The notes under the pieces: model-generated
The model's database searches: none
Told to the model about the DNA's origin: nothing
Seen by the model: only the letters and a program-made list of their open reading frames with translations
Source: Tildeniella torsiva UHER 1998/13D
GTDB taxonomy: Bacteria > Cyanobacteriota > Cyanobacteriia > Phormidesmidales > Phormidesmidaceae
Length of the DNA: 64,000 bases
Direction: 5' to 3'
Assembly (NCBI GenBank): GCA_019358835.1
Contig: JAHHIH010000009.1
Span: forward strand, 62,001 to 126,000
Position numbers and translations under genes: made by a program
Part shown: in pieces, positions 1 through 64,000 of the stretch
Layout: each line of letters opens with the position of its first letter
Numbering within the stretch: position 1 is the first letter of the stretch

Positions 1-157
1 TTTGAGCATACAGATCGCCCCTGCTGATCGCCTGGGCGATCGCCTCCAGGTTGCTGCCATTGCCCGAGGCCATCACCCCGAGTTTGAGGGGCGGCTCAAA
101 CCGGGGCCAGGGGGCAGGCAGCGGCGGCGAAATCAGGTTGGGGGCAGTCTCTGGCAT
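1..157 (-). CDS. purN: Phosphoribosylglycinamide formyltransferase, N-terminal part (runs off the window)
   Basis: Translating the minus strand from the ATG at 157 gives about 52 residues before the window edge. After a short Pro-rich lead the sequence reads KLGVMASGNGSNLEAI, the first beta-strand and phosphate-binding loop of GAR transformylase. The enzyme transfers a formyl group from 10-formyl-THF to GAR in purine synthesis, in the cytoplasm. Cyanobacterial PurN proteins commonly carry a short extension before this motif. Only the N-terminus is visible, so the catalytic Asn-His-Asp residues cannot be checked. Confidence 0.85.
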   Translation of the reverse strand, partial: MPETAPNLISPPLPAPWPRFEPPLKLGVMASGNGSNLEAIAQAISRGDLYAQ

Positions 158-238
158 AGCAATCGAGAAACGGGGAAATGAGGTCTATCATATGACAACA
201 TCAAAACCCCCTAGCTTAGGGGTGAAGGAGCGCGGTTG

Positions 239-3115
239 GTGAAGCAGAGCATTCGGCTAGGACTGGTTTTTCTCTGGGGCCTGGCGATCGCGGTGACCCT
301 TTCCCTGGCCTCCCCCAGTCAAGGGGCCATTCCCCAGGCATCCTCGGCAGTTGAGCCAATTTCTGGTAGTCTCTCTGCCCAGGTCAGCGAGCCCCCCCCC
401 GGCGATATCACTCCCCAAGGCGAGTCCGCTACCTCGGCCACACCGCCAGAAACCACCACCCTAAAATCCTTTGAAGACACGGTCAATGGACTAACGGTCT
501 CCCAAGGGCTGTTTACGGTTTACCACGACCTCCAGCGCAACCGGGCCTTTCTGGGGCTCAAGCCCAGCCAGCTCAACCAAAACTTACTGCTGATCGCCAC
601 CCTAGAGTCAGGGGTGGGCGAGGCCGGGCTGTTTCGCGGCTGGCCCGTGAACGACTTCATGGTTCAGTTTCGCCAGATTCCCGACAACCGCTTGCAGGTG
701 GCAATTCCCAACGCGTTTTTCCGCAATCCGCAGCCCCAGGCTCAGCAGCTACTGCGAGATTCCTTCAGTGATTCGGTGCTGACGACCCTGCCCATTCAGG
801 CCATCAATAGCGAAACTGGCGAACTGCTCATTGACCTCAAAGACTGGCTTATCGCCCGCGACCCCGCCAACCTAGTGGGCGAGTTCCCCTGGGTGCTGGG
901 CAGCTACGCCCTCAACGCCGAGGCTTCCTACCTGGGGCCGGTCAAAGTCTTCCCCGAAAATGTCGAGCTAGAGACCGTGCTGGGCTTCTCGGGCGGCAGC
1001 AGCGATGCCAACCCCTTTGCCCTGGCCCTGAGCAGCATTCCCGATGGACGGGGATTCAACCTCCGGGTGCGCTATAGCTTATCGGCGGTTCCCACCCATC
1101 CTGCCTTTCAGCCCCGGCTGGCCGACGAGCGGGTGGGTTATTTTATTACCGCCTACCGGGCTCCCACGCGCCCCGGCAGCTCAGACCCCTTTGTGCGCTA
1201 CATTCAGCGCTGGCAGTTAGAAAAACAAGACCCCACCGCCGCCCTCTCGCCCCCCAAAACGCCGCTGGTCTTTTGGATTGAAAACACCACACCCGAGGAA
1301 TATCGGGCGGCCATTCGCGACGGCATCGAGTGGTGGAACACGGCCTTTGAGCAGGCTGGCTTTACTGGGGCGATCGAGGTGCGCCAAATGCCCGCCAACG
1401 CTGATTGGGACCCCGCCGATGTGCGCTACAACGTGATTCGCTGGTCAGACTCGCTCTACCCCTGGGCTAGCGGGCTGGGGCCTTCGCGGGTCAACCCCCT
1501 GACCGGCGAAATTCTCGATGCCGATGTTGTGCTGGATGCCAGCATTGTGCGGGATCTGGCCCTGGAGTATGACACGCTGGCCGATCGGGGGGTAATTTCG
1601 GGACGGGTCGCTTCGGGAAGTGCCAGTGGTGAAATGGCGCTATGTGGTCATCCCCTGGGCGATCGCCTGATGACTCGGCTCGCCGAGTCTGCTGGACGCT
1701 CCCCCTCACCCCAGCTCGACACCCTCCACTACTGCGCCGGGCTGAGAGCCTCGCAGACCAATGCCTTTGGCCCCCTGGCGATCGCTACCCTCGCGCCACC
1801 GTTCTCAACCCGCGAAGCCAAAGCCGCCTACCTAGAGCAATACCTGCGGGTGCTGACCGCCCACGAGGTGGGCCACGTGCTAGGGCTGCGGCACAACTTT
1901 TTGGGCAGTACCCTGCTGTCTCCCGCCGACCTCAACGACCCGGCCATCACCCAGGCCCAGGGCATGACCAGCTCCATCATGGACTACCTGCCCCCCAACT
2001 TGGCCCCCATCGACCAGCCCCAGGGCGACTACTTCCCCACCCGGCTCGGCCCCTACGATCGCTGGGCGATTGAGTATGGCTATCGCCCGGTCACCAGCCG
2101 GGCCACCGCCCAGCGCGAGCTTCAGGCCATTGCAGACCGGGCGGCAGACCCCGCTCTGGCCTACGCCACGGACGAAGACGCCTACACCATGGTTGACCCC
2201 AAGGCCAGCGTCTGGGATATGAGCAGCGATCCCTTGGGCTATGCCGAGGGGCAGCTGGCGATCGCAAAGGCCATTTGGGATCGTCTCGACTGGTTTTCGG
2301 TGAACCCTGGCGAGGGCTACGGCCAGCTGCGCCAGCAGGTGGATCTGGTGTTTTTCTACTACGGCAGCCAGGCCGACACCATCGCCAACTACATCGGCGG
2401 GCAGCGCTTTACCCGCACTGACCCCTGGAGTTCGCGGGGCCAACCCCCGTTTGAGCCGGTGGCGGCGGCAGAGCAGCGGCGCGCCCTGGCCACCCTGAAC
2501 CAGCAGGTCTTCGCCCCCAACGCCCTCAGCCTGCCGCCCGAGTTGGTCAACCGCCTCGCCCCCGATCGCTGGTGGCATTGGGGAGAAGATCCGTTTAGCG
2601 ATCGCATTGACTACCCAATCTACGATCGCATCGTCTCCACCCAGGCCTTTACCCTCAGCAACTTGCTAGAGGGCTATCGACTGCTGCGCCTGCGCGACAG
2701 CGAGCTCAGGCAGCGGAGCACCGACCCCTTCACCCTGGCCGAGCTGTTCGACACCCTGGGCCAGGCGGTGTGGGCCGAGGTGCTCAATCCACCCGCCGAG
2801 GCCCCACCGATTCCCAGCTTGCGGCAGGGGCTCCAGCGCCACCACCTCAACACCCTCACCAGCCTGGTGCTGCGCAACCATGGCTCCGGCGAAGGGGTCA
2901 CCGACTTTTTAGGCTTTGTTGCCCAGGAGGCCACCTTTGGCGCCCCCGATGAAGCCCGAGTGCTGGCCCGATATCAGCTGCGGCAGCTCCAGGATGCGAT
3001 TGCCCGTCAGCTCAGCCGCCAGGGCCAGCGGCTCGATACCGCAACCCTGGCCTATTTAGAAGATGCGGGCGATCGCATCGCTAAAGTGTTAGATGCCCCG
3101 CTGCGAGGCCAATAG
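239..3115 (+). CDS. Secreted zinc-dependent metalloprotease (DUF5117/DUF4953 type)
   Basis: A protein of about 958 residues with an N-terminal signal peptide (MKQSIRLGLVFLWGLAIAV, then small residues ending in SQGA). The zinc-binding signature HEVGHVLGLRH lies at about residues 542-552 and fits HExxHxxGxxH of metzincin-like peptidases. The following region (GMTSSIMDYLPPN) contains a Met-turn-like SIMDY. The overall arrangement matches large bacterial zinc-dependent metalloproteases with DUF5117 and DUF4953 regions. It probably acts in the periplasm or outside the cell on an unknown substrate. The start is uncertain: TTG at 236 and GTG at 239 are adjacent, and AAGGAG at 225-230 is better spaced for GTG 239. 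It is divergent from purN. Confidence 0.85.
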   Translation: MKQSIRLGLVFLWGLAIAVTLSLASPSQGAIPQASSAVEPISGSLSAQVSEPPPGDITPQGESATSATPPETTTLKSFEDTVNGLTVSQGLFTVYHDLQRNRAFLGLKPSQLNQNLLLIATLESGVGEAGLFRGWPVNDFMVQFRQIPDNRLQVAIPNAFFRNPQPQAQQLLRDSFSDSVLTTLPIQAINSETGELLIDLKDWLIARDPANLVGEFPWVLGSYALNAEASYLGPVKVFPENVELETVLGFSGGSSDANPFALALSSIPDGRGFNLRVRYSLSAVPTHPAFQPRLADERVGYFITAYRAPTRPGSSDPFVRYIQRWQLEKQDPTAALSPPKTPLVFWIENTTPEEYRAAIRDGIEWWNTAFEQAGFTGAIEVRQMPANADWDPADVRYNVIRWSDSLYPWASGLGPSRVNPLTGEILDADVVLDASIVRDLALEYDTLADRGVISGRVASGSASGEMALCGHPLGDRLMTRLAESAGRSPSPQLDTLHYCAGLRASQTNAFGPLAIATLAPPFSTREAKAAYLEQYLRVLTAHEVGHVLGLRHNFLGSTLLSPADLNDPAITQAQGMTSSIMDYLPPNLAPIDQPQGDYFPTRLGPYDRWAIEYGYRPVTSRATAQRELQAIADRAADPALAYATDEDAYTMVDPKASVWDMSSDPLGYAEGQLAIAKAIWDRLDWFSVNPGEGYGQLRQQVDLVFFYYGSQADTIANYIGGQRFTRTDPWSSRGQPPFEPVAAAEQRRALATLNQQVFAPNALSLPPELVNRLAPDRWWHWGEDPFSDRIDYPIYDRIVSTQAFTLSNLLEGYRLLRLRDSELRQRSTDPFTLAELFDTLGQAVWAEVLNPPAEAPPIPSLRQGLQRHHLNTLTSLVLRNHGSGEGVTDFLGFVAQEATFGAPDEARVLARYQLRQLQDAIARQLSRQGQRLDTATLAYLEDAGDRIAKVLDAPLRGQ

Positions 3116-3393
3116 GCCCAATCTTAAATCTGTGAAGATTCAATGATTTTCCTGAAAATGTGGCGAAAGACCCCGTCCCCCAAGGTGCTATTGTGGATCG
3201 GGTCAATATAGCCACTGCCCCAGCTGTCTTCCGATCGTTGTCTACCTAGGCTTCTGGCAGCTCCCGCGCTGGCTGCATCACCTCTTTCCCTAACCAACGT
3301 TGACCGTTGCCGGGGTTGTCGTCTACTGCTTCAGGCCTGTTTTACCTGGGCACACTGAATTCACTAGTATTTTGGTCGTTCCACGGGTTATCC

Positions 3394-5019
3394 ATGCTGA
3401 GTGCGTTAGTCGCTTTCACCCTGTCTCCGCTGTTTGCTCAACTGCCTCCGGGGGAAACTACCCCAGCCCCCGAAGCCAAAACCGTCATCATTCCTCGCGA
3501 TGGCAGCTATGCCGAGGTGATTCGCTACCAGGAAGTGCGCCCCCTCCCCGGAGGCCTGGATGAAACCCCTGTGTTCAACAGCAACAGCCCCGAAGTCGTG
3601 CAGCAAAACGGCATTCTGCTGTCCACCTTTCCTAAGGACGGCATGGCATCACCCGATGCGCACCTCAACTACGCCTTTAACGGCCGCTTCGATCTCTTTG
3701 CCCACCACATCGCTCGGGGGGTAAACGCCGACGACCGTCGCACCCTGTTTATGGGCGTTGTGGTCTATAACCCCGGCAGCGAACCCATCGACATCACCAT
3801 TCACCAGGGCGTCAGCTACCTCAGCCAAGAGGCCCCTTTTATCAATCTGCCCGACGCCCGCCTCAGTTCTAACGGCAGCGTCTACGCTGGCCCCGGCAGC
3901 CGTACCACCACCGACATTCTGCGCGGCGCTAACCAGTCCCACTGGCCCGATCGCATCACGGTGCCCCCTGGCCATGTGCAGCTGCTGATGAACACTCCTA
4001 TCCCGCTGCGATCGCTCACCGTACCGGTCAATGGCAGCTATCCCCAGGGAGGGATTATCCCTAAGCCTCCGATACGCCCCGTCACCCTGACCGCCGCCGA
4101 TGCCCAAATTAATCCTGAAACCGGCGGTGACACCGCTGCACCGCCGCGTCCCCTAGCACCGCGCCCCATTCCCAGCAATGGTCGTACATCCATGATGTAC
4201 CTCTCTAGCACCGGCCCCGTGCATGTGGCCAGCCTGGCTCGCTATGCCGACGTGATGCCCAACGGCAACGAGCGCGTACCCACCCTGCAAGACTGGCTTC
4301 AGGTGCTCAAGCAGGGCAACCTGGCTGGCCCCCGCGATATTCCCCCTTCTGACCCCGCGACCTATCAATTTGGGCGGTTTTACTACGGTCGAGTGGCCGG
4401 GGTCGCTAAGGGTGCCAATTGGAAGGCTACCCTCACTGACTCCCCCGACACCGACGTGCTAACGATTCCGGCCCCCGGCAATGCCTTTTCCTACGTAATT
4501 AGCTCCGTCGATCGCAACACCTTTGGTACCGGGCAAATTCAGAGTGCTCCTATGGTGGCCCGCTACCCCGACACCGCCTACCGCGCCCACGGCAACTACG
4601 GCGTGCGCTACAGCCTCAAGCTCCCTTTCTATAACAACCGGGGCACCGAGCAGGCCGTTACCCTCAAGTTTCAAACCCCCATCCGCGACGAAGAGCTGGT
4701 TCAAGGGCTGCGCTTCCGTCGCCCTCCCGAAGACCGGGTGTTCTTTCGCGGCACCGTGCGGCTGAAGTTTAGAAACCAGATGGGGCTAGAGCGCACCCAC
4801 TACGTTCACCTGGTGCAGCGCCGGGGGCAGGAGGCTGAAGCCCTGCTCAAGCTCAACATTCCCGCTGAGGCCCGCCAAGATTTAGAGATTGATCTGGTCT
4901 ATCCCCCCGATGCCACTCCGCCCCAGGTGATCACGGTACTCAACGGCGGTGTTCCTGAGGCGCTTGAGGCCGATACCATGGAGGTTCCAGTAGTCCCTGC
5001 CCTCAGCCGCGACCTATAG
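3394..5019 (+). CDS. DUF3370 family secreted protein
   Basis: About 541 residues. The segments QEVRPLPGGLDETPVFNSNS, GILLSTFPKDGMASPDAHLN and GRFDLFAHHIARG match the cyanobacterial DUF3370 family, whose function is unknown. An in-frame TTG lies at 3307, but ATG 3394 is preferred because it immediately begins a signal peptide (MLSALVAFTLSPLFAQ). The protein is therefore expected in the periplasm, outer membrane or outside the cell. The middle region is rich in Pro and Gly and contains predicted beta structure. It lies about 280 bp after the metalloprotease on the same strand, so co-transcription is not certain. Confidence 0.85.
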   Translation: MLSALVAFTLSPLFAQLPPGETTPAPEAKTVIIPRDGSYAEVIRYQEVRPLPGGLDETPVFNSNSPEVVQQNGILLSTFPKDGMASPDAHLNYAFNGRFDLFAHHIARGVNADDRRTLFMGVVVYNPGSEPIDITIHQGVSYLSQEAPFINLPDARLSSNGSVYAGPGSRTTTDILRGANQSHWPDRITVPPGHVQLLMNTPIPLRSLTVPVNGSYPQGGIIPKPPIRPVTLTAADAQINPETGGDTAAPPRPLAPRPIPSNGRTSMMYLSSTGPVHVASLARYADVMPNGNERVPTLQDWLQVLKQGNLAGPRDIPPSDPATYQFGRFYYGRVAGVAKGANWKATLTDSPDTDVLTIPAPGNAFSYVISSVDRNTFGTGQIQSAPMVARYPDTAYRAHGNYGVRYSLKLPFYNNRGTEQAVTLKFQTPIRDEELVQGLRFRRPPEDRVFFRGTVRLKFRNQMGLERTHYVHLVQRRGQEAEALLKLNIPAEARQDLEIDLVYPPDATPPQVITVLNGGVPEALEADTMEVPVVPALSRDL

Positions 5020-5094
5020 CATCCATCCATCCTGCTTCTCAGCCTTTTTACAGCGGCAAGCAGCAGGGAGGGTAGAGAACGCCTTATTTGTGGT

Positions 5095-5424
5095 TTACTC
5101 AACGGCCTTCCACAGCTTTTCAGGCATAGTGCGAGGTCTACGTGAAACCAGATTGGGCTTAAATACGGCGGGGTCAGCGTCTTCGTGGAGGATTAAAAAT
5201 CCCGTCGCCGTGAGATTGTCTAGCATGGCCTGTAATGCGGCAGGCTCTGCCTGGGTATGGGCCACGATATCGGCAAGGGATGCACCCCGCTGGCGCAGCA
5301 GCCAATTGACCAACGTGCGCTCTGGATCCGCTAACGTCAGCAGATCGGTCATGGTCTTAGGCCCAGCCGCAGCGACGGGCTGGTGTCGGGGATGGGGGGC
5401 CTCCCCCTGGGCGGGGCTAGTCAT
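5095..5424 (-). CDS. Small protein downstream of a ParA-like ATPase, possible winged-helix domain
   Basis: A 109-residue protein of unknown function. Residues 1-22 are Pro/Ala/Gly-rich and look disordered. Residues about 25-80 (TLVNWLLRQRGASLADIVAH, then a second helical segment and GFLILHED) have the spacing of a small winged-helix module. The C-terminus is basic. It begins 5 bp after the stop codon of the ParA-like ATPase gene, so the two are almost certainly co-transcribed and may act together. ParA-type ATPases commonly work with a small adaptor encoded next door, which makes this a candidate partner by inference only. The junction reads TAGCCTCCATG and has no purine-rich ribosome binding site. 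Confidence 0.65.
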   Translation of the reverse strand: MTSPAQGEAPHPRHQPVAAAGPKTMTDLLTLADPERTLVNWLLRQRGASLADIVAHTQAEPAALQAMLDNLTATGFLILHEDADPAVFKPNLVSRRPRTMPEKLWKAVE

Positions 5425-5429
5425 GGAGG

Positions 5430-6206
5430 CTACTCCGCAGCAATGAGTTGGCGGGCTACGGCGTGCACTTCCTGGCTAAAGGCATGATCGGGGTGATGTA
5501 GCCAGAAGATGCCGCCGCTGGCCAACTGTAGCATTTCATCATTCTCGTAAAATAGTCCACCCACTGGCACACCGTATTGGGCCTGCACCTTATCGATTAG
5601 GGTTTCTCGGGGGTAAATATCGGGGGCCTTATTGACCAGTAGGGTAATACCGGGCACGTCGAGTTTTTGGGCCACTTCGAGGGTGACGGCGGTGCCTAAA
5701 AAGTCTTGGCGATCGGGGCGCAGAATAATCACCATGCGGTCAGAAATGGCGATGGAGAGCAGCGTCTCCTCGTTGAGGCCGGGATGAGTGTCGATGAACA
5801 GGTAGTCGAGGTCGAGCTGATCGATCAGGTCGTGAAAGCAGTCGTTGAGCAACCCCACGTCGTAGCCCTCTCGCAGAATCTTGGCGATTTCGCCAGCTTT
5901 GAGACTAGAGGGCACCAGGTGAACAGAACCGCTGATTTGGGCGGGGGTGCCGTCGGCGGTAGTCAGAGCCGTGACATCATAGGCGGCATCTTTGGCGCTG
6001 CACCTGTCCCACAGGTAGTCATTGAGGGAGTGGGTAAAGTCTTTGTCGTCGAGGCCAAACAGAACATGAATACCGGGGGACTGAATATCGGTATCGACAA
6101 TGGCGACGCGCTTGCCTTGGCTCGCTACCGATGTGGCAATGTTAGCCGTCAGGTTCGATTTGCCGGTGCCCCCACGAAAGGAGTGAATCGAAATAACCTG
6201 CGCCAT
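5430..6206 (-). CDS. MinD/ParA family ATPase
   Basis: 258 residues. The N-terminus SFRGGTGKSN (residues 9-18) is a deviant Walker A motif in which the signature lysine before GG is arginine (R11), while the P-loop lysine K16 is kept. VAIVDTDIQSPGIHVLFGL and DYLFIDTHPG supply Walker A' and Walker B-like elements, and LLVNKAPD a guanine/adenine-pocket Asn-Lys. ParA/MinD proteins form ATP-dependent dimers on DNA or membrane to position cargo. No amphipathic MinD membrane-targeting helix is evident at the C-terminus, so MinD itself is unlikely. The gene leads a two-gene unit with the 109-residue protein. No parB, chromosome partition genes or carboxysome genes are adjacent, so the cargo is unknown. 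Confidence 0.85.
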   Translation of the reverse strand: MAQVISIHSFRGGTGKSNLTANIATSVASQGKRVAIVDTDIQSPGIHVLFGLDDKDFTHSLNDYLWDRCSAKDAAYDVTALTTADGTPAQISGSVHLVPSSLKAGEIAKILREGYDVGLLNDCFHDLIDQLDLDYLFIDTHPGLNEETLLSIAISDRMVIILRPDRQDFLGTAVTLEVAQKLDVPGITLLVNKAPDIYPRETLIDKVQAQYGVPVGGLFYENDEMLQLASGGIFWLHHPDHAFSQEVHAVARQLIAAE

Positions 6207-6436
6207 GGACGTTTAACCCCTACCGAATTAACAACCAGAGCTCTTGCTTCAGACCGCTCGCTGGAGGCTGGCAGAGCTGGATTTAGTATGGGGTCAATCG
6301 CTGCGAGACTAACGCGCTAGGCAGTATTTGTTCATCAATAGAGCGCTCGAAAACCCTGAAATAGACCGATTTTGGCCCGAGCCGTCTGCGATCGCCTGCT
6401 CTAGCTCTACAGGACTAGAGACCGATGTAGACCACC

Positions 6437-6760
6437 TCAACTCTTGCTGGAGGAGAATTTCAACCATGGGGAACCCGTTCTAAATCGGGTTTTAGGGTGA
6501 GAAAACCGGGTTGCAACTGCGGGTTCGTAATCGGCACAGCAGAGGGCGGCTTCTGAACCGGCATTTAGGGGGTGTACGGGGCACTTGAGGTACGGGCTGT
6601 TGGTGTAGTACTGACAGCGAAAGCAGGGCACCTGGTGCAACCGCCGCAGCCGTTGCACCCCGTCGTTAACGGCCAGTAAAACGGCCAGTACAAAGACCAA
6701 CACCATGGCCCAGATGCCAAGGGGCACCGCGATCGCTAGCAAGATATCTGCAGAAGGCAT
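6437..6760 (-). CDS. Small Cys-rich membrane protein, possible fourth gene of the isi operon
   Basis: 107 residues from ATG 6760. An N-terminal transmembrane helix (residues about 5-30, LLAIAVPLGIWAMVLVFVLA) is followed by a soluble part with a conserved-looking cysteine pattern: PCFRCQYYTNSPYLKCPVHP, then LCCADYEPA. Similar small proteins occur across cyanobacteria without a known function, as far as I recall. The CxxC, C and CC arrangement could bind a metal or Fe-S cluster, which is inference. It starts 65 bp after isiC on the same strand with no clear terminator between, so co-transcription with the iron-stress genes is possible. A longer in-frame reading back to 6991 overlaps isiC in another frame and is rejected. 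Confidence 0.75.
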   Translation of the reverse strand: MPSADILLAIAVPLGIWAMVLVFVLAVLLAVNDGVQRLRRLHQVPCFRCQYYTNSPYLKCPVHPLNAGSEAALCCADYEPAVATRFSHPKTRFRTGSPWLKFSSSKS

Positions 6761-6825
6761 ATAACCAAAAAACGAAAAGTCAAGAACGAAAACCGCTGTG
6801 CAAAGCCGAACGCAGCAATAACGGA

Positions 6826-7575
6826 TTAGGAAACGGCTCGAAGGCCCTGGGGCGCAACCAGCAGATTGTGGGTCGTTCCCCAAAAGCTCAAAATCTGATT
6901 GGCCACGGGATGGGGATGTAGGGCGTGAAAAAAGTGGCGACCGGGAAATAGCGCGATGCGATCGCCCCCCTTTTTCAACCACGGCTGCCACCCCTGAATT
7001 TGGGTGGGGTCAACAATGGCATCTTCCTCGCCGCCACACACCATGAGGGGCACCGCCACGCTGCTGGGGCAGAGGCTGACTCGCTTGAGTAGCGAGTGGG
7101 GCGACACCGAGTGGAGCAAATCCTGCTCTAGCAGATTGATCCAGCCGGGCAATAGGGGACGAGCCTGATGGCCAAACAGGCTGTAGACCATTTGGGTGAG
7201 TACCTGCCGCCGCCGGCAGGGCAGTCGTTCGAGCTGGGCATAGTAGTGGGCCTGCCAATCGACCATGGGGTTGACGCCCACCGAAAGCAGCGTTAGCGAC
7301 TTAACCCGGTGGGGGTTTTGGCGGGCATAAAGCAACCCCACCAGCCCACCCATGCCGTGGCCTAGCAGGTGTATGGGTCGGTCATAGCCTTTCAAATAGT
7401 CGTGCAGTAGGGTAACGGCAATATCGAGGGAGCTGGGCTCATCGGGGGTTTGCCGGTAGGCCCAGTGGGCGACTTCAACATAGCGAGCTAGGCAGCCCAG
7501 CAGCTTGTGATCAAACCGTTCAAAACTGGGGCTAACGTTCAGCCAAAGGGCATCGGGGCAGCTAGAAAGGGGCAT
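6826..7575 (-). CDS. isiC: Alpha/beta hydrolase-fold protein IsiC, nucleophile serine replaced
   Basis: About 249 residues with an alpha/beta hydrolase fold. It follows isiA and isiB, the place held by isiC in cyanobacterial iron-stress operons. The nucleophile elbow reads LLGHGMGG: the usual serine of GxSxG is glycine at about residue 74, codon GGC at 7354-7356. A candidate Asp (MVCGGEEDAIVDP) and His (PGRHFFHALHP) are present, so the fold is kept but classical esterase activity is doubtful. An upstream ATG at 7629 is in frame, but the added residues only translate a C-rich spacer, so ATG 7575 is preferred. The role of IsiC is not established. Confidence 0.8.
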   Translation of the reverse strand: MPLSSCPDALWLNVSPSFERFDHKLLGCLARYVEVAHWAYRQTPDEPSSLDIAVTLLHDYLKGYDRPIHLLGHGMGGLVGLLYARQNPHRVKSLTLLSVGVNPMVDWQAHYYAQLERLPCRRRQVLTQMVYSLFGHQARPLLPGWINLLEQDLLHSVSPHSLLKRVSLCPSSVAVPLMVCGGEEDAIVDPTQIQGWQPWLKKGGDRIALFPGRHFFHALHPHPVANQILSFWGTTHNLLVAPQGLRAVS

Positions 7576-7635
7576 GGGGGTTAGGGAGGAGAGAGATAGG
7601 GGGAGGTGGGGGAGAGGGGCGTAATGCATCGCCGC

Positions 7636-8148
7636 CTAGATGCCGAAGGCCAATTTCAGCTGGGCGACCCAGGTTTTGATGCGATCGCCCGTCAGCTCCG
7701 GCTGATTGTCTTCATCCAGGGCCAGTCCGACAAATTTGCCGTTTTGCACCGCCTTAGAGCTATCAAACTCATAGCCATCGGTGGGCCATTGGCCGACGGT
7801 GGTGGCCCCCAGTCCGGTAATTTTCTTGGCCAAAATGCCTATGGCATCCTGAAAGTTGTCGGCATAGCCTACCTGGTCACCGGCACCAAAGTAAGCCACC
7901 TGCTTACCGCTGAAGTCAATCTCGTCTAGCTCGTCATACAGGCCTTCCCAATCCGCTTGCAGCTCGCCAATATTCCAGGTGGGGCAGCCGATGATCAGGT
8001 AGGGGTAGTCGGCAAAGTCGTCGGGGCTGGCATCGGCGACGTCGTGTAGTGTGACCACGCCATCGCCGCCAAACTCTGCCTGTATCGCCTCGGCGATCGT
8101 TTCGGTGTTGCCGGTTTGGGTGCCAAAAAAGAGGCCAATTTGAGCCAT
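7636..8148 (-). CDS. isiB: Flavodoxin
   Basis: 170 residues, the normal length of long-chain flavodoxins. The N-terminus MAQIGLFFGTQTGNTETIAE contains the FMN phosphate-binding loop (T/S)xTGxT. YLIIGCPTWNIGELQADW and VAYFGAGDQVGYADNFQDAI give the two further FMN-contact loops (the Trp of the 50s loop and the Tyr of the 90s loop). Flavodoxin replaces ferredoxin as soluble electron carrier from photosystem I when iron is scarce. The longer in-frame reading to 8229 has no plausible start and lies in the isiA-isiB spacer. The gene sits 109 bp downstream of isiA and is part of the same operon. Confidence 0.95.
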   Translation of the reverse strand: MAQIGLFFGTQTGNTETIAEAIQAEFGGDGVVTLHDVADASPDDFADYPYLIIGCPTWNIGELQADWEGLYDELDEIDFSGKQVAYFGAGDQVGYADNFQDAIGILAKKITGLGATTVGQWPTDGYEFDSSKAVQNGKFVGLALDEDNQPELTGDRIKTWVAQLKLAFGI

Positions 8149-8257
8149 GGGAAATTTTGTCCTGAATCGAGTTGAACGAAAAATTAGGAAAGGGGGGCAG
8201 GATGTTGGAGCCCTATGTGCGCCCCCCAAGAGAGGAGAAGTTAAACCAACGCTGAAG

Positions 8258-9283
8258 TTAGGACTCGACGGCGCTCAGGGCTTTTTCTACCCGGCGAAAG
8301 TCGAACCCAATGGCGCGCAGGGCGTGCCACAGATGGCCCTGCAAGAAGAAGAACGCCAGAATAAAGTGGGCATTGGCTAACCAGCAACGCGAGGTGTGGG
8401 CATTGAGCGGCAGCACCACAGTGTCGGCAAAGTAGGGCATGATGCCAAGCTTGATGTCTAAAGGCGGGCCGTAGAACTCAACCGGGTAGGCCAGGGTATT
8501 TACAGCGCAGAAGTAGGCCGCCACAAACCCCGCCAGGGCAATGCCCCCCAGGGAGTAAGACAAAATCGCTTCCCCCGAAAACAGCAGTACCTTTTTAGCC
8601 CACTTCAGCGGCGGCACCAGAATGTGCCAGACGCCCCCGGCAATCAGCAGCACGCCGACAAACATATGGCCGCCCACCAGGTCTTCGAGGTTGTTAACGC
8701 TGGCAAAGTGGGTCTGATAGCCGTAGATCACCAGCGGGTCGAGGGTGGGCTGCACCAGCCGTACGGTCTGGGTAGTGGCGTCGTAGAGACCGCCCCAGGT
8801 GGTGGCCTTGGCCACTAGCAGCAGCGCCCCAGCCCCTAAAAACAGCAGGTGGTGGCCCAAAATCAGCCCCAGCTGTGCCGGGTCATTCCACTCGAAGTGA
8901 AACTTGCGGGCCTGGCCGGTGGCATCCTTTAAATTTGCGGGGGCCTTGAAGGTGTGAAACAGCGCCCCGGCCCCCAGCACGGCGGAGGAAATTAGGTGAA
9001 CCGCTCCCACCACAAAGTAGGGATAGGTATCGACTACTTGGCCGCCGTCGCCAATGCCCAGACCGAGAGTGGCTAGGTGGGGCAGCAAGATCAACCCCTG
9101 CTCACCCATGGGCAAGGTGGGGTCAAACCAGGACAGTTCAAACAGGGTGAAAGCCCCAGCCCAGAGGGCAATGAGCGCCGCCTGGCCGACATGGGCAGAA
9201 ATAAAAAACCCCGACAGGTTAGCAAAGCGGGCGTTACCGGCCCACCAGTCATAACTCACTTCGGGATTGCCATAGGTTTGCAT
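8258..9283 (-). CDS. isiA: Iron-stress chlorophyll-binding protein IsiA (CP43')
   Basis: 341 residues from ATG 9283 (a TTG two codons upstream is less likely, since known IsiA proteins begin MQTYG). The protein has the six-helix CP43 family layout with many chlorophyll-ligand histidines (for example [45 protein letters not shown]) and lacks the large lumenal loop of true PsbC, as expected for IsiA. It forms rings around photosystem I and stores or quenches excitation in iron-starved thylakoids. It is the first gene of the isi operon, directly downstream of two Fur-like sites. The isiA antisense RNA known in Synechocystis could not be assessed here. Confidence 0.96.
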
Positions 9284-9322
9284 AGCCAATGAATCCTTAC
9301 TAAGGTCAGATCAATACAGTGC

Positions 9323-9345
9323 TTATTGAGAAGAAAACTCAATAA
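9323..9345 (-). promoter_or_regulatory. Fur-like operator, perfect inverted repeat upstream of isiA
   Basis: TTATTGAG (9323-9330) and CTCAATAA (9338-9345) form a perfect 8-bp inverted repeat with a 7-base spacer, 40 bp before the isiA start. The AT-rich TTGAG/CTCAA arms resemble cyanobacterial Fur boxes. Fur with iron would repress the operon and release it in iron limitation. Confidence 0.65.
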
Positions 9346-9363
9346 AGAGATTTGACCATAGAT

Positions 9364-9382
9364 CGGAATCATTCTCAATAGA
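9364..9382 (-). promoter_or_regulatory. Second Fur-like site upstream of isiA
   Basis: On the minus strand this reads ATTGAGAATGATTCCG. The core TGAGAATGATT matches the Fur 7-1-7 pattern (TGATAATnATTATCA) well in its left half and weakly in its right half. It lies about 20 bp further upstream than the palindrome at 9323-9345, so two Fur dimers could bind cooperatively. The -10 and -35 elements were not fixed. Confidence 0.6.
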
Positions 9383-9585
9383 TAAAGGTTTAAGTTTTGT
9401 TGCGACTCCAAAGGCTTGCCTAGCGCAAAGCATTAGGGCGATTGCAAAAATCGACGCCTAGAATAGTCCTGCTGAAAGCAAGCCATTAACCAGTGTCCTA
9501 GGGAGCTTGAGGTGGCAATTTATTGACTTTTAGTTGCAATAATTGGATAGCGCGATCGCCCCTCCTCTTTAGCGATCGCAACTAG

Positions 9586-10362
9586 CTACTGAGAAAAATC
9601 GTATTCCCGGATATCCAAGCGGCAGCTGTTCTCCATGTTGAGGGCGCGCTTGATTGGGTTAATGTCTCTAAAACCCTCTGCCCCCTGCTGGCGGAGGCTC
9701 GCTTCAAACCGTTCGGCAAACTGCGACACACAGGGGCTGCGACTGGCTTTGAGGCGCTCTAGGCTGGTCAGAGTCGTATCCATATCCCAAACCTCTACCG
9801 AGCTGTGGAGCTGCTCCCAGGCTCGACTGTCCTGGCTGTTGCTGGCGGTCTGCATCTGGTGGCGATCCAAAATGCGGTAGGCCAGCCAGAAGCTGGCGCT
9901 CAAAATCGCCGCCATGCCTAGGGAAATCAGGCAGCCCGCCAAGGGGTTGCGCCGGGTCAATTGCCCCTGGGGCTGGGGCAGCGGCTCGGTGGTGAGCTGG
10001 GTGTAGTACTCCACAAAGGGCGGCATCTGGTCGAGAAACCAGATCTCAATGCCCTTGGGCTTGAGCTGCTCAGCGATCGCCTGGGCAGATTCCCAATCGG
10101 TCTCTGGGGTCAGCCCGGCAATCACCGGGCGCTGGTCAGGGAAGTGCGTCTGGTGGAGCTGAATTTTATCGACAGTTGCCCACAGGTCAGTGGGGGTCAG
10201 GGTGGGGGGGCAGTAAATGGCATAGACCGAGGTGAGCAGGTCTACTACCCCTTCTTCTGGGCAGGGCACCTGGCGATGGACGCTGTAGCCATAGTCTTCG
10301 AGCCAGCGCCCTAGCGCGGTTCGAAGGTCATCTATATTGGCAAGTTCGATAGCAACGGTCAC
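9586..10362 (-). CDS. Membrane-anchored protein with a degenerate nuclease-like N-terminal domain
   Basis: 258 residues, function not recognised. Residues 1-125 are cytosolic-looking: a helix (LRTALGRWLEDYGYSVHRQV) followed by EEGVVDLLTSVYAIYCPP and RPVIAGL. This order resembles PD-(D/E)xK restriction-type domains (helix, GxxDLv, strand with E-x-K), but the E-x-K part reads IYCPP, so it would be inactive; this is inference. A single transmembrane helix lies at about residues 143-167 (LAGCLISLGMAAILSASFW). The remainder is a short charged domain with three Cys, possibly extracytoplasmic. It starts at GTG 10362, overlapping a 60-codon upstream frame by 4 bases (GTGA). Confidence 0.7.
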   Translation of the reverse strand: MTVAIELANIDDLRTALGRWLEDYGYSVHRQVPCPEEGVVDLLTSVYAIYCPPTLTPTDLWATVDKIQLHQTHFPDQRPVIAGLTPETDWESAQAIAEQLKPKGIEIWFLDQMPPFVEYYTQLTTEPLPQPQGQLTRRNPLAGCLISLGMAAILSASFWLAYRILDRHQMQTASNSQDSRAWEQLHSSVEVWDMDTTLTSLERLKASRSPCVSQFAERFEASLRQQGAEGFRDINPIKRALNMENSCRLDIREYDFSQ

Positions 10363-10541
10363 AGTCGTCTAAGGTAGATGTAGTTCTTATGTACCAATAC
10401 TAATGCGAGATTCGGTATTGCAGTCAAAAATTGCTGCGCCCGCTGGCGGCTACCAATCTGTTCTGCAATGATAGAGCGATTTTTTTGGGGCGGCTCCGTC
10501 ATTTTGCTGGTCAGCCCCAGCAATTTGCCGAACCAGGGCAT
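10359..10541 (-). CDS. Candidate 60-residue protein coupled to the downstream membrane protein gene
   Basis: An ATG-started frame whose TGA overlaps the GTG start of the next gene (GTGA), the geometry of translational coupling. The product is basic (segment IIAEQIGSRQRAQQFLTAIP) with no recognised domain, and codon third positions are not strongly GC-biased as in neighbouring genes. It could instead be untranslated leader. Low confidence. Confidence 0.3.
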   Translation of the reverse strand: MPWFGKLLGLTSKMTEPPQKNRSIIAEQIGSRQRAQQFLTAIPNLALVLVHKNYIYLRRL

Positions 10542-10876
10542 GAGGCTATAAGATAAGATTAAGTAATGTAAATAATCTCTAAGGAAAAACTATTGACTGT
10601 GATTTTTTAGCCGCCGGTTCATCTCCCCCTTGGTGCTGATTTGACCGATAAACGCCAGACCTCACCTGTTTCCTACGGTTCTCCCCACTGCGGAGTATGC
10701 GTACATCTACGTAAAGTATTACTAACTCAGTAGGCCCGTATGTCCTGGGAGTTATTGGCTTCGGCATTAGCTACAGTCGCAGCCCGTTTTAGCCCGCCCC
10801 CTTGTCGTCAACTCTTTAGCCCAGTCGATTTCGGCCCTCTGTCACTCCTCACGCCACTGGTACTGACTTAACCGCC
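10542..10876. other. Intergenic region upstream of clpC
   Basis: About 335 bases between divergent units. It is more AT-rich near 10545-10610 (TAAGATTAAGTAATGTAAAT), where promoters for either direction could lie. A possible -35 TTGACT lies at 10593-10598. No RNA gene or convincing hairpin was seen. The 62-codon minus-strand frame here looks like chance. Confidence 0.5.
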
Positions 10877-13354
10877 ATGTTTGAACATTTCACCAACACT
10901 GCCATCGCCGTCATCATGAAGGCCCAGGAAGAGGCCCGTCGGCTGCGCCACAACTTTGTCGGCACTGAGCAGCTGCTGCTAGGCCTGATCAAGGAAGAAT
11001 CGACTCTATCGGCCAAGGTGCTGGGAGAGTTTGGCGTCAACATCAACGACGCTCGCGCTGAAGTTGAGGCCATCATTGGTCGCGGCAGCGGCAGCGTACC
11101 GCCCGAAATTCCCTTCACGCCCAAGGTTAAACAGGTATTTGAGCAGGCCTTTCAGGAGGCCCGCAAGATGGACTCGCCCTACATTGAGCCCGAGCACCTG
11201 CTGCTTAGCCTTTGCCAAAATACAGAAAGTGTGGCCTATCGCGTTCTCACCAACCTGGGGGTTGACCCGGCCAAGGTGCGCACCCGCATCATTCAAGATA
11301 TTGGCGAAGTGGCGGCCATGCCCGCTGGCGGTCGTCGGGAGAGCGATCGCGACGGCTCTCGCAAGACCGGCAAAATTCTGGCCGAGTTTGGCCACGACCT
11401 GACGGCCCTAGCCGCCGCTGGCAAAATTGACCCCGTCATTGGCCGCGCCAAAGAAATTGAGCGCGTCGTGCAAATTCTCGGTCGTCGCACTAAAAACAAC
11501 CCGATTCTGGTGGGTGAGCCAGGGGTGGGCAAAACGGCGATCGCCGAAGGTCTGGCCCAGCGCATTGTCAACCAAGACGTGCCCGAGGCGCTGATCACCA
11601 AGCGGGTGATTAGCCTCGATATGGGTTCGCTGGTGTCGGGTACTCGCTTCCGGGGCGACTTTGAAGAGCGCCTTACCCAGCTTGTGCAGGAAGTGCGTGA
11701 AGACCCCGATGTGGTGTTGGTAATCGACGAAATTCACACCCTGATTGGGGCTGGTTCCCTCGAAGGTGGGCTCGATGCCGCCAACATGCTCAAGCCCGCT
11801 CTGGCGCGGGGCGAGATGCAGTGCATCGGCGCTACCACCATTGATGAGTTCCGCAAATATATTGAGCGCGATGCTGCCCTAGAGCGCCGCTTTCAGCCCG
11901 TTACCGTCAGCCCGCCCTCGGTGAGCGAGACCATCGAGATCCTTCAGGGGGTGCGCAGCCGCTACGAGCAGTTCCACCAGGTGAATTTCACCGATGAGGC
12001 CCTAGAGGCGGCCGCCAAGCTGTCCGATCGCTATATCAGCGATCGTCACCTGCCCGACAAAGCCATCGACCTGATCGATGAAGCGGGCTCCCAGGTGAAG
12101 CTGCGGTTCATGCCCAAGTACCCTTCCAAGGAACTTAAGCAGCAGCTGCGCCAGGTCAACAAAGAGCTAGATGAGGCCATTCAACTGCAAGAATTCCCCA
12201 AGGCTAAAACTCTGCGCGAGCAGCGGCAGGCTCTAATTCAGCAGCTCCAGGCCGATATTCCCGAGTACGGCGAGGCGGCGGCTGACAGCCTGCCCGCGCT
12301 GCCCAACGTCGATGAAGAAAATATTGCTGATATTGTCGCCGCCTGGACGGGTATTCCGGTGAACCGGATGACCGAAACCGAGGCCGTGCGCCTGCTGCAC
12401 CTCGAAGACGTGCTCCACGAGCGGGTGATTGGCCAGCACGAGGCCGTGATGGCCGCCGCCAAGTCAATCCGGCGGGCGCGTTCGGGTCTGGCTAGCGGCG
12501 ATCGCCCCATTGCCAGCCTGGTGTTTTCTGGCCCCACCGGGGTCGGCAAAACCGAGTTGTCCAAGGCCTTGGCCGTGGCGCTGTTTGGCTCCGAAGAGGC
12601 GATGATTCGCCTCGATATGTCGGAGTTTATGGAGAGCCACACGGTGTCGAAGCTGATTGGTTCGCCTCCGGGCTTTGTCGGTTACGACGAAGGCGGTCAG
12701 CTGACCGAGGCGGTGCGTCGCCAGCCTTACAGCGTCATTCTGATGGACGAGATTGAGAAGGCCCACCCCGAAGTCTTTAACGTGCTTTTGCAGGTGCTCG
12801 ACGATGGCCGTCTGACCGACGCCAAGGGGCGGGTGGTGAGCTTCAAGAACACCCTGATCATCATGACCTCGAACATTGGCTCGCAGGTGATCGAGAAGGG
12901 CGGCGCTGGCCTAGGCTTTGACTTTGCCACTACCGATGCGGCCACCACCCAGTACAACAACATCCGTAACCTGGTCAACGAAGAGATGAAGCAGTACTTC
13001 CGTCCGGAAATGCTGAACCGAATCGATGAAATCATCGTCTTCCGCCAGCTCACCCGCGACGAGGTCAATCAGATCGCCGACCTCATGCTGGAGCAAGTCA
13101 ACAAGCGCCTGGCCGATCGCCAGATGGAAGTGACCCTGTCCGACGCCTTCCGCACAAGGCTGGCAGGCGAGGGCTACGACCAGCGCTACGGGGCTCGCCC
13201 CATGCGCCGGGCGATCGCTCGCCTGGTCGAAGACACCCTGGCCGAGGCAATTTTGTCGGGCGATTTGGAGGAGGGCGATCGCGCCCACCTCGATCTAGAC
13301 GAGTCCGGCAACCCTAGGGTTACCCCAGAGCGTCAGCCAGCTCTGGTAGGATAA
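10877..13354 (+). CDS. clpC: ATP-dependent Clp protease ATP-binding subunit ClpC
   Basis: 825 residues, normal for ClpC. The order is: N-domain with two Clp_N repeats (from [20 protein letters not shown] to about residue 150), AAA+ module 1 with Walker A GEPGVGKT at about residue 212 and Walker [15 protein letters not shown], a middle domain with a UVR-type coiled coil ([20 protein letters not shown]), and AAA+ module 2 with GPTGVGKT at about 552, then ClpB_D2-small. As an HSP100 unfoldase it feeds substrates to ClpP and is essential in cyanobacteria, including in photosynthetic protein turnover. The start ATG 10877 matches the family. The SLH-protein gene follows after 31 bp. Confidence 0.97.
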
Positions 13355-13385
13355 CCCTGGACGTCGCTGCCAACCTTGCCGAACC

Positions 13386-14432
13386 ATGGTAAATCTCCCC
13401 CCCGACCCGCCTACCCCGTCTGATGCTAGCCGCCGTGGGGGAGATAGACCTTCCCGCGACGGTGGCATCCTCGACTTTGACGAGCTGCTGGCGGTGGTGC
13501 TGGCCTTCCTGGGCATAGGCTCAATCCTATGGTGGGGTCTGACTCGCAGTCAGGGCCTGGTGACCGATGCAGGGCTGCTATCACGCCGCGCCGACGAGCC
13601 GTCTTCCCTCATCCAGCTAGAACCAGAGGGAGTAGAGGAAGACTTTGAGCCCCGCACCTTCGAACGGGACGAACGCCCCCGGCGGGATCCTTCTGCAGGA
13701 GCTGCTGGACTACCGGGTTTTGGCCCTGAAAATCAACGCTCCTCAGCCGTTCCCATAGAATCAGCATCGGGCGTCGTGGTTCCAGTGGCCCCTACTGCGG
13801 TGCCGAACGCCTCTTCATCTGAAGCTGTAGGCACCACTCAACCCATTGATATTTCCGACGTACCCACTACCCACTGGGCCTACGCCTTCATCAAGCCCAT
13901 GTTTGATGAAGGTTACCTGCCCGATTTCCCCGAGAGTGGTTTTCAGCCAGATCAAACCCTCACCCGGGCCGAGCTGGCGGCCTTGCTTAGCCAGGCCTTT
14001 GGCAATGCCCCCCGCGAGGGCTCGGTGCGCACCTTTAGCGACGTACCCGGCACCTACTGGGCAGCCCCAGCCATCGACAACGCCGTCTCCCAGGGTTTTA
14101 TGAACGGCTATCCCGAAGGGGACTTTCGCCCCGACCAGGCTGTGCCTCGCTACGAGGTGCTGGTCTCCCTTGCCACCGGCTTGGGTTTGGCAGATCCACC
14201 CGCCCCAGATCAAACCCTGCAAGCCTTTGTTGACCTCAATCCGCTGCCCGCCTGGGCCAGACCTAAGGTCGCCGCTGCCGCCGAAAACGCTCTGGTGGTC
14301 AACTACCCCAACCGCGACCAGCTCAAGCCAGCCCAGGCGGCTACCCGCGCCGAGATTGTCGCAATGATTCACCAGGCGCTCGTGTCGCGGGGTGAGCTAC
14401 CGGCGGTGGAGTCGGAGTATGCGGTGCCGTAG
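13386..14432 (+). CDS. SLH-domain protein with a membrane anchor
   Basis: 348 residues. An N-terminal Pro/Asp/Arg-rich tail precedes one transmembrane helix (about residues 36-55, LLAVVLAFLGIGSILWWG), then a low-complexity linker and three S-layer homology repeats: ISDVPTTHWAYAFIKPMFDE, FSDVPGTYWAAPAIDNAVSQ with GYPEGDFRPDQAVPRYE, and FVDLNPLPAWARPKVAAAAE. SLH repeats bind pyruvylated cell-wall polymers; in cyanobacteria they also occur in porins and envelope proteins. There is no porin barrel here, so the protein probably tethers the inner membrane to the wall. It starts 31 bp after clpC on the same strand. A repeat array that could fold back follows its stop. Confidence 0.85.
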   Translation: MVNLPPDPPTPSDASRRGGDRPSRDGGILDFDELLAVVLAFLGIGSILWWGLTRSQGLVTDAGLLSRRADEPSSLIQLEPEGVEEDFEPRTFERDERPRRDPSAGAAGLPGFGPENQRSSAVPIESASGVVVPVAPTAVPNASSSEAVGTTQPIDISDVPTTHWAYAFIKPMFDEGYLPDFPESGFQPDQTLTRAELAALLSQAFGNAPREGSVRTFSDVPGTYWAAPAIDNAVSQGFMNGYPEGDFRPDQAVPRYEVLVSLATGLGLADPPAPDQTLQAFVDLNPLPAWARPKVAAAAENALVVNYPNRDQLKPAQAATRAEIVAMIHQALVSRGELPAVESEYAVP

Positions 14433-14553
14433 GGGGTGAGGGGTGAGGGGTGAGGGGTGAGGAGTGGGGGTTTTTGCTGATTTACACGGCCAAGATTTCT
14501 GAAGCAGGTTCAGGGGTCTGCTCCTAACTCCCTACCCCCTACCCCCTACCCCT
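14432..14553. repeat. Complementary G-rich and C-rich short tandem arrays
   Basis: Right after the SLH gene, 14432-14470 holds GGGGTGA units repeated at 7-base steps. At 14528-14553 the approximate complement occurs as CCCCCTA units. The two arms, about 57 bases apart, can pair into a long imperfect hairpin. It may act as a terminator or mRNA-stabilising structure. Confidence 0.7.
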
Positions 14554-14683
14554 TCACATCTCCTTCATCCTCTGCCTTACTCAGCAGAATTTCTATGCCT
14601 TGATCCCACCGTCTGATAGACTGGGAAATCGAGATGGGGAACGCGAAACCCACTAAATATAGGCAGTTTGGAGGATTGATCCC

Positions 14684-15721
14684 GTGGAAAGTACCCTCGG
14701 TCTTGAGATTATTGAGGTTGTCGAACAGGCTGCGATCGCATCGTCCCGGTGGATGGGCAAGGGCGAAAAAAACATCGCTGACCAGGTGGCGGTAGAAGCC
14801 ATGCGGGAGCGCATGAACAAGATCCACATGCGCGGTCGCATCGTGATTGGCGAGGGCGAGCGGGATGATGCTCCAATGCTCTACATCGGCGAAGAGGTAG
14901 GTATTTGCACCCAGCCCAACGCTACCGATTTCTGCAACCCCGACGAACTGCTGGAAATTGACATTGCCGTTGACCCCTGCGAAGGCACCAACCTGGTGGC
15001 CTACGGCCAAAACGGTTCTATGGCCGTGCTGGCGATTTCCGAGAAAGGTGGACTGTTCGCCGCTCCTGACTTCTACATGAAGAAGCTGGCGGCTCCGGCC
15101 CAGGCCAAGGGCAAGGTTGACATCAACAAGTCGGCCACCGAAAACCTGAAGATTTTGGGCGAGTGCCTCGATCGCGGCATCGATGAGCTGGTGGTGGTGG
15201 TCATGAAGCGCGATCGCCACAACGACCTGATCAAAGAAATCCGTGATGCGGGTGCCCGCGTCAAGCTGATTGCTGATGGTGACGTCGGTGCCGCCATCTC
15301 CTGCGCCTTCTCGGGCACTAACACCCACGCGCTGATGGGCATTGGTGCGGCTCCGGAAGGGGTGATTAGCGCTGCCGCCATGCGCTGCCTAGGTGGCCAC
15401 TTCCAGGGACAGCTAATCTACGACCCCGCCGTGGTCAAAACCGGCTTGATCGGCGAAAGCAAGGAAGCCAACATTGCTCGCCTCAACGAGATGGGCATCA
15501 CTGACATCGACAAAGTGTACGATGCCCAGGAGCTGGCTTCCGGCGAGACCGTGCTGTTTGCCGCCACCGGCATCACCCCCGGCGAACTGATGGAAGGGGT
15601 GCGCTTCTTCCACGGCGGCATGCGAACCCAGTCGCTGGTCATCTCTAGCCAGTCCAAGACCGCTCGCTTTGTGGACACCATCCACATGGTTGACCAGCCC
15701 AAGTCGCTCCAGCTGCACTAA
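14684..15721 (+). CDS. glpX: Class II fructose-1,6-/sedoheptulose-1,7-bisphosphatase (GlpX type)
   Basis: 345 residues. The start [20 protein letters not shown], followed by [18 protein letters not shown], is characteristic of the bifunctional cyanobacterial F/SBPase. Metal and substrate motifs are present: [12 protein letters not shown], a downstream VDPCEGTNL and ADGDVGAAI. The enzyme removes phosphate from FBP and SBP in the Calvin-Benson cycle and gluconeogenesis. The start is a GTG at 14684, well supported by GGAGGA at 14670-14675. Sequence identity to plant-type FBPase is not expected; this is the GlpX fold. It is followed on the same strand by an intrinsic terminator and hemA. Confidence 0.96.
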
Positions 15722-15888
15722 GCTCTCTTAGTCCTAGCGGAGGATTCTTGTTTGATTCCCCCTGCCCTCTTAATAGGAAAGGTAACAAGGCTGCCTGAGG
15801 CAGCATGGATCTGGGGGGATCAGCCCTGGCAAATAAACATCGACGGACGCAAAAAACGTTTTAGAGTGCGGGTTAAATTCGTTAGCCT

Positions 15889-15919
15889 AGAGATGCGGGG
15901 ATCCTGCATCTCTTTTTTT
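15889..15919 (+). terminator. Intrinsic terminator downstream of glpX
   Basis: AGAGATGC (15889-15896) pairs with GCATCTCT (15906-15913), with GGATCC in the top of the hairpin, followed by a run of seven T. It lies 168 bp after the glpX stop and separates it from hemA. No gene is credible in the rest of 15722-16112; a 62-codon frame over this hairpin is rejected. Confidence 0.85.
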
Positions 15920-16112
15920 GCCAGTGTTCACAGTTTTTGATGGACTTTTGTTGAGTTTCCTTGAGTCGAGCCCTATTTATCTCTAAGTTCAAACATATTA
16001 GCAATTGTGTACGCAGCAACCTTTGGCGTGGCCGTTCCCCCGGTGATCTGGCCCCAAACTAAGGATCTGTCGGCACCATAAATTAGGTGATTACTAAACG
16101 CGTGGAGGAAGA

Positions 16113-17405
16113 ATGAATATCGCCGTAATTGGCCTGAGCCACAAAACCGCCCCGGTGCAAATTCGCGAAAAACTTAGCATTCCGACGGCTCAGACAGGTG
16201 ACGCGATCGCCCATCTCACCCATTGCCCCCACATCGACGAAGTCTCCATCCTCAGCACCTGCAACCGGCTCGAAATCCACATCGTGACCGAGGAGACCGA
16301 GCAGGGTATTCGCGAGGTGACTCAGTTTCTCTCCGAGCACAGCGGCTTGCCCCTCCACGAGCTACGCCAGCACCTGTTCATCTTGCTCCACCAGGATGCG
16401 GTTAATCACCTGATGCGGGTGGCAGCGGGCCTCGACAGTCTGGTGCTGGGCGAAGGCCAAATTCTCGCCCAGGTGAAGCACGCCCACCAGCTGGCCCAGC
16501 AGCACAAGAGTATTGGCCGAGTGCTGGACAGACTCCTCAAGCAGTCCCTCACTGCCGGTAAGCGCGTCCGTAGCGAGACCAGCATCGGCACCGGAGCCGT
16601 CTCTATCAGCTCCGCGGCGGTAGAGCTAGCCCGCATGAAGGTGCCCCACCTGAATAGCTGCCACGTCAGTATTCTGGGCGCGGGCAAAATGGCCCGCCTG
16701 CTGGTGCAGCACCTGGTTTCTAAAGAGTCTTGCACCATCACCATTCTCAACCGCACCATCGACCGGGCCAACGAGCTGGCCAGGCAGTTCCCCGATGCCG
16801 ACATTCGCACCGGCACCCTCGATGCCATGCTGGACACGGTACAGATCTGTGATGTGATGTTTACCTGCACCTCTGCCACCGAGCCATTGCTCCATCGCGA
16901 CAATCTGGAGCCGCTGGTGGAGGCCAACCGCACTCTGATGCTGTTTGACATTGCTGTACCGCTCAACGTGCACACCAACGCCAACGAGCTAAATAACGTC
17001 CATGCCTTCAACGTGGACGACCTCAAGGCGGTGGTTGCTCAGAACCAGGCCAGCCGCCGCCGCATGGCCATGGAGGCCCAGGTGCTGCTCGACCAGGAGG
17101 TGGAGAGCTTTATGGACTGGTGGCGATCGCTCGACACCGTGGGCACGATCAGCAGCCTGCGCAGCAAGGTTGAAACCATCCGCGAACAGGAGCTAGAGAA
17201 AGCCCTATCGCGCCTGGGTAGCGAGTTCGCCGAAAAGCACCAGGAAGTGATTGAGGCGCTGACTCGCGGCATCGTCAACAAGATTCTCCACGACCCGATG
17301 GTGCAGCTGCGCGCCCAGCGCGATATCGAGGCCCGCAAGCGGGCGATGCAGACCCTGCACGTGCTGTTTGACCTGGAGCCTGCCTCCAACGAAAAGTACA
17401 GCTAG
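16113..17405 (+). CDS. hemA: Glutamyl-tRNA reductase
   Basis: 430 residues. [20 protein letters not shown] is the family N-terminus, and the catalytic cysteine is C50 in [10 protein letters not shown]. The NADPH-binding Rossmann loop reads [15 protein letters not shown], and the C-terminal helical dimerisation domain is complete. It reduces Glu-tRNA(Glu) to glutamate-1-semialdehyde, the committed step of chlorophyll, haem and bilin synthesis. GGAGGA at 16104-16109 supports ATG 16113. The order glpX-hemA recurs in cyanobacteria, as far as I know. An efficient terminator follows the stop. Confidence 0.97.
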
Positions 17406-17432
17406 CGATTTGGTCGCGCGATCGGTGACCCA

Positions 17433-17467
17433 GACCCCAGGGATTTTCAAAATCCCTGGGGTCTTTT
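17433..17467 (+). terminator. Intrinsic terminator of hemA, between convergent genes
   Basis: A near-perfect hairpin with arms GACCCCAGGGATTTT and AAATCCCTGGGGTC, ending in TTTT at 17464-17467. It lies 27 bp past the hemA stop and directly abuts the stop codon of the convergent Uma2 gene. On the minus strand the hairpin is preceded and followed by few T, so it is mainly a plus-strand terminator. Confidence 0.9.
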
Positions 17468-17468
17468 G

Positions 17469-18272
17469 CTAGGCAATCTCCTCGGGATCGATCCCCAGTT
17501 CTCGCAGGCGAGCCGCCAGGGCTGCTGCCCGCTGCTGGGCCGCATCGCGCTCCTGCTGGGCCGCGTCTCTCTCTTGCTGGGCCGTATCGCGCTCCTGCTG
17601 CATTAGCTCATTTTCCTGTTCTAGAGCCTCGCGCACCTGCTCGACTTCTTCTCGGTTGAGCAATTTGGTGGTGGTGGTGGGGTCGTAGAAGCGCAGGGCC
17701 TTGGGCAAGGGGGCAATTCCCAGCCCGGCGTAGGGAGAGTGCAGCTGCAAATCTAGGCCCAGCACACGGCTGTGGATAAAGGGAATGCCCTCGGGGGTGG
17801 CGTTTAGGGTGAGCGGTTGATAGCTGCCGTCGATGAGCTGAGAGCCGCGAAGTTGGGGGTTGAGGTAGTCGGCGGTGGGGTCGTACTGGAAGTATTCTTC
17901 GACGCCTAAACTGGCGTAGAGTCGGGGTTTTTCGTCTTCGTCCTGGCGTTTGGTGGTGCGGGAGGTGATTTCTAACACGAAATTGGGGAGCTTGCCGTCT
18001 TCCTGCCAGGTTTTGTAGCTGCGCCGCTGGCGGTTGCTGACCCCGAAGATAACAAATACATCGGGAGAAACGGCCGCTTTGGGATTGCCTTCTTCGTAGT
18101 AGATGAAGAGATTGCCGGAGACGTAAACATTGGGGCGACTTTTGAAGTACAGCCGCAGCACCTCGACGCAGTAGATCAGGTAGTCGCGGGTGGCGTCGCT
18201 TTCAGTCATCGGCTGCCCATCGGCGTCAGGGTAGATGATGCGATCGGAGATGAGTCCGGTGGGTTCGGCCAT
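17469..18272 (-). CDS. Uma2 family (DUF820) putative restriction endonuclease with coiled-coil tail
   Basis: 267 residues. The core up to about residue 200 shows DUF820/Uma2 features of the PD-(D/E)xK fold: AAVSPDVFVIFGVSNRQRRS, then PNFVLEITSRTTKRQDEDEK (catalytic E followed by a K-rich helix), and GVEEYFQYDP. Cyanobacterial genomes carry many such genes; their biological role is uncertain. The C-terminus (about 210-260) is a charged coiled coil of QQERDAA heptads encoded by a 21-base tandem repeat at 17533-17595. The gene is convergent with hemA and divergent from ureG. Confidence 0.88.
   Translation of the reverse strand: MAEPTGLISDRIIYPDADGQPMTESDATRDYLIYCVEVLRLYFKSRPNVYVSGNLFIYYEEGNPKAAVSPDVFVIFGVSNRQRRSYKTWQEDGKLPNFVLEITSRTTKRQDEDEKPRLYASLGVEEYFQYDPTADYLNPQLRGSQLIDGSYQPLTLNATPEGIPFIHSRVLGLDLQLHSPYAGLGIAPLPKALRFYDPTTTTKLLNREEVEQVREALEQENELMQQERDTAQQERDAAQQERDAAQQRAAALAARLRELGIDPEEIA
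17533..17595. repeat. Three tandem 21-base units inside the Uma2 gene
   Basis: Units at 17533-17553, 17554-17574 and 17575-17595 each begin TGCTGGGCCG and encode one QQERDAA-type heptad on the minus strand. Unit two is the most divergent. Such in-frame repeats can change copy number by slippage and so alter coiled-coil length. Confidence 0.85.
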
Positions 18273-18404
18273 GGTGAGGGCGTCCTCTACAGGTCGATGT
18301 GGCTTTTATTATGACATTTGAGTCGTGGTAATCCCGATCGCGCGATCGTTCCGATCAGCCCAAGCTGTAAGATATCCAGCATTCTAATGTTGGATTAAGC
18401 TCAA

Positions 18405-19028
18405 ATGACCAGTCCCTTTCGCGTTGGTGTGGCTGGCCCGGTGGGGTCGGGCAAGACGGCACTGGTGGATTGTCTGTGCAAGGCATTGCGCGATCGCTAC
18501 TCCATTGCGGTCGTCACCAACGACATCTACACCCAGGAAGACGCCCAATTCCTTGTCCGCAGCCAGGCCCTCAGCCCCGATCGCATCGTCGGTGTGGAGA
18601 CCGGCGGCTGCCCCCACACCGCCATCCGCGAAGACGCCTCGATGAATTTGGTGGCGATCGAGGATCTGGAGGCGCGGTTTAATCCCCTCGACCTGGTGTT
18701 TGTGGAGAGCGGCGGCGACAACCTGGCCAGCACCTTTAGCCCCGAGCTGGTTGATTTGACCCTCTATGTGATTGATGTGGCGGCGGGGGACAAGATTCCC
18801 CGCAAGGGCGGGCCGGGGATCACCAAGTCAGACTTTTTGGTTATCAACAAAATCGACCTGGCTCCCATGGTTGGGGCCAGCCTAGAGGTGATGGAGCGAG
18901 ATGCGCGGCAGATGCGGGGCGATCGCCCCTTCGGCTTCACCAACCTCAAAACCCAGGCGGGTTTGGCCACCATTATCGACTTCATTGGCTACCACGCGGC
19001 GGCTGAGCCGTTAGCCTCAATCCCTTAG
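18405..19028 (+). CDS. ureG: Urease accessory GTPase UreG
   Basis: 207 residues. The P-loop GPVGSGKT is at residues 11-18, the invariant metal-binding Cys-Pro-His is C69-P70-H71 in [13 protein letters not shown], and the GTP-specificity motif is [20 protein letters not shown] is a further family hallmark. UreG delivers nickel to urease with UreD/E/F using GTP. The other urease genes are not in the window. It lies just upstream of the urea-transporter operon, which fits a urea-use locus. The start ATG matches the family. Confidence 0.97.
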
Positions 19029-19185
19029 CTGGAAATGGTTTGAGCGGATTGAAGAGGGCCACGGCAGCGGCTTTAGCGGAGCTATGGGATTGGCTTAATT
19101 GCTGCGATCGCCCAAAATCAGTCCTTAGAAAGAGGCCATTGGGACGCACACGTCTCAGAAACGTTACAAGAAAGGAGAGGCTTTT

Positions 19186-19227
19186 GTACGCTACGCTACA
19201 TTTGCCGCCAATCACACCCCCTAATAT
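19186..19227 (+). promoter_or_regulatory. NtcA-activated promoter of the urt operon
   Basis: GTA (19186-19188), eight bases, TAC (19197-19199) is an exact GTAN8TAC NtcA site. A -10 box TAATAT lies at 19222-19227, exactly 22 bases later, which is the spacing of class II NtcA promoters. Transcription would start near 19234, about 64 bases before urtA. This predicts induction when nitrogen is limiting. Confidence 0.85.
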
Positions 19228-19297
19228 CCACTCTGACGGTCTACGTGAATTCTCGAGTAAGACAAGTCTTCCATTAAAGAGTCAGGAGCAAGGTTGG

Positions 19298-20605
19298 ATG
19301 GTAACTCGATTTAATCGACGTAAGTTTTTGGTGTACGGGTCTGCAACCCTGGGCACCTCTATGCTGCTCAAAGCCTGCGGTGGTGGCACGACCACCACTG
19401 ACACTGGCACGACCGACGGCGGCACCGACACCGCTGCCGCCGATGGCGAAACTGTCAAGGTGGGCATTCTGCACTCCCTTAGCGGCACCATGGCCATCAG
19501 TGAAACCACGGTAGTCGATGCTGAACAGCTGGCGATCAAAGAAATTAACGCCGCTGGCGGGGTGCTGGGCAAGCAAATCGAGGCTGTAGTCGAGGATGGT
19601 GCTTCTGACTGGCCTACCTTTGCTGAGAAGGCTGAAAAGCTCATCGACCAAGACCAGGTAGCCGTTGTGTTCGGCGGTTGGACTTCCGCCAGCCGTAAGG
19701 CCATGCTGCCCGTGTTTGAGTCTAAAGACCACATGCTGTGGTACCCGCTGCAGTACGAAGGCCAAGAGTGCTCGAAGAATATCTTTTACACTGGGGCAGC
19801 CCCTAACCAGCAGATTGAGCCCGCTGTAGACTGGCTGATTGAGAACAAAGGCACCGACTTCTTCCTGGTCGGCTCTGACTATGTCTTTCCCCGGACGGCC
19901 AACACCATTATTAAAGAGCAGCTCAAGGCCAAGGGCGGCAACACGGTGGGTGAAGACTACCTACCCCTGGGCAACACCGAAGTGACCCCTATCATCACCA
20001 AGATTAAGGCGGCCCTGCCCGACGGTGGCGTGATCTTCAACAGCCTCAACGGCGACAGCAACGTGGCCTTCTTCAAGCAGCTCCAGGGCGCGGGTATGGG
20101 GCCAGATCTCTATCCTGTGATGTCGGTGAGCGTGGCTGAGGAAGAAGTTCGCCAGATTGGCCCAGAGTTTCTGGTGGGCCACCTGGCTTCGTGGAACTAC
20201 TTCCAAACCGTAGAAACCCCCGAAAACGAAAAGTGGGTGGCCGACTTTAAGGCCGAATTTGGTGAAGACCGCGTTACCAACGACCCCATGGAAGCCGCTT
20301 ACATCATGGTTTACCTGTGGAAGCAGGCCGTGGAGGCCGCCGGAACGTTCGATATTCCTGAGGTGCGGACGGCAGCCTACGGCCAGGAAATGGCTGCTCC
20401 CGAAGGCCCCGTGACCATGAACACCAACCACCACCTCTCTAAGACGGTACGGCTTGGGGAAGTCATGGATGACGGCCTGTTCAACATCGTTTGGGAAACC
20501 GACGGCCCGATTGACCCTGAGCCCTGGAACCAGTTTGTGCCCGACACCATTGGCTTCGCCTGCGACTGGTCTGACCCGGCTAAGGGCGGCAAGTTTGAGA
20601 TCTAG
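19298..20605 (+). CDS. urtA: Urea ABC transporter substrate-binding protein
   Basis: About 435 residues. The N-terminus has a twin-arginine-like RRKFL followed by a lipobox LKAC (C27), so it is a lipoprotein facing the periplasm. After a Thr/Gly-rich linker come [18 protein letters not shown] and [20 protein letters not shown], which match the UrtA/AmiC-type binding fold. It captures urea for UrtBC. ATG 19298 is preferred over an upstream in-frame extension to 19040, because that extension covers the NtcA promoter and lacks a signal. AGGAGCAAGG precedes the start. Confidence 0.96.
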
Positions 20606-20650
20606 GTCTGGGCTGTAGCCGCGATCGCAGTGCTGTCGAACAGCGGTTTG

Positions 20651-20678
20651 GCGGGGATGCAGCAGGCTGTATCCCCGC
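20651..20678 (+). other. Stable hairpin between urtA and urtB
   Basis: GCGGGGAT (20651-20658) pairs with ATCCCCGC (20671-20678), extended by CAG/CTG near the loop. It begins 46 bases after the urtA stop and has no T-run. It may protect the 3' end of urtA mRNA or cause partial termination so that the binding protein is made in excess. The rest of 20606-21004 shows no gene. Confidence 0.6.
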
Positions 20679-21004
20679 TCTTGGTATCTGGCCTGGGCCG
20701 CATGCTCGGATTATCACTGCCGCTGTTGGTTTGGTCGCTAGACAATGCGATCTCTCAACTTAAAGCTGCGGGAATTTTGTCGTAGCCAGGCTTTTTCTGG
20801 TCTCGATCATGGGCTAGAAAAGCAGGGGTTAAAACAGCCGAGGGGGACGATATAAATCAAACCTTTAAACGGGCGAAAACTGTAAAAGGTGAACATTTCT
20901 TCTCTTGGGGTCACCTTAGTATTCCCCTGAGGTGGTGCCCGGTTGGCTGGGCAAACCAATTAACATTTGTTAACTAGTGCGTTGTTCTTAAATCGGTAAA
21001 GGCT

Positions 21005-22177
21005 GTGTTGGAAGGCTTAATTGGTGGCCTTTTCAATGGCATTAGCATCGGTGCAGTGCTGTTGATCGTGGCGTTGGGCTTAGCCATTGTATTTGGCTTA
21101 ATGGGGGTCATTAATCTGGCCCACGGAGAACTGATGATGTTTGGGGCCTACACCACCTTTGTGGTGCAGAATGCGGCTAAAAGCATGGGGGGAATTGCGC
21201 CGGATCTCTATATTTTTGCGGCCCTACCTCTGGCATTTTTAGTGGCCGCCCTGCTGGGGCTGTTGCTAGAGAGAACGGTGATTCGCTACCTCTACGGTCG
21301 CCCCCTAGAAACGCTGCTGGCCACCTGGGGGGTGAGTCTGATTTTGATTCAGTTCATCCGCAGCGTTAGCTGGCCTATGGTGATTGGCCTGGTGGTGTTT
21401 GCGGCGCTGTTTTTTGTCGGTCGTTGGGTGCTGACCCGCTACACCGACTGGGATCGGATATCTAGCTGGGCGAACCCGGTGTTTTTGGGGCTGAGTGGCG
21501 CGATCGCAGCCCTCACCTGGTTTTTGACCCAAAGCTCTGGCAGCGCTCAGTTTGCCCGCCCCTGGTTCGGGGCCCGCAACGTGGATGTCACGCCGCCGAG
21601 CTGGCTGCGGGGCGGCATTACCCTCGGTAACACGCTGCAATTTCCCTCGGCACGACTGTTTATTATTGCTCTCACCATTATTTGTTTGGCGGCGGTTTAC
21701 TGGTTTCTCAACGGCACAGCCTGGGGTCTGCGGATTCGATCGGTGACCCAGAATCGCGGTATGAGTGCCTGTTTGGGGATTCCTACCGGCCAGGTAGATG
21801 CGATTACCTTTGCCCTTGGGTCTGGGCTGGCGGGCATTGCCGGGTTTGCGGTGACGCTTTTGGGTTCGGTCGGCCCTAACCTAGGAGGCAACTACATTGT
21901 GGATGCCTTCATGGTGGTGGTGGTCGGCGGGGTCGGCAAGCTGGTGGGCAGTATTGTCGCGGCCATGGTAATTGGCATTACCACCTATCTGTTGGGTTCG
22001 GGCACTATGGCGCTGCTATTTCCGCCGTCAGACTTTTTCCAGCCCATCATTGGTTTCTTTACCTTCTTTGCCACCACGAGCATGGCCAAGGTACTGGTTT
22101 TTGCGCTAATTATTGCCTTTTTGCAGGTGCGGCCCGCTGGGCTGTTCCCGCCGAAGGGCCGTTCGGTGGAGCTATAG
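21005..22177 (+). CDS. urtB: Urea ABC transporter permease UrtB
   Basis: 390 residues, strongly hydrophobic, LivH-like. Typical segments are GLAIVFGLMGVINLAHGELM near the N-terminus, and SGLAGIAGFAVTLLGSVGPN with YIVDAFMVVVVGGVGKLVGS in the C-terminal half, the EAA-like region that contacts the ATPases. It forms the inner-membrane channel with UrtC. The start is a GTG at 21005 (next residue Leu, MLEGLIGGLFNGISIG). A 399-base gap separates it from urtA. It ends 4 bases before urtC. Confidence 0.95.
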   Translation: MLEGLIGGLFNGISIGAVLLIVALGLAIVFGLMGVINLAHGELMMFGAYTTFVVQNAAKSMGGIAPDLYIFAALPLAFLVAALLGLLLERTVIRYLYGRPLETLLATWGVSLILIQFIRSVSWPMVIGLVVFAALFFVGRWVLTRYTDWDRISSWANPVFLGLSGAIAALTWFLTQSSGSAQFARPWFGARNVDVTPPSWLRGGITLGNTLQFPSARLFIIALTIICLAAVYWFLNGTAWGLRIRSVTQNRGMSACLGIPTGQVDAITFALGSGLAGIAGFAVTLLGSVGPNLGGNYIVDAFMVVVVGGVGKLVGSIVAAMVIGITTYLLGSGTMALLFPPSDFFQPIIGFFTFFATTSMAKVLVFALIIAFLQVRPAGLFPPKGRSVEL

Positions 22178-22181
22178 GGCT

Positions 22182-23360
22182 ATGACTACAAATGTTGCCG
22201 TTCAACCGCGCCGCGCTGCCAAGGCCAGCGAAAAGCGCAAGCTGATGATCGAAGTGGTCGCCGTGATTGCGATCGCCCTTTTCCTGATTCTGATTCTCCC
22301 CATGCTGCTATCGGGGTTTCGGCTGAACCTGGTGGGTCGCTTTTTGGCCCTCGCGATCGTGGCCCTGGGCATTGATCTGATTTGGGGCTTCACCGGGCTG
22401 CTGAGCCTGGGTCACGGCATTTTCTTTGCCCTGGGGGGATACGCCTTTGCGATGTACCTAGAGTTAAACACTCTGGGCGAAGGACAACTCCCCGAGTTTT
22501 TTGGTCTCTACGGGGTCACGGAGCTGCCGCTGTTTTGGCAACCTTTTAACTCCTTGCCGTTTACGATGCTGGCAATTTTCACCATTCCGGCGATCGTGGC
22601 GGGGCTGCTGGGCTATCTGGTGTTCCGCAACCGCATTCGCGGGGTGTACTTCTCGATTTTGACCCAGGCCGCCCTGGTGGTGTTTTTTAACCTGTTTAAC
22701 GGGCAGCAAAAGCTGATCAACGGCACCAACGGCCTCAAAACCTCCACCTCGGTGTTTATGGGCCAGCAGGTGGGCAGCGACGGTATGCGGATGTTCTTCT
22801 ACATCAGCACCGTCATCGCGCTAATTGCCATGTATGCGCTCTGCCGGTGGCTCACCAGCGGGCGCTTTGGCCGCATGCTGGTGGCCATTCGCGACGACGA
22901 AAACCGAGTGCGGTTTTCGGGCTATGACCCGACCGCCTTTAAGGTGCTGGTGTTTGCGGTTTCTGGGGCGATCGCCGGTATCGCCGGTGCCCTTTACACC
23001 GTGCAGTCGGGCATTATTTCCCCCCAGGTCATGGACATTGCCTTCTCGATTGAGATGGTGATCTGGGTTGCCGTGGGCGGGCGCGCCACCCTGGTAGGGG
23101 CGATTTTGGGTGCGGTGTTGGTGAATATGGCCCGCAGTCTGCTCAGCGAACGCTTTCCCGATGTGTGGCTGTTCTTCCAGGGGGCGTTGTTCTTGATTGT
23201 GGTGACGGCACTACCCGACGGCATCATCGGCTGGGGGCGTCGCCAATTTGGCTTGGCAGTTAGCTCAGCCCTGGGACTGTCTTCCACTGACCTGCCCTAT
23301 CTGGACGATACCCCCACCCCCGAACCCATCGTCGAAACCCCCGAATACGCCGAAAAGTAG
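22182..23360 (+). CDS. urtC: Urea ABC transporter permease UrtC
   Basis: About 392 residues, LivM-like, with a short basic N-terminal tail before the first helix. Family landmarks include LGIDLIWGFTGLLSLGHGIFFALGGYAFAM (split here: LGHG then ALGGYA), YFSILTQAALVV and GAIAGIAGALYTVQSGIISP. ATG 22182 is chosen because it lies 4 bases after the urtB stop; the longer frame to 22113 overlaps urtB. The C-terminus ends in an acidic Pro/Thr tail. Confidence 0.95.
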   Translation: MTTNVAVQPRRAAKASEKRKLMIEVVAVIAIALFLILILPMLLSGFRLNLVGRFLALAIVALGIDLIWGFTGLLSLGHGIFFALGGYAFAMYLELNTLGEGQLPEFFGLYGVTELPLFWQPFNSLPFTMLAIFTIPAIVAGLLGYLVFRNRIRGVYFSILTQAALVVFFNLFNGQQKLINGTNGLKTSTSVFMGQQVGSDGMRMFFYISTVIALIAMYALCRWLTSGRFGRMLVAIRDDENRVRFSGYDPTAFKVLVFAVSGAIAGIAGALYTVQSGIISPQVMDIAFSIEMVIWVAVGGRATLVGAILGAVLVNMARSLLSERFPDVWLFFQGALFLIVVTALPDGIIGWGRRQFGLAVSSALGLSSTDLPYLDDTPTPEPIVETPEYAEK

Positions 23361-23409
23361 TTGGAAGGTTAGAAGGTTAGAACTTTTCAACCTTCCAACC
23401 TTCTAACCC
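23361..23409. repeat. Inverted repeat built of AAGGTTAG-like units between urtC and urtD
   Basis: The left arm GGAAGGTTAGAAGGTTAGAA and the right arm beginning at 23389 (CAACCTTCC then AACCTTCTAACC) are complementary and separated by about 5 bases. Each arm has two short direct repeats. The hairpin lies directly after the urtC stop. Confidence 0.85.
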
Positions 23410-23436
23410 ATTCACCCCCTACCTATCCACTCCCCC

Positions 23437-24567
23437 ATGAGCACCAAAGTTTTAGAGATTAAAGACGTCACCGTCAGCTTTGATGGGTTTAAGGCCATCA
23501 ACAACCTCAACTTCAGCATGGATGAGGGGGAACTGCGGGTGATTATCGGCCCCAACGGCGCGGGCAAAACCACCTTCTTAGATGTGATCAGCGGTAAAAC
23601 CAAGCCCACCGAGGGCGCGGCCTACTTTAAAGGCCAAGACCTGCGTAAATACAAAGAGCACGAGATTTCGCGTCTGGGTATTGGCCGCAAATTTCAGACC
23701 CCCCGTGTTTACCTCAACCTCACCCCCCGCGAAAACCTCGACCTCTCCTGCAATCGCGAGAAGAACGTCTTCTCCACCCTCTTCAAAAAAGCCCCCACCG
23801 CCGAAAAGCGCACCGTCGGGGGGCTGCTTGAAACCATTGGCCTCGACCACAAAGCCGACATCCCTGCGGCCTTACTCTCCCACGGCGAAAAGCAGTGGCT
23901 TGAGATTGGCATGCTGGTAGCCCAGTCGCCCGACCTGCTGCTGGTGGATGAGCCGGTGGCCGGCCTCACCGACGAAGAAACTGAGCAGACCGGCAAGCTG
24001 CTAATGTCGCTGGCCGAAAGCCACTCCATTGTGGTGATTGAGCACGACATGGAGTTTGTACGCCAGATTGCTCGCCAGGTCACGGTGTTGCACCAGGGCA
24101 GCGTGCTGTTTGAGGGCACCATGGACGAGGTGCAGACCGACCCCAAGGTGATTGAAGTTTACCTGGGCAAAGAAACCGGCCTCACCCCCGAACAAATGCT
24201 GCTGCTGCGCATCGCCGCTACTATGGCCTGGGCCGACGACAACTTTGCCGACGTGCAGCAGGCGGTGATTCTCGATCGCCTCAGCCGTAAGTTTGCCCAT
24301 GCCCCCGAAGAGCAGGCCGAGCTGCGGGACGATCTCAAAAACCTGCTGGCGACAGAAATTCCGCTAGAGGATCTAGTGCCCCACCTCGCCACCCAGGCCC
24401 AGCGCGAGGAAGCCCTCATGCTCAGCTATGAGGTAATTAGCTCGAACCAGATCAACCAGACCGAGGCGGTAGTTTACCAGAAGCTGTTGAACCTGCTGGG
24501 CCTGCCCCCAGAAACCGTCAGCCGTCTAGAATCCGCTGCTTTAGAAGAACTGGCTGCTCGGGGGTAA
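23437..24567 (+). CDS. urtD: Urea ABC transporter ATPase UrtD with an extra C-terminal TerB-like helical domain
   Basis: 376 residues, whereas UrtD is usually about 250. Residues 1-245 are a complete LivG-type ATPase: Walker A GPNGAGKTTF, signature LSHGEKQWLEIGMLVAQSPD, Walker B LLLVDEPVAGLTDEE and switch His in VVIEHDMEF. Residues about 246-376 form an added all-helical region. MLLLRIAATMAWADDNFADV and LMLSYEVISSNQINQTEAVV, then LLNLLGLPPETVSRLES, repeat the pattern of TerB/DjlA-like domains (ADxxxxxxE-type helices). No frameshift or stop separates the parts. The extension could regulate transport or tether the ATPase; that is inference. Confidence 0.93.
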   Translation: MSTKVLEIKDVTVSFDGFKAINNLNFSMDEGELRVIIGPNGAGKTTFLDVISGKTKPTEGAAYFKGQDLRKYKEHEISRLGIGRKFQTPRVYLNLTPRENLDLSCNREKNVFSTLFKKAPTAEKRTVGGLLETIGLDHKADIPAALLSHGEKQWLEIGMLVAQSPDLLLVDEPVAGLTDEETEQTGKLLMSLAESHSIVVIEHDMEFVRQIARQVTVLHQGSVLFEGTMDEVQTDPKVIEVYLGKETGLTPEQMLLLRIAATMAWADDNFADVQQAVILDRLSRKFAHAPEEQAELRDDLKNLLATEIPLEDLVPHLATQAQREEALMLSYEVISSNQINQTEAVVYQKLLNLLGLPPETVSRLESAALEELAARG

Positions 24568-24568
24568 G

Positions 24569-24658
24569 TTTTGAATTTTGAGTTTTGAATTTTGAATTCA
24601 GACTCAAGCTACCCCCAGAGACTTAACTCAAAACTCAAAACTAAGCACTCAAAACTCC
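24569..24658. repeat. Complementary AT-rich tandem arrays between urtD and urtE
   Basis: On the left, TTTTGAA and TTTTGAG units repeat at 7-base steps (about 24569-24598). On the right, CTCAAAA and CAAAACT units (about 24627-24658) are their complement. The two arms can pair around a roughly 28-base loop. The array resembles heptanucleotide repeats known between genes in cyanobacteria. Confidence 0.8.
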
Positions 24659-24667
24659 AAAACCCCC

Positions 24668-25420
24668 ATGACCACTACCCTCCCCGCCCCGGCTCTACAA
24701 GACCCTATGACCGCGCCCATGCTTGAGGTTTCGGGGCTAAATTTTTACTACGGCGAAAGCCACATTCTGCGCGATGTGAGCATGACCATCCCCAAGGGCC
24801 AAATGGTGTGCCTGATCGGTCGCAACGGCGTGGGCAAAACCACCATGCTCAAAAACATCATGGGGGTGCTGCGATCGCGCACGGGCGAAATTCGGTTTGA
24901 GGGTCAGGTGGTCAACGGCTTTTCCCCCGATCGCCGGGCGCGGATGGGCATTGGCTACGTGCCCCAGGGACGAGAGGTGATTCCTCGCCTGACGGTGCGG
25001 GAGAATTTGATCATCGGCCAAGAGGCCCTGGGCAGCCGGGGCAAGGTGCAGAAAGAGGTGCCCGAGGAGATCTACGAGCTGTTTCCCGTGCTCAAGACCA
25101 TGCTCGATCGCATGGGGGGCGACCTCAGCGGTGGTCAACAGCAGCAGCTGGCGATCGCCCGCGCCATTATGGGCCAGCCCAAACTTCTGGTGCTGGACGA
25201 ACCCACCGAAGGCATTCAGCCCTCGATCATTCTCGACATTGAGGCAGCGGTGAAGAAGATTGTTAAAACTACCGGCATTTCGGTGCTGCTGGTGGAGCAG
25301 CACCTGCACTTTGTGCGCCAGGCCGACTACTACTACGCCATGCAGCGGGGCACCATTGTCGCCAACGGCCCCACCAGCGAACTCACCAACGATGTCATTC
25401 AGGAGTTCTTGGCGGTTTAG
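24668..25420 (+). CDS. urtE: Urea ABC transporter ATPase UrtE
   Basis: 250 residues by the first ATG. The core is a LivF-type ATPase: YYGESHILRDVSM, Walker A GRNGVGKTT, signature LSGGQQQQLAIARAIMG, Walker B LLVLDEPTEGIQPSI and switch His in LLVEQHLHFV. It pairs with UrtD to drive urea uptake. Family members usually start at the equivalent of MLEVSGLNF, so ATG 24719 (or 24707) is equally possible. The first ATG lies directly after a C-rich tract with no ribosome binding site. Confidence 0.95.
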   Translation: MTTTLPAPALQDPMTAPMLEVSGLNFYYGESHILRDVSMTIPKGQMVCLIGRNGVGKTTMLKNIMGVLRSRTGEIRFEGQVVNGFSPDRRARMGIGYVPQGREVIPRLTVRENLIIGQEALGSRGKVQKEVPEEIYELFPVLKTMLDRMGGDLSGGQQQQLAIARAIMGQPKLLVLDEPTEGIQPSIILDIEAAVKKIVKTTGISVLLVEQHLHFVRQADYYYAMQRGTIVANGPTSELTNDVIQEFLAV

Positions 25421-25558
25421 GGATTTCAGTTTGAGTTGCTGAACCTTTTCACCCCCTTAGGGTCTGGGTGGGTGAGTTGGCAGACGGGTCAAAATATAAG
25501 AGATTGGTAGCACAGCCATCTTCTACTTACCTCAGTCCCTGTCTGCCCCGGCTTTGCC

Positions 25559-26170
25559 ATGACGCTTCGACCTAACTTGTTTGACCTCAGCCGTTACGTT
25601 TCGCTGCGACGCCTCTGCTGGGCTGCGATCGGCGTTTTGATCACGCTGGGTATTTTGGCCCTAGGCAGTCGCTCGCCGCTCTGGGCCGATACCGCTGATG
25701 TCAACCCGCCAGAAACCGCATCGGCCTCCTTCTGGGTGGAGGCCGATGCTGGCACCACCTGGCATATTTTTGGCCTAGAAATTGTGGGCAAAGTCATGGG
25801 TTCGCAGACCAATGGGGCCTACTCAGTGGTGATTAGCAATACGCCCCCTGAGGGTGGCCCCCCGCTCCACGTGCATGAGCACGAGGACGAGCTGTTTTAC
25901 ATTCTCAAGGGCACCTATGAGTTTCGTTTTGGCGACGAAACAGTGGTTGCAAACCCAGGGGACTTGGTGAATCTACCGGCCCACATTCCCCACACCTTTC
26001 GCAATATTGGCTCTGAGCCTGGTATGGCCATGAACACCATGACCCCCGGCGGATTCGAGCAATTTTTTGCTGAGATCGACCAGCTGCCTAAGGATCAACC
26101 CCTCGATCGCCGTCAAGTCGCTGCGATCGCCAGCCGCTACGGTCTACAGTTTTTGCCAGAGTCGCTGTAG
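25559..26170 (+). CDS. Exported or membrane-anchored cupin protein
   Basis: 203 residues. The N-terminus contains a basic stretch and a hydrophobic helix (about residues 18-38, LCWAAIGVLITLGILALGS), so the protein is exported or anchored. The cupin core follows: HVHEHEDELFYILKGTYEF carries the HxH(x)nE metal ligands, and PAHIPHTFRN the second His motif, so a divalent metal site looks intact. C-terminal residues about 160-203 are helical. Function within this very broad family cannot be assigned. It lies 138 bp after urtE and may be a separate transcript. Confidence 0.8.
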   Translation: MTLRPNLFDLSRYVSLRRLCWAAIGVLITLGILALGSRSPLWADTADVNPPETASASFWVEADAGTTWHIFGLEIVGKVMGSQTNGAYSVVISNTPPEGGPPLHVHEHEDELFYILKGTYEFRFGDETVVANPGDLVNLPAHIPHTFRNIGSEPGMAMNTMTPGGFEQFFAEIDQLPKDQPLDRRQVAAIASRYGLQFLPESL

Positions 26171-26253
26171 CGCCATCGATTGCCAATGGGCTGCTCCCTT
26201 TAGCTAGGGGCCTGTTTTCGGCTCGAAGTGATGGAATTTTAATTGGCGATCCC

Positions 26254-26757
26254 TTGCTCTACGTCACCGCCAAAGCGGCCAAGCTACAGCTCATTCAAGA
26301 CTGTTTTTCGGGGCTGGTCGGTCATCCCATTCTGGGCTATGAGCTGGCCCAGCTGTGGTGCGACGACGACCAACAGTGGAGCGACTGGATGGATGTGCCG
26401 CTGTTTTTGACCGTGGGCGACTCAACCCTGTCGATCTCTTGGCAAAAATTTGACGATCTAGCGATGGAGGTGGGCCGTGTGCTGCCCTTTTCCCTCAGTG
26501 GGTCAACGGTGCGCTGGTTGTCGGAAGGGGTGGCGGTGCTAGACGCTATTCTGGGCAATACCATTGCCGCTGTCTCCCTCGGACGCGGGCAGATGGCCAT
26601 TGGCGGCCGCGAGCTTGAGATCTGGACGCGCCTGCTGATTACCCTCGACAATGGCACTACCCTAGATGTGTTTAATGCCCTGGACGAAAACGGCTTGACC
26701 CTGGTCACCCTGGGGCCTGGGGATGAGGTTATCCAGGCTGTGGCATGGCAGCCCTAG
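26254..26757 (+). CDS. Conserved-looking hypothetical protein
   Basis: 167 residues from a TTG at 26254; the frame is open further upstream (reading FSARSDGILIGDP) so the true start is unclear, and no good ribosome binding site was found. The protein is soluble, acidic and beta-rich, with segments SDWMDVPLFLTVGDSTLSIS and LEIWTRLLITLDNGTTLDVF, ending LGPGDEVIQAVAWQP. No known domain was recognised. Third codon positions are GC-rich as in neighbouring genes, which supports it being coding. It is convergent with the large GGDEF/EAL gene 23 bp away. Confidence 0.6.
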   Translation: MLYVTAKAAKLQLIQDCFSGLVGHPILGYELAQLWCDDDQQWSDWMDVPLFLTVGDSTLSISWQKFDDLAMEVGRVLPFSLSGSTVRWLSEGVAVLDAILGNTIAAVSLGRGQMAIGGRELEIWTRLLITLDNGTTLDVFNALDENGLTLVTLGPGDEVIQAVAWQP

Positions 26758-26780
26758 AGCTTGCTCAAACCGCCTAGGCC

Positions 26781-29700
26781 TCAGTTCTGGTGGGGCCAGC
26801 TGACTAGGAACTGTTCGGCCTCGGGGGCGGGCAGCGGTTTCGCAAAACAGTAGCCCTGGGCGTAGGGGCAGCCCAGCTGGCGCAGTTGTTCTAGCTGGCT
26901 TTCGGTCTCGACTCCCTCGGCGATCGCGGCCATGCCCAAACTCTGGGCCAGGGCCAAAATTGCCTGCACCATGGCCACCCCGCGCGGGTCGGCCTCCATC
27001 GCTTGAATAAAGGAGCGATCGATCTTGAGACTCTGCATCGGAAACTGGTGCACCATGCTCAGTGACGAGTAGCCCGTGCCAAAGTCATCAATGCCCAGCT
27101 GAATGCCGCGCTCTTGCAGGGCGTGGAGCATGACCTCAGCGGTCTGAGGATTTTCGATCAGGGCGCTTTCGGTAATTTCGAGGCGCAGGTGGTGGCAACT
27201 GAGGCCCGTTGACGCCAGCGCTTCGTCAATAGTGGCAAGCAGGTGGGGGTGGGCGAACTGCTTGACCGACAGATTGACGCTCATGATCAAATCCTGAGCC
27301 TCGGGGAGTCGCTGCCGCCACTGCTGGAGCTGCTGGCAGGCGGCTAGCTGAATCCATTCGCCGATGGCTAAAATCAGCCCGGTTTCTTCTGCCAGAGGAA
27401 CAAATGTGGTAGGCGGAATTAGCCCCCAGCGAGGATGGTGCCACCGCACCAGGGCTTCAAACCCGACTAGCTGGTGGGTGCTGAGGTCAATGATGGGCTG
27501 GTAGTGCAGGGTCAGTTCGCAGCGATCGATCGCCCGCTGGAGGTCGTTTTCGAGGGTGAGGCGGGTCGCCACCTGCTCGTACATGGCGGGGTCAAACAGG
27601 GCCGATTGGCCGCGGCCATTCTCCTTGGCTCGGTACATGGCGGTGTCGGCATCGCGTAAAAAGTCAACGGCTTCCACAGCGCCGGTGAGGTTGGAGGCAA
27701 TGCCGACGCTGGCGCTGATAAAAATCTCGCGCCCCTCTAGCACCAGGGAGGTCTGCAGCACCTGGTGGATGCGATCGGCCACGCTCAGAGCGTCTTCCAT
27801 GACGGCGATGGGGTTGAGCAAAATAGCAAATTCGTCGCCGCCTAGGCGGGCCACCAAATCCCCCTCGCGCACCACCGACGTGAGCCGGTGAGCGCACTCG
27901 ATCAGCAGCTGATCGCCCACCAGATGGCCCAGGCTGTCGTTGATTACCTTGAAGCGATCGAGGTCGATGAACAGCACTGCAAAAACCACGTCCCGAGAAG
28001 CCTTTGCCGCCTGCACCGCCCCATGCAGCTGCTCCATAAAAAAGGCTCGATTGGGCGATCCGGTGAGCGGGTCGTGGAGCGCTTCGTAGGCGAGGCGCTC
28101 TTCGATCAGTTTGCGATCGGTGATGTCGGTGAGGGTACCCACTAGGCTCGTCACGACCCCAAGGGTATTGCGCTGGGCTTGCCCCAGCAGCTGCACAAAG
28201 CGGTGGCTGCCGTCGGGGCGCACAATGGCTCCTTCTAAATTGAGGGACTGTCCAGTGCGCTCCGCGATCGCCAGCTGCTGTTCCCAGTGCAGCCGATCGC
28301 CCGTTTCCAGGGCCGCCAGCTGCTGCTTTAAGGTGAGGGGGGGCTGGTGGGGGCTTAGACCGTAGATGCGAAACATTTCCTCAGACCAGGTGAGGCGTTG
28401 GGTGGGCAGGTGGAGATCCCAGTTGCCGGTGTGGGCAATGCGCTGGGCCTCCTTGAGGCGAGCCTCGGCCCGCTGGCGATCGCGCAGCTCGCGCTGGGCC
28501 TGGGCCAGGGTTTGGGCCTGCTGCACCGCGATCGCCAGCTGATCGGCCACGGTCTGCACCAGCTCAATGTCAGATATTTTCCAGGGTTCGGCCTCGGGCT
28601 CTGGCCCTGAGGTATGGCGCTGAATGCCCAGGCAGCCCCAGGGCAGGGGGGCGCTGATCGCCAGCGGCACCAGCAGCCAGCAGCCGGGCAGAGCCGCCAG
28701 CAACTCGTACTCGCCCTGGTCGCGGGTGGCCTCTAGCTGCACGATATCGAGCTGTCTGAGACGCTCAGCCACCGCCGTGTCGTCGTCGAGCAACCGGTGG
28801 AGCAGGCTGGGCAGGGGTCGTCGGCGCGGTACTCGGCCAGCACCCGCCAGCCCCCGTCGGCGGGCTGCCGCATTTGAATATCGACGTGGTCGGCCTGGAG
28901 CAGGTGGGCAATTTCGCGGGCGGCGGTCTCAAAGATAATATCCAGGTCGAGCGATCGCCGAATCGCCTGCACCACCCGATTGAGGGCCTGCTCGCGGCGA
29001 ATCTGGTGCTCTATCTGCTCGTAGGCCCGCTTGCGGCCAGTGACATCTCGAAAGTACACCGCCAGTCCCTCCTGGGTGGGGTACACGTGAAACTCGCACC
29101 AGCTGTCGGAGTGGGCCATATATTCCTCAAAGGTGAGGCTGACCCGCTCGACCATCGCCCGGCGCAGCTCCTTTGACATCTGGGTGCCCAGCACCTCGGG
29201 GAACTCGTACCACAGGTTTTGGCCCAGCACCCGATGGCGCGATCGCTGTAAAAACTGCTCGGCCCGCTGGTTGAGGTAGGTAAACTGCCAGCTTTGGTCG
29301 AGGGCAAAAAAGGCGTCGGTAATGCTTTCGAGAATGTTGTTGATGCGCTGGTGGGAGGCCTGGAGCGCCTTCTCGGCGGCCTGGCGTTCGGCCTCCTCCT
29401 GCTTGAGATCGCTGATGTCTTGGGAGACCCCAATGCTAAACAACGGCTCGCCGTCGTCGCTACGCACCAGGCATACCGTCAGCGCCACCCAGACAAAGCC
29501 CCCCGCTTTGTGGCAGTAGCGCTTCTCAATGGTGAATGACTCAAGTTCGCCCGCCAGCAGGCGGTTGTAGTGGTGCAGGTCAAGGGCCAGATCGTCGGGA
29601 TGGGTAATTTCAGGGAACGTTTTGCCAATTAGCTCAGCGCGGCTAAACCCTAGCATGCTGCCCATACCGGGGTTGACATCCATGAGCTGACCGTCCAGGT

Positions 29701-31255
29701 TGGCCTGGCAAATGCCCACGTCAATCTGCTCAAAAATCACCCTAAACCGGGCCTCAGCGGCGCTCAGGGTGGCCTGAATTGCCTTGCGCTCGGTGATGTC
29801 TTTGCCAATCGAGAGCAGACAGGGCTGGTCGTTGAGCTGGGTCAGCTCCGCCGACACCAGCAGGGTGTGGGTCTGGCCATCGGCCAAGTGCGAGTCGATC
29901 TCAATGTTTTGAATGCGGCCGCGATCGCAGATCTGACGTCGCAGCCGGGCAAACTGGCGGCGGTTGTGCACCATGCCCAACTCCGCCGGGCGACGGCCAA
30001 TAATCTCACTGCCAGGCCGCCCCAGCCAGCGGGCATAGCTGGCATTGACCAACAGATGCCGCCCCTCGGGGAAGGTGGTCACCGCCATGGGATCGGGGCT
30101 GTGGTGAAACAGGCTGGCAAAGGCACTCTGGGTCTGGTGCAGACAAGACTGCATGGTGTATTGCTCCCAGGTCAGCGACAGCGCCATTGAGGCCGTGCGC
30201 AGCAGCTCTACCGTAGCCGACGACCAGGGCTGGCCCGCGCTCGGGTAGCTAAACACCAAAAACCCAAAATACTGCCCGTGGCAGCGCAGCGGCAGCACCA
30301 GTACCGCCGCTGCCCCCAAATGGTGTAGCAGCGGCTGCTCTACCGCCGCAAAACTGTCTAACCTCCCGGTGAGCATGCCCCCCCGAGAGAGCACCCCATG
30401 CCAGCGCTGTAGCTGTCCCTGGGGCAGGTTTTGCAGCGGGGCAGGGTCAGCCTTTGCCGCACTGGGGTTCCACCAGGCCGTGCGCAGACTGGTCAGGGTC
30501 GTCCCCTCGCGATCCAGGTGGGTCTCAAATAGAGCCGCTCCCAGCGCGCCACTGGCCAACCCTAGCCGTTCTAGACAGTGGGTCAGCACCCGCAGCCGGT
30601 TTTGACCCTCCAGCCCCAGCAGCTGGTGGTGAATGTGGGCCAAGATGGTGAGCCCCTGCTCCGGGGCCAAGGGGACTGCACCGTTGGCTAGTGCAGGGTA
30701 CCTCCCCCCTTCGGTTGGGGCATCGGCGATCGCCTCCTCCGACCGTGCCCCAGCCTCAGCAGATGGGTCTAAATTGGGCTTGGCGAATGCTAGGGCCTGA
30801 ATTAGGCGCTGGCGGGGCACCAGCCCGCAGAGCTGCCCCTGCTCATCGACCACTAGCAGGTGCGATAGCTCCGCCGTGGCCATGGTTTGGGCTGCCCCTA
30901 GCAGACTGTCCTCCGGGCGCAGGGCGGGCACCGACACCACTAGACCCAGGCTCAGTGGAGTCGCCATGACATCGCCTCCCACCGCCACGGCCTGGAGCAC
31001 CTCCCGCTCGGTAAATAGGCCCAGCACGGTGGCTCCATCGACCACTACCAAACAGCTCAATGCCCGATCGCGCAAAATCTGAGCCGCCGCCTGCACCGAT
31101 ACCTGGGGAGTAATCACTGGCGGCAGGCCATCAACTAAGTCACCCAATCGCAGATCGTCTGAATGGCCGCTGGGGTCGGCCGGGGCTAGGGTCGTCCGAG
31201 GGCCATTCGCCATAGAAACGTCTGAATTTAAACGAATGGCCATGGCCAACATCAC
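26781..31255 (-). pseudogene. Large CBS-GAF-PAS-GGDEF-EAL signalling protein interrupted by a single-base frameshift
   Basis: Two overlapping frames (31255-28733 and 28793-26781) form one protein of about 1491 residues. Order: CBS pair (30-160), GAF (195-385), three PAS (390-750), a second GAF (760-930), another PAS, GGDEF (motif ARLGGDEFAIL near 1139) and EAL (GFEALVRWHHP near 1265). The GAF is cut in half: the first frame reads LAEYRADDP then loses similarity, and the second continues as LPSLLHRLLDDDTAVAERL. Adding one G to the run GGGG at 28814-28817 joins them. Both active motifs are intact, so the repaired protein could make and degrade c-di-GMP. Sequencing error, natural frameshift or programmed slippage are all possible. 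Confidence 0.85.
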
Positions 31256-31499
31256 CCCAGGCAGTAAGGTATAGCGTGGCCAAATAGCCCTCTGAGGTAA
31301 CTAGAGATAGATAAAACTAAATAAAAGCTTGGGGCTATCTGCAGAGCAAACGCCCAGTCACTTAAACCGGCGCGGGCAAAGGGCGGTGGGCGATTCCGGG
31401 ACGGATACTCGTTCCGAGTCGGTTCCCGAACGCTTCGCGAATCGCCAAGGCAACGGTGGTCAAATTAGGGTACCCATTTGCCCAGCCGGGGCGACACCG

Positions 31500-32873
31500 C
31501 TAGCTGGGGAGGGTTGAGGCTGCTACCAGATCGGCCCCAACCTCCTGGCGGAGCCGAGCCAGGGCCGCCGAGGTCTGGGTCTCGCTGAGCAGGGCCGCTA
31601 GGGTGGCGCTGACCCCCTCTGGCCCCCAGGTGCAGCCCTGTTCTAAGTAGGTTTTGGCGGCCTGGCCCACGGTATAAGCCCCGTATCCAGCGGCGCTAGC
31701 CTGGGCCGTCATTGCCCCAGCCAGGGCGGCTACCCCCGAGGCGCTATCCACCAGGGTGACCAGGGCGGCGGTGGTTTTGCCCGCCCCCAGCAGCCCGCTA
31801 CCCAATTCGCTTAGCAGCAGCGTGCCCGAGCTTTTGAGAATCGCCCGCCACAGCCGCCCCGCCTCGTGGCCCGTAATCGGGAAGCCGTAGAGTCGCGCCA
31901 GGGTGCGAATCATCACCAGGTCAATCAGCACGCCGCCCAGCAGGTCAAGGCCCGCGATCGGGTTGAGGGCCACCGCGGCGGCTTTGTATTTGGCAAACTG
32001 CCAGATGGTTTCGTCGGCGCGATCGCCGTGTAACCGGCTGATATGGCCTACCATATCGCCCTCGATCGAGCGGGCGTGGCGCAGGGCATTGAGGGCCACC
32101 AGGGCCGAACCATCCTGGCCCACAATGGCCAACAGCGCCCGGCGCAGCGGCTCAATCTGAGGGGGCTGAGGTTCCCACTCGTCGCTGGTGCGACCATCGG
32201 GCCATTCCACCCGCACCTGGAGCGGGGCGGGGCTGGCGGCTACCATTACCACCTCATCCACAGCCAGTTTGGCTCCTGGAATATCTTGGCCCAGCTCAGC
32301 CCGCAGGCCATTGAGGGTGTTGTATACCGCCTGCCGGTCAGTCTCAGGATAGAGATCAATTTTGTTGAACACCAACAGCAGTGGCTTGTGCCCGCGCTGC
32401 AACTCTGCCAGGGCGTCGTACTCCAGGCGGGTGATCTCCCCCGCCACCACAAACAAAATCAAATCGGCCTGGTTAGCTACGGTCTGAGCCATATCGGCGC
32501 GAATATCGCCGCCCACCTCGTCCAGGCCGGGGGTATCGACCAGCTCGATCTGCCAGGGCAGGTCGCTATCCACCTCGGGCTGCCAATACACCGACCGAGG
32601 CCAGCGGGTGACCCCGTGCAGCGGGCCGGTTTCGAGAATGTTTTCCCCTATCAGGGCGTTGATTACCGCCGACTTGCCCCGGCTCACCAGGCCAAACACC
32701 GCCACCCGCAGACAGCGCGATTCTAGCTTATCGCTGAGGCTCTGGAGCTGGCCCAAGCCCTGCTTGACCGCCGCCTGGTGGGGGTTGACGCTGCCCTGAA
32801 CCGCTATGGAGTAGCGAGTCACGACCTGGCTGAGGGTTTGGCGGGCGCGGGAGAGGAGGGGGGTGGGGGGCAT
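31500..32873 (-). CDS. Era/dynamin-like GTPase with DUF697-type C-terminus
   Basis: 457 residues. G1 GLVSRGKS at 61-68, G3 DTPG at 113-116 and G4 NKID at 170-173 are intact. The C-terminal half (from about 290, AAAVALNPIAGLDLLGGVLIDLVMI) has the hydrophobic helices of the DUF697 family, giving likely membrane association. Comparable proteins occur in pairs in cyanobacteria, function unknown. It lies 54 bp after the next GTPase gene and probably shares its transcript. Its start ATG 32873 is preceded by a C-rich leader with no Shine-Dalgarno. Confidence 0.85.
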   Translation of the reverse strand: MPPTPLLSRARQTLSQVVTRYSIAVQGSVNPHQAAVKQGLGQLQSLSDKLESRCLRVAVFGLVSRGKSAVINALIGENILETGPLHGVTRWPRSVYWQPEVDSDLPWQIELVDTPGLDEVGGDIRADMAQTVANQADLILFVVAGEITRLEYDALAELQRGHKPLLLVFNKIDLYPETDRQAVYNTLNGLRAELGQDIPGAKLAVDEVVMVAASPAPLQVRVEWPDGRTSDEWEPQPPQIEPLRRALLAIVGQDGSALVALNALRHARSIEGDMVGHISRLHGDRADETIWQFAKYKAAAVALNPIAGLDLLGGVLIDLVMIRTLARLYGFPITGHEAGRLWRAILKSSGTLLLSELGSGLLGAGKTTAALVTLVDSASGVAALAGAMTAQASAAGYGAYTVGQAAKTYLEQGCTWGPEGVSATLAALLSETQTSAALARLRQEVGADLVAASTLPS

Positions 32874-32927
32874 GGGGGTGGGGAGTGAGGGGTGGGCGGG
32901 TAGGGTGTGGGGAGATGGGGCGGGAGT

Positions 32928-34592
32928 TTAACTTTGGGGTGGGATGGGTTCGAGGGGAACGGTGGTGACGGGAATGGTTTCGGCGATCGCATCGACAGCC
33001 ATTGTGTCCAGATCGAGGGGTGGGGCGGTGCTGGCGGGGAGTGGGGCGGGGGCGGGTTTGAGAATGTCGATGCCCTGTCTGGCGAGGGTTTGCAGCAGGC
33101 TGAGCTGGCGGTTTTGCTGAATGGTGGTTTGCAGGCGCTGGGCGATCGCATCCCAGGACAGTGCGCTGGTAGGGGTGCCGGCCAGGGCAGCCTGCTCAAA
33201 GTAATCAACTAGGCTGAGACCGGCCATGCGGGTGAGGTAGGCGGCGCTGAGCCCTTGCACTAGGCCGCCAGCTAGGTAGGTGGCGAAGTGGCTTTTGAGC
33301 ACAGCGGTGAGCACCTGGGTTGAGAGTTCGACCAGGCCCAGCTTGACAGTAAGGCTAGCCAGGGTGCTGGCGGCGGTTTTGGCCTCGTTGAGGGTGAGGT
33401 TAAAGCCGTAGATTTTGCCCAGGTCGAGAATTAGCTGACCGTTGATGGCGACGGTGGCCAGCAGGTCGAGGGTGGGCACGGGGTTGGCAAAGGCGGCGGC
33501 CCCGGCCACCCACTGGAGCTGGTCGATTAGGGGCAGGGCGCGATCGCGGCGCAGGCGGTTGAGGTCGGTTTGCACCCGCTGGCGCAGGGTCTGGCTGCGG
33601 CGCAGCACCGTGGCGGCGACCAGGGTTGATCGTTCGGCCAACAGGGCGCAATTGAGGGCAGCCTGAAGTCCGGCGATCGCTGGCTCAGGCGTTTCCATAG
33701 TTTCTATGAACGTGCAGTCGGACTGGTGGCGGCGCACCTTGATCGCTCGGGGAGCGGCGGCGGCGGTGACGACGGGCACCGTGGCGGGCAGGGTTGCCAC
33801 CCGCTGCTGAAGCTGAGACAAAATGGTCTGCTGGTCGGCAGCGTCGTAGTGATCGTGCTTGTTGAAGACCAGCACCGCTCCCTGACCGGCGATCGCGCGA
33901 TCGCGCAGCAGGGTGAGGGCGCTGTCGGTAATGTCGCCGTCGGTAATCAGCAGCAGGCCGTCGTAGTCGAGCCAGTTGGGGCCTGACGTTTCGGGAGTAA
34001 CGGTTAGGGCAACTTCTTCAAAGATCAGCGGCGTGTTTTCCTCACTGAATGAATCAGTTTGGGCGGTGAGCAGAGTGAGCAGGGTGGTTTTGCCAGTGCG
34101 GGGTTCGCCTGCGATCGCCACCCGCAGCGTCGGGCGATCGAGGTCTGTCCCCAGAGCCTCATGACCCTGGCGATACGCAGTAAGTGTTTTGGAAACCTGG
34201 GCTACCTGACCAGCTAGCTTAGCTTCCTGCTCTAGGGTGTCGATCAAGGCCGCCAGCGTCGCTAGCTCAATTTCAACCCGAGAGCGATCGACCACGGGGG
34301 GCGCAATGGGCTTGGGGGCCGCTGGCGTAGGTACACCCCGCCGCCACCACCACAGCCCTGAGCCCAGGGCAATGGCACTGAGCAGCGTCGAGCTATCCAG
34401 CGGGTTAATGTGGGTGCTGCCCAGCAGGGCCAGGGTGGCAGAAAGGCCTAGGCCGCCCACCAACAGCGGTCGCTTCAGCAGCGCTGGCAGCGCCCAACCT
34501 GGTTTTATTGTGAGGGGAAATTTTCCCTGGGCTGGGCCTGAATGCACCGGCTCTACATTGGTGGCATCTGTTGACATGTCGTCTTTATCCAT
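32928..34592 (-). CDS. Second DUF697-type GTPase, N-terminal membrane helices
   Basis: About 554 residues. Two short hydrophobic segments (about residues 40-85, LLVGGLGLSATLALLGS and LLSAIALGSGLWWW) precede the G domain: G1 GEPRTGKTT near residue 162, G3 DYDG and G4 NKHD. The C-terminal half (AAAFANPVPTLDLLATVAIN, then LTLNEAKTAASTLASLTVKL) matches its neighbour's DUF697-like part. The start is uncertain: TTG 34637, ATG 34607, 34592 or 34577 are in frame; 34592 is chosen. The gene is first of a two-gene leftward unit. Confidence 0.82.
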   Translation of the reverse strand: MDKDDMSTDATNVEPVHSGPAQGKFPLTIKPGWALPALLKRPLLVGGLGLSATLALLGSTHINPLDSSTLLSAIALGSGLWWWRRGVPTPAAPKPIAPPVVDRSRVEIELATLAALIDTLEQEAKLAGQVAQVSKTLTAYRQGHEALGTDLDRPTLRVAIAGEPRTGKTTLLTLLTAQTDSFSEENTPLIFEEVALTVTPETSGPNWLDYDGLLLITDGDITDSALTLLRDRAIAGQGAVLVFNKHDHYDAADQQTILSQLQQRVATLPATVPVVTAAAAPRAIKVRRHQSDCTFIETMETPEPAIAGLQAALNCALLAERSTLVAATVLRRSQTLRQRVQTDLNRLRRDRALPLIDQLQWVAGAAAFANPVPTLDLLATVAINGQLILDLGKIYGFNLTLNEAKTAASTLASLTVKLGLVELSTQVLTAVLKSHFATYLAGGLVQGLSAAYLTRMAGLSLVDYFEQAALAGTPTSALSWDAIAQRLQTTIQQNRQLSLLQTLARQGIDILKPAPAPLPASTAPPLDLDTMAVDAIAETIPVTTVPLEPIPPQS

Positions 34593-34939
34593 TAACCCTA
34601 GCCCCATGGCCCACTGCCTTCCTATATAAGGTTGCAATTAAGTGATGACGGCCCAGCGTAGCCAGCCGTTGCCCTTGTTCCAGCCTTGAACCGCGATCGC
34701 CTCAGCATCGCGTTAACCCGCTCCGCATCTATTCAGAACGGCCTGCCCCAACTTTGGTGTCCGCTTTACTATTGTTGCAAAGGGGTTAGCATTCCTCCAG
34801 TAGGGTCTTCCTCCCCACCGGAGGCGTAGGGGCCCGCCCAGGGTACCTATGAAGCGGTCGGTAATCCTACTGTAAACTGGTGTAGCGATCGCTCTGGCAG
34901 ACTGGCTGCCTGTTTTCAGCTCTGAACTGTTCCAAATCT
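34593..34939. other. Divergent intergenic region between GTPase and kinase genes
   Basis: About 300-350 bases with no gene. Promoters for both flanking genes must lie here. The plus-strand side includes TTGCAAAGGGG and TACTGTAAACT, possible promoter parts, and a weak hairpin around 34805-34840 (CCTCC with GGAGG). None is strong enough to name. Confidence 0.4.
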
Positions 34940-36832
34940 ATGCACCCCACCCTGATCCCTGGTACCACCCTTCAGAACCGCTACCGAGTGCTGCAAGAGC
35001 TGGGTCACGGCGGCTTTGGGCGCACCTATCTGGCCGAAGACCTGGGCCGCTTTAACGAACGCTGCGCGGTCAAGGAACTCGAACCTCAGCAGGGCGATCA
35101 GTTTTCCGACAAGGCGCTCCAGCTGTTTCAGCGCGAAGCCGCCATTCTCTACAGCATCGAGCATCCGCAGATTCCCAAATTTCAGGCCATCTTTGAAGAA
35201 AACCAGCGCCTGTTTTTGGTGCAAGACTATATCGACGGCGTCACCTACCGCGACCTGCTCAACCAGCGCATCCAGCAGGGCATGGCTTTCTCAGAGGCCG
35301 AGGTGCGGCAGTTTTTGCAGCAGATTTTGCCGGTGCTGGCCCACATTCACAGCAAGGGCATTATTCACCGCGACATTAGCCCTGACAACGTCATGCAGCG
35401 CCGCACCGACAGTTTGCCGATGCTGATCGACTTTGGGGTGGTGAAAGAAGTGGTCACCCGCATTCAGCCGCCGGGCACCCTCAGCCAGGCCACCTCGGTG
35501 GGCAAGTTGGGCTATGCCCCCAGCGAGCAGATGCAGTCGGGGCGGGCCTACCCCAGCAGCGACCTCTACGCCTTGGCGGTGACCGCTATTGTGATGCTCA
35601 CCGGCAAAGAGCCCCAGGAAATCTTTGACGATGTCAACCTCAGCTGGCATTTGCCCAACACCCTCAGCCCCGGCCTGATTCAGGTGTTGCGAAAGGCCAC
35701 TAGCTACCGACCGGGCGATCGCTACCAATCGGTGAGCGAAATGGCCCAGGCTCTCGGTGCCGTGGGCACCGCGCCGGGTACTGCTGCCGCCGCGCCGCCC
35801 TCTCAGGTGCGAACGGTGGCCGTGGGGCGACAGTATCAGCCCACCCAGGTTGGTGCTGTGACTCAGGCTCCCAACTACACGGCCCCAGTGCCCATTGCCG
35901 AACCCGCCACTCTGTGGGAAAACCCCTGGGCCGTGGCGGTGATTGGCGGTGTTTTGGCTCTGCTGGCGGGCCTCGGCGGCTGGACGCTGGTGAGCCTGCT
36001 CAACCGCACCCCGGCCCCTACCCCGGTGCCCAGCCCCGAAATCACCCTTAATCCCCAGCCCGACCCGACTCCGGAACCCACCGCTGAGCCCACCCCCGAG
36101 ACCAGCCCGGTCGAGTACAGCCAGAATTTGTCGATCGCACCGGGGAGCGATCGCACCGTCAGGGGCAGCCTGCGCAGCAACGAAACCATTAACTACCGTC
36201 TCAACGCCCTGGCTGGCCAGGTGCTGCTAACCCGTATGACGGGAGAAGGGGTGCTGATTACGGTGCTCACCCCCGAGGGAGAGCCGGTCGATAGCTCGGC
36301 CCAGCGCGTGCTCAACTGGCAGGGCACCCTACCCGTTGATGGCGAATATATTGTGCAGCTGCGCCCAGTTCAGGGCCTAGAACAGAGCGACTACGAGCTA
36401 GAGGTGAGCCTTAGCGCCCAGCCCGACCCCGAGGCCACGACTGAGCCTGAGCCCGAGCCCAGCGTTGAGCCGCCGCCCACGGTTGAGCCGCCGCCCGAGC
36501 CCGAACCGGAGCCGAACCCCGACGCCAACGTGGTTGAGCAGCGGGTGCAAATTCCGCCGGGGCAGACCAGCGTGCAGGTGTCGGGTCAGGTCAACCAAGA
36601 CCGCTCTCGCCGCTACATTATTAATGCCCAAGAGGGGCAGGTATTGGCCCTAGAGCTACCCAGCGTTAGCGGCCCGGTCACGCTGGATGTGCGCTTTCCC
36701 GATGGCGAGTTGATTCCTGACGCGTCGCGAGTGCTGTCGTGGCAGGGGCAGCTGCCCACCAGCGGCAACTATATTGTGGATGTGTCGTCGCCCCGCCCGT
36801 CTAACTACGTGCTGACGATATCGGCAGATTAG
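34940..36832 (+). CDS. Membrane-anchored Ser/Thr protein kinase with two C-terminal beta-domains
   Basis: 630 residues. The kinase domain (about 14-275) has a glycine loop GHGGFGRTY, the ATP lysine in CAVKELEP, catalytic loop HRDISPDN (143-150) and DFGVV. The loop has Ser147 where most kinases have Lys, a variant I recall from cyanobacterial kinases; Asp145 and Asn150 are kept. A Pro-rich linker leads to one transmembrane helix (about 330-352), then two related beta-domains of about 90 residues each, separated by a Pro/Glu repeat linker. These resemble pre-peptidase C-terminal (PPC) domains and probably face the periplasm as sensors. Targets are unknown. Confidence 0.88.
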   Translation: MHPTLIPGTTLQNRYRVLQELGHGGFGRTYLAEDLGRFNERCAVKELEPQQGDQFSDKALQLFQREAAILYSIEHPQIPKFQAIFEENQRLFLVQDYIDGVTYRDLLNQRIQQGMAFSEAEVRQFLQQILPVLAHIHSKGIIHRDISPDNVMQRRTDSLPMLIDFGVVKEVVTRIQPPGTLSQATSVGKLGYAPSEQMQSGRAYPSSDLYALAVTAIVMLTGKEPQEIFDDVNLSWHLPNTLSPGLIQVLRKATSYRPGDRYQSVSEMAQALGAVGTAPGTAAAAPPSQVRTVAVGRQYQPTQVGAVTQAPNYTAPVPIAEPATLWENPWAVAVIGGVLALLAGLGGWTLVSLLNRTPAPTPVPSPEITLNPQPDPTPEPTAEPTPETSPVEYSQNLSIAPGSDRTVRGSLRSNETINYRLNALAGQVLLTRMTGEGVLITVLTPEGEPVDSSAQRVLNWQGTLPVDGEYIVQLRPVQGLEQSDYELEVSLSAQPDPEATTEPEPEPSVEPPPTVEPPPEPEPEPNPDANVVEQRVQIPPGQTSVQVSGQVNQDRSRRYIINAQEGQVLALELPSVSGPVTLDVRFPDGELIPDASRVLSWQGQLPTSGNYIVDVSSPRPSNYVLTISAD

Positions 36833-36837
36833 GGATG

Positions 36838-36900
36838 ATGTTAGAGGTTTAAGGTTGAGGGTTCAGGGGGCAACCTTAGACCCTAAACCTTGAACCCCCA
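36838..36900. repeat. Inverted array of GGTTTAA-like units between kinase and bioD
   Basis: The left arm (about 36844-36870) contains GGTTTAAGGTTGAGGGTTCA and the right arm (about 36872-36900) ACCCTAAACCTTGAACCCCC, which is largely its complement. The arms are nearly adjacent and can form a long hairpin just after the kinase stop. Confidence 0.75.
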
Positions 36901-36937
36901 ACGTATTCCTTGACTCAGGTTTTTTCTAAAAGGGCAT

Positions 36938-37654
36938 ATGGTTTCTTTGAATGCGCTATTGGTAGTCGGTACCGACACCGAAGTGGGTAAAACAGTGCTC
37001 ACCAGTGCTCTATTGGCCTATTGGCAGCAGCATCGGCCAGATCAGGCCCCAGTGGTGCTGAAGCCGTTTCAGTCGGGGGTGGGCGATCGCGAGCTGTACC
37101 AGCGCCTCTTTTTCCCTGATACCAGCCTGGACGCCATTACGTCCCAGTACTTTGACGCGCCTCTGGCTCCACCCCTAGCGGCTGCCCTGGAAGGTCGTTC
37201 GGTGGATCTCACCTCGGCCTGGCGCACTTTAGAAACCGCTACTCAAAATCATCCCTGGGTTTTGGTGGAAGGGTTGGGGGGGCTGGGGTCGCCAGTCACC
37301 TACGAACTCACCGTGGCGGATCTGGCGGCGGCCTGGCACCTGCCGGTGGTGCTGGTGGTGCCGGTCAGGCTGGGGGCGATCGCCCAGGCGATCGCCAACG
37401 TGGCCCTGGCCCGGCAAAACGCTATCGACCTGCGGGGCATTGTGCTCAACTGTCCTCAGCCCTGTACCCCTGAGCAGATTGACCAGTGGGCTCCAGCCGG
37501 GCTGATCGCCAGTCTGGCCCAAACTCCGGTACTGGGCACGCTGCCCTACCTGACTACCCCAGAGTCGCCAACGGCCCTGGCGGCGGCGGCGGCGACTCTC
37601 GATTTAGAAATGTTGTATCCAGCTGCTGCGCCTAACCTAGCAAAAAGCCGCTAG
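36938..37654 (+). CDS. bioD: Dethiobiotin synthase
   Basis: 238 residues. The N-terminal P-loop GTDTEVGKT (residues 11-19) is the BioD signature, followed by VVLKPFQSGV with the catalytic lysine. LVEGLGGLGSPVTYELTVAD is the second BioD motif. It carboxylates 7,8-diaminopelargonate with ATP and CO2 in biotin synthesis. The gene stands alone in the window with no other bio gene nearby, which is common in cyanobacteria. AGGG at 36931-36934 is a weak ribosome binding site. Its 3' end overlaps the hairpin of a minus-strand terminator. Confidence 0.93.
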   Translation: MVSLNALLVVGTDTEVGKTVLTSALLAYWQQHRPDQAPVVLKPFQSGVGDRELYQRLFFPDTSLDAITSQYFDAPLAPPLAAALEGRSVDLTSAWRTLETATQNHPWVLVEGLGGLGSPVTYELTVADLAAAWHLPVVLVVPVRLGAIAQAIANVALARQNAIDLRGIVLNCPQPCTPEQIDQWAPAGLIASLAQTPVLGTLPYLTTPESPTALAAAAATLDLEMLYPAAAPNLAKSR

Positions 37655-37672
37655 GAGAACATCCAGCGGCTT
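37640..37672 (-). terminator. Intrinsic terminator for a minus-strand transcript, overlapping the end of bioD
   Basis: On the minus strand AAGCCGCT, a 12-base loop, AGCGGCTT is followed by TTTG (plus positions 37672 down to 37640). The T-run is on the minus-strand side only, so it terminates transcription entering from the right, that is, of the small ORF at 37708-37893. Confidence 0.75.
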
Positions 37673-37707
37673 GTGGTGGCAGTTGTTCAGCGATTTAAGC
37701 CTTAGGT

Positions 37708-37893
37708 TCAAGGTGACTGTAGGGCGGCGATCGCCACTGTCTTAAGATCGAGAACCATGGGCTGAAGGGCACCCACTCGATCTTCAGGGAAACAGTCGCG
37801 ACTGCCCTTTTTGCACTCAGCAACCTGCTCAACAATGGAGGCTATACCGACAGCGGCGGCGGGAGGCAGAGACGGCGGTAGTTGAAAGAACAT
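37708..37893 (-). CDS. Small protein of unknown function with its own ribosome binding site and terminator
   Basis: 61 residues. The segment ASIVEQVAECKKGSRDCFPE contains two Cys nine residues apart. The sequence begins with a Pro-rich hydrophobic stretch (MFFQLPPSLPPAAAVG). AGGA at a good distance precedes ATG 37893, and a minus-strand intrinsic terminator lies 36 bases past the stop. These two signals make a real gene likely, although no family is recognised. It is convergent with bioD. Confidence 0.55.
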   Translation of the reverse strand: MFFQLPPSLPPAAAVGIASIVEQVAECKKGSRDCFPEDRVGALQPMVLDLKTVAIAALQSP

Positions 37894-38251
37894 AGTTAAT
37901 TCCTAAAGTCACCCTGATTTGGTCGTAATTTTAGCCAACTCGGCGATCGCAGGGGACTATCATTTTAGCCAAAAGCCCTAGTGCCGTTACAAAGCTTAAA
38001 ACTTTCCCTAAACATACAAGAAACAACTTAGGAGTCTGACTAACCTAAGGGATGATCTTACGGCTTCACTTTTACCCTCACCGTCGGTCAGGTATCGCGT
38101 CAAGTAATGACAATCGACGGGCTGCCCCCTGCGAAACAGAATGCAAACCGCAGACTGCCCATGCAAGCAGGAAAGACCGCGTGGGCTTGAGTTCTAGCCT
38201 CTGGAATTGTCTTACCCAATACCTCATCTGCCCTAGCCCTAACTCAAGGCT
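37894..38251. other. Intergenic region without a recognisable gene
   Basis: About 358 bases between divergent genes. An AT-rich part near 37980-38030 (ACAAAGCTTAAAAC) could hold promoters. A 79-codon plus-strand frame here has no family features and is regarded as chance. No RNA gene recognised. Confidence 0.4.
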
Positions 38252-40360
38252 GTGGCCCCTTTGGTTACAATCACCAGGCAGTGCGTTGTAGGCGGGGCAG
38301 TGGCGATCTTTCACGGCATCAAACTGGGTCGATGGCGGCGGTGGCGGTGGTTGGCGGTCATGCTGCTCACAACTTATATCACTGTGCAACTGCTGCCCTA
38401 CGCGGCCCTGGCTGCTGTTTCGCCCTGGGCAATCAGACAGACCCCGGCGGCGCTAACGTCTGCCCATGCAGATATGCTGGCTCAGCTCGAACAGCTGCCC
38501 AGCGGCAGCGTGGCCCTGCCCAATTTTGATCCAGCGGTAAACGGGTTTCAGTTCTCCAACCAGGAGCTAACCCAGGCGATTGACATCACCCGCAACCCCC
38601 AGGCTTGGGAAGAGGTGCTGACCGAGCAGCTGCAACAGCTGTTTGGCACCCAGGTCTGCATCGGGGGCGAGTCGGCGACCTGTGTGCTCACCGCCGCCGC
38701 CCAAAGCTGGCTGCAAACCCAGCTAGGCCGCATGAACCAGGGCCTCTCGGAGGGTATGGCCGCTGCGGTGCTCGACCTGTGGCAGCCCATCCAGCCGCGC
38801 CTGCCCTGGTGGCAGCGGTTGGTCAATGCCCTGCTAGGGCGCACGGTGTTTGGCCTGGTGCGCACCCTGTTTGATCTGCAAACCTTCATCGCCAACCTGT
38901 TTCTCATGCAGGGGGTGACCGAGGTGGCTCAGCAGACCCAGGTGGTGCGCGACACCTTTACGCCGACGCAAATTTTGCGATCGCTGCTCGATGTCTTTCT
39001 CAGTGGCTCCCTCGACCCCTTCACCATGGGGGTGTATCGCCGTTTGGAGGGTGCCCTGACCGAGGGCCACAGCCTCACCCCCTACCGCGTCGAAGATCGA
39101 GGCCAGGGCAAATACTGGGTGTACGTTTACGACAGTAACTACCCTGCCGGTCGTTCTAATAGCCCTACCGACCTCCATATGGAGTTTGACACCCAGGCAG
39201 ATACCTGGACCTACCAGCCCACTGCCAGCGGCCCGGTGTTTGAGGGCGATGGCCAAAGCAAAACCCTCGATTTGACCCAGCGATCGTGGCGGCAGCCCCC
39301 AGCCGATCAACCACTGGCCGCCACCGGCCCCTTCACCTGTCCCTTCTGTGGCCCCGAGGTCGAAACCGAGGCTGAGGCTGAGATCAAAGCGGCTCCCACC
39401 GTAGACATCATCCTAGTTGGAGAAGGGGTGCTCACCGTCACCCCTTACGAGGAGTCGGCGGCCTCTGACCCAGCCCTCCCGTCCCTCAGCAGCCAGAATG
39501 CCGTAGAGCTGGTGCCGTTCAAGGGCGGATTGAACCGCGAGGTGCCCGCTAGCTATCGGCTGCCCGCCGCCCAGATGGGACAACCACTCCAGATCACCCT
39601 GACTGGAGTGGCCGCAGCACCCAGATCCCCCGCCACGCTCCAGCTCACGGGGCCAGGGTATACGGCCAACGTTGAGGAACTCAGGCTTGACCCTAGCCAG
39701 ACCCTCACCCTGTTTTTGGTGGCCAACGCCACCGGGCCGGAGATTACCGTGGTGGCCAACCGAGCCACCGAACTGCCCCGTCTGGCGATCAACCTCACCG
39801 ATGAGACCAGCGCCTACCAGTTCAACTCGTCTACGCCAGAGACCGGATTTTCGATCACCGATCGCCAGGTGTCAAAAAGCTCTGGGTTTGATCTCAGTGG
39901 CCTCAAGCTGCCAGCGGGCCAGAGGGTTGCCCTGACAGCCAACACCGATCTCAAGCGCCTCTATTTTGCCGACGACACCCTGGCCCCTAGCCAGTACACC
40001 CTGGCGGTTAAAAATCGCCTTGTGATTAAAGATCGCATTCAGCTGGGGGAACGCCAGCCCGATTTCGTCAACTATACCCTGGCCTACGACGAAGAAATGC
40101 GAGCCAGCGGAATAGAGATCGAGAGCCAGCGCCAGGCCTTTTTTGACTATGATCCGGCCTTTATTGACCCGGCTGAGCTGCCCCGGCAGGCGCTGCTGGA
40201 AGCCTTTGACCAGCGCGATTTTCCCATCGCTATTGCCTACGAGCCGCTGGTGGCCAGCCCCAGCGCCCAGAGTCCTCTGCGCCTGGTGCCCTCGGGGGTA
40301 GAACCTGTCGGGCGGCGGGTGTTTCAGGGGGCGTTGCGGAAGGGTGGGGGGAAGGGGTGA
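38252..40360 (+). CDS. Large exported protein of unknown function
   Basis: About 702 residues from a GTG at 38252; a later GTG near 38300 is also possible. A basic stretch GRWRRWRWLAVMLLTTYITV begins a signal peptide ending near AALAA. Residues about 55-260 are helical (ISPWAIRQTPAA onward). Then YWVYVYDSNYPAGRSNSPTD and MEFDTQADTWTYQPTASGPV form a distinct module. A CPFC motif lies near residue 365. The C-terminal part (about 400-700) is beta-rich. No catalytic motif was recognised. It may be a cyanobacteria-specific surface or periplasmic protein, by inference. Confidence 0.7.
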   Translation: MAPLVTITRQCVVGGAVAIFHGIKLGRWRRWRWLAVMLLTTYITVQLLPYAALAAVSPWAIRQTPAALTSAHADMLAQLEQLPSGSVALPNFDPAVNGFQFSNQELTQAIDITRNPQAWEEVLTEQLQQLFGTQVCIGGESATCVLTAAAQSWLQTQLGRMNQGLSEGMAAAVLDLWQPIQPRLPWWQRLVNALLGRTVFGLVRTLFDLQTFIANLFLMQGVTEVAQQTQVVRDTFTPTQILRSLLDVFLSGSLDPFTMGVYRRLEGALTEGHSLTPYRVEDRGQGKYWVYVYDSNYPAGRSNSPTDLHMEFDTQADTWTYQPTASGPVFEGDGQSKTLDLTQRSWRQPPADQPLAATGPFTCPFCGPEVETEAEAEIKAAPTVDIILVGEGVLTVTPYEESAASDPALPSLSSQNAVELVPFKGGLNREVPASYRLPAAQMGQPLQITLTGVAAAPRSPATLQLTGPGYTANVEELRLDPSQTLTLFLVANATGPEITVVANRATELPRLAINLTDETSAYQFNSSTPETGFSITDRQVSKSSGFDLSGLKLPAGQRVALTANTDLKRLYFADDTLAPSQYTLAVKNRLVIKDRIQLGERQPDFVNYTLAYDEEMRASGIEIESQRQAFFDYDPAFIDPAELPRQALLEAFDQRDFPIAIAYEPLVASPSAQSPLRLVPSGVEPVGRRVFQGALRKGGGKG

Positions 40361-40416
40361 GGGAGTGGGGAGTGGGGAGTGGGGGGTGAGGGAGTGGAAG
40401 ATGGGGACGGAGGGGG
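40361..40416. repeat. G-rich 7-base tandem array after the exported-protein gene
   Basis: AGTGGGG units repeat at 7-base steps from about 40366 to 40384, with related units on either side. The complementary arm seen at other such arrays in this window is not obvious here. Confidence 0.7.
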
Positions 40417-41040
40417 TTAGTCGAAGTCGGTGGGTTGGTTGGGATTTTTTAAATAGTCAAAGAAGCGCTGAATTTGGCCTGGCCCGGTGCGCCCTAGGGA
40501 AAGGGGGGGAATGTCGTTGGGGCCAAAGAAGTTAACGGCTGGGGTTTCGTAGCTGGGGGTGAGCTGGCCGCCAGTAATTTCGCAGTGAAACACCAGTCTG
40601 TAGCTGTGGTGCAGGGCGGGCGGGTGCCCGTGGCGGGGGTGGGCGCGATCGTAGCAGGCCAGCAGGCGGGTGGCTTTGGCCGTAAAGCCAGATTCTTCAA
40701 AGATTTCGCGCTCAACGGCGTGGCTGGGGGCATCACCGATATCGGCCCAGCCGCCGGGTAGCGCCCACAGCCCGTCAGACTGCTCCTGCACCAGCAGAAT
40801 TTTTTGGTCGCGAAACACGACGCCTCTGACATCGACTTTTGGGGTGGCGTGGCCCTGCTCTTGCTGTGAGAGATTGAGAATAGCGGGCGGATCGGCCTCG
40901 ATCTGGGCGGCGAGCATGGCAGCGGCGATCGCCTGTATCTGCTCGTAGCGCGCCGTGTCAAAGGGGTGATTTTTGTAGTGCAGACCGGTTTGGGCAATGC
41001 CCTGAAGTTGCTGAATCCAGCCTAGCCACGGGGAAGTCAT
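40417..41040 (-). CDS. Nudix hydrolase with N-terminal Nudix_N_2-type domain
   Basis: 207 residues from ATG 41040. Residues 1-65 (WLGWIQQLQGIAQTGLHYKN, then YEQIQAIAAAMLA) match the small N-terminal domain found in a Nudix subfamily acting on nucleoside diphosphates linked to other groups. The Nudix box GWADIGDAPSHAVEREIFEE carries Asp where the first consensus Glu stands; the REUxEExG part is intact. ADP-ribose-like substrates are plausible but unproven. The longer frame to 41151 is rejected as it lacks family similarity. It is convergent with the exported-protein gene. Confidence 0.85.
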   Translation of the reverse strand: MTSPWLGWIQQLQGIAQTGLHYKNHPFDTARYEQIQAIAAAMLAAQIEADPPAILNLSQQEQGHATPKVDVRGVVFRDQKILLVQEQSDGLWALPGGWADIGDAPSHAVEREIFEESGFTAKATRLLACYDRAHPRHGHPPALHHSYRLVFHCEITGGQLTPSYETPAVNFFGPNDIPPLSLGRTGPGQIQRFFDYLKNPNQPTDFD

Positions 41041-41406
41041 AGAAGCGATCAGTCCATCGATTGGAGTCACCCAAATTCTAGGGCTCGGCTTTGGGCATTG
41101 AACTTGAATTCCTGTATTTTTGGCAGGTTGCGGCAACCCGACGGAGGGCAATGGGCGGTTGCGGCAAACATTTATGAGAGCCCTATAGCTGTGACTGCAT
41201 TCAACTTAATAATTGCCTTCAACAAGGTCGAGCCGTCGCTTAGGATGCGGCTAACCCAGCGGGGATCAGCAAAGAACCGGATCAAATCGCAGAAAAACCG
41301 CCGCGATCGATGAGTATTTCTACCGCTTCTTCAGTGATTCTTCGGAACTGATAGCAAATTCATAAAACTTTAGTTAATCTTCCTTTGACGGCAAAATTTA
41401 TGTGAT
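41041..41406. other. Intergenic region without a recognisable gene
   Basis: About 366 bases. Contains a small palindrome GGTTGCGGCAACC near 41126 and an AT-rich stretch at 41345-41400 that could be a promoter for the downstream RNA or gene. A 71-codon frame at 41098 looks like chance. Confidence 0.4.
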
Positions 41407-41496
41407 GCGGAGGCCAGTAAACGATAAGTCAAGGGCTTGACAAGCCAATTAGGGGGTGCGATCGCCCTGTAACATCCGGTTACACGGTTCCTCCGC
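41407..41496 (+). ncRNA. Candidate structured leader RNA
   Basis: GCGGAGG (41407-41413) pairs with CCTCCGC (41490-41496), extended by CC/GG past a TT bulge. Inside are three hairpins: GGCTT/AAGCC, AGGG/CCCT and GTAAC/GTTAC. The element is 117 bases upstream of a 60-residue ORF. It is not a tRNA: there is no TTC-containing T-loop. It could be a riboswitch-like leader or a small RNA; no known class was matched. Confidence 0.45.
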
Positions 41497-41612
41497 AATA
41501 AAGCCATAGATTACTTAATAAAATTCTCATGAAGGCAATGATAGGATTTCCTCAAGTAAGCCATAAGCTTTTCTTACCATTGCTGGTCGCTGTTATCTGG
41601 AGAGCCTTAACC

Positions 41613-41795
41613 ATGTCTAATAACCCCGTTGGAATTAAGCCTGAAACCCGTAATCACAAGGGATTTTTTGTGCAAGATGCCGACTACGAGCTGGTCAGCA
41701 TTGAGGCTTCTGGTTGGGCCCTTATTTGCGTGGATGATGCCGTTTGCCACTACGTCGACCCCGACAACCTGCTGATACAGAATCTTGACGCTTAA
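41613..41795 (+). CDS. Small soluble protein of unknown function
   Basis: 60 residues from ATG 41613 with GGAGAG upstream. The product (KGFFVQDADYELVSIEASGW, then VDDAVCHYVDPDNLL) is acidic and compact with no recognised family. In-frame ATGs at 41529 and beyond would add a hydrophobic lead of poorer quality, so the shorter form is chosen. A strong intrinsic terminator at 41872 ends the transcript, and a structured element lies upstream, so it appears to be a single-gene unit. Confidence 0.65.
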   Translation: MSNNPVGIKPETRNHKGFFVQDADYELVSIEASGWALICVDDAVCHYVDPDNLLIQNLDA

Positions 41796-41871
41796 GATAA
41801 CTCCGGGCCAGCTACCTGCCTTAGCCAAGGCAAATTTTGTATCAATCAGTGAATAGCTTTAGTCTTTTTGG

Positions 41872-41905
41872 TAGGCTGCTCTTGTTCTTAGAGCAGCCTA
41901 TTTTT
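41872..41905 (+). terminator. Intrinsic terminator after the 60-residue protein gene
   Basis: TAGGCTGCTC (41872-41881) pairs with GAGCAGCCTA (41891-41900), a 10-bp stem with a 9-base loop, followed by TTTTT. It lies 77 bases after the stop codon. Confidence 0.92.
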
Positions 41906-41998
41906 GCTTTGGAATCGACAGAGGCTAAGGGCTAGGGGCGATCAGACGGCCTATTCCTCCGGCGCATTAGAGCCCAAGATGATGTATTTAGCGCACCC

Positions 41999-42262
41999 AT
42001 GAAACAAATGACCCTAACACAACGTATCTCTAGCCTGATTAGCTGGGTATTGGTGGCCGACCTGGGCCTGGTGCTGCTCAGTCTGGGCTGGTTTGTGGTG
42101 GCCGTGCTGGGGCGCAGCATGAACCTCGATCTGGGGCTAGACCTCTGGTACTCGCTGTGGAATCCGCTGATTATGCCTGCTCTCAGCGTGCTGATGGCCG
42201 GGGCGATCGCCAGCGGCATCGTCGGCTGGGTTGGCCGCCGCTTCAACACCGATCCCTCCTAG
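41999..42262 (+). CDS. Small two-helix membrane protein
   Basis: 87 residues with two transmembrane helices: about 13-38 (LISWVLVADLGLVLLSLGWF) and about 58-78 (MPALSVLMAGAIASGIVGWV), with short polar ends. No catalytic motif. Similar short proteins occur in other cyanobacteria by my recollection; the function is unknown. ATG 41999 is used, with MTLTQRI at 42008 as an alternative. It is convergent with yvcK. Confidence 0.65.
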   Translation: MKQMTLTQRISSLISWVLVADLGLVLLSLGWFVVAVLGRSMNLDLGLDLWYSLWNPLIMPALSVLMAGAIASGIVGWVGRRFNTDPS

Positions 42263-42308
42263 GCCAAAGCCAGGGATAAGCAGGCCAAATATTTACCCCT
42301 CGCCCCGT

Positions 42309-43691
42309 CTACCACAACCGCTGCGTGCGGGTATACCACCGCAGCAGCACCCGCGCCAAGCGCTCGCTATGGTGGCGCACCGTCATATCCTCACTCTCTT
42401 CCATCACGTTGGCGGCGATAATGCGACGGCCCGAGTCGAGAATGGCGGCGCGATCGAGCAGTACTGGCCCGACCCCGGCCCTGGCGTAGTGGCTAATCAC
42501 CGCATCGGAGGGCATCACCTTTTGTACCAGTACCGCATCAAACAGGTAGCAGCCGCAGGCCGAGTCGATCGCTCGAATGTGGTCAGACACCGAGAAGCCA
42601 TCGGTCTCGCCTGGCTCGGTCATGATGTTGCAGATATAGATGCGAGGCACCTGCCGCGCTGCGATCGCCTTCACCAGATCGGGCACCAGCAGGTTAGGAA
42701 TAATGCTGGTGTAGAGGCTGCCGGGGCCAATCACAATGTAGTCGGCCTCTTCAATCGCCTTGACCGCCTTGGCCAGGGCCGGTGGGTTGGGCGGCAGACA
42801 GCCAATGTGGACAATGCGCCCCCGCGCCTCGGTAATTTTTGACTCGCCCACAATCCGGCGACCGTCATCCAGCTCGGCCCAGAGCTGCACATCCACCGAG
42901 GTTGAGGGCAACACCTGGCCCCGCACCGCCAGCACCTTGGAGCTGGCCGCGATCGCCTGCTCTAAATCCCCCGTAATCTCGTTCATGGCGGTCAAAAACA
43001 GGTTGCCAAAGCTGTGGCCCACCAGCCCGCTGCCCGACTCAAACCGGTACTGAAACAGCTCCGTCAGCAGCTTTTCTTCGTCGGCCAGGGCCGCCAGGCA
43101 GTTGCGAATATCCCCCGGTGGCAGCACCCCCATCTCGCGCCGCAGCCGCCCCGACGAGCCGCCGTCGTCGGCCACCGTCACAATGGCCGTAATGTTGGAG
43201 CTGTAGCGCTTCATGCCCCGCAGCAGGTTAGACAGGCCAGTGCCGCCGCCCACCACCACAATCTTGGGGCCCCGCGACAGCCGCCGCTGGGCCAGCAGGG
43301 CATCGAGCAGATCCTCCTCATTTCCCGGAATGAGTACATCGGTGATGGCCCCCACCGTGCGGCTTTGGCCCCAAAAGATTAGCCCCAGACCCAGCAAGAT
43401 GCCCAACGGCCCGCTGACGTAGTTGGGCACGTGGGTGGTAAACGCCCGCAGCGCCGCCCCCAGCAGCCGCCCCGTGTAAAATACCGGCGTCAGCTTGAGC
43501 CAGATCATGCCCCCGACTCCGACCAGCAGCACCCCCGCCATGCTGAGAAACAGCCAGCGTTTGACCAGCAGCCCCGGTGCCAGCCACCACATCAGCCGAT
43601 TGACCCGCCGCGGCGGGGCTAGGGTTAAGGTCTCTCGTCTGACCTGGCGGAACAGTCTAGTCAGGGCCGTATAGCAAGATTTTAAGAACAT
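42309..43691 (-). CDS. yvcK: YvcK/CofD-like gluconeogenesis factor
   Basis: About 460 residues. The N-terminal part has two transmembrane helices ([20 protein letters not shown] and a second near 100). The YvcK/CofD domain follows: [20 protein letters not shown], then [34 protein letters not shown] and GHSFGNLFL, ending [20 protein letters not shown]. YvcK binds UDP-sugars and is linked to carbon metabolism and cell shape in other bacteria. The start is uncertain: ATG 43772 is in frame; 43691 is chosen because the sequence before it is poorly conserved. Confidence 0.9.
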
Positions 43692-44018
43692 GGAAGGAGG
43701 TCGATAGCGATCTGACCAACCTGAGCGGCGGTTTGCAACGGACAGTAAGGCTGTGGGCGATCGAGCTGTCATACCTAGCCCGAACGATGGCCTAGCCTAA
43801 GCAATGTTCCCGCGAATGGATAAACTTGCCCAGGCGTTTCAAACAGCCTTTGATAGGATTGAGCACCAGCGCCTTCGATTTTAGCGGCTATTTGATAGAG
43901 TCAAGGCATGGATATGCCCCGGCGGCTGTTAATGGTTGGTAAACCCAACCGCTCAGCTAGATAAACCCAGGCAGCCAGACTGCTGAGCAGACACGGGTTA
44001 CTCCCATCGGTAAGGTCT

Positions 44019-44891
44019 ATGGCCGATTTCCAAGATCCCAGTACGATCCTAGGGCAGCCTACCGCTGCCCTAGACTCCCACCTTGTTCCTCGGCCAGCCT
44101 CGGGCAACTGCGACAGCGAGATACTGCTAGAGCTGAAGGGCATCTCAAAGCAGTTTGGCGACAATCAGGTGCTCGACAGCGTCGATCTCACCCTGTACCG
44201 GGGCGAAGCGGTGGCAATTATTGGCCCCTCAGGAACCGGCAAATCTACTATTTTAAGAATCATTGCCGGGCTGTTGTCTCCCGATGCGGGCGAGATCTAC
44301 GTGCAGGGGCAGCGCCGCGAGGGGCTGATCGAAGATTCGCCCGACCCGGTGGGCATAGGCATGGTGTTTCAGCAGGCGGCGCTGTTTGACTCCCTCAGCG
44401 TGGAAGAAAACGTGGGGTTTTTGCTCTATCAGCACTCTCGCCTGCCCGCTCACCAGATTCGCCAGATTGTCGATGACGTGCTCGACATGGTGGGACTGCC
44501 GGGTACGGGCAACCGCTACCCGGCGGAGCTGTCGGGGGGCATGCGCAAGCGAGTCAGCTTTGCCCGAGCCATTGTCTCTAACCCCGACAATCCGCAGGAT
44601 CGACCGGCGCTGTTGCTCTATGACGAACCCACAGCGGGCCTCGACCCGATCGCCTCCACCGTGATCGAAGACCTAATTCGCGCCATTCAGCGCAACAACG
44701 GCTGTAGCTCGTACCTAATTGTCACCCACCAGGAGAGCACCATTCGTCGCACCGCCGACCGGGTGATTTTTTTGCACCGGGGCAAAATTCAGTGGCAGGG
44801 GCCGGTTACCGCCGTCGATGAAACCGACAACCCCTTTGTGCGACAGTTCTTTAGCGGTCGAGTCGAGGGGCCAATTCAGATGGTGCAGTAG
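44019..44891 (+). CDS. MlaF-like ABC transporter ATPase
   Basis: 290 residues. The ATPase core follows a 33-residue tail: Walker A GPSGTGKST, Q-loop VFQQAALFDSLSVEENVGFL, signature LSGGMRKRVSFARA, Walker B LLLYDEPTAGLDPIAST and switch His VTHQES. FDSLSVEENVGFLL and LSGGMRKR are typical of MlaF/Mkl-type ATPases that move lipids between membranes. The MCE-domain gene 200 bp downstream supports this. The permease is not in the window. AAGG lies just before ATG 44019. Confidence 0.9.
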   Translation: MADFQDPSTILGQPTAALDSHLVPRPASGNCDSEILLELKGISKQFGDNQVLDSVDLTLYRGEAVAIIGPSGTGKSTILRIIAGLLSPDAGEIYVQGQRREGLIEDSPDPVGIGMVFQQAALFDSLSVEENVGFLLYQHSRLPAHQIRQIVDDVLDMVGLPGTGNRYPAELSGGMRKRVSFARAIVSNPDNPQDRPALLLYDEPTAGLDPIASTVIEDLIRAIQRNNGCSSYLIVTHQESTIRRTADRVIFLHRGKIQWQGPVTAVDETDNPFVRQFFSGRVEGPIQMVQ

Positions 44892-45094
44892 GCCCAGCTT
44901 GGCCAGAGCCATCGTTCAGAGTATCTCAGCCAAACAACATCCTTTTTAAGGACGTGAACTCGGCCCGCTGGGCTGGTCGCGGTAAGATCGCGGATAAGCA
45001 TTTAGCTGGAACACTCTAACCTCGGTCAGGTCGAGCTGATTCAGTAGAGAATGGGTTGTGAATAAGCCGTTGAGCGGTTGATTTGAGAGGCACC

Positions 45095-46354
45095 ATGCGG
45101 GCAAGGGCAATTCGAGAAGGATCGGTGGGGCTGCTCATTCTGATGGCGGTGGGGTTGTTTGCCGGGCTGGTGCTGTGGCTGCGGGGGCTCAACCCAGGCA
45201 GCCGCAGCTACCGGGCCACCATTGTGTTTGACAATACCCTGGGCATGCAGGAGGGCACCAACGTGCGCTATCGCGGGGTACCCGTGGGGCGGGTGCTGAG
45301 CATTGCCCCCACCGCCAACGCCGTGGATGTGGCGGTGGAAATCGGCAGCAGCGATCTGCGCATTCCCCGCGATGCCTCTATTTTTGTCAACCAGTCGGGG
45401 CTGATTGGCGATACCACCATCGACATCACGCCCCAGCGGCTGATGAGCGACCAGGAGCTAGCCGTTGACCCCACGGCGGAGAGTTGCCCCGGCCAGGCGA
45501 TTATCTGTGACGGCGATCGCCTTAACGGCCAGGTTGGGGCCAGCTACGAGTCGCTGATTCGCTCAGCGGAGGGGCTCGCCAATGCCTTTGCTGACCCTGA
45601 GATTATTGCCGACCTCAAAACCACCCTCGACAACGCCACTACCCTGACCGAGACCGCCAGCCTGCTCTCGACGGAGCTGATTGTTCTGTCGCGGCAGCTG
45701 CAGACCGACCTGGGGCCGCTGATGGCCTCGGCTAACCGTGCCACCGACAACGTTGGTAGCGCCGCCGCCCAGTTTGAAATTACCGGCACCGAGGTCAACC
45801 GCCTGGTGGTCACCAATCGGGGCACCCTGGTGAACACCCTCACTAACCTCGATCGCAGCGCCGCCAACCTTCAGGCCATTACTACGACCCTGAGCCCGGC
45901 CCTGCAGCAGAGCGAGTTTATTGCCAACCTCGATCGCCTCTCTGCCGATGCCGCCGTGGCCGCCGCCGACATTCGCTCGATTACGGGCACCTTCAACAAT
46001 GCCGAAAACCTGGTTATGCTCCAGCAAACCCTGGACTCGGCCCGCACCGTCTTTCAAAGCGCCCACAAGGTGCTGGCCGACGTGGATGAGCTGACCGGCG
46101 ACCCGGCCCTCCGCCGCAACATTCGTGATTTGATCAACGGGCTCAGCGGTTTGGTGTCGCTGACCAACCAGCTTGAGCAGGCCAGCCAGGTGGCGGGGTC
46201 ACTCACCCCCGCCGCTGGTGCCCAGGTTGAGCGGGTCACCTTTACCCCTATCCCTGCACCTCCACCGCCAACGGGAGCTGGCCCTACCCCGGTGACCATT
46301 ACCCACCAGGGGCAGACCTATCGGCTCGACGTGCATTCAATTCAGCCCCGCTAG
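45095..46354 (+). CDS. MCE (MlaD-like) lipid-transport protein
   Basis: About 419 residues from ATG 45095 (a TTG at 45083 is also in frame). One N-terminal transmembrane helix (residues about 10-30, VGLLILMAVGLFAGLVLWLR) anchors it. The MCE domain follows: YRATIVFDNTLGMQEGTNVR with VPVGRVLSIAPT and FVNQSGLIGDTTIDITP. A long helical region (about 150-370, repeated LQTDLG, ANRATDNVGSA segments) would form the periplasmic tube seen in MCE proteins. The C-terminus is Pro-rich. It probably works with the ATPase at 44019. Confidence 0.9.
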   Translation: MRARAIREGSVGLLILMAVGLFAGLVLWLRGLNPGSRSYRATIVFDNTLGMQEGTNVRYRGVPVGRVLSIAPTANAVDVAVEIGSSDLRIPRDASIFVNQSGLIGDTTIDITPQRLMSDQELAVDPTAESCPGQAIICDGDRLNGQVGASYESLIRSAEGLANAFADPEIIADLKTTLDNATTLTETASLLSTELIVLSRQLQTDLGPLMASANRATDNVGSAAAQFEITGTEVNRLVVTNRGTLVNTLTNLDRSAANLQAITTTLSPALQQSEFIANLDRLSADAAVAAADIRSITGTFNNAENLVMLQQTLDSARTVFQSAHKVLADVDELTGDPALRRNIRDLINGLSGLVSLTNQLEQASQVAGSLTPAAGAQVERVTFTPIPAPPPPTGAGPTPVTITHQGQTYRLDVHSIQPR

Positions 46355-46378
46355 GATCGCTTTTGCCCCCAACCCCCT

Positions 46379-46864
46379 ATGACCCAGGCCAACACATCTT
46401 TAGAAGCCAACGATTTCTTTCAGTTTGAGGCTGACTTTGTGGAGTCGCTGCGCTGCATTCCCATGCAGGTGCGCCTCAAGCTCGACACCTGCGGCGTCAA
46501 GCTCAAGCTAGAGCACTGGCACCGGTTTAGCGAGGGTGAACGCGATCGCCTCACTCAGCTTCAGTGCAGCGATCGCGAATCCACGGTGGCCTACACTGCC
46601 TACGTACAGTCCCTGGTGCAACGCGTTCAGGGCACCCCGGCCTCAACCCTGGCCATCGACCCCCATCCTCCCTGGCATAACGGTGAGGCCGTCCCTGAAG
46701 ATGTGCAGACGCAAGCGCAGGCGGTCGGGGCTGAGATTGAGCTAGAGCAGTGGCGATCGCTGCGCCCCCTGCAACGCTTCGCCCTGATCAAGCTCAGCCG
46801 CCCCAGCCACGAAAACCGCAATTTTTATCCCGCCCTGGTGGAATTTGGGCTAGTGTCTCTGTAG
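46379..46864 (+). CDS. narM: Nitrate reductase-associated protein
   Basis: 161 residues. FQFEADFVESLRCIPMQVRL with LKLDTCGVKLKLEHWHRFSE, and the later FALIKLSRPSHENRNF, match the cyanobacterial nitrate reductase-associated family (Nitr_red_assoc, NarM), needed for active ferredoxin-dependent nitrate reductase. Family members usually lie near narB or molybdenum cofactor genes; here the neighbours are an MCE protein and a hydrolase. There is no ribosome binding site before ATG 46379, only a C-rich tract. No NtcA site was found nearby. Confidence 0.82.
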   Translation: MTQANTSLEANDFFQFEADFVESLRCIPMQVRLKLDTCGVKLKLEHWHRFSEGERDRLTQLQCSDRESTVAYTAYVQSLVQRVQGTPASTLAIDPHPPWHNGEAVPEDVQTQAQAVGAEIELEQWRSLRPLQRFALIKLSRPSHENRNFYPALVEFGLVSL

Positions 46865-46929
46865 CAACCGGGGGAGGCGGCCTTTGTCTTCCAACGGTAG
46901 TTACGATGTAGTCCTCACCCCCTAGGCTC

Positions 46930-48123
46930 ATGCTCACCCTGCAAACTAGCCCCACGGCCCCGACTTACGATCAGCTCCAGGCTACGCGGCAGCGCATCGA
47001 AGCCTACGTCCAAACGATCGCCGCCCGTCCCGACCGGCGAGATGGCGCTTTTCCCTACTACCTGTTTCATGAGGCGGGCACTCCAGTCAAGGGCACTGTC
47101 TTGATGTTCCACGGGTTTAGCGCCAAACCCCACCAGATGTCGCGCCTGGCCGACTATCTGTTTCGCAACGGCTTCAACGTTTACCAGGCCACCCTGGCGG
47201 GTCATGCCTATGTCAACCCCGACCAAAACTGGCCCCAGGTTGACCTCAAGCCCGAGATTTTAGTGCCCCTGCGGGAAAAAGTGAACGCCGACCCGGTGCT
47301 GCAACATTTTCTCGCCAACCTGGCGGCCTCGGGCGAGGGTGCCACCACCCCTTCCCCCGTCCAAATGGTCGGGCTGATGGCCCGCCTCAGCAAGCTAGAA
47401 CCCCGCCTGCTGGATATTATTGCCGCGATCGAGCGCGACAACGACCCCGACTTTGACCGCTATTTTGTGTCGTCTCACCTGGCCTACCTAAGCGATGCCC
47501 AGGCTCGTCTGGCCGAGCTAGAGGCGTTGCCTGGCCCCGTCTACACTGTAGGCCTATCCGTCGGTGGGGCTGTGGCCCTGGCCCTGGGGGCCAAAAACCC
47601 CCAGCGGGTTGCCAAAGTGGTGGCCTTTGCGCCGCTGCTAGAGGTGTATGGCGGAGCAACCCGCGAGCGCTACATCAACCTAGCTGGCCCATTGGATGTC
47701 AAAGAATTTGGCTGGGATGAACTGCGGTTTCCGCTGGGCTGTTTTACCGCCGCCAATCGGTTTGGCGCGTTTGTGCAAAGCAAAGACAACATTGCGGCCC
47801 TGCGCCCCCAGCCCACGCTGATGATTTTGACCGAAAACGAAGACGCTGCTGACCTGCAAACCAACCAAAAATTCGCGCAGTCTCTCAGTCAGGCCTCACT
47901 ATTCAAGCGCTATGGCAACCATTACCAATACACCTTCCCCAGCGAGGCTCTGGTACCTCACCCCATGGTTGACCCGCTGGAGGTGAGCCAAAACATGGGC
48001 AATGACTACTGGAAGCCCATGTACCAGGAGGTGTTTCGCTTTTTAACCGAAACTGAATTCAACAGCGGCAGTTTAGAACAGATCAACGAAGTCTCCGGCT
48101 TGCCACCAGTGCCGCAGATTTAG
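46930..48123 (+). CDS. Alpha/beta hydrolase
   Basis: 397 residues. The oxyanion/HG motif VLMFHGFSAKPHQM and nucleophile elbow VGLSVGGAVAL (Ser in GLSVG) define the fold. LMILTENEDAAD supplies a plausible acid, and NHYQYTFPSEALVPHPMVDP a His, so the catalytic triad could be complete. There is no signal peptide. Substrate unknown; esterase or lipase-like activity is possible. It lies 65 bp after narM on the same strand and may share its transcript. Confidence 0.85.
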   Translation: MLTLQTSPTAPTYDQLQATRQRIEAYVQTIAARPDRRDGAFPYYLFHEAGTPVKGTVLMFHGFSAKPHQMSRLADYLFRNGFNVYQATLAGHAYVNPDQNWPQVDLKPEILVPLREKVNADPVLQHFLANLAASGEGATTPSPVQMVGLMARLSKLEPRLLDIIAAIERDNDPDFDRYFVSSHLAYLSDAQARLAELEALPGPVYTVGLSVGGAVALALGAKNPQRVAKVVAFAPLLEVYGGATRERYINLAGPLDVKEFGWDELRFPLGCFTAANRFGAFVQSKDNIAALRPQPTLMILTENEDAADLQTNQKFAQSLSQASLFKRYGNHYQYTFPSEALVPHPMVDPLEVSQNMGNDYWKPMYQEVFRFLTETEFNSGSLEQINEVSGLPPVPQI

Positions 48124-48242
48124 CCATCGGCCCCTGAATTTTATTTGGCTGGTATGTGAAGAACTTCATGCATGGGCAAGATTGATTGCAAGGGAGCAGA
48201 GCGCTATACCAAATCCTGCTTGTTTACCCCCGGTTCCTGAGA

Positions 48243-48311
48243 GGTGCATTGCGTCTAATCAAAGCGATCGAGGCGTTGCCGGACGTGATTATAGCCGCGA
48301 ATGCACCCTAC
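48243..48311. mobile_element. MITE-like repeat, copy 1
   Basis: GGTGCATTGC at the left and CCGCGAATGCACCCTAC at the right form imperfect terminal inverted repeats (GGTGCATT/AATGCACC). The interior of about 40 bases is unlike copy 2 at 57919-57983. Non-coding, in the gap before yhhQ. The remainder of 48124-48469 shows no gene. Confidence 0.65.
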
Positions 48312-48469
48312 GGTTATGCCTTGTGAGAATCGGGGTTATGTGATTCTGATTTGGTATAGGACGTTTCGCTGCCGGGAAGTCCTTTGGTTAGGGACTTGCC
48401 TCAGCAGGTGTCTTAATCAACTGGACATTGCCATATCAGTTCAGTCTATTAGCACTTACTTTTGTTCAG

Positions 48470-49288
48470 TCAATCTTGCTCGCGGCTAACCAGGTTAGGG
48501 GGCTTTGACTTGGCAATGGGGGATTCTAGGCCGAGATAATCCGATAGCCAAAATACGCAGAGGTAAAACGGCCCCGTGTCGAGCAGGGCGGCTACCAGCT
48601 TAAATGTGTAGCCGTAGCCCATAAAGCGAATCAGCTGGGGCCATAGCTCCTGGCCTACATCGATGGGCAGCGCCCCGGCAAGAAAGTGGGTAATTAGCAC
48701 TACGGTGATGGTATCGACCAGCTGGCTAATGAGGGTAGAGCCGTTGTTGCGCAGCCACAGGTGCTTGCCGTTGGTCAGCTCTTTCCAAAAGTGAAACAGG
48801 TAGACATCGACAAACTGGGCCATCAGGTAGGCCAGCATGGAGGCCGCCACTGCCCCAAAGGTGAGGTTTCGAATTTCAAAGAACACTGGCAGTCGCCCGG
48901 CGGCATCGCGCAGTAGCTCGCCCGTGGCGGGGTCGGTGGTCTCAAACCCCGGCAGCACGCCCCCTAGCCAGACGATGAACAACACCCACAGATTGAGCAG
49001 CAACCCTACCCAAACCACCTGGTTAGCCCGCTTTTTGCCGTAGAGTTCTGAGATTAGGTCGGTGCAGAGAAAGGTCAGGGGATAGGGCAGCACCCCCACC
49101 GCCACCGTGACGGCAAAATCGCCCCAGGTAAAGATATTGACAAACCGGCTAATGCCGAGAATGTTGAGCATGCCCAGGGTGCCGAGGAACAGCCCTCCTA
49201 GCACCAAAAACACCACTTCGCGGCGGGTTTGCAGATACTCTGGCACCGGGCCGTAGAGCGGCGTAGAGGCTGAAAGCTCTGGTTTCAT
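48470..49288 (-). CDS. Queuosine precursor transporter (YhhQ family)
   Basis: 272 residues from ATG 49288; a TTG at 49321 is rejected. It is a multi-helix membrane protein: VVFLVLGGLFLGTLGMLNIL, then AVTVAVGVLPYPLTFLCTDL with SELYGKKRANQVVWVGL, which is the VUT/YhhQ signature. QFVDVYLFHFWKELTNGKHL and STLISQLVDTITVVLITHFL follow. The family imports preQ0 or preQ1 for tRNA queuosine. An insertion around residues 110-130 (GFETTDPATGELL) is a soluble loop. It lies 71 bp downstream of fmt and could be in the same unit. Confidence 0.87.
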   Translation of the reverse strand: MKPELSASTPLYGPVPEYLQTRREVVFLVLGGLFLGTLGMLNILGISRFVNIFTWGDFAVTVAVGVLPYPLTFLCTDLISELYGKKRANQVVWVGLLLNLWVLFIVWLGGVLPGFETTDPATGELLRDAAGRLPVFFEIRNLTFGAVAASMLAYLMAQFVDVYLFHFWKELTNGKHLWLRNNGSTLISQLVDTITVVLITHFLAGALPIDVGQELWPQLIRFMGYGYTFKLVAALLDTGPFYLCVFWLSDYLGLESPIAKSKPPNLVSREQD

Positions 49289-49359
49289 CGGTGATTTATC
49301 TCTGGGGAAAGGATGACCCAAACGCTCCTAGCTTACCAATTGAGTTTGAGATGGGTGGA

Positions 49360-50367
49360 CTAGCCAAGGGATTCCCCGATTTGCAGGCGGCTGCCGTTGA
49401 CGAAATCGGCTCCGCTCTGGGCCTGCTTGCCGCTGGGTTTGACCTGGCGCAACAGCAGCAGCCCGTCGCCGGTCTGTACTAGGGGGCCTTGGCCCTTGAT
49501 CAATCCCACAATGGTGCCGGGGAGAGGATTTTGCTGGGTGGAGGCTGCGATCGCCCCCTCCACTGCCTCCCGCATAGCCACCAACTCGGAAGGCAGTTCT
49601 GCCCAGTAGGGCGCTCCCACAGGAGCCGTCGCCATGACCTTCAACGGCTGCCCGCGAAAGGTAGTGACGCAGTTGGGGTAGAAGCCGCGCACCTGGTTGT
49701 GGAGTGCGATCGCCGTCTTCCCCCAGTCCAACTCAAAATCCTCTTTTTGAATCAGCGGCGCGTAGGTGGCCAGGGCCTCATCCTGGGGTACTGGGCTGAG
49801 CAGTCCATTCGCCAGACCGTGCAGGGTCTCTACCAGTAAATCGGCGCACTGGTGAGCCAGGGCCGTCGCTACCTCCCCGGCAGTATCCAGCAGGCCAATG
49901 GGCAGGGATGACTTGAGCAGCATGTCGCCGGTATCCATGCCCAGGTTCATTAGCATGGTGGTCATGCCGGTGACGGTGTCGCCGGTGACGATGCACCACT
50001 GAATCGGGGCCGCGCCTCGGTAGGCGGGCAGCAGCGAGCCATGGCCATTGATGCAGCCCAGCCGGGGCATATCAAGAATGCGCTGGGAGAGCAGCTGCCC
50101 GTAGGCCACCACCACAAAGGCATCGGCCTGGATAGCCTCTAGGGCGGTGAGGGTTGCCTCATCTTTTTTGATGCGGTTGGGTTGCAGAATAGAACAATTG
50201 GCCTGGAGGGCGACCTGTTTGACGGGCGAAGCATCCACCTGGCTGCCCCGGCCCCGGCGGCGATCGGGCTGGGTGACGACAGCGGCCACCTCAAAGCCCG
50301 GCTCGGCCAGCAGCCGTTGAAGACTGGGCACGGCGAACTGAGGTGTTCCAAAAAAGACTAGTCGCAT
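49360..50367 (-). CDS. fmt: Methionyl-tRNA formyltransferase
   Basis: 335 residues. [20 protein letters not shown] is the Fmt N-terminus. The catalytic region reads [20 protein letters not shown] (Asn-Gly-His then SLLP), and the Asp lies in [11 protein letters not shown]. The C-terminal OB-like domain ([20 protein letters not shown]) is present. It formylates initiator Met-tRNA. It begins 3 bp after the OmpA-family gene, so it is the last gene of a tightly packed leftward operon. Confidence 0.96.
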
Positions 50368-50370
50368 TGA

Positions 50371-51429
50371 TTAGCTACCGGGCACAATGCCAATTTCGAT
50401 CCGCTGGTTGCGCTGCTGGTCGGCGGCGGTGGTGCCCGCCGTGGTGGGCCGAGTCTGGCCGTAGCCCACCGGCACCCAGCGAATGCCGCCCCCCTCTAGC
50501 TGGGGCGTCAAATGCTGCTGCACCGCTACCGCCTGCTGTAGGGTGAGCTGGCTGGCCAGATCGGGCGAGGCGGCACCGTCGGTGTGGCTGCCCACCAGCA
50601 GCGTTGCGGCCCCGTAGCGACGCAGGTCGGAGGCAATGCTGTCGAGCAGCTGCTGGCCGGAGGGGGTCAAGGTGCTACCGCCTGGTTCAAACAGCAGGGC
50701 ACTGGGCAAGATGACGCGATCGCGCACCAGCGGGAAACGCGGTTCCTGGTAGGGCACCCGAGCTGCTGGTGCTGTCTCCGGCGATGGTTCAGCGGTGGGC
50801 GTCTCTGGTTCAGCAGGTGCAGGTGTCTCGTTGGCTGCCTCACCGCTGGCCGCATTATCGCGGGTACCAAGGCGCTGATCGAGGCGCTGCAAGCGGTCTT
50901 CGAGGGTTCCTGTGGGGGGCGTACCCACGGTGGTCTCTAGCTCGGCCAGGCGGGTATTGAGGCTGGCTAGGTCTTGGCGCAGGGCAGTGAGGTCGGTTTG
51001 GATGCGATCGCGCTCCTCGTCCGGCACAGGTGGCTCAGCCTCCGGTGCATCTGCAACGCCAGAAGATGCTGACGAAGAAGAATCCGGCGCTGGTGCTACT
51101 TCATCGACAACCCCATCAACCGGACCATCGCCCTGCCACCAGCGGGGCAGCTGCCGTAGTTTGCGCTGAGTCTGGCTGCCCTGACGCAGGATCACCTCCG
51201 TCAGCGGTGGCTCTGGATTGCGGGCGGGCCACGCCTGGGCCACCACCATGCCAACCAGCCAGCCCATGCTGACGCCAGCACCCAGCATAATTAGGCGCAC
51301 CACCAGAGTCCATAGCGCGTGCAGCCCTGCCCAACGACTGGGCTTAGGCGCAGGGGGAGGCGATACCGGGCGGGGAGACACCGGAGCAGGGTCTGAGGGC
51401 AACGGTGGCAGATCGGGGGAATCAGCCAT
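50371..51429 (-). CDS. OmpA-family protein with an N-terminal membrane anchor
   Basis: 352 residues. A Pro-rich cytosolic start precedes one transmembrane helix (about residues 38-66, LWTLVVRLIMLGAGVSMGWL). Then come a coiled coil (TDLTALRQDLASLNTRLAEL, about 140-185), a Pro/Glu/Ala linker and a C-terminal OmpA domain (about 230-352). In the latter, LLVGSHTDGAASPDLASQLT and VGYGQTRP, then QQRNQRIEI, match the peptidoglycan-binding consensus. The protein probably links inner membrane and cell wall. It is third in the DUF3038-DUF4335-OmpA-fmt unit. Confidence 0.88.
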   Translation of the reverse strand: MADSPDLPPLPSDPAPVSPRPVSPPPAPKPSRWAGLHALWTLVVRLIMLGAGVSMGWLVGMVVAQAWPARNPEPPLTEVILRQGSQTQRKLRQLPRWWQGDGPVDGVVDEVAPAPDSSSSASSGVADAPEAEPPVPDEERDRIQTDLTALRQDLASLNTRLAELETTVGTPPTGTLEDRLQRLDQRLGTRDNAASGEAANETPAPAEPETPTAEPSPETAPAARVPYQEPRFPLVRDRVILPSALLFEPGGSTLTPSGQQLLDSIASDLRRYGAATLLVGSHTDGAASPDLASQLTLQQAVAVQQHLTPQLEGGGIRWVPVGYGQTRPTTAGTTAADQQRNQRIEIGIVPGS

Positions 51430-51498
51430 GGTGCAGTGGGGCTAGAAACATCGGGCCAGCATCATTAGGGCATCGGCGGCGCAAGGTATAGGCTCACC

Positions 51499-52911
51499 CT
51501 ATTGGGGCCAGCCATCCCAGGGGTTTACTTCCAGCACACCGCTCTCGGTAAACACCACCTGAAAGTCTGCCTGATCGCCTGTGCTGTCGGCAGCGGTGAT
51601 TAGTCCGGGCAAGGGGGTCTCGCTCGCCAACAGACCAGCGGCAGCGTTGACGGGCTCGTAGCCTACGACATCCCCCGCCTCGGTCAGACGCACCCGAAAC
51701 CTCAGGGCCTCGCTGGTCGATAGGGGTTCTAGCTCAGCCAAGATGCTGTCGTAAAGGGTGCTGTTGAGTTCGCGAATGCGATCGCCATCGGTCACCTTCT
51801 GCTCTAGGCGGGGTAGCTCAGCGGCATTGGCCTCGGTGGGGGCCTCAGTGGGAGCCTCGGTGGGCTCTACCACCACCTCGCCGTCGGGGGTAAAGGTGGC
51901 AATAAATTGTGCCACTCGCTCCTGTACTGGTTCCGCGCCTGCCACCGGCACAAAGGTAAGTTCGGGCAGCGGGGTGTTATCGACCTCCTCTAGGGCCAGG
52001 TCGTTCTCGTAGCGGTAACCCAGAATATCGCCATTTTCAGAAACCGCCATGCGATAGGCCAGATCCCCGCTGGGACGGGGCGCGTTGGCCCAGGCCTCCT
52101 GTAATCGCTGGGTCACGTCAGACTGCAACAGGGCAATGGTGGCCGCGTCGGTAATCGCCGGGGCACCCTCAAGACGGTCTAAGTTATCCCCAGCGGGAGC
52201 CGGGTCGTCCCCAGCCGTTCCTGTGTCTTCACTGCCCGCCGCTTCAGCCGCTTGGGTATTGGGTTCCCCAGAGGGCGTGCTGGTTTGTGCCGGGGTTGAG
52301 GCCTCTGACTCAGGACGGCTGGGCTCGAACTTGGGTGGGGGCACAAAGAAGAGAGCCAGTCCGGCGGCAGCTAAAGCCGCTGCTCCCAAGGCAGGGGCAG
52401 CGGCCCGCTTTGCTATGGGTTCGGTAGGCCGCACCAGTCGCCGCGACACCGCCTGAAACTGGGCCTTCATATCGGGCAGTGTTTGGCTGTCGGCCAGCAG
52501 TTGATCGACCGCTTCCATCAGGTCATAAAACTGCACTGTGGTGAGCTGGATATCCAGCGGCGGCAGCGCGTTGACATCGTTAACGCGCTCACCCAGGGGC
52601 TGCTGCTGCACAATCAGGTGGTGGTGGTAGGGGAGATCGCCTGGCTTGATCTCCACCAGGGGGGGCGCTGCCCCCGTCGCTCTGGGGTAGGGCACGCCGC
52701 TGAGCAACTGCTGCCCGTAGCGGCTCACAGCGGTCACTAAACTGTCTAAAAATTCGCGCCCCCCGGCGAGGGTGGCATCGGTGGCACCTGGCAGGTGGCA
52801 CTCAGCGTTCATCAGCACCGCCATGGGCGATAGGGGGTCGTTGGCATCAGCGTTGAGCCCCTCTAAAACCAGGTTGCAGTGGGGCAGAGTATATTGCCGT
52901 TGAACGGTCAT
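51499..52911 (-). CDS. DUF4335 protein
   Basis: 470 residues. The N-terminal part (MTVQRQYTLPHCNLVLEGLN, CHLPGATDATLAGGREFLDS) matches cyanobacterial DUF4335. A hydrophobic helix (about residues 180-200, LGAAALAAAGLALFFVPPP) divides it from a Pro/Glu/Thr linker and a C-terminal region with two similar copies of a short beta-module: YRMAVSENGDILGYRYEN near 295 and FRVRLTEAGDVVGYEPVN near 425. Function unknown. Its ATG overlaps the TGA of the DUF3038 gene by 4 bases, so the two are translationally coupled. Confidence 0.88.
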   Translation of the reverse strand: MTVQRQYTLPHCNLVLEGLNADANDPLSPMAVLMNAECHLPGATDATLAGGREFLDSLVTAVSRYGQQLLSGVPYPRATGAAPPLVEIKPGDLPYHHHLIVQQQPLGERVNDVNALPPLDIQLTTVQFYDLMEAVDQLLADSQTLPDMKAQFQAVSRRLVRPTEPIAKRAAAPALGAAALAAAGLALFFVPPPKFEPSRPESEASTPAQTSTPSGEPNTQAAEAAGSEDTGTAGDDPAPAGDNLDRLEGAPAITDAATIALLQSDVTQRLQEAWANAPRPSGDLAYRMAVSENGDILGYRYENDLALEEVDNTPLPELTFVPVAGAEPVQERVAQFIATFTPDGEVVVEPTEAPTEAPTEANAAELPRLEQKVTDGDRIRELNSTLYDSILAELEPLSTSEALRFRVRLTEAGDVVGYEPVNAAAGLLASETPLPGLITAADSTGDQADFQVVFTESGVLEVNPWDGWPQ

Positions 52912-53513
52912 GACACTTCTCCGTCAAACAGGCTATTCCACAGGCGTTGGGGGCCGAGCACCCCAGCGCACAGCAGCAGTTCTTGCAAAAGCCCGAGGGC
53001 TAGCTCATCGAGCTTTTCGTCGGTGCTGTAGGCGATGACCCCGGCCCGGTGCGGGTTCATGCGGGCGCGAAAGTGGCTGCGAAAGCGGCTCAGATAGTCG
53101 GCCAAGCGAAAGTGGTGCTCGGGGGAGAGCTGCTTGTCGGCCAGCTGCTGGTAGCCCACCAGCAGCTGGCGCACCAGCACCGTCAGCCGCCGCGCCAGGG
53201 CGCAAATAATAATCACCAGCGCCTTGGCCTCTTCAATGTCTAGGGGACGGCGCTGGCTGTAGCGACGCATGGGGTTAGTGCCCCGCAGCAGCCATAGGTG
53301 TACCCGCCCCTTAACCAGCCCTTCTAGAGCCAGCTCGCGGGAGGTGGCCAGCATCGCTTCGCTGCCCCCTAGGTCAAGGGCTTCAATGGCCAGCAGCAGT
53401 AGGTCGAGCTGAATGCGCGCCCGGCGGGGGCATTCGTCGCTGGGCAGCCCTGGGTTGGTAAGGGTGTCGAGCACCATGGGCAACTGGGGAGCGGGCGGGC
53501 TATCTACTGGCAT
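52908..53513 (-). CDS. DUF3038 protein
   Basis: 201 residues, mostly helical. RARIQLDLLLLAIEALDLGG and SEAMLATSRELALEGLVKGR match DUF3038, a cyanobacterial family of unknown function that is typically encoded beside DUF4335. There is no signal or membrane helix. The last four bases overlap the DUF4335 start (ATGA). It is the first gene of the leftward unit ending in fmt. Confidence 0.88.
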   Translation of the reverse strand: MPVDSPPAPQLPMVLDTLTNPGLPSDECPRRARIQLDLLLLAIEALDLGGSEAMLATSRELALEGLVKGRVHLWLLRGTNPMRRYSQRRPLDIEEAKALVIIICALARRLTVLVRQLLVGYQQLADKQLSPEHHFRLADYLSRFRSHFRARMNPHRAGVIAYSTDEKLDELALGLLQELLLCAGVLGPQRLWNSLFDGEVS

Positions 53514-53697
53514 GCAGCTTTTAGGGTTAATACGAACAGCATTCTATCAAAACACAGTTAGGTGCCGCCCGTCCGGAGAGATTGCCGAACTACGGTCGTT
53601 AAAATGAGCGTTTATGGTAGTCCATCGTGGGAGCGGGAAAACAACCCATCCCCCTGAGAGACCTATCCTTTCACACGTCTTCTCGCCCAGGCAGAGT

Positions 53698-56136
53698 CTA
53701 ATTCACATCGGCTAACTTATTCATGCCCTGGATGTACCATTTGCCATCCTGGCGTACCAGGTCGTACTGCATTTTCAGGGTGTCGTCGTAGGCGGCATCG
53801 GCATTTTCGACGCCGAACTCAAACAGCTTGGCCTTTTCAGAGACCACGGCGATCGCCTGCAAACTGTCGGCAGTTGGGTCATCGGGGGTTACCGACTCAA
53901 TCTCGACGTTGTGCTCGTATTCCCAGTACCAGCTTTCTTGGGTGGCGGCATCGGCCCGGCGAGTCCACTGGGTGAGCACTGGCTCTAGCAAAATGTCGTC
54001 GAGGCGATCGCCCTGGTAGCTTTCGCCCAGTGCCCCGCGCTTGATCTCCAGCCATTCGTTAATCACCCGACTGGCCATGTCGTTGACGCCAATCTCGCTG
54101 GGGGCAGGGGGCGCTTCTGGAATTTCAAAGGCGGGCTGATCGACGCGAATGGCCAAGGGCTGTCCCGAAATTCTAGGGCCGCTAAAGGCCCCGGTTACCC
54201 AGCCCAGCGCTCGCATGGTGCCAAAGCCCAAAATTCCCACCCCTAAAACGCCCGCCGCTCCCACTAAGGCCAGCCGTCCCCAGTTGGGGGCAGCCCCGCG
54301 ACTGCGCCGCCCCGAAGCCATGGCGGGCGACAGCGCCTGTCCGGGCGCTAGGGTAGCTGGGGTCGGGGTTGGGGGCCGTCGTTCAGGCCCTGGCTTAGTC
54401 GGTGCTTCGCTTCCCGGTGCGGTCATTTTGCCGTCGGGGGATAGCTGGGCGACCCGCTCGGCCACGGAGAGATCGTCCTCATCCCCCTGGCCACTGGGAA
54501 ACTCCAGGTCGGAGGCGTTTCCGGCCAATCCGTTGGCCCAGGGCTGGGGCTGACTGGGGCGGCCTTTGCCGTTGCGAGCCTGGGCCGTTCGAGGGTAGGC
54601 CCCGTTGCCGTTGCTGCCGTAGCCGCCCGGAGCAGATGCGGGGGCGCTACGGCGGGGAGCGGCAGCCGGGTTTGGCATGGTGGGTGCGCCAATCGGCAAC
54701 GAGCCTTCAACCGTGGGAAACTGAGTCGCCGAAAATTGGGATGCCCCAGCAGCGGCGGTCAGCGGAGCCTGGGCAGATTGGGGAGGCTGCCCTAGGGAGT
54801 GCGCTTCCGATCGCAACTCTGTGCCCGAACCGGCAGGCATGGTTTCGAGGTAGGCCTGTACCTGGGCGTCGGCAAAGTAGTCCTTGAGGGTGGCCTCCTG
54901 ATCTTTAAAGTCGCGAAAGTGGGGAAACAGCTCGTCTTTGAGCCAGCGCTCGGCGTAGAGGCACAGCCCCGGCAGCAGGTCGGGCGACTGGCGCGAGTGC
55001 TCACGAATGTAGGCGAGGGGCTCATACTCCTGGCTCATCTCCAGGGCGCGGTTGGCCTCCTCGGTCTGGCCCAGCAGCAGGGCACACACCGCCTGCTCTA
55101 GGTGGACGTCTTGCTGGGCTCCCAGGCGCAGCAGCAGCTGCTTGGCGCGGCGCACCAGGGCGGGCTGGTGGCGGGCAAACCCTCGGGCCAGCAGGGCGTA
55201 GACGGTCAGATAGGTGGCCACCGGGGAAGGGCGGCGGGCCTCGTGCTCAAACAGCTCCTGCTGCTCGCTGGCGGTGAGATAGTCGCGCAGCTGCTGAATA
55301 AACCGCAGAAAGTCGTCGATCGCCAGGCCAGAGAGGTCATCCTCGCTGCCCTCAATGCCGCCTCGGTCTTCCAGCATGGTCTTGAGCAGCTTGAGCCCCT
55401 GGCGGCGCTCGCGGGTCTGGTCGAGGGGGCGGGCCAGCAGCTCTAGCACCCGGTAGGGGCGCAGCTTGTACAGCTCGGTTTGAATCTCAGCCCGAATTGC
55501 GGGGAAGTGGTTGCCTCGGGCCAGCAGCTCGTGGCCGGTTTGCAGCGACTCGGCGGCAATTTCGTACTGGCGCTGCTGCCACTGCTCGCGGCCCAGCTCT
55601 AGGCAGGCCAGGGCCAGGGTGAGCACCACGTCGTCTTGAGCGGGTTCGGGGGTGGCCAGACCGCCGCTGGCGTAGGGGTTAACCAGCTGGGGCTGACCCA
55701 GCTGGAGCACCTGCTCGTACTCGCCCAGCTCCAGCAAGAGCAGCAGCGCCCCGACCAGCTGGTCGCTCTCAATCTCAATTTTAGAACTCTGGGCCTCGCT
55801 ACCGCCGGGCTCGGTGGCCAGCGATCGGAGCGCCGCTTCCCCAGCATCGGCACTCACCTCTAGGCCGGGAATACGTGCCTCGGGCAAGGGCTCGGAGGCC
55901 ATATCGACGGTGTAGGCGTTGGCGAGAAACTTGCTGTCGTAGTCGCGGCGGCGATCGCGGTCAGACAGAACGGTATAGGCTTCGTCGATGAGCTGCTTGC
56001 GGGCCTCAATGGCGGCGGTGGAGAATTCGCGCCGGGGCAGCTGCAAGCCGCGATCGCGGTGGGCCTGCTTCAGCTGGTCGGCGGTCGCCTGAATCGGTAA
56101 CCCCAGAATTCGGTAGTAGTCTAACGGAATTTGCAC
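53698..56136 (-). CDS. ftn2: Cell division protein Ftn2/ZipN (ARC6 homologue)
   Basis: 812 residues. The N-terminal J-like domain (LDYYRILGLPIQATADQLKQ) lacks the HPD tripeptide of true DnaJ, as in Ftn2/ARC6. A long helical part follows (about 90-420), then a disordered Pro/Gly/Ser region, one transmembrane helix (about 617-640, LALVGAAGVLGVGILGFGTM) and the C-terminal IMS/ARC6 domain (ASRVINEWLEIKRGALGESY, LLEPVLTQWTRRADAATQES, YDLVRQDGKWYIQGMNKLAD). It stabilises FtsZ at the membrane and binds divisome proteins. The start is GTG 56136. Confidence 0.93.
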   Translation of the reverse strand: MQIPLDYYRILGLPIQATADQLKQAHRDRGLQLPRREFSTAAIEARKQLIDEAYTVLSDRDRRRDYDSKFLANAYTVDMASEPLPEARIPGLEVSADAGEAALRSLATEPGGSEAQSSKIEIESDQLVGALLLLLELGEYEQVLQLGQPQLVNPYASGGLATPEPAQDDVVLTLALACLELGREQWQQRQYEIAAESLQTGHELLARGNHFPAIRAEIQTELYKLRPYRVLELLARPLDQTRERRQGLKLLKTMLEDRGGIEGSEDDLSGLAIDDFLRFIQQLRDYLTASEQQELFEHEARRPSPVATYLTVYALLARGFARHQPALVRRAKQLLLRLGAQQDVHLEQAVCALLLGQTEEANRALEMSQEYEPLAYIREHSRQSPDLLPGLCLYAERWLKDELFPHFRDFKDQEATLKDYFADAQVQAYLETMPAGSGTELRSEAHSLGQPPQSAQAPLTAAAGASQFSATQFPTVEGSLPIGAPTMPNPAAAPRRSAPASAPGGYGSNGNGAYPRTAQARNGKGRPSQPQPWANGLAGNASDLEFPSGQGDEDDLSVAERVAQLSPDGKMTAPGSEAPTKPGPERRPPTPTPATLAPGQALSPAMASGRRSRGAAPNWGRLALVGAAGVLGVGILGFGTMRALGWVTGAFSGPRISGQPLAIRVDQPAFEIPEAPPAPSEIGVNDMASRVINEWLEIKRGALGESYQGDRLDDILLEPVLTQWTRRADAATQESWYWEYEHNVEIESVTPDDPTADSLQAIAVVSEKAKLFEFGVENADAAYDDTLKMQYDLVRQDGKWYIQGMNKLADVN

Positions 56137-56810
56137 AGCTCACGTCCCCAACGGCGAATTCACTCGAATAGTATCCAAAAAGATTTATTGCGGACTGTTT
56201 AAACCGCCGAACTTTTACCCCAGGGCTCAACTGCCCCTGCCTCCAACGCCCCTGGCACTGCATTCATGGGTTCTAGCCATTGTCTCAACCCACGGTCTCC
56301 CCAGACTGTGCCACCCTGTAGCCTACCAGCTCCGGGAAATAGCTACACCCTATCGCGTTTGCCCCAAAAGCAGAGCAAAAGTGAAGTTTATAACACATGC
56401 CTGTCGCCGCTGCCAGGTATCCCGGTGACCCTTGACCAAAACCGCTGATGTCTTCTAGTTTCCGTCCGCCTCTAAATTTAATTCTCTGGCTTGGGATTAA
56501 ATCAGCTAACGGTCTGCCTCCTTCGAGTTAACCCCAGGGCATTGACGGCAAAGGAAAGTACAGTCCATCCGGTTTTAAAGATTGAATAAAGCTCTCGCTC
56601 CGCTCCCAGACCGCCCAGCAGCCGGTAGAGAGATTGAGAGAACGGGCCGCCGATCGCACCAGCTTGGCCCAACGGCCAAACCGGGCACCGTTGCCCCGCA
56701 GCCCGGTCGGTATGATGAAGGGCATATCCCCGTCGGGTCTCTGCCCAAGGGGGGATACTTTTCGGTATAGTCAAATGTTGGACATCGCGGCGTAGGACCC
56801 AGCAAAACCC
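56137..56810. other. Long intergenic region between ftn2 and pdhA
   Basis: 674 bases. It must hold the divergent promoters of ftn2 and pdhA. A small minus-strand ORF candidate is listed separately. A possible pdhA promoter lies near 56755-56775 (GATACTTTTCGGTATAGT). No known RNA was recognised, though the length leaves room for one. Confidence 0.45.
56528..56725 (-). CDS. Candidate 65-residue protein
   Basis: ATG 56725 opens a frame whose product (FGRWAKLVRSAARSLNLSTG, later LKPDGLYFPLPSMPWG) has even, GC-rich third positions and no low-complexity runs. Only a weak GGGG precedes the start, and no terminator follows. No family is recognised, so this could be chance. Confidence 0.3.
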   Translation of the reverse strand: MPFIIPTGLRGNGARFGRWAKLVRSAARSLNLSTGCWAVWERSESFIQSLKPDGLYFPLPSMPWG

Positions 56811-57839
56811 ATGGTTCAAGAACGGACGTTACCCCAATTCCAGGCTTCGGCAGCCCAAATCTCCCCTGAGGAAGGGCTGAGGCTCTACGAAGACATGGTT
56901 CTGGGGCGCTTCTTTGAGGACAAGTGCGCCGAGATGTATTACCGGGGCAAGATGTTCGGCTTCGTGCACCTCTACAACGGGCAGGAAGCGGTCTCTAGCG
57001 GGGTGATCAAGTCCCTGCGCTCTGACGACTACGTGTGCAGCACCTACCGCGACCACGTCCACGCCCTCAGTGCTGGGGTGCCCGCCAAAAATGTGATGGC
57101 CGAGCTGTTTGGCAAAGAAACCGGCTGCAGCCGGGGTCGGGGTGGCTCCATGCACCTGTTCTCTAGCGAGCACAATATGCTGGGAGGCTTTGCCTTCATC
57201 GGCGAAGGTATTCCCGTCGCCCTGGGGGCGGCGTTTCAGTCGCGCTACCGCCGTGACGCCCTGGGTGACCCCAGCGCCGACCAGGTGACGGCCTGCTTCT
57301 TTGGCGACGGCACCAGCAACAACGGCCAGTTCTTTGAATGCCTGAATATGGCCGCCCTCTGGAAGCTGCCGATCTTATTTGTGGTGGAAAACAACAAGTG
57401 GGCGATCGGTATGGCCCACGAGCGGGCCACCTCCCAGCCCGAGATCTATAAGAAGGCCTCGGTCTTTGGCATGCCCGGCGTCGAAGTGGACGGCATGGAT
57501 GTGATGGCCGTGCGCGAGGTCGCCCAGCAGGCCGTAGCTCGCGCCCGCGCTGGTGAAGGCCCGACGCTGATCGAAGCCCTCACCTACCGCTTTAGGGGCC
57601 ACAGTTTGGCTGACCCCGATGAGCTGCGATCGAAGGCCGAGAAAGAGGCCTGGCTGGCCCGCGACCCGATCAAGCGGTTTGAGGCCTATCTGCTGGAGCA
57701 CAGCCTGGTTGATGAGGGAGCGTTGAAGGCGGTGCGCGATCGCATCCAGACCACCATCGACGATGCCCTCACCTTTGCCGAAGAGAGCCCCGAGCCCAGC
57801 CCCGACGATCTCTATAAATACATCTTCGCTGAGGATTGA
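56811..57839 (+). CDS. pdhA: Pyruvate dehydrogenase E1 component, alpha subunit
   Basis: 342 residues. The thiamine diphosphate motif [20 protein letters not shown] (from residue 165) ends in ENNKWAI, as in E1-alpha. The sequence [20 protein letters not shown] is a second family hallmark, and the phosphorylation-loop region [15 protein letters not shown] is conserved. With PdhB it decarboxylates pyruvate in the cytoplasm. The beta-subunit gene follows about 200 bp later, the gap containing repeats. No ribosome binding site is clear before ATG 56811. Confidence 0.96.
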
Positions 57840-57884
57840 TGGTCTTGGAACCGGGGCAATTCCCCGAAAACTAGCCTATTGAGT

Positions 57885-57902
57885 GGTGGGCACTGTCCAC
57901 CC
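57885..57902. repeat. Short palindrome (GGTGGGCACTGTCCACC type)
   Basis: GGTGGGCA and TGTCCACC form a hairpin with an almost perfect stem. A close relative lies at 59035-59051, on the other side of pdhB. Such GTGGGCA palindromes recur between cyanobacterial genes. Confidence 0.7.
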
Positions 57903-57918
57903 TATGGCTTCTGACAAT

Positions 57919-57983
57919 GGTGCATTGCAGTACGGCATTGGCCTGCGGATCCCCCGGCGGAGTTGACCGCGAATGCACCCTAC
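57919..57983. mobile_element. MITE-like repeat, copy 2
   Basis: Ends GGTGCATTGC and CCGCGAATGCACCCTAC are identical to those of copy 1 at 48243-48311, while the interior differs. The element is 65 bases long and non-coding, and lies between pdhA and pdhB. Confidence 0.65.
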
Positions 57984-58037
57984 CCATCCCCCCTCACCCA
58001 CCTACCCACCAACTCATTCACCCACCAACATCCACCC

Positions 58038-59021
58038 ATGGCAGAAACCCTCCTATTTAACGCCCTGCGCGAGGCCATCGACGAAGAGATGGGCCGCGAC
58101 GACACCGTGTTTGTGCTGGGCGAAGATGTCGGCGTCTACGGCGGCTCCTACAAAGTCACCAAAGACCTTTACGACAAGTACGGCGAGCTGCGCGTGCTCG
58201 ATACCCCGATCGCCGAAAACAGCTTCACCGGCATGGCCGTCGGGGCCGCCATGACCGGCCTGCGCCCGATCATCGAGGGCATGAACATGGGCTTTTTACT
58301 GCTGGCCTTCAACCAGATCGCCAATAACGCGGGCATGCTGCGCTACACCTCCGGCGGCAACTACAAAATTCCCATGGTGATTCGCGGGCCGGGTGGTGTG
58401 GGGCGGCAACTCGGGGCCGAGCACTCCCAGCGGCTAGAGGCCTACTTCCAGGCGGTGCCGGGGCTGAAGATTGTGGCCTGCTCGACCCCCTACAACGCCA
58501 AGGGGCTGCTCAAAGCCGCCATCCGCGACGACAACCCGGTGCTGTTCTTTGAGCATGTGCTGCTCTACAACCTCAAAGAAGACCTGCCCAACCACGAGTA
58601 CGTGGTGCCCCTAGACAAAGCTGAGATCGTGCGCCCCGGAAAAGATGTCACCATCCTCACCTACTCCCGCATGCGTCACCACGTCACCCAGGCGGTCAAA
58701 GGTCTAGAGAAAAAGGGCCTTGACCCCGAGGTGATCGACCTAATTTCCCTCAAGCCGCTGGATTTTGACACCATTGGGGCCTCGATTAAGAAGACTCACC
58801 GGGTAATTATTGTGGAAGAGTGTATGAAAACCGGCGGCATTGGCGCTGAAATCATCGCCTCGATCAATGATCGCTACTTTGACGAACTCGATGCCCCGGT
58901 GGTGCGCCTGTCGTCCCAAGACATCCCGACCCCCTACAACGGTAAGCTAGAGACATTGACCATCGTGCAGCCCAAACAAATCGAGGCCGCCGTCGAAAAC
59001 ATGGTCGCCCTCAAGGTCTAG
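58038..59021 (+). CDS. pdhB: Pyruvate dehydrogenase E1 component, beta subunit
   Basis: 327 residues from ATG 58038. [40 protein letters not shown] and [20 protein letters not shown] are E1-beta motifs, and [12 protein letters not shown] marks the C-terminal transketolase domain. It forms the alpha2beta2 E1 with PdhA. A longer in-frame extension to 57963 translates only a C-rich leader and is rejected. There is no purine-rich ribosome binding site. Confidence 0.96.
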
Positions 59022-59034
59022 GGAACCGCTGTAG

Positions 59035-59051
59035 GGTGGGCACCGCCCACC
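59035..59051. repeat. Short palindrome (GGTGGGCACCGCCCACC)
   Basis: A nearly perfect 17-base palindrome 14 bases after the pdhB stop, matching the one at 57885-57902 except at two positions. It may be a transcript end structure or part of a dispersed repeat. Confidence 0.75.
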
Positions 59052-59148
59052 ACCTAATATTTAGGAACAGCCCAATTGACGCCATGATCCCCAGGGCACA
59101 GCCCATTCCAAGGGATCACTATCCGCACCCACACCGCAGCAAATCGCA

Positions 59149-60582
59149 ATGGCAAAATATCGAGCTTGGCTAGGGGTTATTTTGGTGCTCACCATCGCCG
59201 CCGTGGTGGTGATTACCCAGATTCCCACCCGTCTGGGGTTAGACCTGCGGGGGGGCTCTCAGCTCACCATCCAGGTGCAGCCCACTGCCGCCATCCCCAC
59301 CATTACTGAACGGGAGATGGAGGCGGTGCAAACCGTGGTCGAAGGCCGAGTCAACGGCCTGGGCGTGTCGGAGGCGGTGGTGCAGCAGTTGGGTAACAAT
59401 CAGCTGCTGGTGCAGCTACCCGGCGTCAGCGATCCCCAGCAGGCTGAACGGGTGTTGGGGGGCACGGCTCAGCTCGAATTTCGTGCCCAGCGGCCCGGCA
59501 CCGACCAGCAGCTCCAGATCGAAAATCAGGTGCTGCAAGGTCACGTGGGCGAGCTGGCGGCCCTCCAGGCCACCCTGCCCGCCAGTGGAGAAATCAACAG
59601 CGATACCCAGGCCCGCATCGACAAGCTCCAGGCCGATGTCACCGCCAGCGAAAAGGCTGTGGCCGCTCTGTTTGAGCCCAGCACCCTGGGTGGGGATAAG
59701 CTGACCGATGCGATCGCCCGGCCCACTAGCGGCACCCTCTGGGAAGTGGTGATTCAGTTCAATAGCGAGGGCGGCAACGAGTTTGCGGAGATCAGTAAGG
59801 CGATCGCCGGTACCGGGCGCACCATCGGCATCTTCCTCGACAACCGCCTGCTCAGTGCTCCTACGGTAAACGTGCAGTACGCCGAGACCGGCATTACCGG
59901 GGGCAGCGCCGTTATTTCCGGCAACTTTACCGCCGAGTCGGCCCGCGACCTGGAGATTCAGCTGCGCGGCGGTGCCCTGCCCCTGCCGGTAGAGGTGGTT
60001 GAGAATCGCACCGTAGGCCCCACCCTGGGCCGCGACAGCATTCAGCGCAGCCTTTATGCTGGCATTGCTGGCCTAGGGCTAGTGCTGGTGTTCATGGCGG
60101 TTTACTACCGTCTACCCGGTGTCCTGGCCGATATCGCCCTGGTCATCTACGCTCTGATTACCTGGGCGGCCTTCAACCTGCTGGGGGTGACCCTCACCCT
60201 GCCGGGGATTGCTGGGTTCATTCTCAGCATTGGCATGGCCGTAGACGCCAACGTGCTGATTTTTGAGCGCACCCGTGAAGAGCTACAGGCGGGCAAAACC
60301 CTCTACCGCTCGGTTGAATCGGGTTTCTACCGAGCCTTCTCAAGCATTTTGGACGGTAACGTCACGACCCTGATCTCTTGTCTGGCGCTGTTTTACTTTG
60401 GGGCCGGGCTGGTTAAGGGGTTTGCCCTCACCCTGGCCATTGGCGTCATCATCAGCATGTTTACCGCCTTAACCTGCACCCGCACGCTGATGTTCTTAGC
60501 CATCAGCCTGCCGCAGTTTCGGCGACCCAGCCTGTTTTGCCCCGGCTTAACCCCCGTTCGCCCCGACACCGTTCGCCCCTAG
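59149..60582 (+). CDS. secD: Protein translocase subunit SecD
   Basis: 477 residues. The first transmembrane helix is followed by [15 protein letters not shown], the SecD signature. A large periplasmic domain includes [20 protein letters not shown]. Five C-terminal helices include [20 protein letters not shown] with IFERTREEL. SecD uses the proton gradient with SecF to pull substrates through SecYEG. The next gene is secF; the secD stop overlaps the secF ribosome binding site (TAGGAG). Confidence 0.95.
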
Positions 60583-60590
60583 GAGTGCCC

Positions 60591-61562
60591 ATGAAGCTCA
60601 ACATTATTCAGCAGCGCGGTCTGTGGTGGGGAATCTCGACAGTGCTGGTACTAGTCAGCCTGGTGGCCATGGCGATCTCGTGGCAGCAGCTGGGCGCACC
60701 CCTCAAGCCGGGCCTTGATTTTGCCGGGGGCACCCGGCTACAGTTGACCCGAGCCTGCGTGGCTACCGACAGCTGTACCGAACCGCTCGAGCTGGCAGAC
60801 GTTAGACAGGTGCTGGGAGATCAGGGCCTCGACTCCAGCAGCCTTCAGCTTTTGGGGGATGACCAGCAGGTGCTGTCGATTCGCACCCGCACCCTGACTG
60901 TAGACGAGCGTGCTCCTCTGCAAAGCGCACTGGATGAGGCAATTGGCCCCTTTGACCCCGGTTCTACCCAGATTGATACCGTTGGGCCGGTGGTGGGCAA
61001 ACAGCTGTTGGTGTCGGGCCTACTCGCTCTGCTGGTTTCCTTTGCCGGAATTGTGGCCTACATGAGCTTGCGCTTCAAGCTCGACTATGCGCTGCTGGCG
61101 ATTTTGGCCCTGGCCCACGACGTGATTATTACCGCTGGCACATTTGCCATTTTGGGGCTGGTGCTGGGCGTTGAGGTCGACAGTCTGTTCATCGTCTCGC
61201 TGCTTACCATTGTGGGCTTCTCGGTCAATGACACGGTGGTAATTTACGATCGCGTGCGTGAGAACGCGAAGCTCAGCCCCGGTAGCCACATCAACGACAT
61301 TGTCGATAGTGCGGTCAACCAAACCCTGGCCCGCTCAATCAATACTTCGCTGACGACAACGCTGCCGCTGGTAGCGATCGTTATCTTTGGCGGCCCCACC
61401 CTGAAATATTTTGCCCTGGCGTTGATTGTGGGCTTTGTTGCTGGAGCCTACTCCAGTATTTTTGTAGCCAGTTCGCTGCTGGCCCTGTGGCGAGAGCGCA
61501 CAGGTCAGGCCTACAGCGATGACCCTGACGGGTCAGAACCCCAGCCCGAAGCTCAAAGCTAA
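60591..61562 (+). CDS. secF: Protein translocase subunit SecF
   Basis: 323 residues from ATG 60591; AGGAG at 60581-60585 supports this start over an upstream in-frame extension. [17 protein letters not shown] is the SecF signature. Typical later segments are [18 protein letters not shown] and [20 protein letters not shown]. It acts with SecD in the inner membrane and probably the thylakoid. A small membrane protein gene follows after 13 bp. Confidence 0.95.
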
Positions 61563-61575
61563 CGGATTCTCGCCC

Positions 61576-61947
61576 ATGGGCACCCCGATTTATCCTGTGA
61601 CCCTGGAGCGCTTGCGGGCAATCATGCTACGTCGCTGGTGGATGGTTAGCGGGCTGCTGTGGCTGACGGTAGCCCCCCTCAGCCTGTGGAGTCTGCGACC
61701 TGAGATTGCTCAGCTGCGGCAGTACTTCACCTGGTCGACGGTGCGGCTGGGTTTGGCCTATAACCGCCCGGCAGCGATCGGGCTGGGGCTATGCGTGGGG
61801 TTAACCGTGGCGCTGCTGGTGGCCGAGAGCCGCTACATCTTGTGGGGCATGACCAAGGACGAGCGGCAGCGATTGGAGAAACTGTGCGATCGCATCACCG
61901 CCCAAGGCCCATCCCACCCCCTCTGGCGTCAGCTCCATCGCGATTAG
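61576..61947 (+). CDS. Small membrane protein downstream of secF
   Basis: 123 residues from ATG 61576. Two hydrophobic helices: about 15-35 (WWMVSGLLWLTVAPLSLWSL) and about 62-82 (AAIGLGLCVGLTVALLVAES), with a charged C-terminal tail (MTKDERQRLEKLCDRI). No family recognised. It starts 13 bp after secF and may be co-transcribed with secDF. Confidence 0.65.
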   Translation: MGTPIYPVTLERLRAIMLRRWWMVSGLLWLTVAPLSLWSLRPEIAQLRQYFTWSTVRLGLAYNRPAAIGLGLCVGLTVALLVAESRYILWGMTKDERQRLEKLCDRITAQGPSHPLWRQLHRD

Positions 61948-62070
61948 AACCGCCGACCCAGTGTCCTGTTCAGTAAGAAAATTCCCAAACGGCCTCAGCG
62001 CCTGAGTGACATTGGTACCAAGATGTAATTTCATAGAACAAGGCAGTTAACCCCGATTCCCCGGCGGAAA

Positions 62071-62087
62071 ACCGGAGTTGCTCCGGT
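62071..62087 (+). promoter_or_regulatory. Hairpin in the sat leader
   Basis: ACCGGAG and CTCCGGT (62071-62077 and 62081-62087) form a perfect 7-bp stem with loop TTG, 65 bases before sat. There is no T-run, so it is not a terminator. It could affect translation or mark a leader RNA. Confidence 0.35.
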
Positions 62088-62152
62088 CAGCCAGGCCATG
62101 GCTCAGCCTCAAATTTTTCGTGTTTCATCAGCAGAAGGCAGCGGTATCTCTC

Positions 62153-63334
62153 ATGACTCTACACAAAGACGGCATTGCCCCCCACGGCGGCACCCTGGTC
62201 GATCGCCTGGCGACGCCTGACCAAACAGCCCAGTTCCTAGCCCAAGCCGATACCCTGCCCCGCGTCGGCCTGGACGAGCGGGCCTTTTCTGACCTGGTGA
62301 TGATTGCCATCGGCGGTTTTAGCCCCCTCCACGGCTTTATGAAACAGGCCGACTACGACACCGTGGTCACCGACATGCGCCTGGCCGACGGTCTACCCTG
62401 GGCAATTCCGGTCACCCTGTCGGTGGATGAAGCCACCGCAGCACCCCTTGTGGAGGGCAGCCTGGTGCGCTTAGATGACTCCACTGGTCGCTTTGTCGGC
62501 GTGCTGGAACTGGAAGAAAAATATACCTACGACAAAGCCCGCGAGGTCGTCAAGGTCTACCGCACCGACGACGAGAAGCACCCCGGCGTCAAGGTGGTCT
62601 ACGACCAAGGGGCGGTGAATTTAGCTGGTCCAGTGTGGCTGCTGGAGCGCGATCCCCATCCGCTGTTCCCCGCTTACCAGATTGACCCGGCGGCATCACG
62701 GGCGCTGTTTCGCGATCGCAACTGGAAGACCGTCGTGGGCTTTCAGACCCGCAACCCCATCCATCGCGCCCACGAATACATTCAGAAGTGCGCCCTGGAA
62801 ACCGTGGACGGGCTGTTTCTGCATCCGCTGGTGGGGGCTACTAAATCCGACGATATCCCCGCCGACGTGCGCATGCGCTGCTACGAAATTATGGTGGAAC
62901 ACTACTTCCCCCAAGACCGCGTGATTCTTGCGATCAATCCTTCCGCAATGCGCTACGCTGGCCCTAGGGAAGCGATTTTCCACGCGCTGATCCGCAAGAA
63001 CTATGGCTGCACCCACTTCATTGTGGGCCGCGACCACGCTGGGGTGGGCGACTACTACGGCACCTACGACGCTCAGTACATCTTCGATGAGTTTGAGCCG
63101 ACGGAGCTGGGCATTGTGCCGATGAAGTTTGAGCACGCCTTTTACTGCACCCGCACCGGGGGCATGGCTACCTCTAAAACCAGCCCCAGCACCAAAGACG
63201 AGCGGATTCACCTGTCGGGTACCAAAGTGCGAGAGATGCTGCGCCGGGGTGAGCTGCCCCCGCAAGAATTTTCTCGGCCCGAGGTGGCGGCGGAACTGGC
63301 CAAGGCCATGCGGGTTCCCGAAGCCGTCAGCTAG
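62153..63334 (+). CDS. sat: Sulfate adenylyltransferase (ATP sulfurylase)
   Basis: 393 residues, normal for the dissimilatory/plant-like Sat family. [11 protein letters not shown] at residues 198-208 contains the ATP-binding Q-x-R-N and HxxH motifs, and [13 protein letters not shown] and the C-terminal [11 protein letters not shown] are also present. It activates sulfate to APS for assimilation. ATG 62153 is preferred over an upstream frame to 62078. It is the only sulfur gene in the window. Confidence 0.96.
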
Positions 63335-63352
63335 TAGGATGCAGGCAACTCG

Positions 63353-64000
63353 GTGACATTGAAACGACGGGCATTTTTGCAGCAGGCAAGCTTAGCATTA
63401 GGGGCATTGAGCCTAGGGGGCGGTGCCCTGCTGGCTAGCTTTAGCCAGTATCAGCAGGCTCTGGCCAAGCCCGCCCGTCGTAAACTGGCTCTGCTGATTG
63501 GCATCAACACCTACCCCGATCGCGCCCTCGACCCCGGTGTGGCCCAAGATATTGCCCTCAAGGGCTGTGTCACCGATGTAGATCTCCAGCGGCAGCTGCT
63601 GGTGCATCGCTTTGGCTTTCAGCCCACCGATGTGGTGACGCTGACCAACCAGGAGGCCACCCGCGCCAATATTTTGACGGCCATTGACGAACATCTGGTG
63701 CAGCAGGCCCAGGCTGACGATGCGGTGGTGCTGCACTTTAGCGGCTACGGCAGCCAGGTGCGAGTGGCTGAGGCTGGCGATCGCAGCGATTTACAGGTCG
63801 CCTGGGTAACGGTGGACAGCCGCCTGCCTAACGAAACCAATCCTGCCCTGGGCGACCTGCTTGAGGCCGAAGTAGTGGCCTGCCTCGGCCCGCTAGCCAC
63901 CGCCAACCTAACCACCGTAATTGACGCCGGCAGCCAGGATGCGGGCTACCTGCGCTGGGGAAATTCCCGCGTCAGGTCACGGCCTACGGTGCCCACGGGG
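63353..64000 (+). CDS. Caspase-like (orthocaspase family) protein with altered catalytic dyad, truncated by the window
   Basis: About 216 residues visible. A twin-arginine-like start (TLKRRAFLQQASLALGAL) and hydrophobic segment suggest export. The p20-like fold follows: RKLALLIGINTYPDR, then CVTDVDLQRQLLVHRFGF and DDAVVLHFSGYGSQV. The catalytic His of SGHG is Tyr (SGYG). The catalytic-Cys region reads TTVIDAGSQDAG instead of D-S-C-H-S-G. Cyanobacteria are known to have pseudo-orthocaspases with both residues replaced, and this fits that group. Start GTG 63353; TTG 63359 possible. The 3' end lies outside. Confidence 0.88.
   Translation, partial: MTLKRRAFLQQASLALGALSLGGGALLASFSQYQQALAKPARRKLALLIGINTYPDRALDPGVAQDIALKGCVTDVDLQRQLLVHRFGFQPTDVVTLTNQEATRANILTAIDEHLVQQAQADDAVVLHFSGYGSQVRVAEAGDRSDLQVAWVTVDSRLPNETNPALGDLLEAEVVACLGPLATANLTTVIDAGSQDAGYLRWGNSRVRSRPTVPTG

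Follow-up and report, generated by a model that had tools for sequence, protein, structure and literature searches.

The urtD gene at this locus raises the question of why the ATPase of a urea importer carries a second, helical domain at its C terminus, and what this domain might do. The gene lies in the window, which is the whole stretch of 64,000 nucleotides of Tildeniella torsiva DNA that we analyzed. Its open reading frame begins at an ATG and has no internal stop. Residues 5 to 245 of the product cover model positions 2 to 242 of the 242 in the UrtD family TIGR03411, with a score above the cut-off of 304.1 bits (Table 1). This region contains the segments that we take to be the Walker A motif (GPNGAGKTT), the ABC signature loop (LSHGEKQ), and the Walker B motif (LLLVDEP). 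Tail-less UrtDs that we inspected end 1 to 23 residues past the ATPase match. Here, residues 246 to 376 are extra, and they follow the ATPase in frame as about 130 helical residues. The first-pass annotation had described a complete ATPase, to about residue 245, that runs in frame into such a segment, and this description was correct. The urtA, urtB, urtC, and urtE genes all score above the cut-offs of their own models, within positions 19040 to 25420. Judged by these family matches, the 376-residue protein is a genuine UrtD of a predicted UrtABCDE urea importer.

Table 1. Coordinates of the urt genes and of the parts of the tailed UrtD in the window
Feature	Position	Strand	Basis or remark
urtA, urea-binding protein	19040..20605	+	TIGR03407, 610.2 bits; mechanical start, true start probably further downstream
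urtB permease	21005..22177	+	TIGR03409, 359.8 bits (cut-off 250.3)
urtC permease	22113..23360	+	TIGR03408, 443.1 bits; mechanical start overlaps urtB
urtD-TerB fusion gene	23437..24567	+	376 aa plus stop; TIGR03411, 379.8 bits
UrtD nucleotide-binding domain, residues 1-245	23437..24171	+	TIGR03411 at 5-245; PF00005 at 22-175
Presumed Walker A, GPNGAGKTT, residues 38-46	23548..23574	+	Invariant in 24 aligned fused UrtDs
Presumed ABC signature loop, LSHGEKQ, residues 147-153	23875..23895	+	(Nearly) invariant in alignment of 24 fused UrtDs
Presumed Walker B, LLLVDEP, residues 167-173	23935..23955	+	Invariant in 24 aligned fused UrtDs
PF12399, C-terminal end-piece of LivG/UrtD-type ATPases, residues 223-246	24103..24174	+	Pfam; ordinary UrtD ends nearby
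TerB-like helical tail, residues 246-376, seven predicted helices	24172..24564	+	PF05099, E 1.2e-4; fold model
ADDNFADVQ, counterpart of (A/S)DGxLxxEE of unfused relatives	24232..24258	+	G and both E positions changed here
urtE, second ATPase	24668..25420	+	TIGR03410, 322.5 bits, residues 19-250; ordinary length of 250 aa, no tail

Other features of the cluster were also seen. UrtB has 390 residues against a model of 291 positions, which matches it in three stretches, and the region from about 120 to 180 looks by eye like a hydrophobic insertion. The gap between urtD and urtE (24568 to 24667) holds repeated stretches similar to ttttgaatttt and to aactcaaaac, for which hairpin pairing is possible. 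The gene directly 5' of urtA (18405 to 19028) resembles UreG by eye. Upstream of the likely true urtA start, at 19186 to 19199, the sequence GTACGCTACGCTAC is an NtcA-like palindrome (GTAN8TAC). We rejected this site as a signal, because the window contains 5 GTAN8TAC sites and 3.8 are expected, which is chance level.

The extra residues had been likened to TerB and DjlA. We found that the tail alone matches the Pfam TerB family (PF05099) with an E value of 1.2e-4 and 22.8 to 23.0 bits, which is below the gathering score of 24.4, and matches DUF533 (PF04391) with an E value of 0.017. In the full-length protein, PF05099 scores 19.5 bits. The matches that Pfam listed for this protein include no J domain, and the likeness to DjlA is therefore not supported. 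A PF05099 search of the same genome placed the urtD tail third of 8 matches, with 22.4 bits. Another contig of this genome (G000:C10:35836-36144) carries a 230-residue frame whose TerB matches together reach 39.9 bits, above the Pfam cut-off.

The relatives of the tail gave a similar picture. In an alignment of 27 tails (13 fused, including that of the window, and 14 unfused), every row matches PF05099 at an E value of 0.1 or better, with 4.9e-7 as the best, and 20 of the 27 match DUF533. Nine columns are invariant across these fused and unfused rows. Bit scores were obtained for 28 relatives, of which 6 exceed the gathering score of TerB: 5 of the 12 unfused proteins, which reach up to 30.5 bits, and 1 of the 16 fused tails (L040, from genome G015 of another family, with 26.5 bits). 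Two fused tails, L173 and L222, had no TerB match at an E value of 0.01 or better, and a comparison of 44 tails with NCBIfam pointed to no consistent family. When solved structures were searched by sequence, only weak matches came up, to 2ou3 as the sole row (E value, 0.95) and, in a second search, to 2h5n (E value, 0.56), which ranked below an unrelated protein.

For the tail alone, AlphaFold2 predicted seven helices from 44 sequences, with a pLDDT of 82.2 and a pTM of 0.72. In the full-length model, the tail is helical as well (pLDDT, 80.2; pTM, 0.60), and the placement of the domains is not reliable. VIA-align ranked 2ou3, a tellurite-resistance (COG3793) TerB-family protein from Nostoc punctiforme, as the top match of the tail model, with a Z score of 10.9 over 125 residues and an rmsd of 3.6, a score that helical bundles can reach by chance. 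The second rank went to 2h5n, which is presumably a TerB relative (Z score, 8.4), and the third to a designed protein (Z score, 6.1). Foldseek found no match to the tail model at an E value of 0.001 or better. Taken together, sequence and predicted fold make it well supported that the tail is TerB-like, which upholds that part of the first-pass annotation, but the strict Pfam rule does not call the protein a TerB member.

How widespread is the tailed UrtD? In a phylum sample of 386 genomes, 140 have a UrtD above the TIGR03411 cut-off, and the tail is present on 16 of these proteins and absent from 124, so it is not common to all cyanobacterial UrtDs. The tail-less calls were based on frame length, on the C termini read for the fetched proteins, and on a lack of profile matches to the tail there. 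The 16 tailed proteins (from genomes G000, G186, G135, G125, G161, G015, G202, G093, G110, G226, G147, G149, G374, G100, G075, and G151) span eight family groups (f1, f6, f13, f16, f20, f21, f23, and f29), of which f1, f13, f16, and f23 have tail-less UrtDs as well. A further genome, G016 of family f7, came from the search for relatives and also encodes a tailed UrtD. The fusion is present in all 11 genomes of the window's genus group, the other ten being 89 to 98% identical, and in 2 of 7 other relatives searched. In a named collection, the best 80 of 153 tail relatives comprise 39 UrtD fusions, 40 unfused proteins, and 1 locus that is out of frame (L127). Fused loci among these 80 include members of Nodosilinea, Leptolyngbya (in the wide sense), Adonisia, Spirulina, Xenococcus, Pleurocapsa, and Picosynechococcus.

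The domain itself was found in 51 of the 386 genomes by a single-sequence search and in 56, with 66 matches, by a profile search, and the profile search found no UrtD fusion beyond the 16. We scanned frames of at least 300 residues for other partner domains. Eighteen such frames have a tail match; 16 are the UrtD fusions, and those of G356 and G384 have no recognized partner. We rejected these two as other fusions because their length seems to come from GC-rich extensions of the frame on the upstream side. Among the UrtDs, the long frames of G384, G157, and G279 were rejected as tailed because their extensions are N-terminal instead. Four genomes of family f20 (G125, G135, G161, and G202) have an extra frame of about 200 residues that matches only the last two-thirds of the tail profile.

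The tailed UrtD is thus a minority architecture, neither a one-off nor universal. The tail is dispensable, because so many UrtDs lack it, including those from the same family and genus groups. Full-text literature searches gave no description of a UrtD-TerB fusion, and no experiment on the tail, among the matches listed. A term search of the accessible text of a urea-gene survey of 308 genomes (PMC6737895) did not return the words TerB, C-terminal, extension, or longer.

One well-studied strain very probably belongs to the tailed group. In the available portion of PMC6603209, the mass of UrtD (Sll0764) of Synechocystis PCC 6803 is given as 41.19 kDa. Tailed UrtDs of 373 residues from three genomes of one genus have computed masses of 41.27 to 41.33 kDa. 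The 5' urtD primer listed in the same portion of PMC6603209 has a 25-base gene-specific part that is exact in two of those three genomes. Manual translation of the 3' primer gives a terminal SVDEDGD, as in one 373-residue relative; the primer DNA is absent from the loci that we compared. Judged from the listed mass and the primers, and not from its sequence, the Synechocystis PCC 6803 UrtD very probably carries the tail. The architecture had been called unusual. This holds in that it is a minority form, but it is less rare than was implied, because Synechocystis very probably has the tail.

A fusion of this kind could be an annotation or assembly artifact, in which a stop is missed or two genes are joined. 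Nothing in the window points in this direction. The related locus L127 has the ATPase and the tail in different frames in a low-coverage metagenome-assembled genome, and we read it as a frameshift. However, the fusion is not an assembly error, because it recurs throughout the genus group and, outside it, in 2 of 7 further relatives. It is encoded in one reading frame in all 11 genomes of the group and in other families, the frame has no internal stop, and the mean dS is 0.77 for both the tail and the ATPase (113 and 111 of 120 pairs used). The mass of Sll0764 also falls close to those of the three 373-residue relatives. We therefore reject an artifact, and consider its probability to be practically nil.

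We then compared rates of change. Across 16 close sequences, the tail has a dN/dS of 0.087 and the ATPase one of 0.039, and the tail dN is about twice the ATPase dN. The tail ratio indicates that the tail is under purifying selection. With the nine invariant columns of the 27-row alignment, it suggests a conserved function of some kind. These two observations argue against the possibility that the tail merely stabilizes UrtD or the UrtD-UrtE pair, carries no signal, and is a tolerated, slowly drifting extension. In favor of such a passive role are the repeated absence of the tail among relatives, its faster change compared with the ATPase, and the very long branches of some fused tails. We consider a passive role quite unlikely.

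To follow the history of the fusion, we built one tree of the domain and one of the ATPase. The TerB-like domain tree has 120 domains (56 fused and 64 unfused) and 131 columns, after removal of matches below 40 bits, identical domains, and L127; 40 of its 117 inner branches are open. The fused tails group together except for L059 (from G151), the unfused long branch L066 lies inside the group, and the label changes three times. This tree is limited by its few columns, by long branches that meet, and by an open fork above the fused cluster. Forcing all fused tails into one clade gave a slightly better likelihood (AU p value, 0.557). The UrtD ATPase tree has 100 rows (38 fused and 62 tail-less, with L127 counted among the latter), after removal of 23 Nodosilinea-type near-copies, hits below 230 bits, sequences below 225 residues, and identical ones. 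Here, the label changes 13 times, or 12 times without L127, and at least 5 of these 12 changes are forced by well-supported branches. A single clade of the fused-row ATPases was rejected (AU p value, 0.0004). Tail and ATPase distances among the 38 fused rows correlate with a Spearman coefficient of 0.40, which none of 999 permutations reached. Among distant pairs, the correlation is weak, with a coefficient of 0.21 that was reached in 15 of 999 permutations.

We also looked for a decayed tail behind tail-less urtD genes. None was found at 63 of 64 loci (some genomes were represented twice, and two loci were short of downstream DNA), and the exception is L127, with its full tail in another frame. 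Two further downstream matches, with E values of 3.7 and 9, were dismissed as noise. Since the tails can form one clade and the ATPases of the fused rows cannot, the trees are most simply read as one old cyanobacterial fusion followed by repeated clean loss or passing-on, although trees alone cannot separate gain from loss. Several independent fusions are not needed, because a single clade of tails is compatible with the domain tree. The tailed urtD gene may have been transferred between lineages. The positions of L059 outside and L066 inside the fused cluster may reflect a second fusion event or a re-separation.

The unfused cyanobacterial TerB-like protein is encoded by frames of about 140 to 230 residues. 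The one in the genome of the window (G000:C36:213004-213381) is 49% identical to the urtD tail. Such proteins are largely separate in the tree. They have an intact DGxLxxEE motif and a loop, SSxRTPxExx, that is missing from most fused tails. We surveyed the neighbors at 41 loci without an in-frame ATPase, which lie on contigs of varying length and are among the best 80 of 153 relatives; one representative of each neighbor was named by Pfam. A cNMP-binding regulator is present at 20 of these loci (1.9 to 2.3 kb upstream in the twelve distances shown), an M61 peptidase at 13 (at most 261 bases upstream in eleven of twelve distances shown), and nadA, facing, at 13. The unfused protein, with relatives among loci L135 to L180, recurs in cyanobacteria, often near these three genes, of which the M61 gene encodes a glycyl aminopeptidase.

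TerB domains have conserved acidic motifs in helical repeats and a role with metals. The tail could be a TerB module that senses metals or stress and ties urea import to metal stress or stress of the envelope, in line with the earlier suggestion that a stress-associated domain is linked to the importer. The predicted TerB-like fold is consistent with this, and the signature is partly kept: D22 and N95 are present in all 44 rows read (20 fused and 24 unfused), and E98 is present in 18 of the 20 fused tails. However, E29, which is found in all 24 unfused relatives, is replaced by Q in 14 of the 20 fused tails, and G23, also found in all 24 unfused relatives, is kept in only 13 of the 20. The (A/S)DGxLxxEE motif is thus eroded in most fused tails read, as judged by alignment. 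The genome of the window has no match to the TerD family (PF02342) at an E value of 0.001 or better, in a search whose control matched 2 of 14 named genomes. The recurring neighbors of the unfused relatives, namely, the M61 peptidase, the cNMP-binding regulator, and nadA, are not ter genes. A tellurite or stress role, which derives from the family name and nothing else, is not supported, and a sensing module of this kind is very doubtful. We did not retain the proposed link to stress.

What, then, might the tail do? We give about even chances to the reading in which the tail is an arm of UrtD that lies on the cytoplasmic face of the importer, binds a protein there, and either regulates the importer or docks a partner. 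Urea import may thereby gain an optional input for its control, one that bypasses direct PII-UrtD binding. UrtD probably pairs with UrtE in the importer, and each transporter would then have a single tail. If so, and since UrtE is tail-less, the tail would not gate the importer by tail pairing in the manner of the MetN C2 domain. More likely, the tail would contact UrtE, or a cytosolic partner would alter ATPase closure.

The published Synechocystis data bear on which partner this might be. According to the accessible part of PMC6603209, PII bound UrtE and not UrtD in two-hybrid tests, in which NrtC bound PII, and the UrtD in these tests was very probably tailed. Because of this result, we disfavored the tail as a docking site for PII, which probably binds elsewhere. 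In the PII pull-down from urea-grown cells described there, UrtD and UrtE showed the strongest enrichment after PII itself, and the authors attribute this to the complex as a whole. Given the enrichment of UrtD, it is still conceivable that PII touches the tail.

In the same part of PMC6603209, N-terminally FLAG-tagged PII co-purified URT subunits together with UreA, UreB, UreC, UreD, UreF, and UreG. The organism is the one whose UrtD mass fits a tail. Because importer and urease subunits co-purify with this PII, docking of urease is worth considering. In this scenario, the tail would hold urease, or some other soluble enzyme involved in urea use, at the importer, which would allow urea to be passed on directly or uptake to keep pace with hydrolysis. 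The authors raise possible metabolic channeling, but they also note that PII may bind urease directly. C-terminally tagged PII gave no enrichment of UreABC in the results accessible in PMC6603209, and most UrtDs do without a tail. We regard docking of urease or a similar enzyme as unlikely.

A broader proposal joins the role to the history, and we offer it tentatively, as possible but somewhat unlikely. The tail would be an optional UrtD module, apart from the PII-UrtE contact, that connects the importer with a partner in the cytosol, for example urease. After a single ancient acquisition, lineages would toggle the link by keeping or losing the domain. If this is true, then the published co-purification of importer and urease in Synechocystis would depend on the UrtD tail. 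In the papers that we consulted, protein-level control of cyanobacterial urea uptake is described in terms of PII and UrtE, and a tail on the partner ATPase would point to a second input. The tail bears on how import is tuned and on why importer and urease co-purify. There are natural pairs with and without the tail, even inside one genus group, that of the 373-residue proteins, where the tail is present in 3 of 5 genomes and absent from the other 2.

Compared with known systems, the protein agrees with the UrtD family (TIGR03411) in its whole ATPase, which scores above the curated cut-off, and in its urtABCDE cluster, and it differs by the C-terminal residues that 124 of the 140 sampled UrtDs lack. 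The tail is like TerB (PF05099/COG3793; 2ou3) in being a helical domain, with 2ou3 as its best fold match, at a Z score within the chance range of helical bundles. It differs in that it scores under the gathering score, is fused to an ABC ATPase, and has an eroded acidic motif, in a genome where the search found no TerD. The unfused cyanobacterial protein is close to the tail in sequence, but it has the extra loop, the intact motif, and neighbors of its own. In the cyanobacterial nitrate importer, the ATPase subunit NrtC has a C-terminal domain that regulates the importer, a regulation reportedly described by Kobayashi et al. The NrtC domain is solute-binding-protein-like, whereas the UrtD tail is TerB-like. 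To our knowledge, the folds of the MetN C2 and ModC domains are not TerB-like either. MetN and ModC resemble the tailed UrtD in carrying an additional C-terminal regulatory domain on an importer ATPase, and in the part of PMC10710835 available to us, these domains act at the interface of a dimer that has two of them, whereas the UrtD partner UrtE is tail-less. NrtC and UrtD also differ in their partners, since NrtC bound PII in the two-hybrid tests reported in the accessible part of PMC6603209, whereas UrtD did not.
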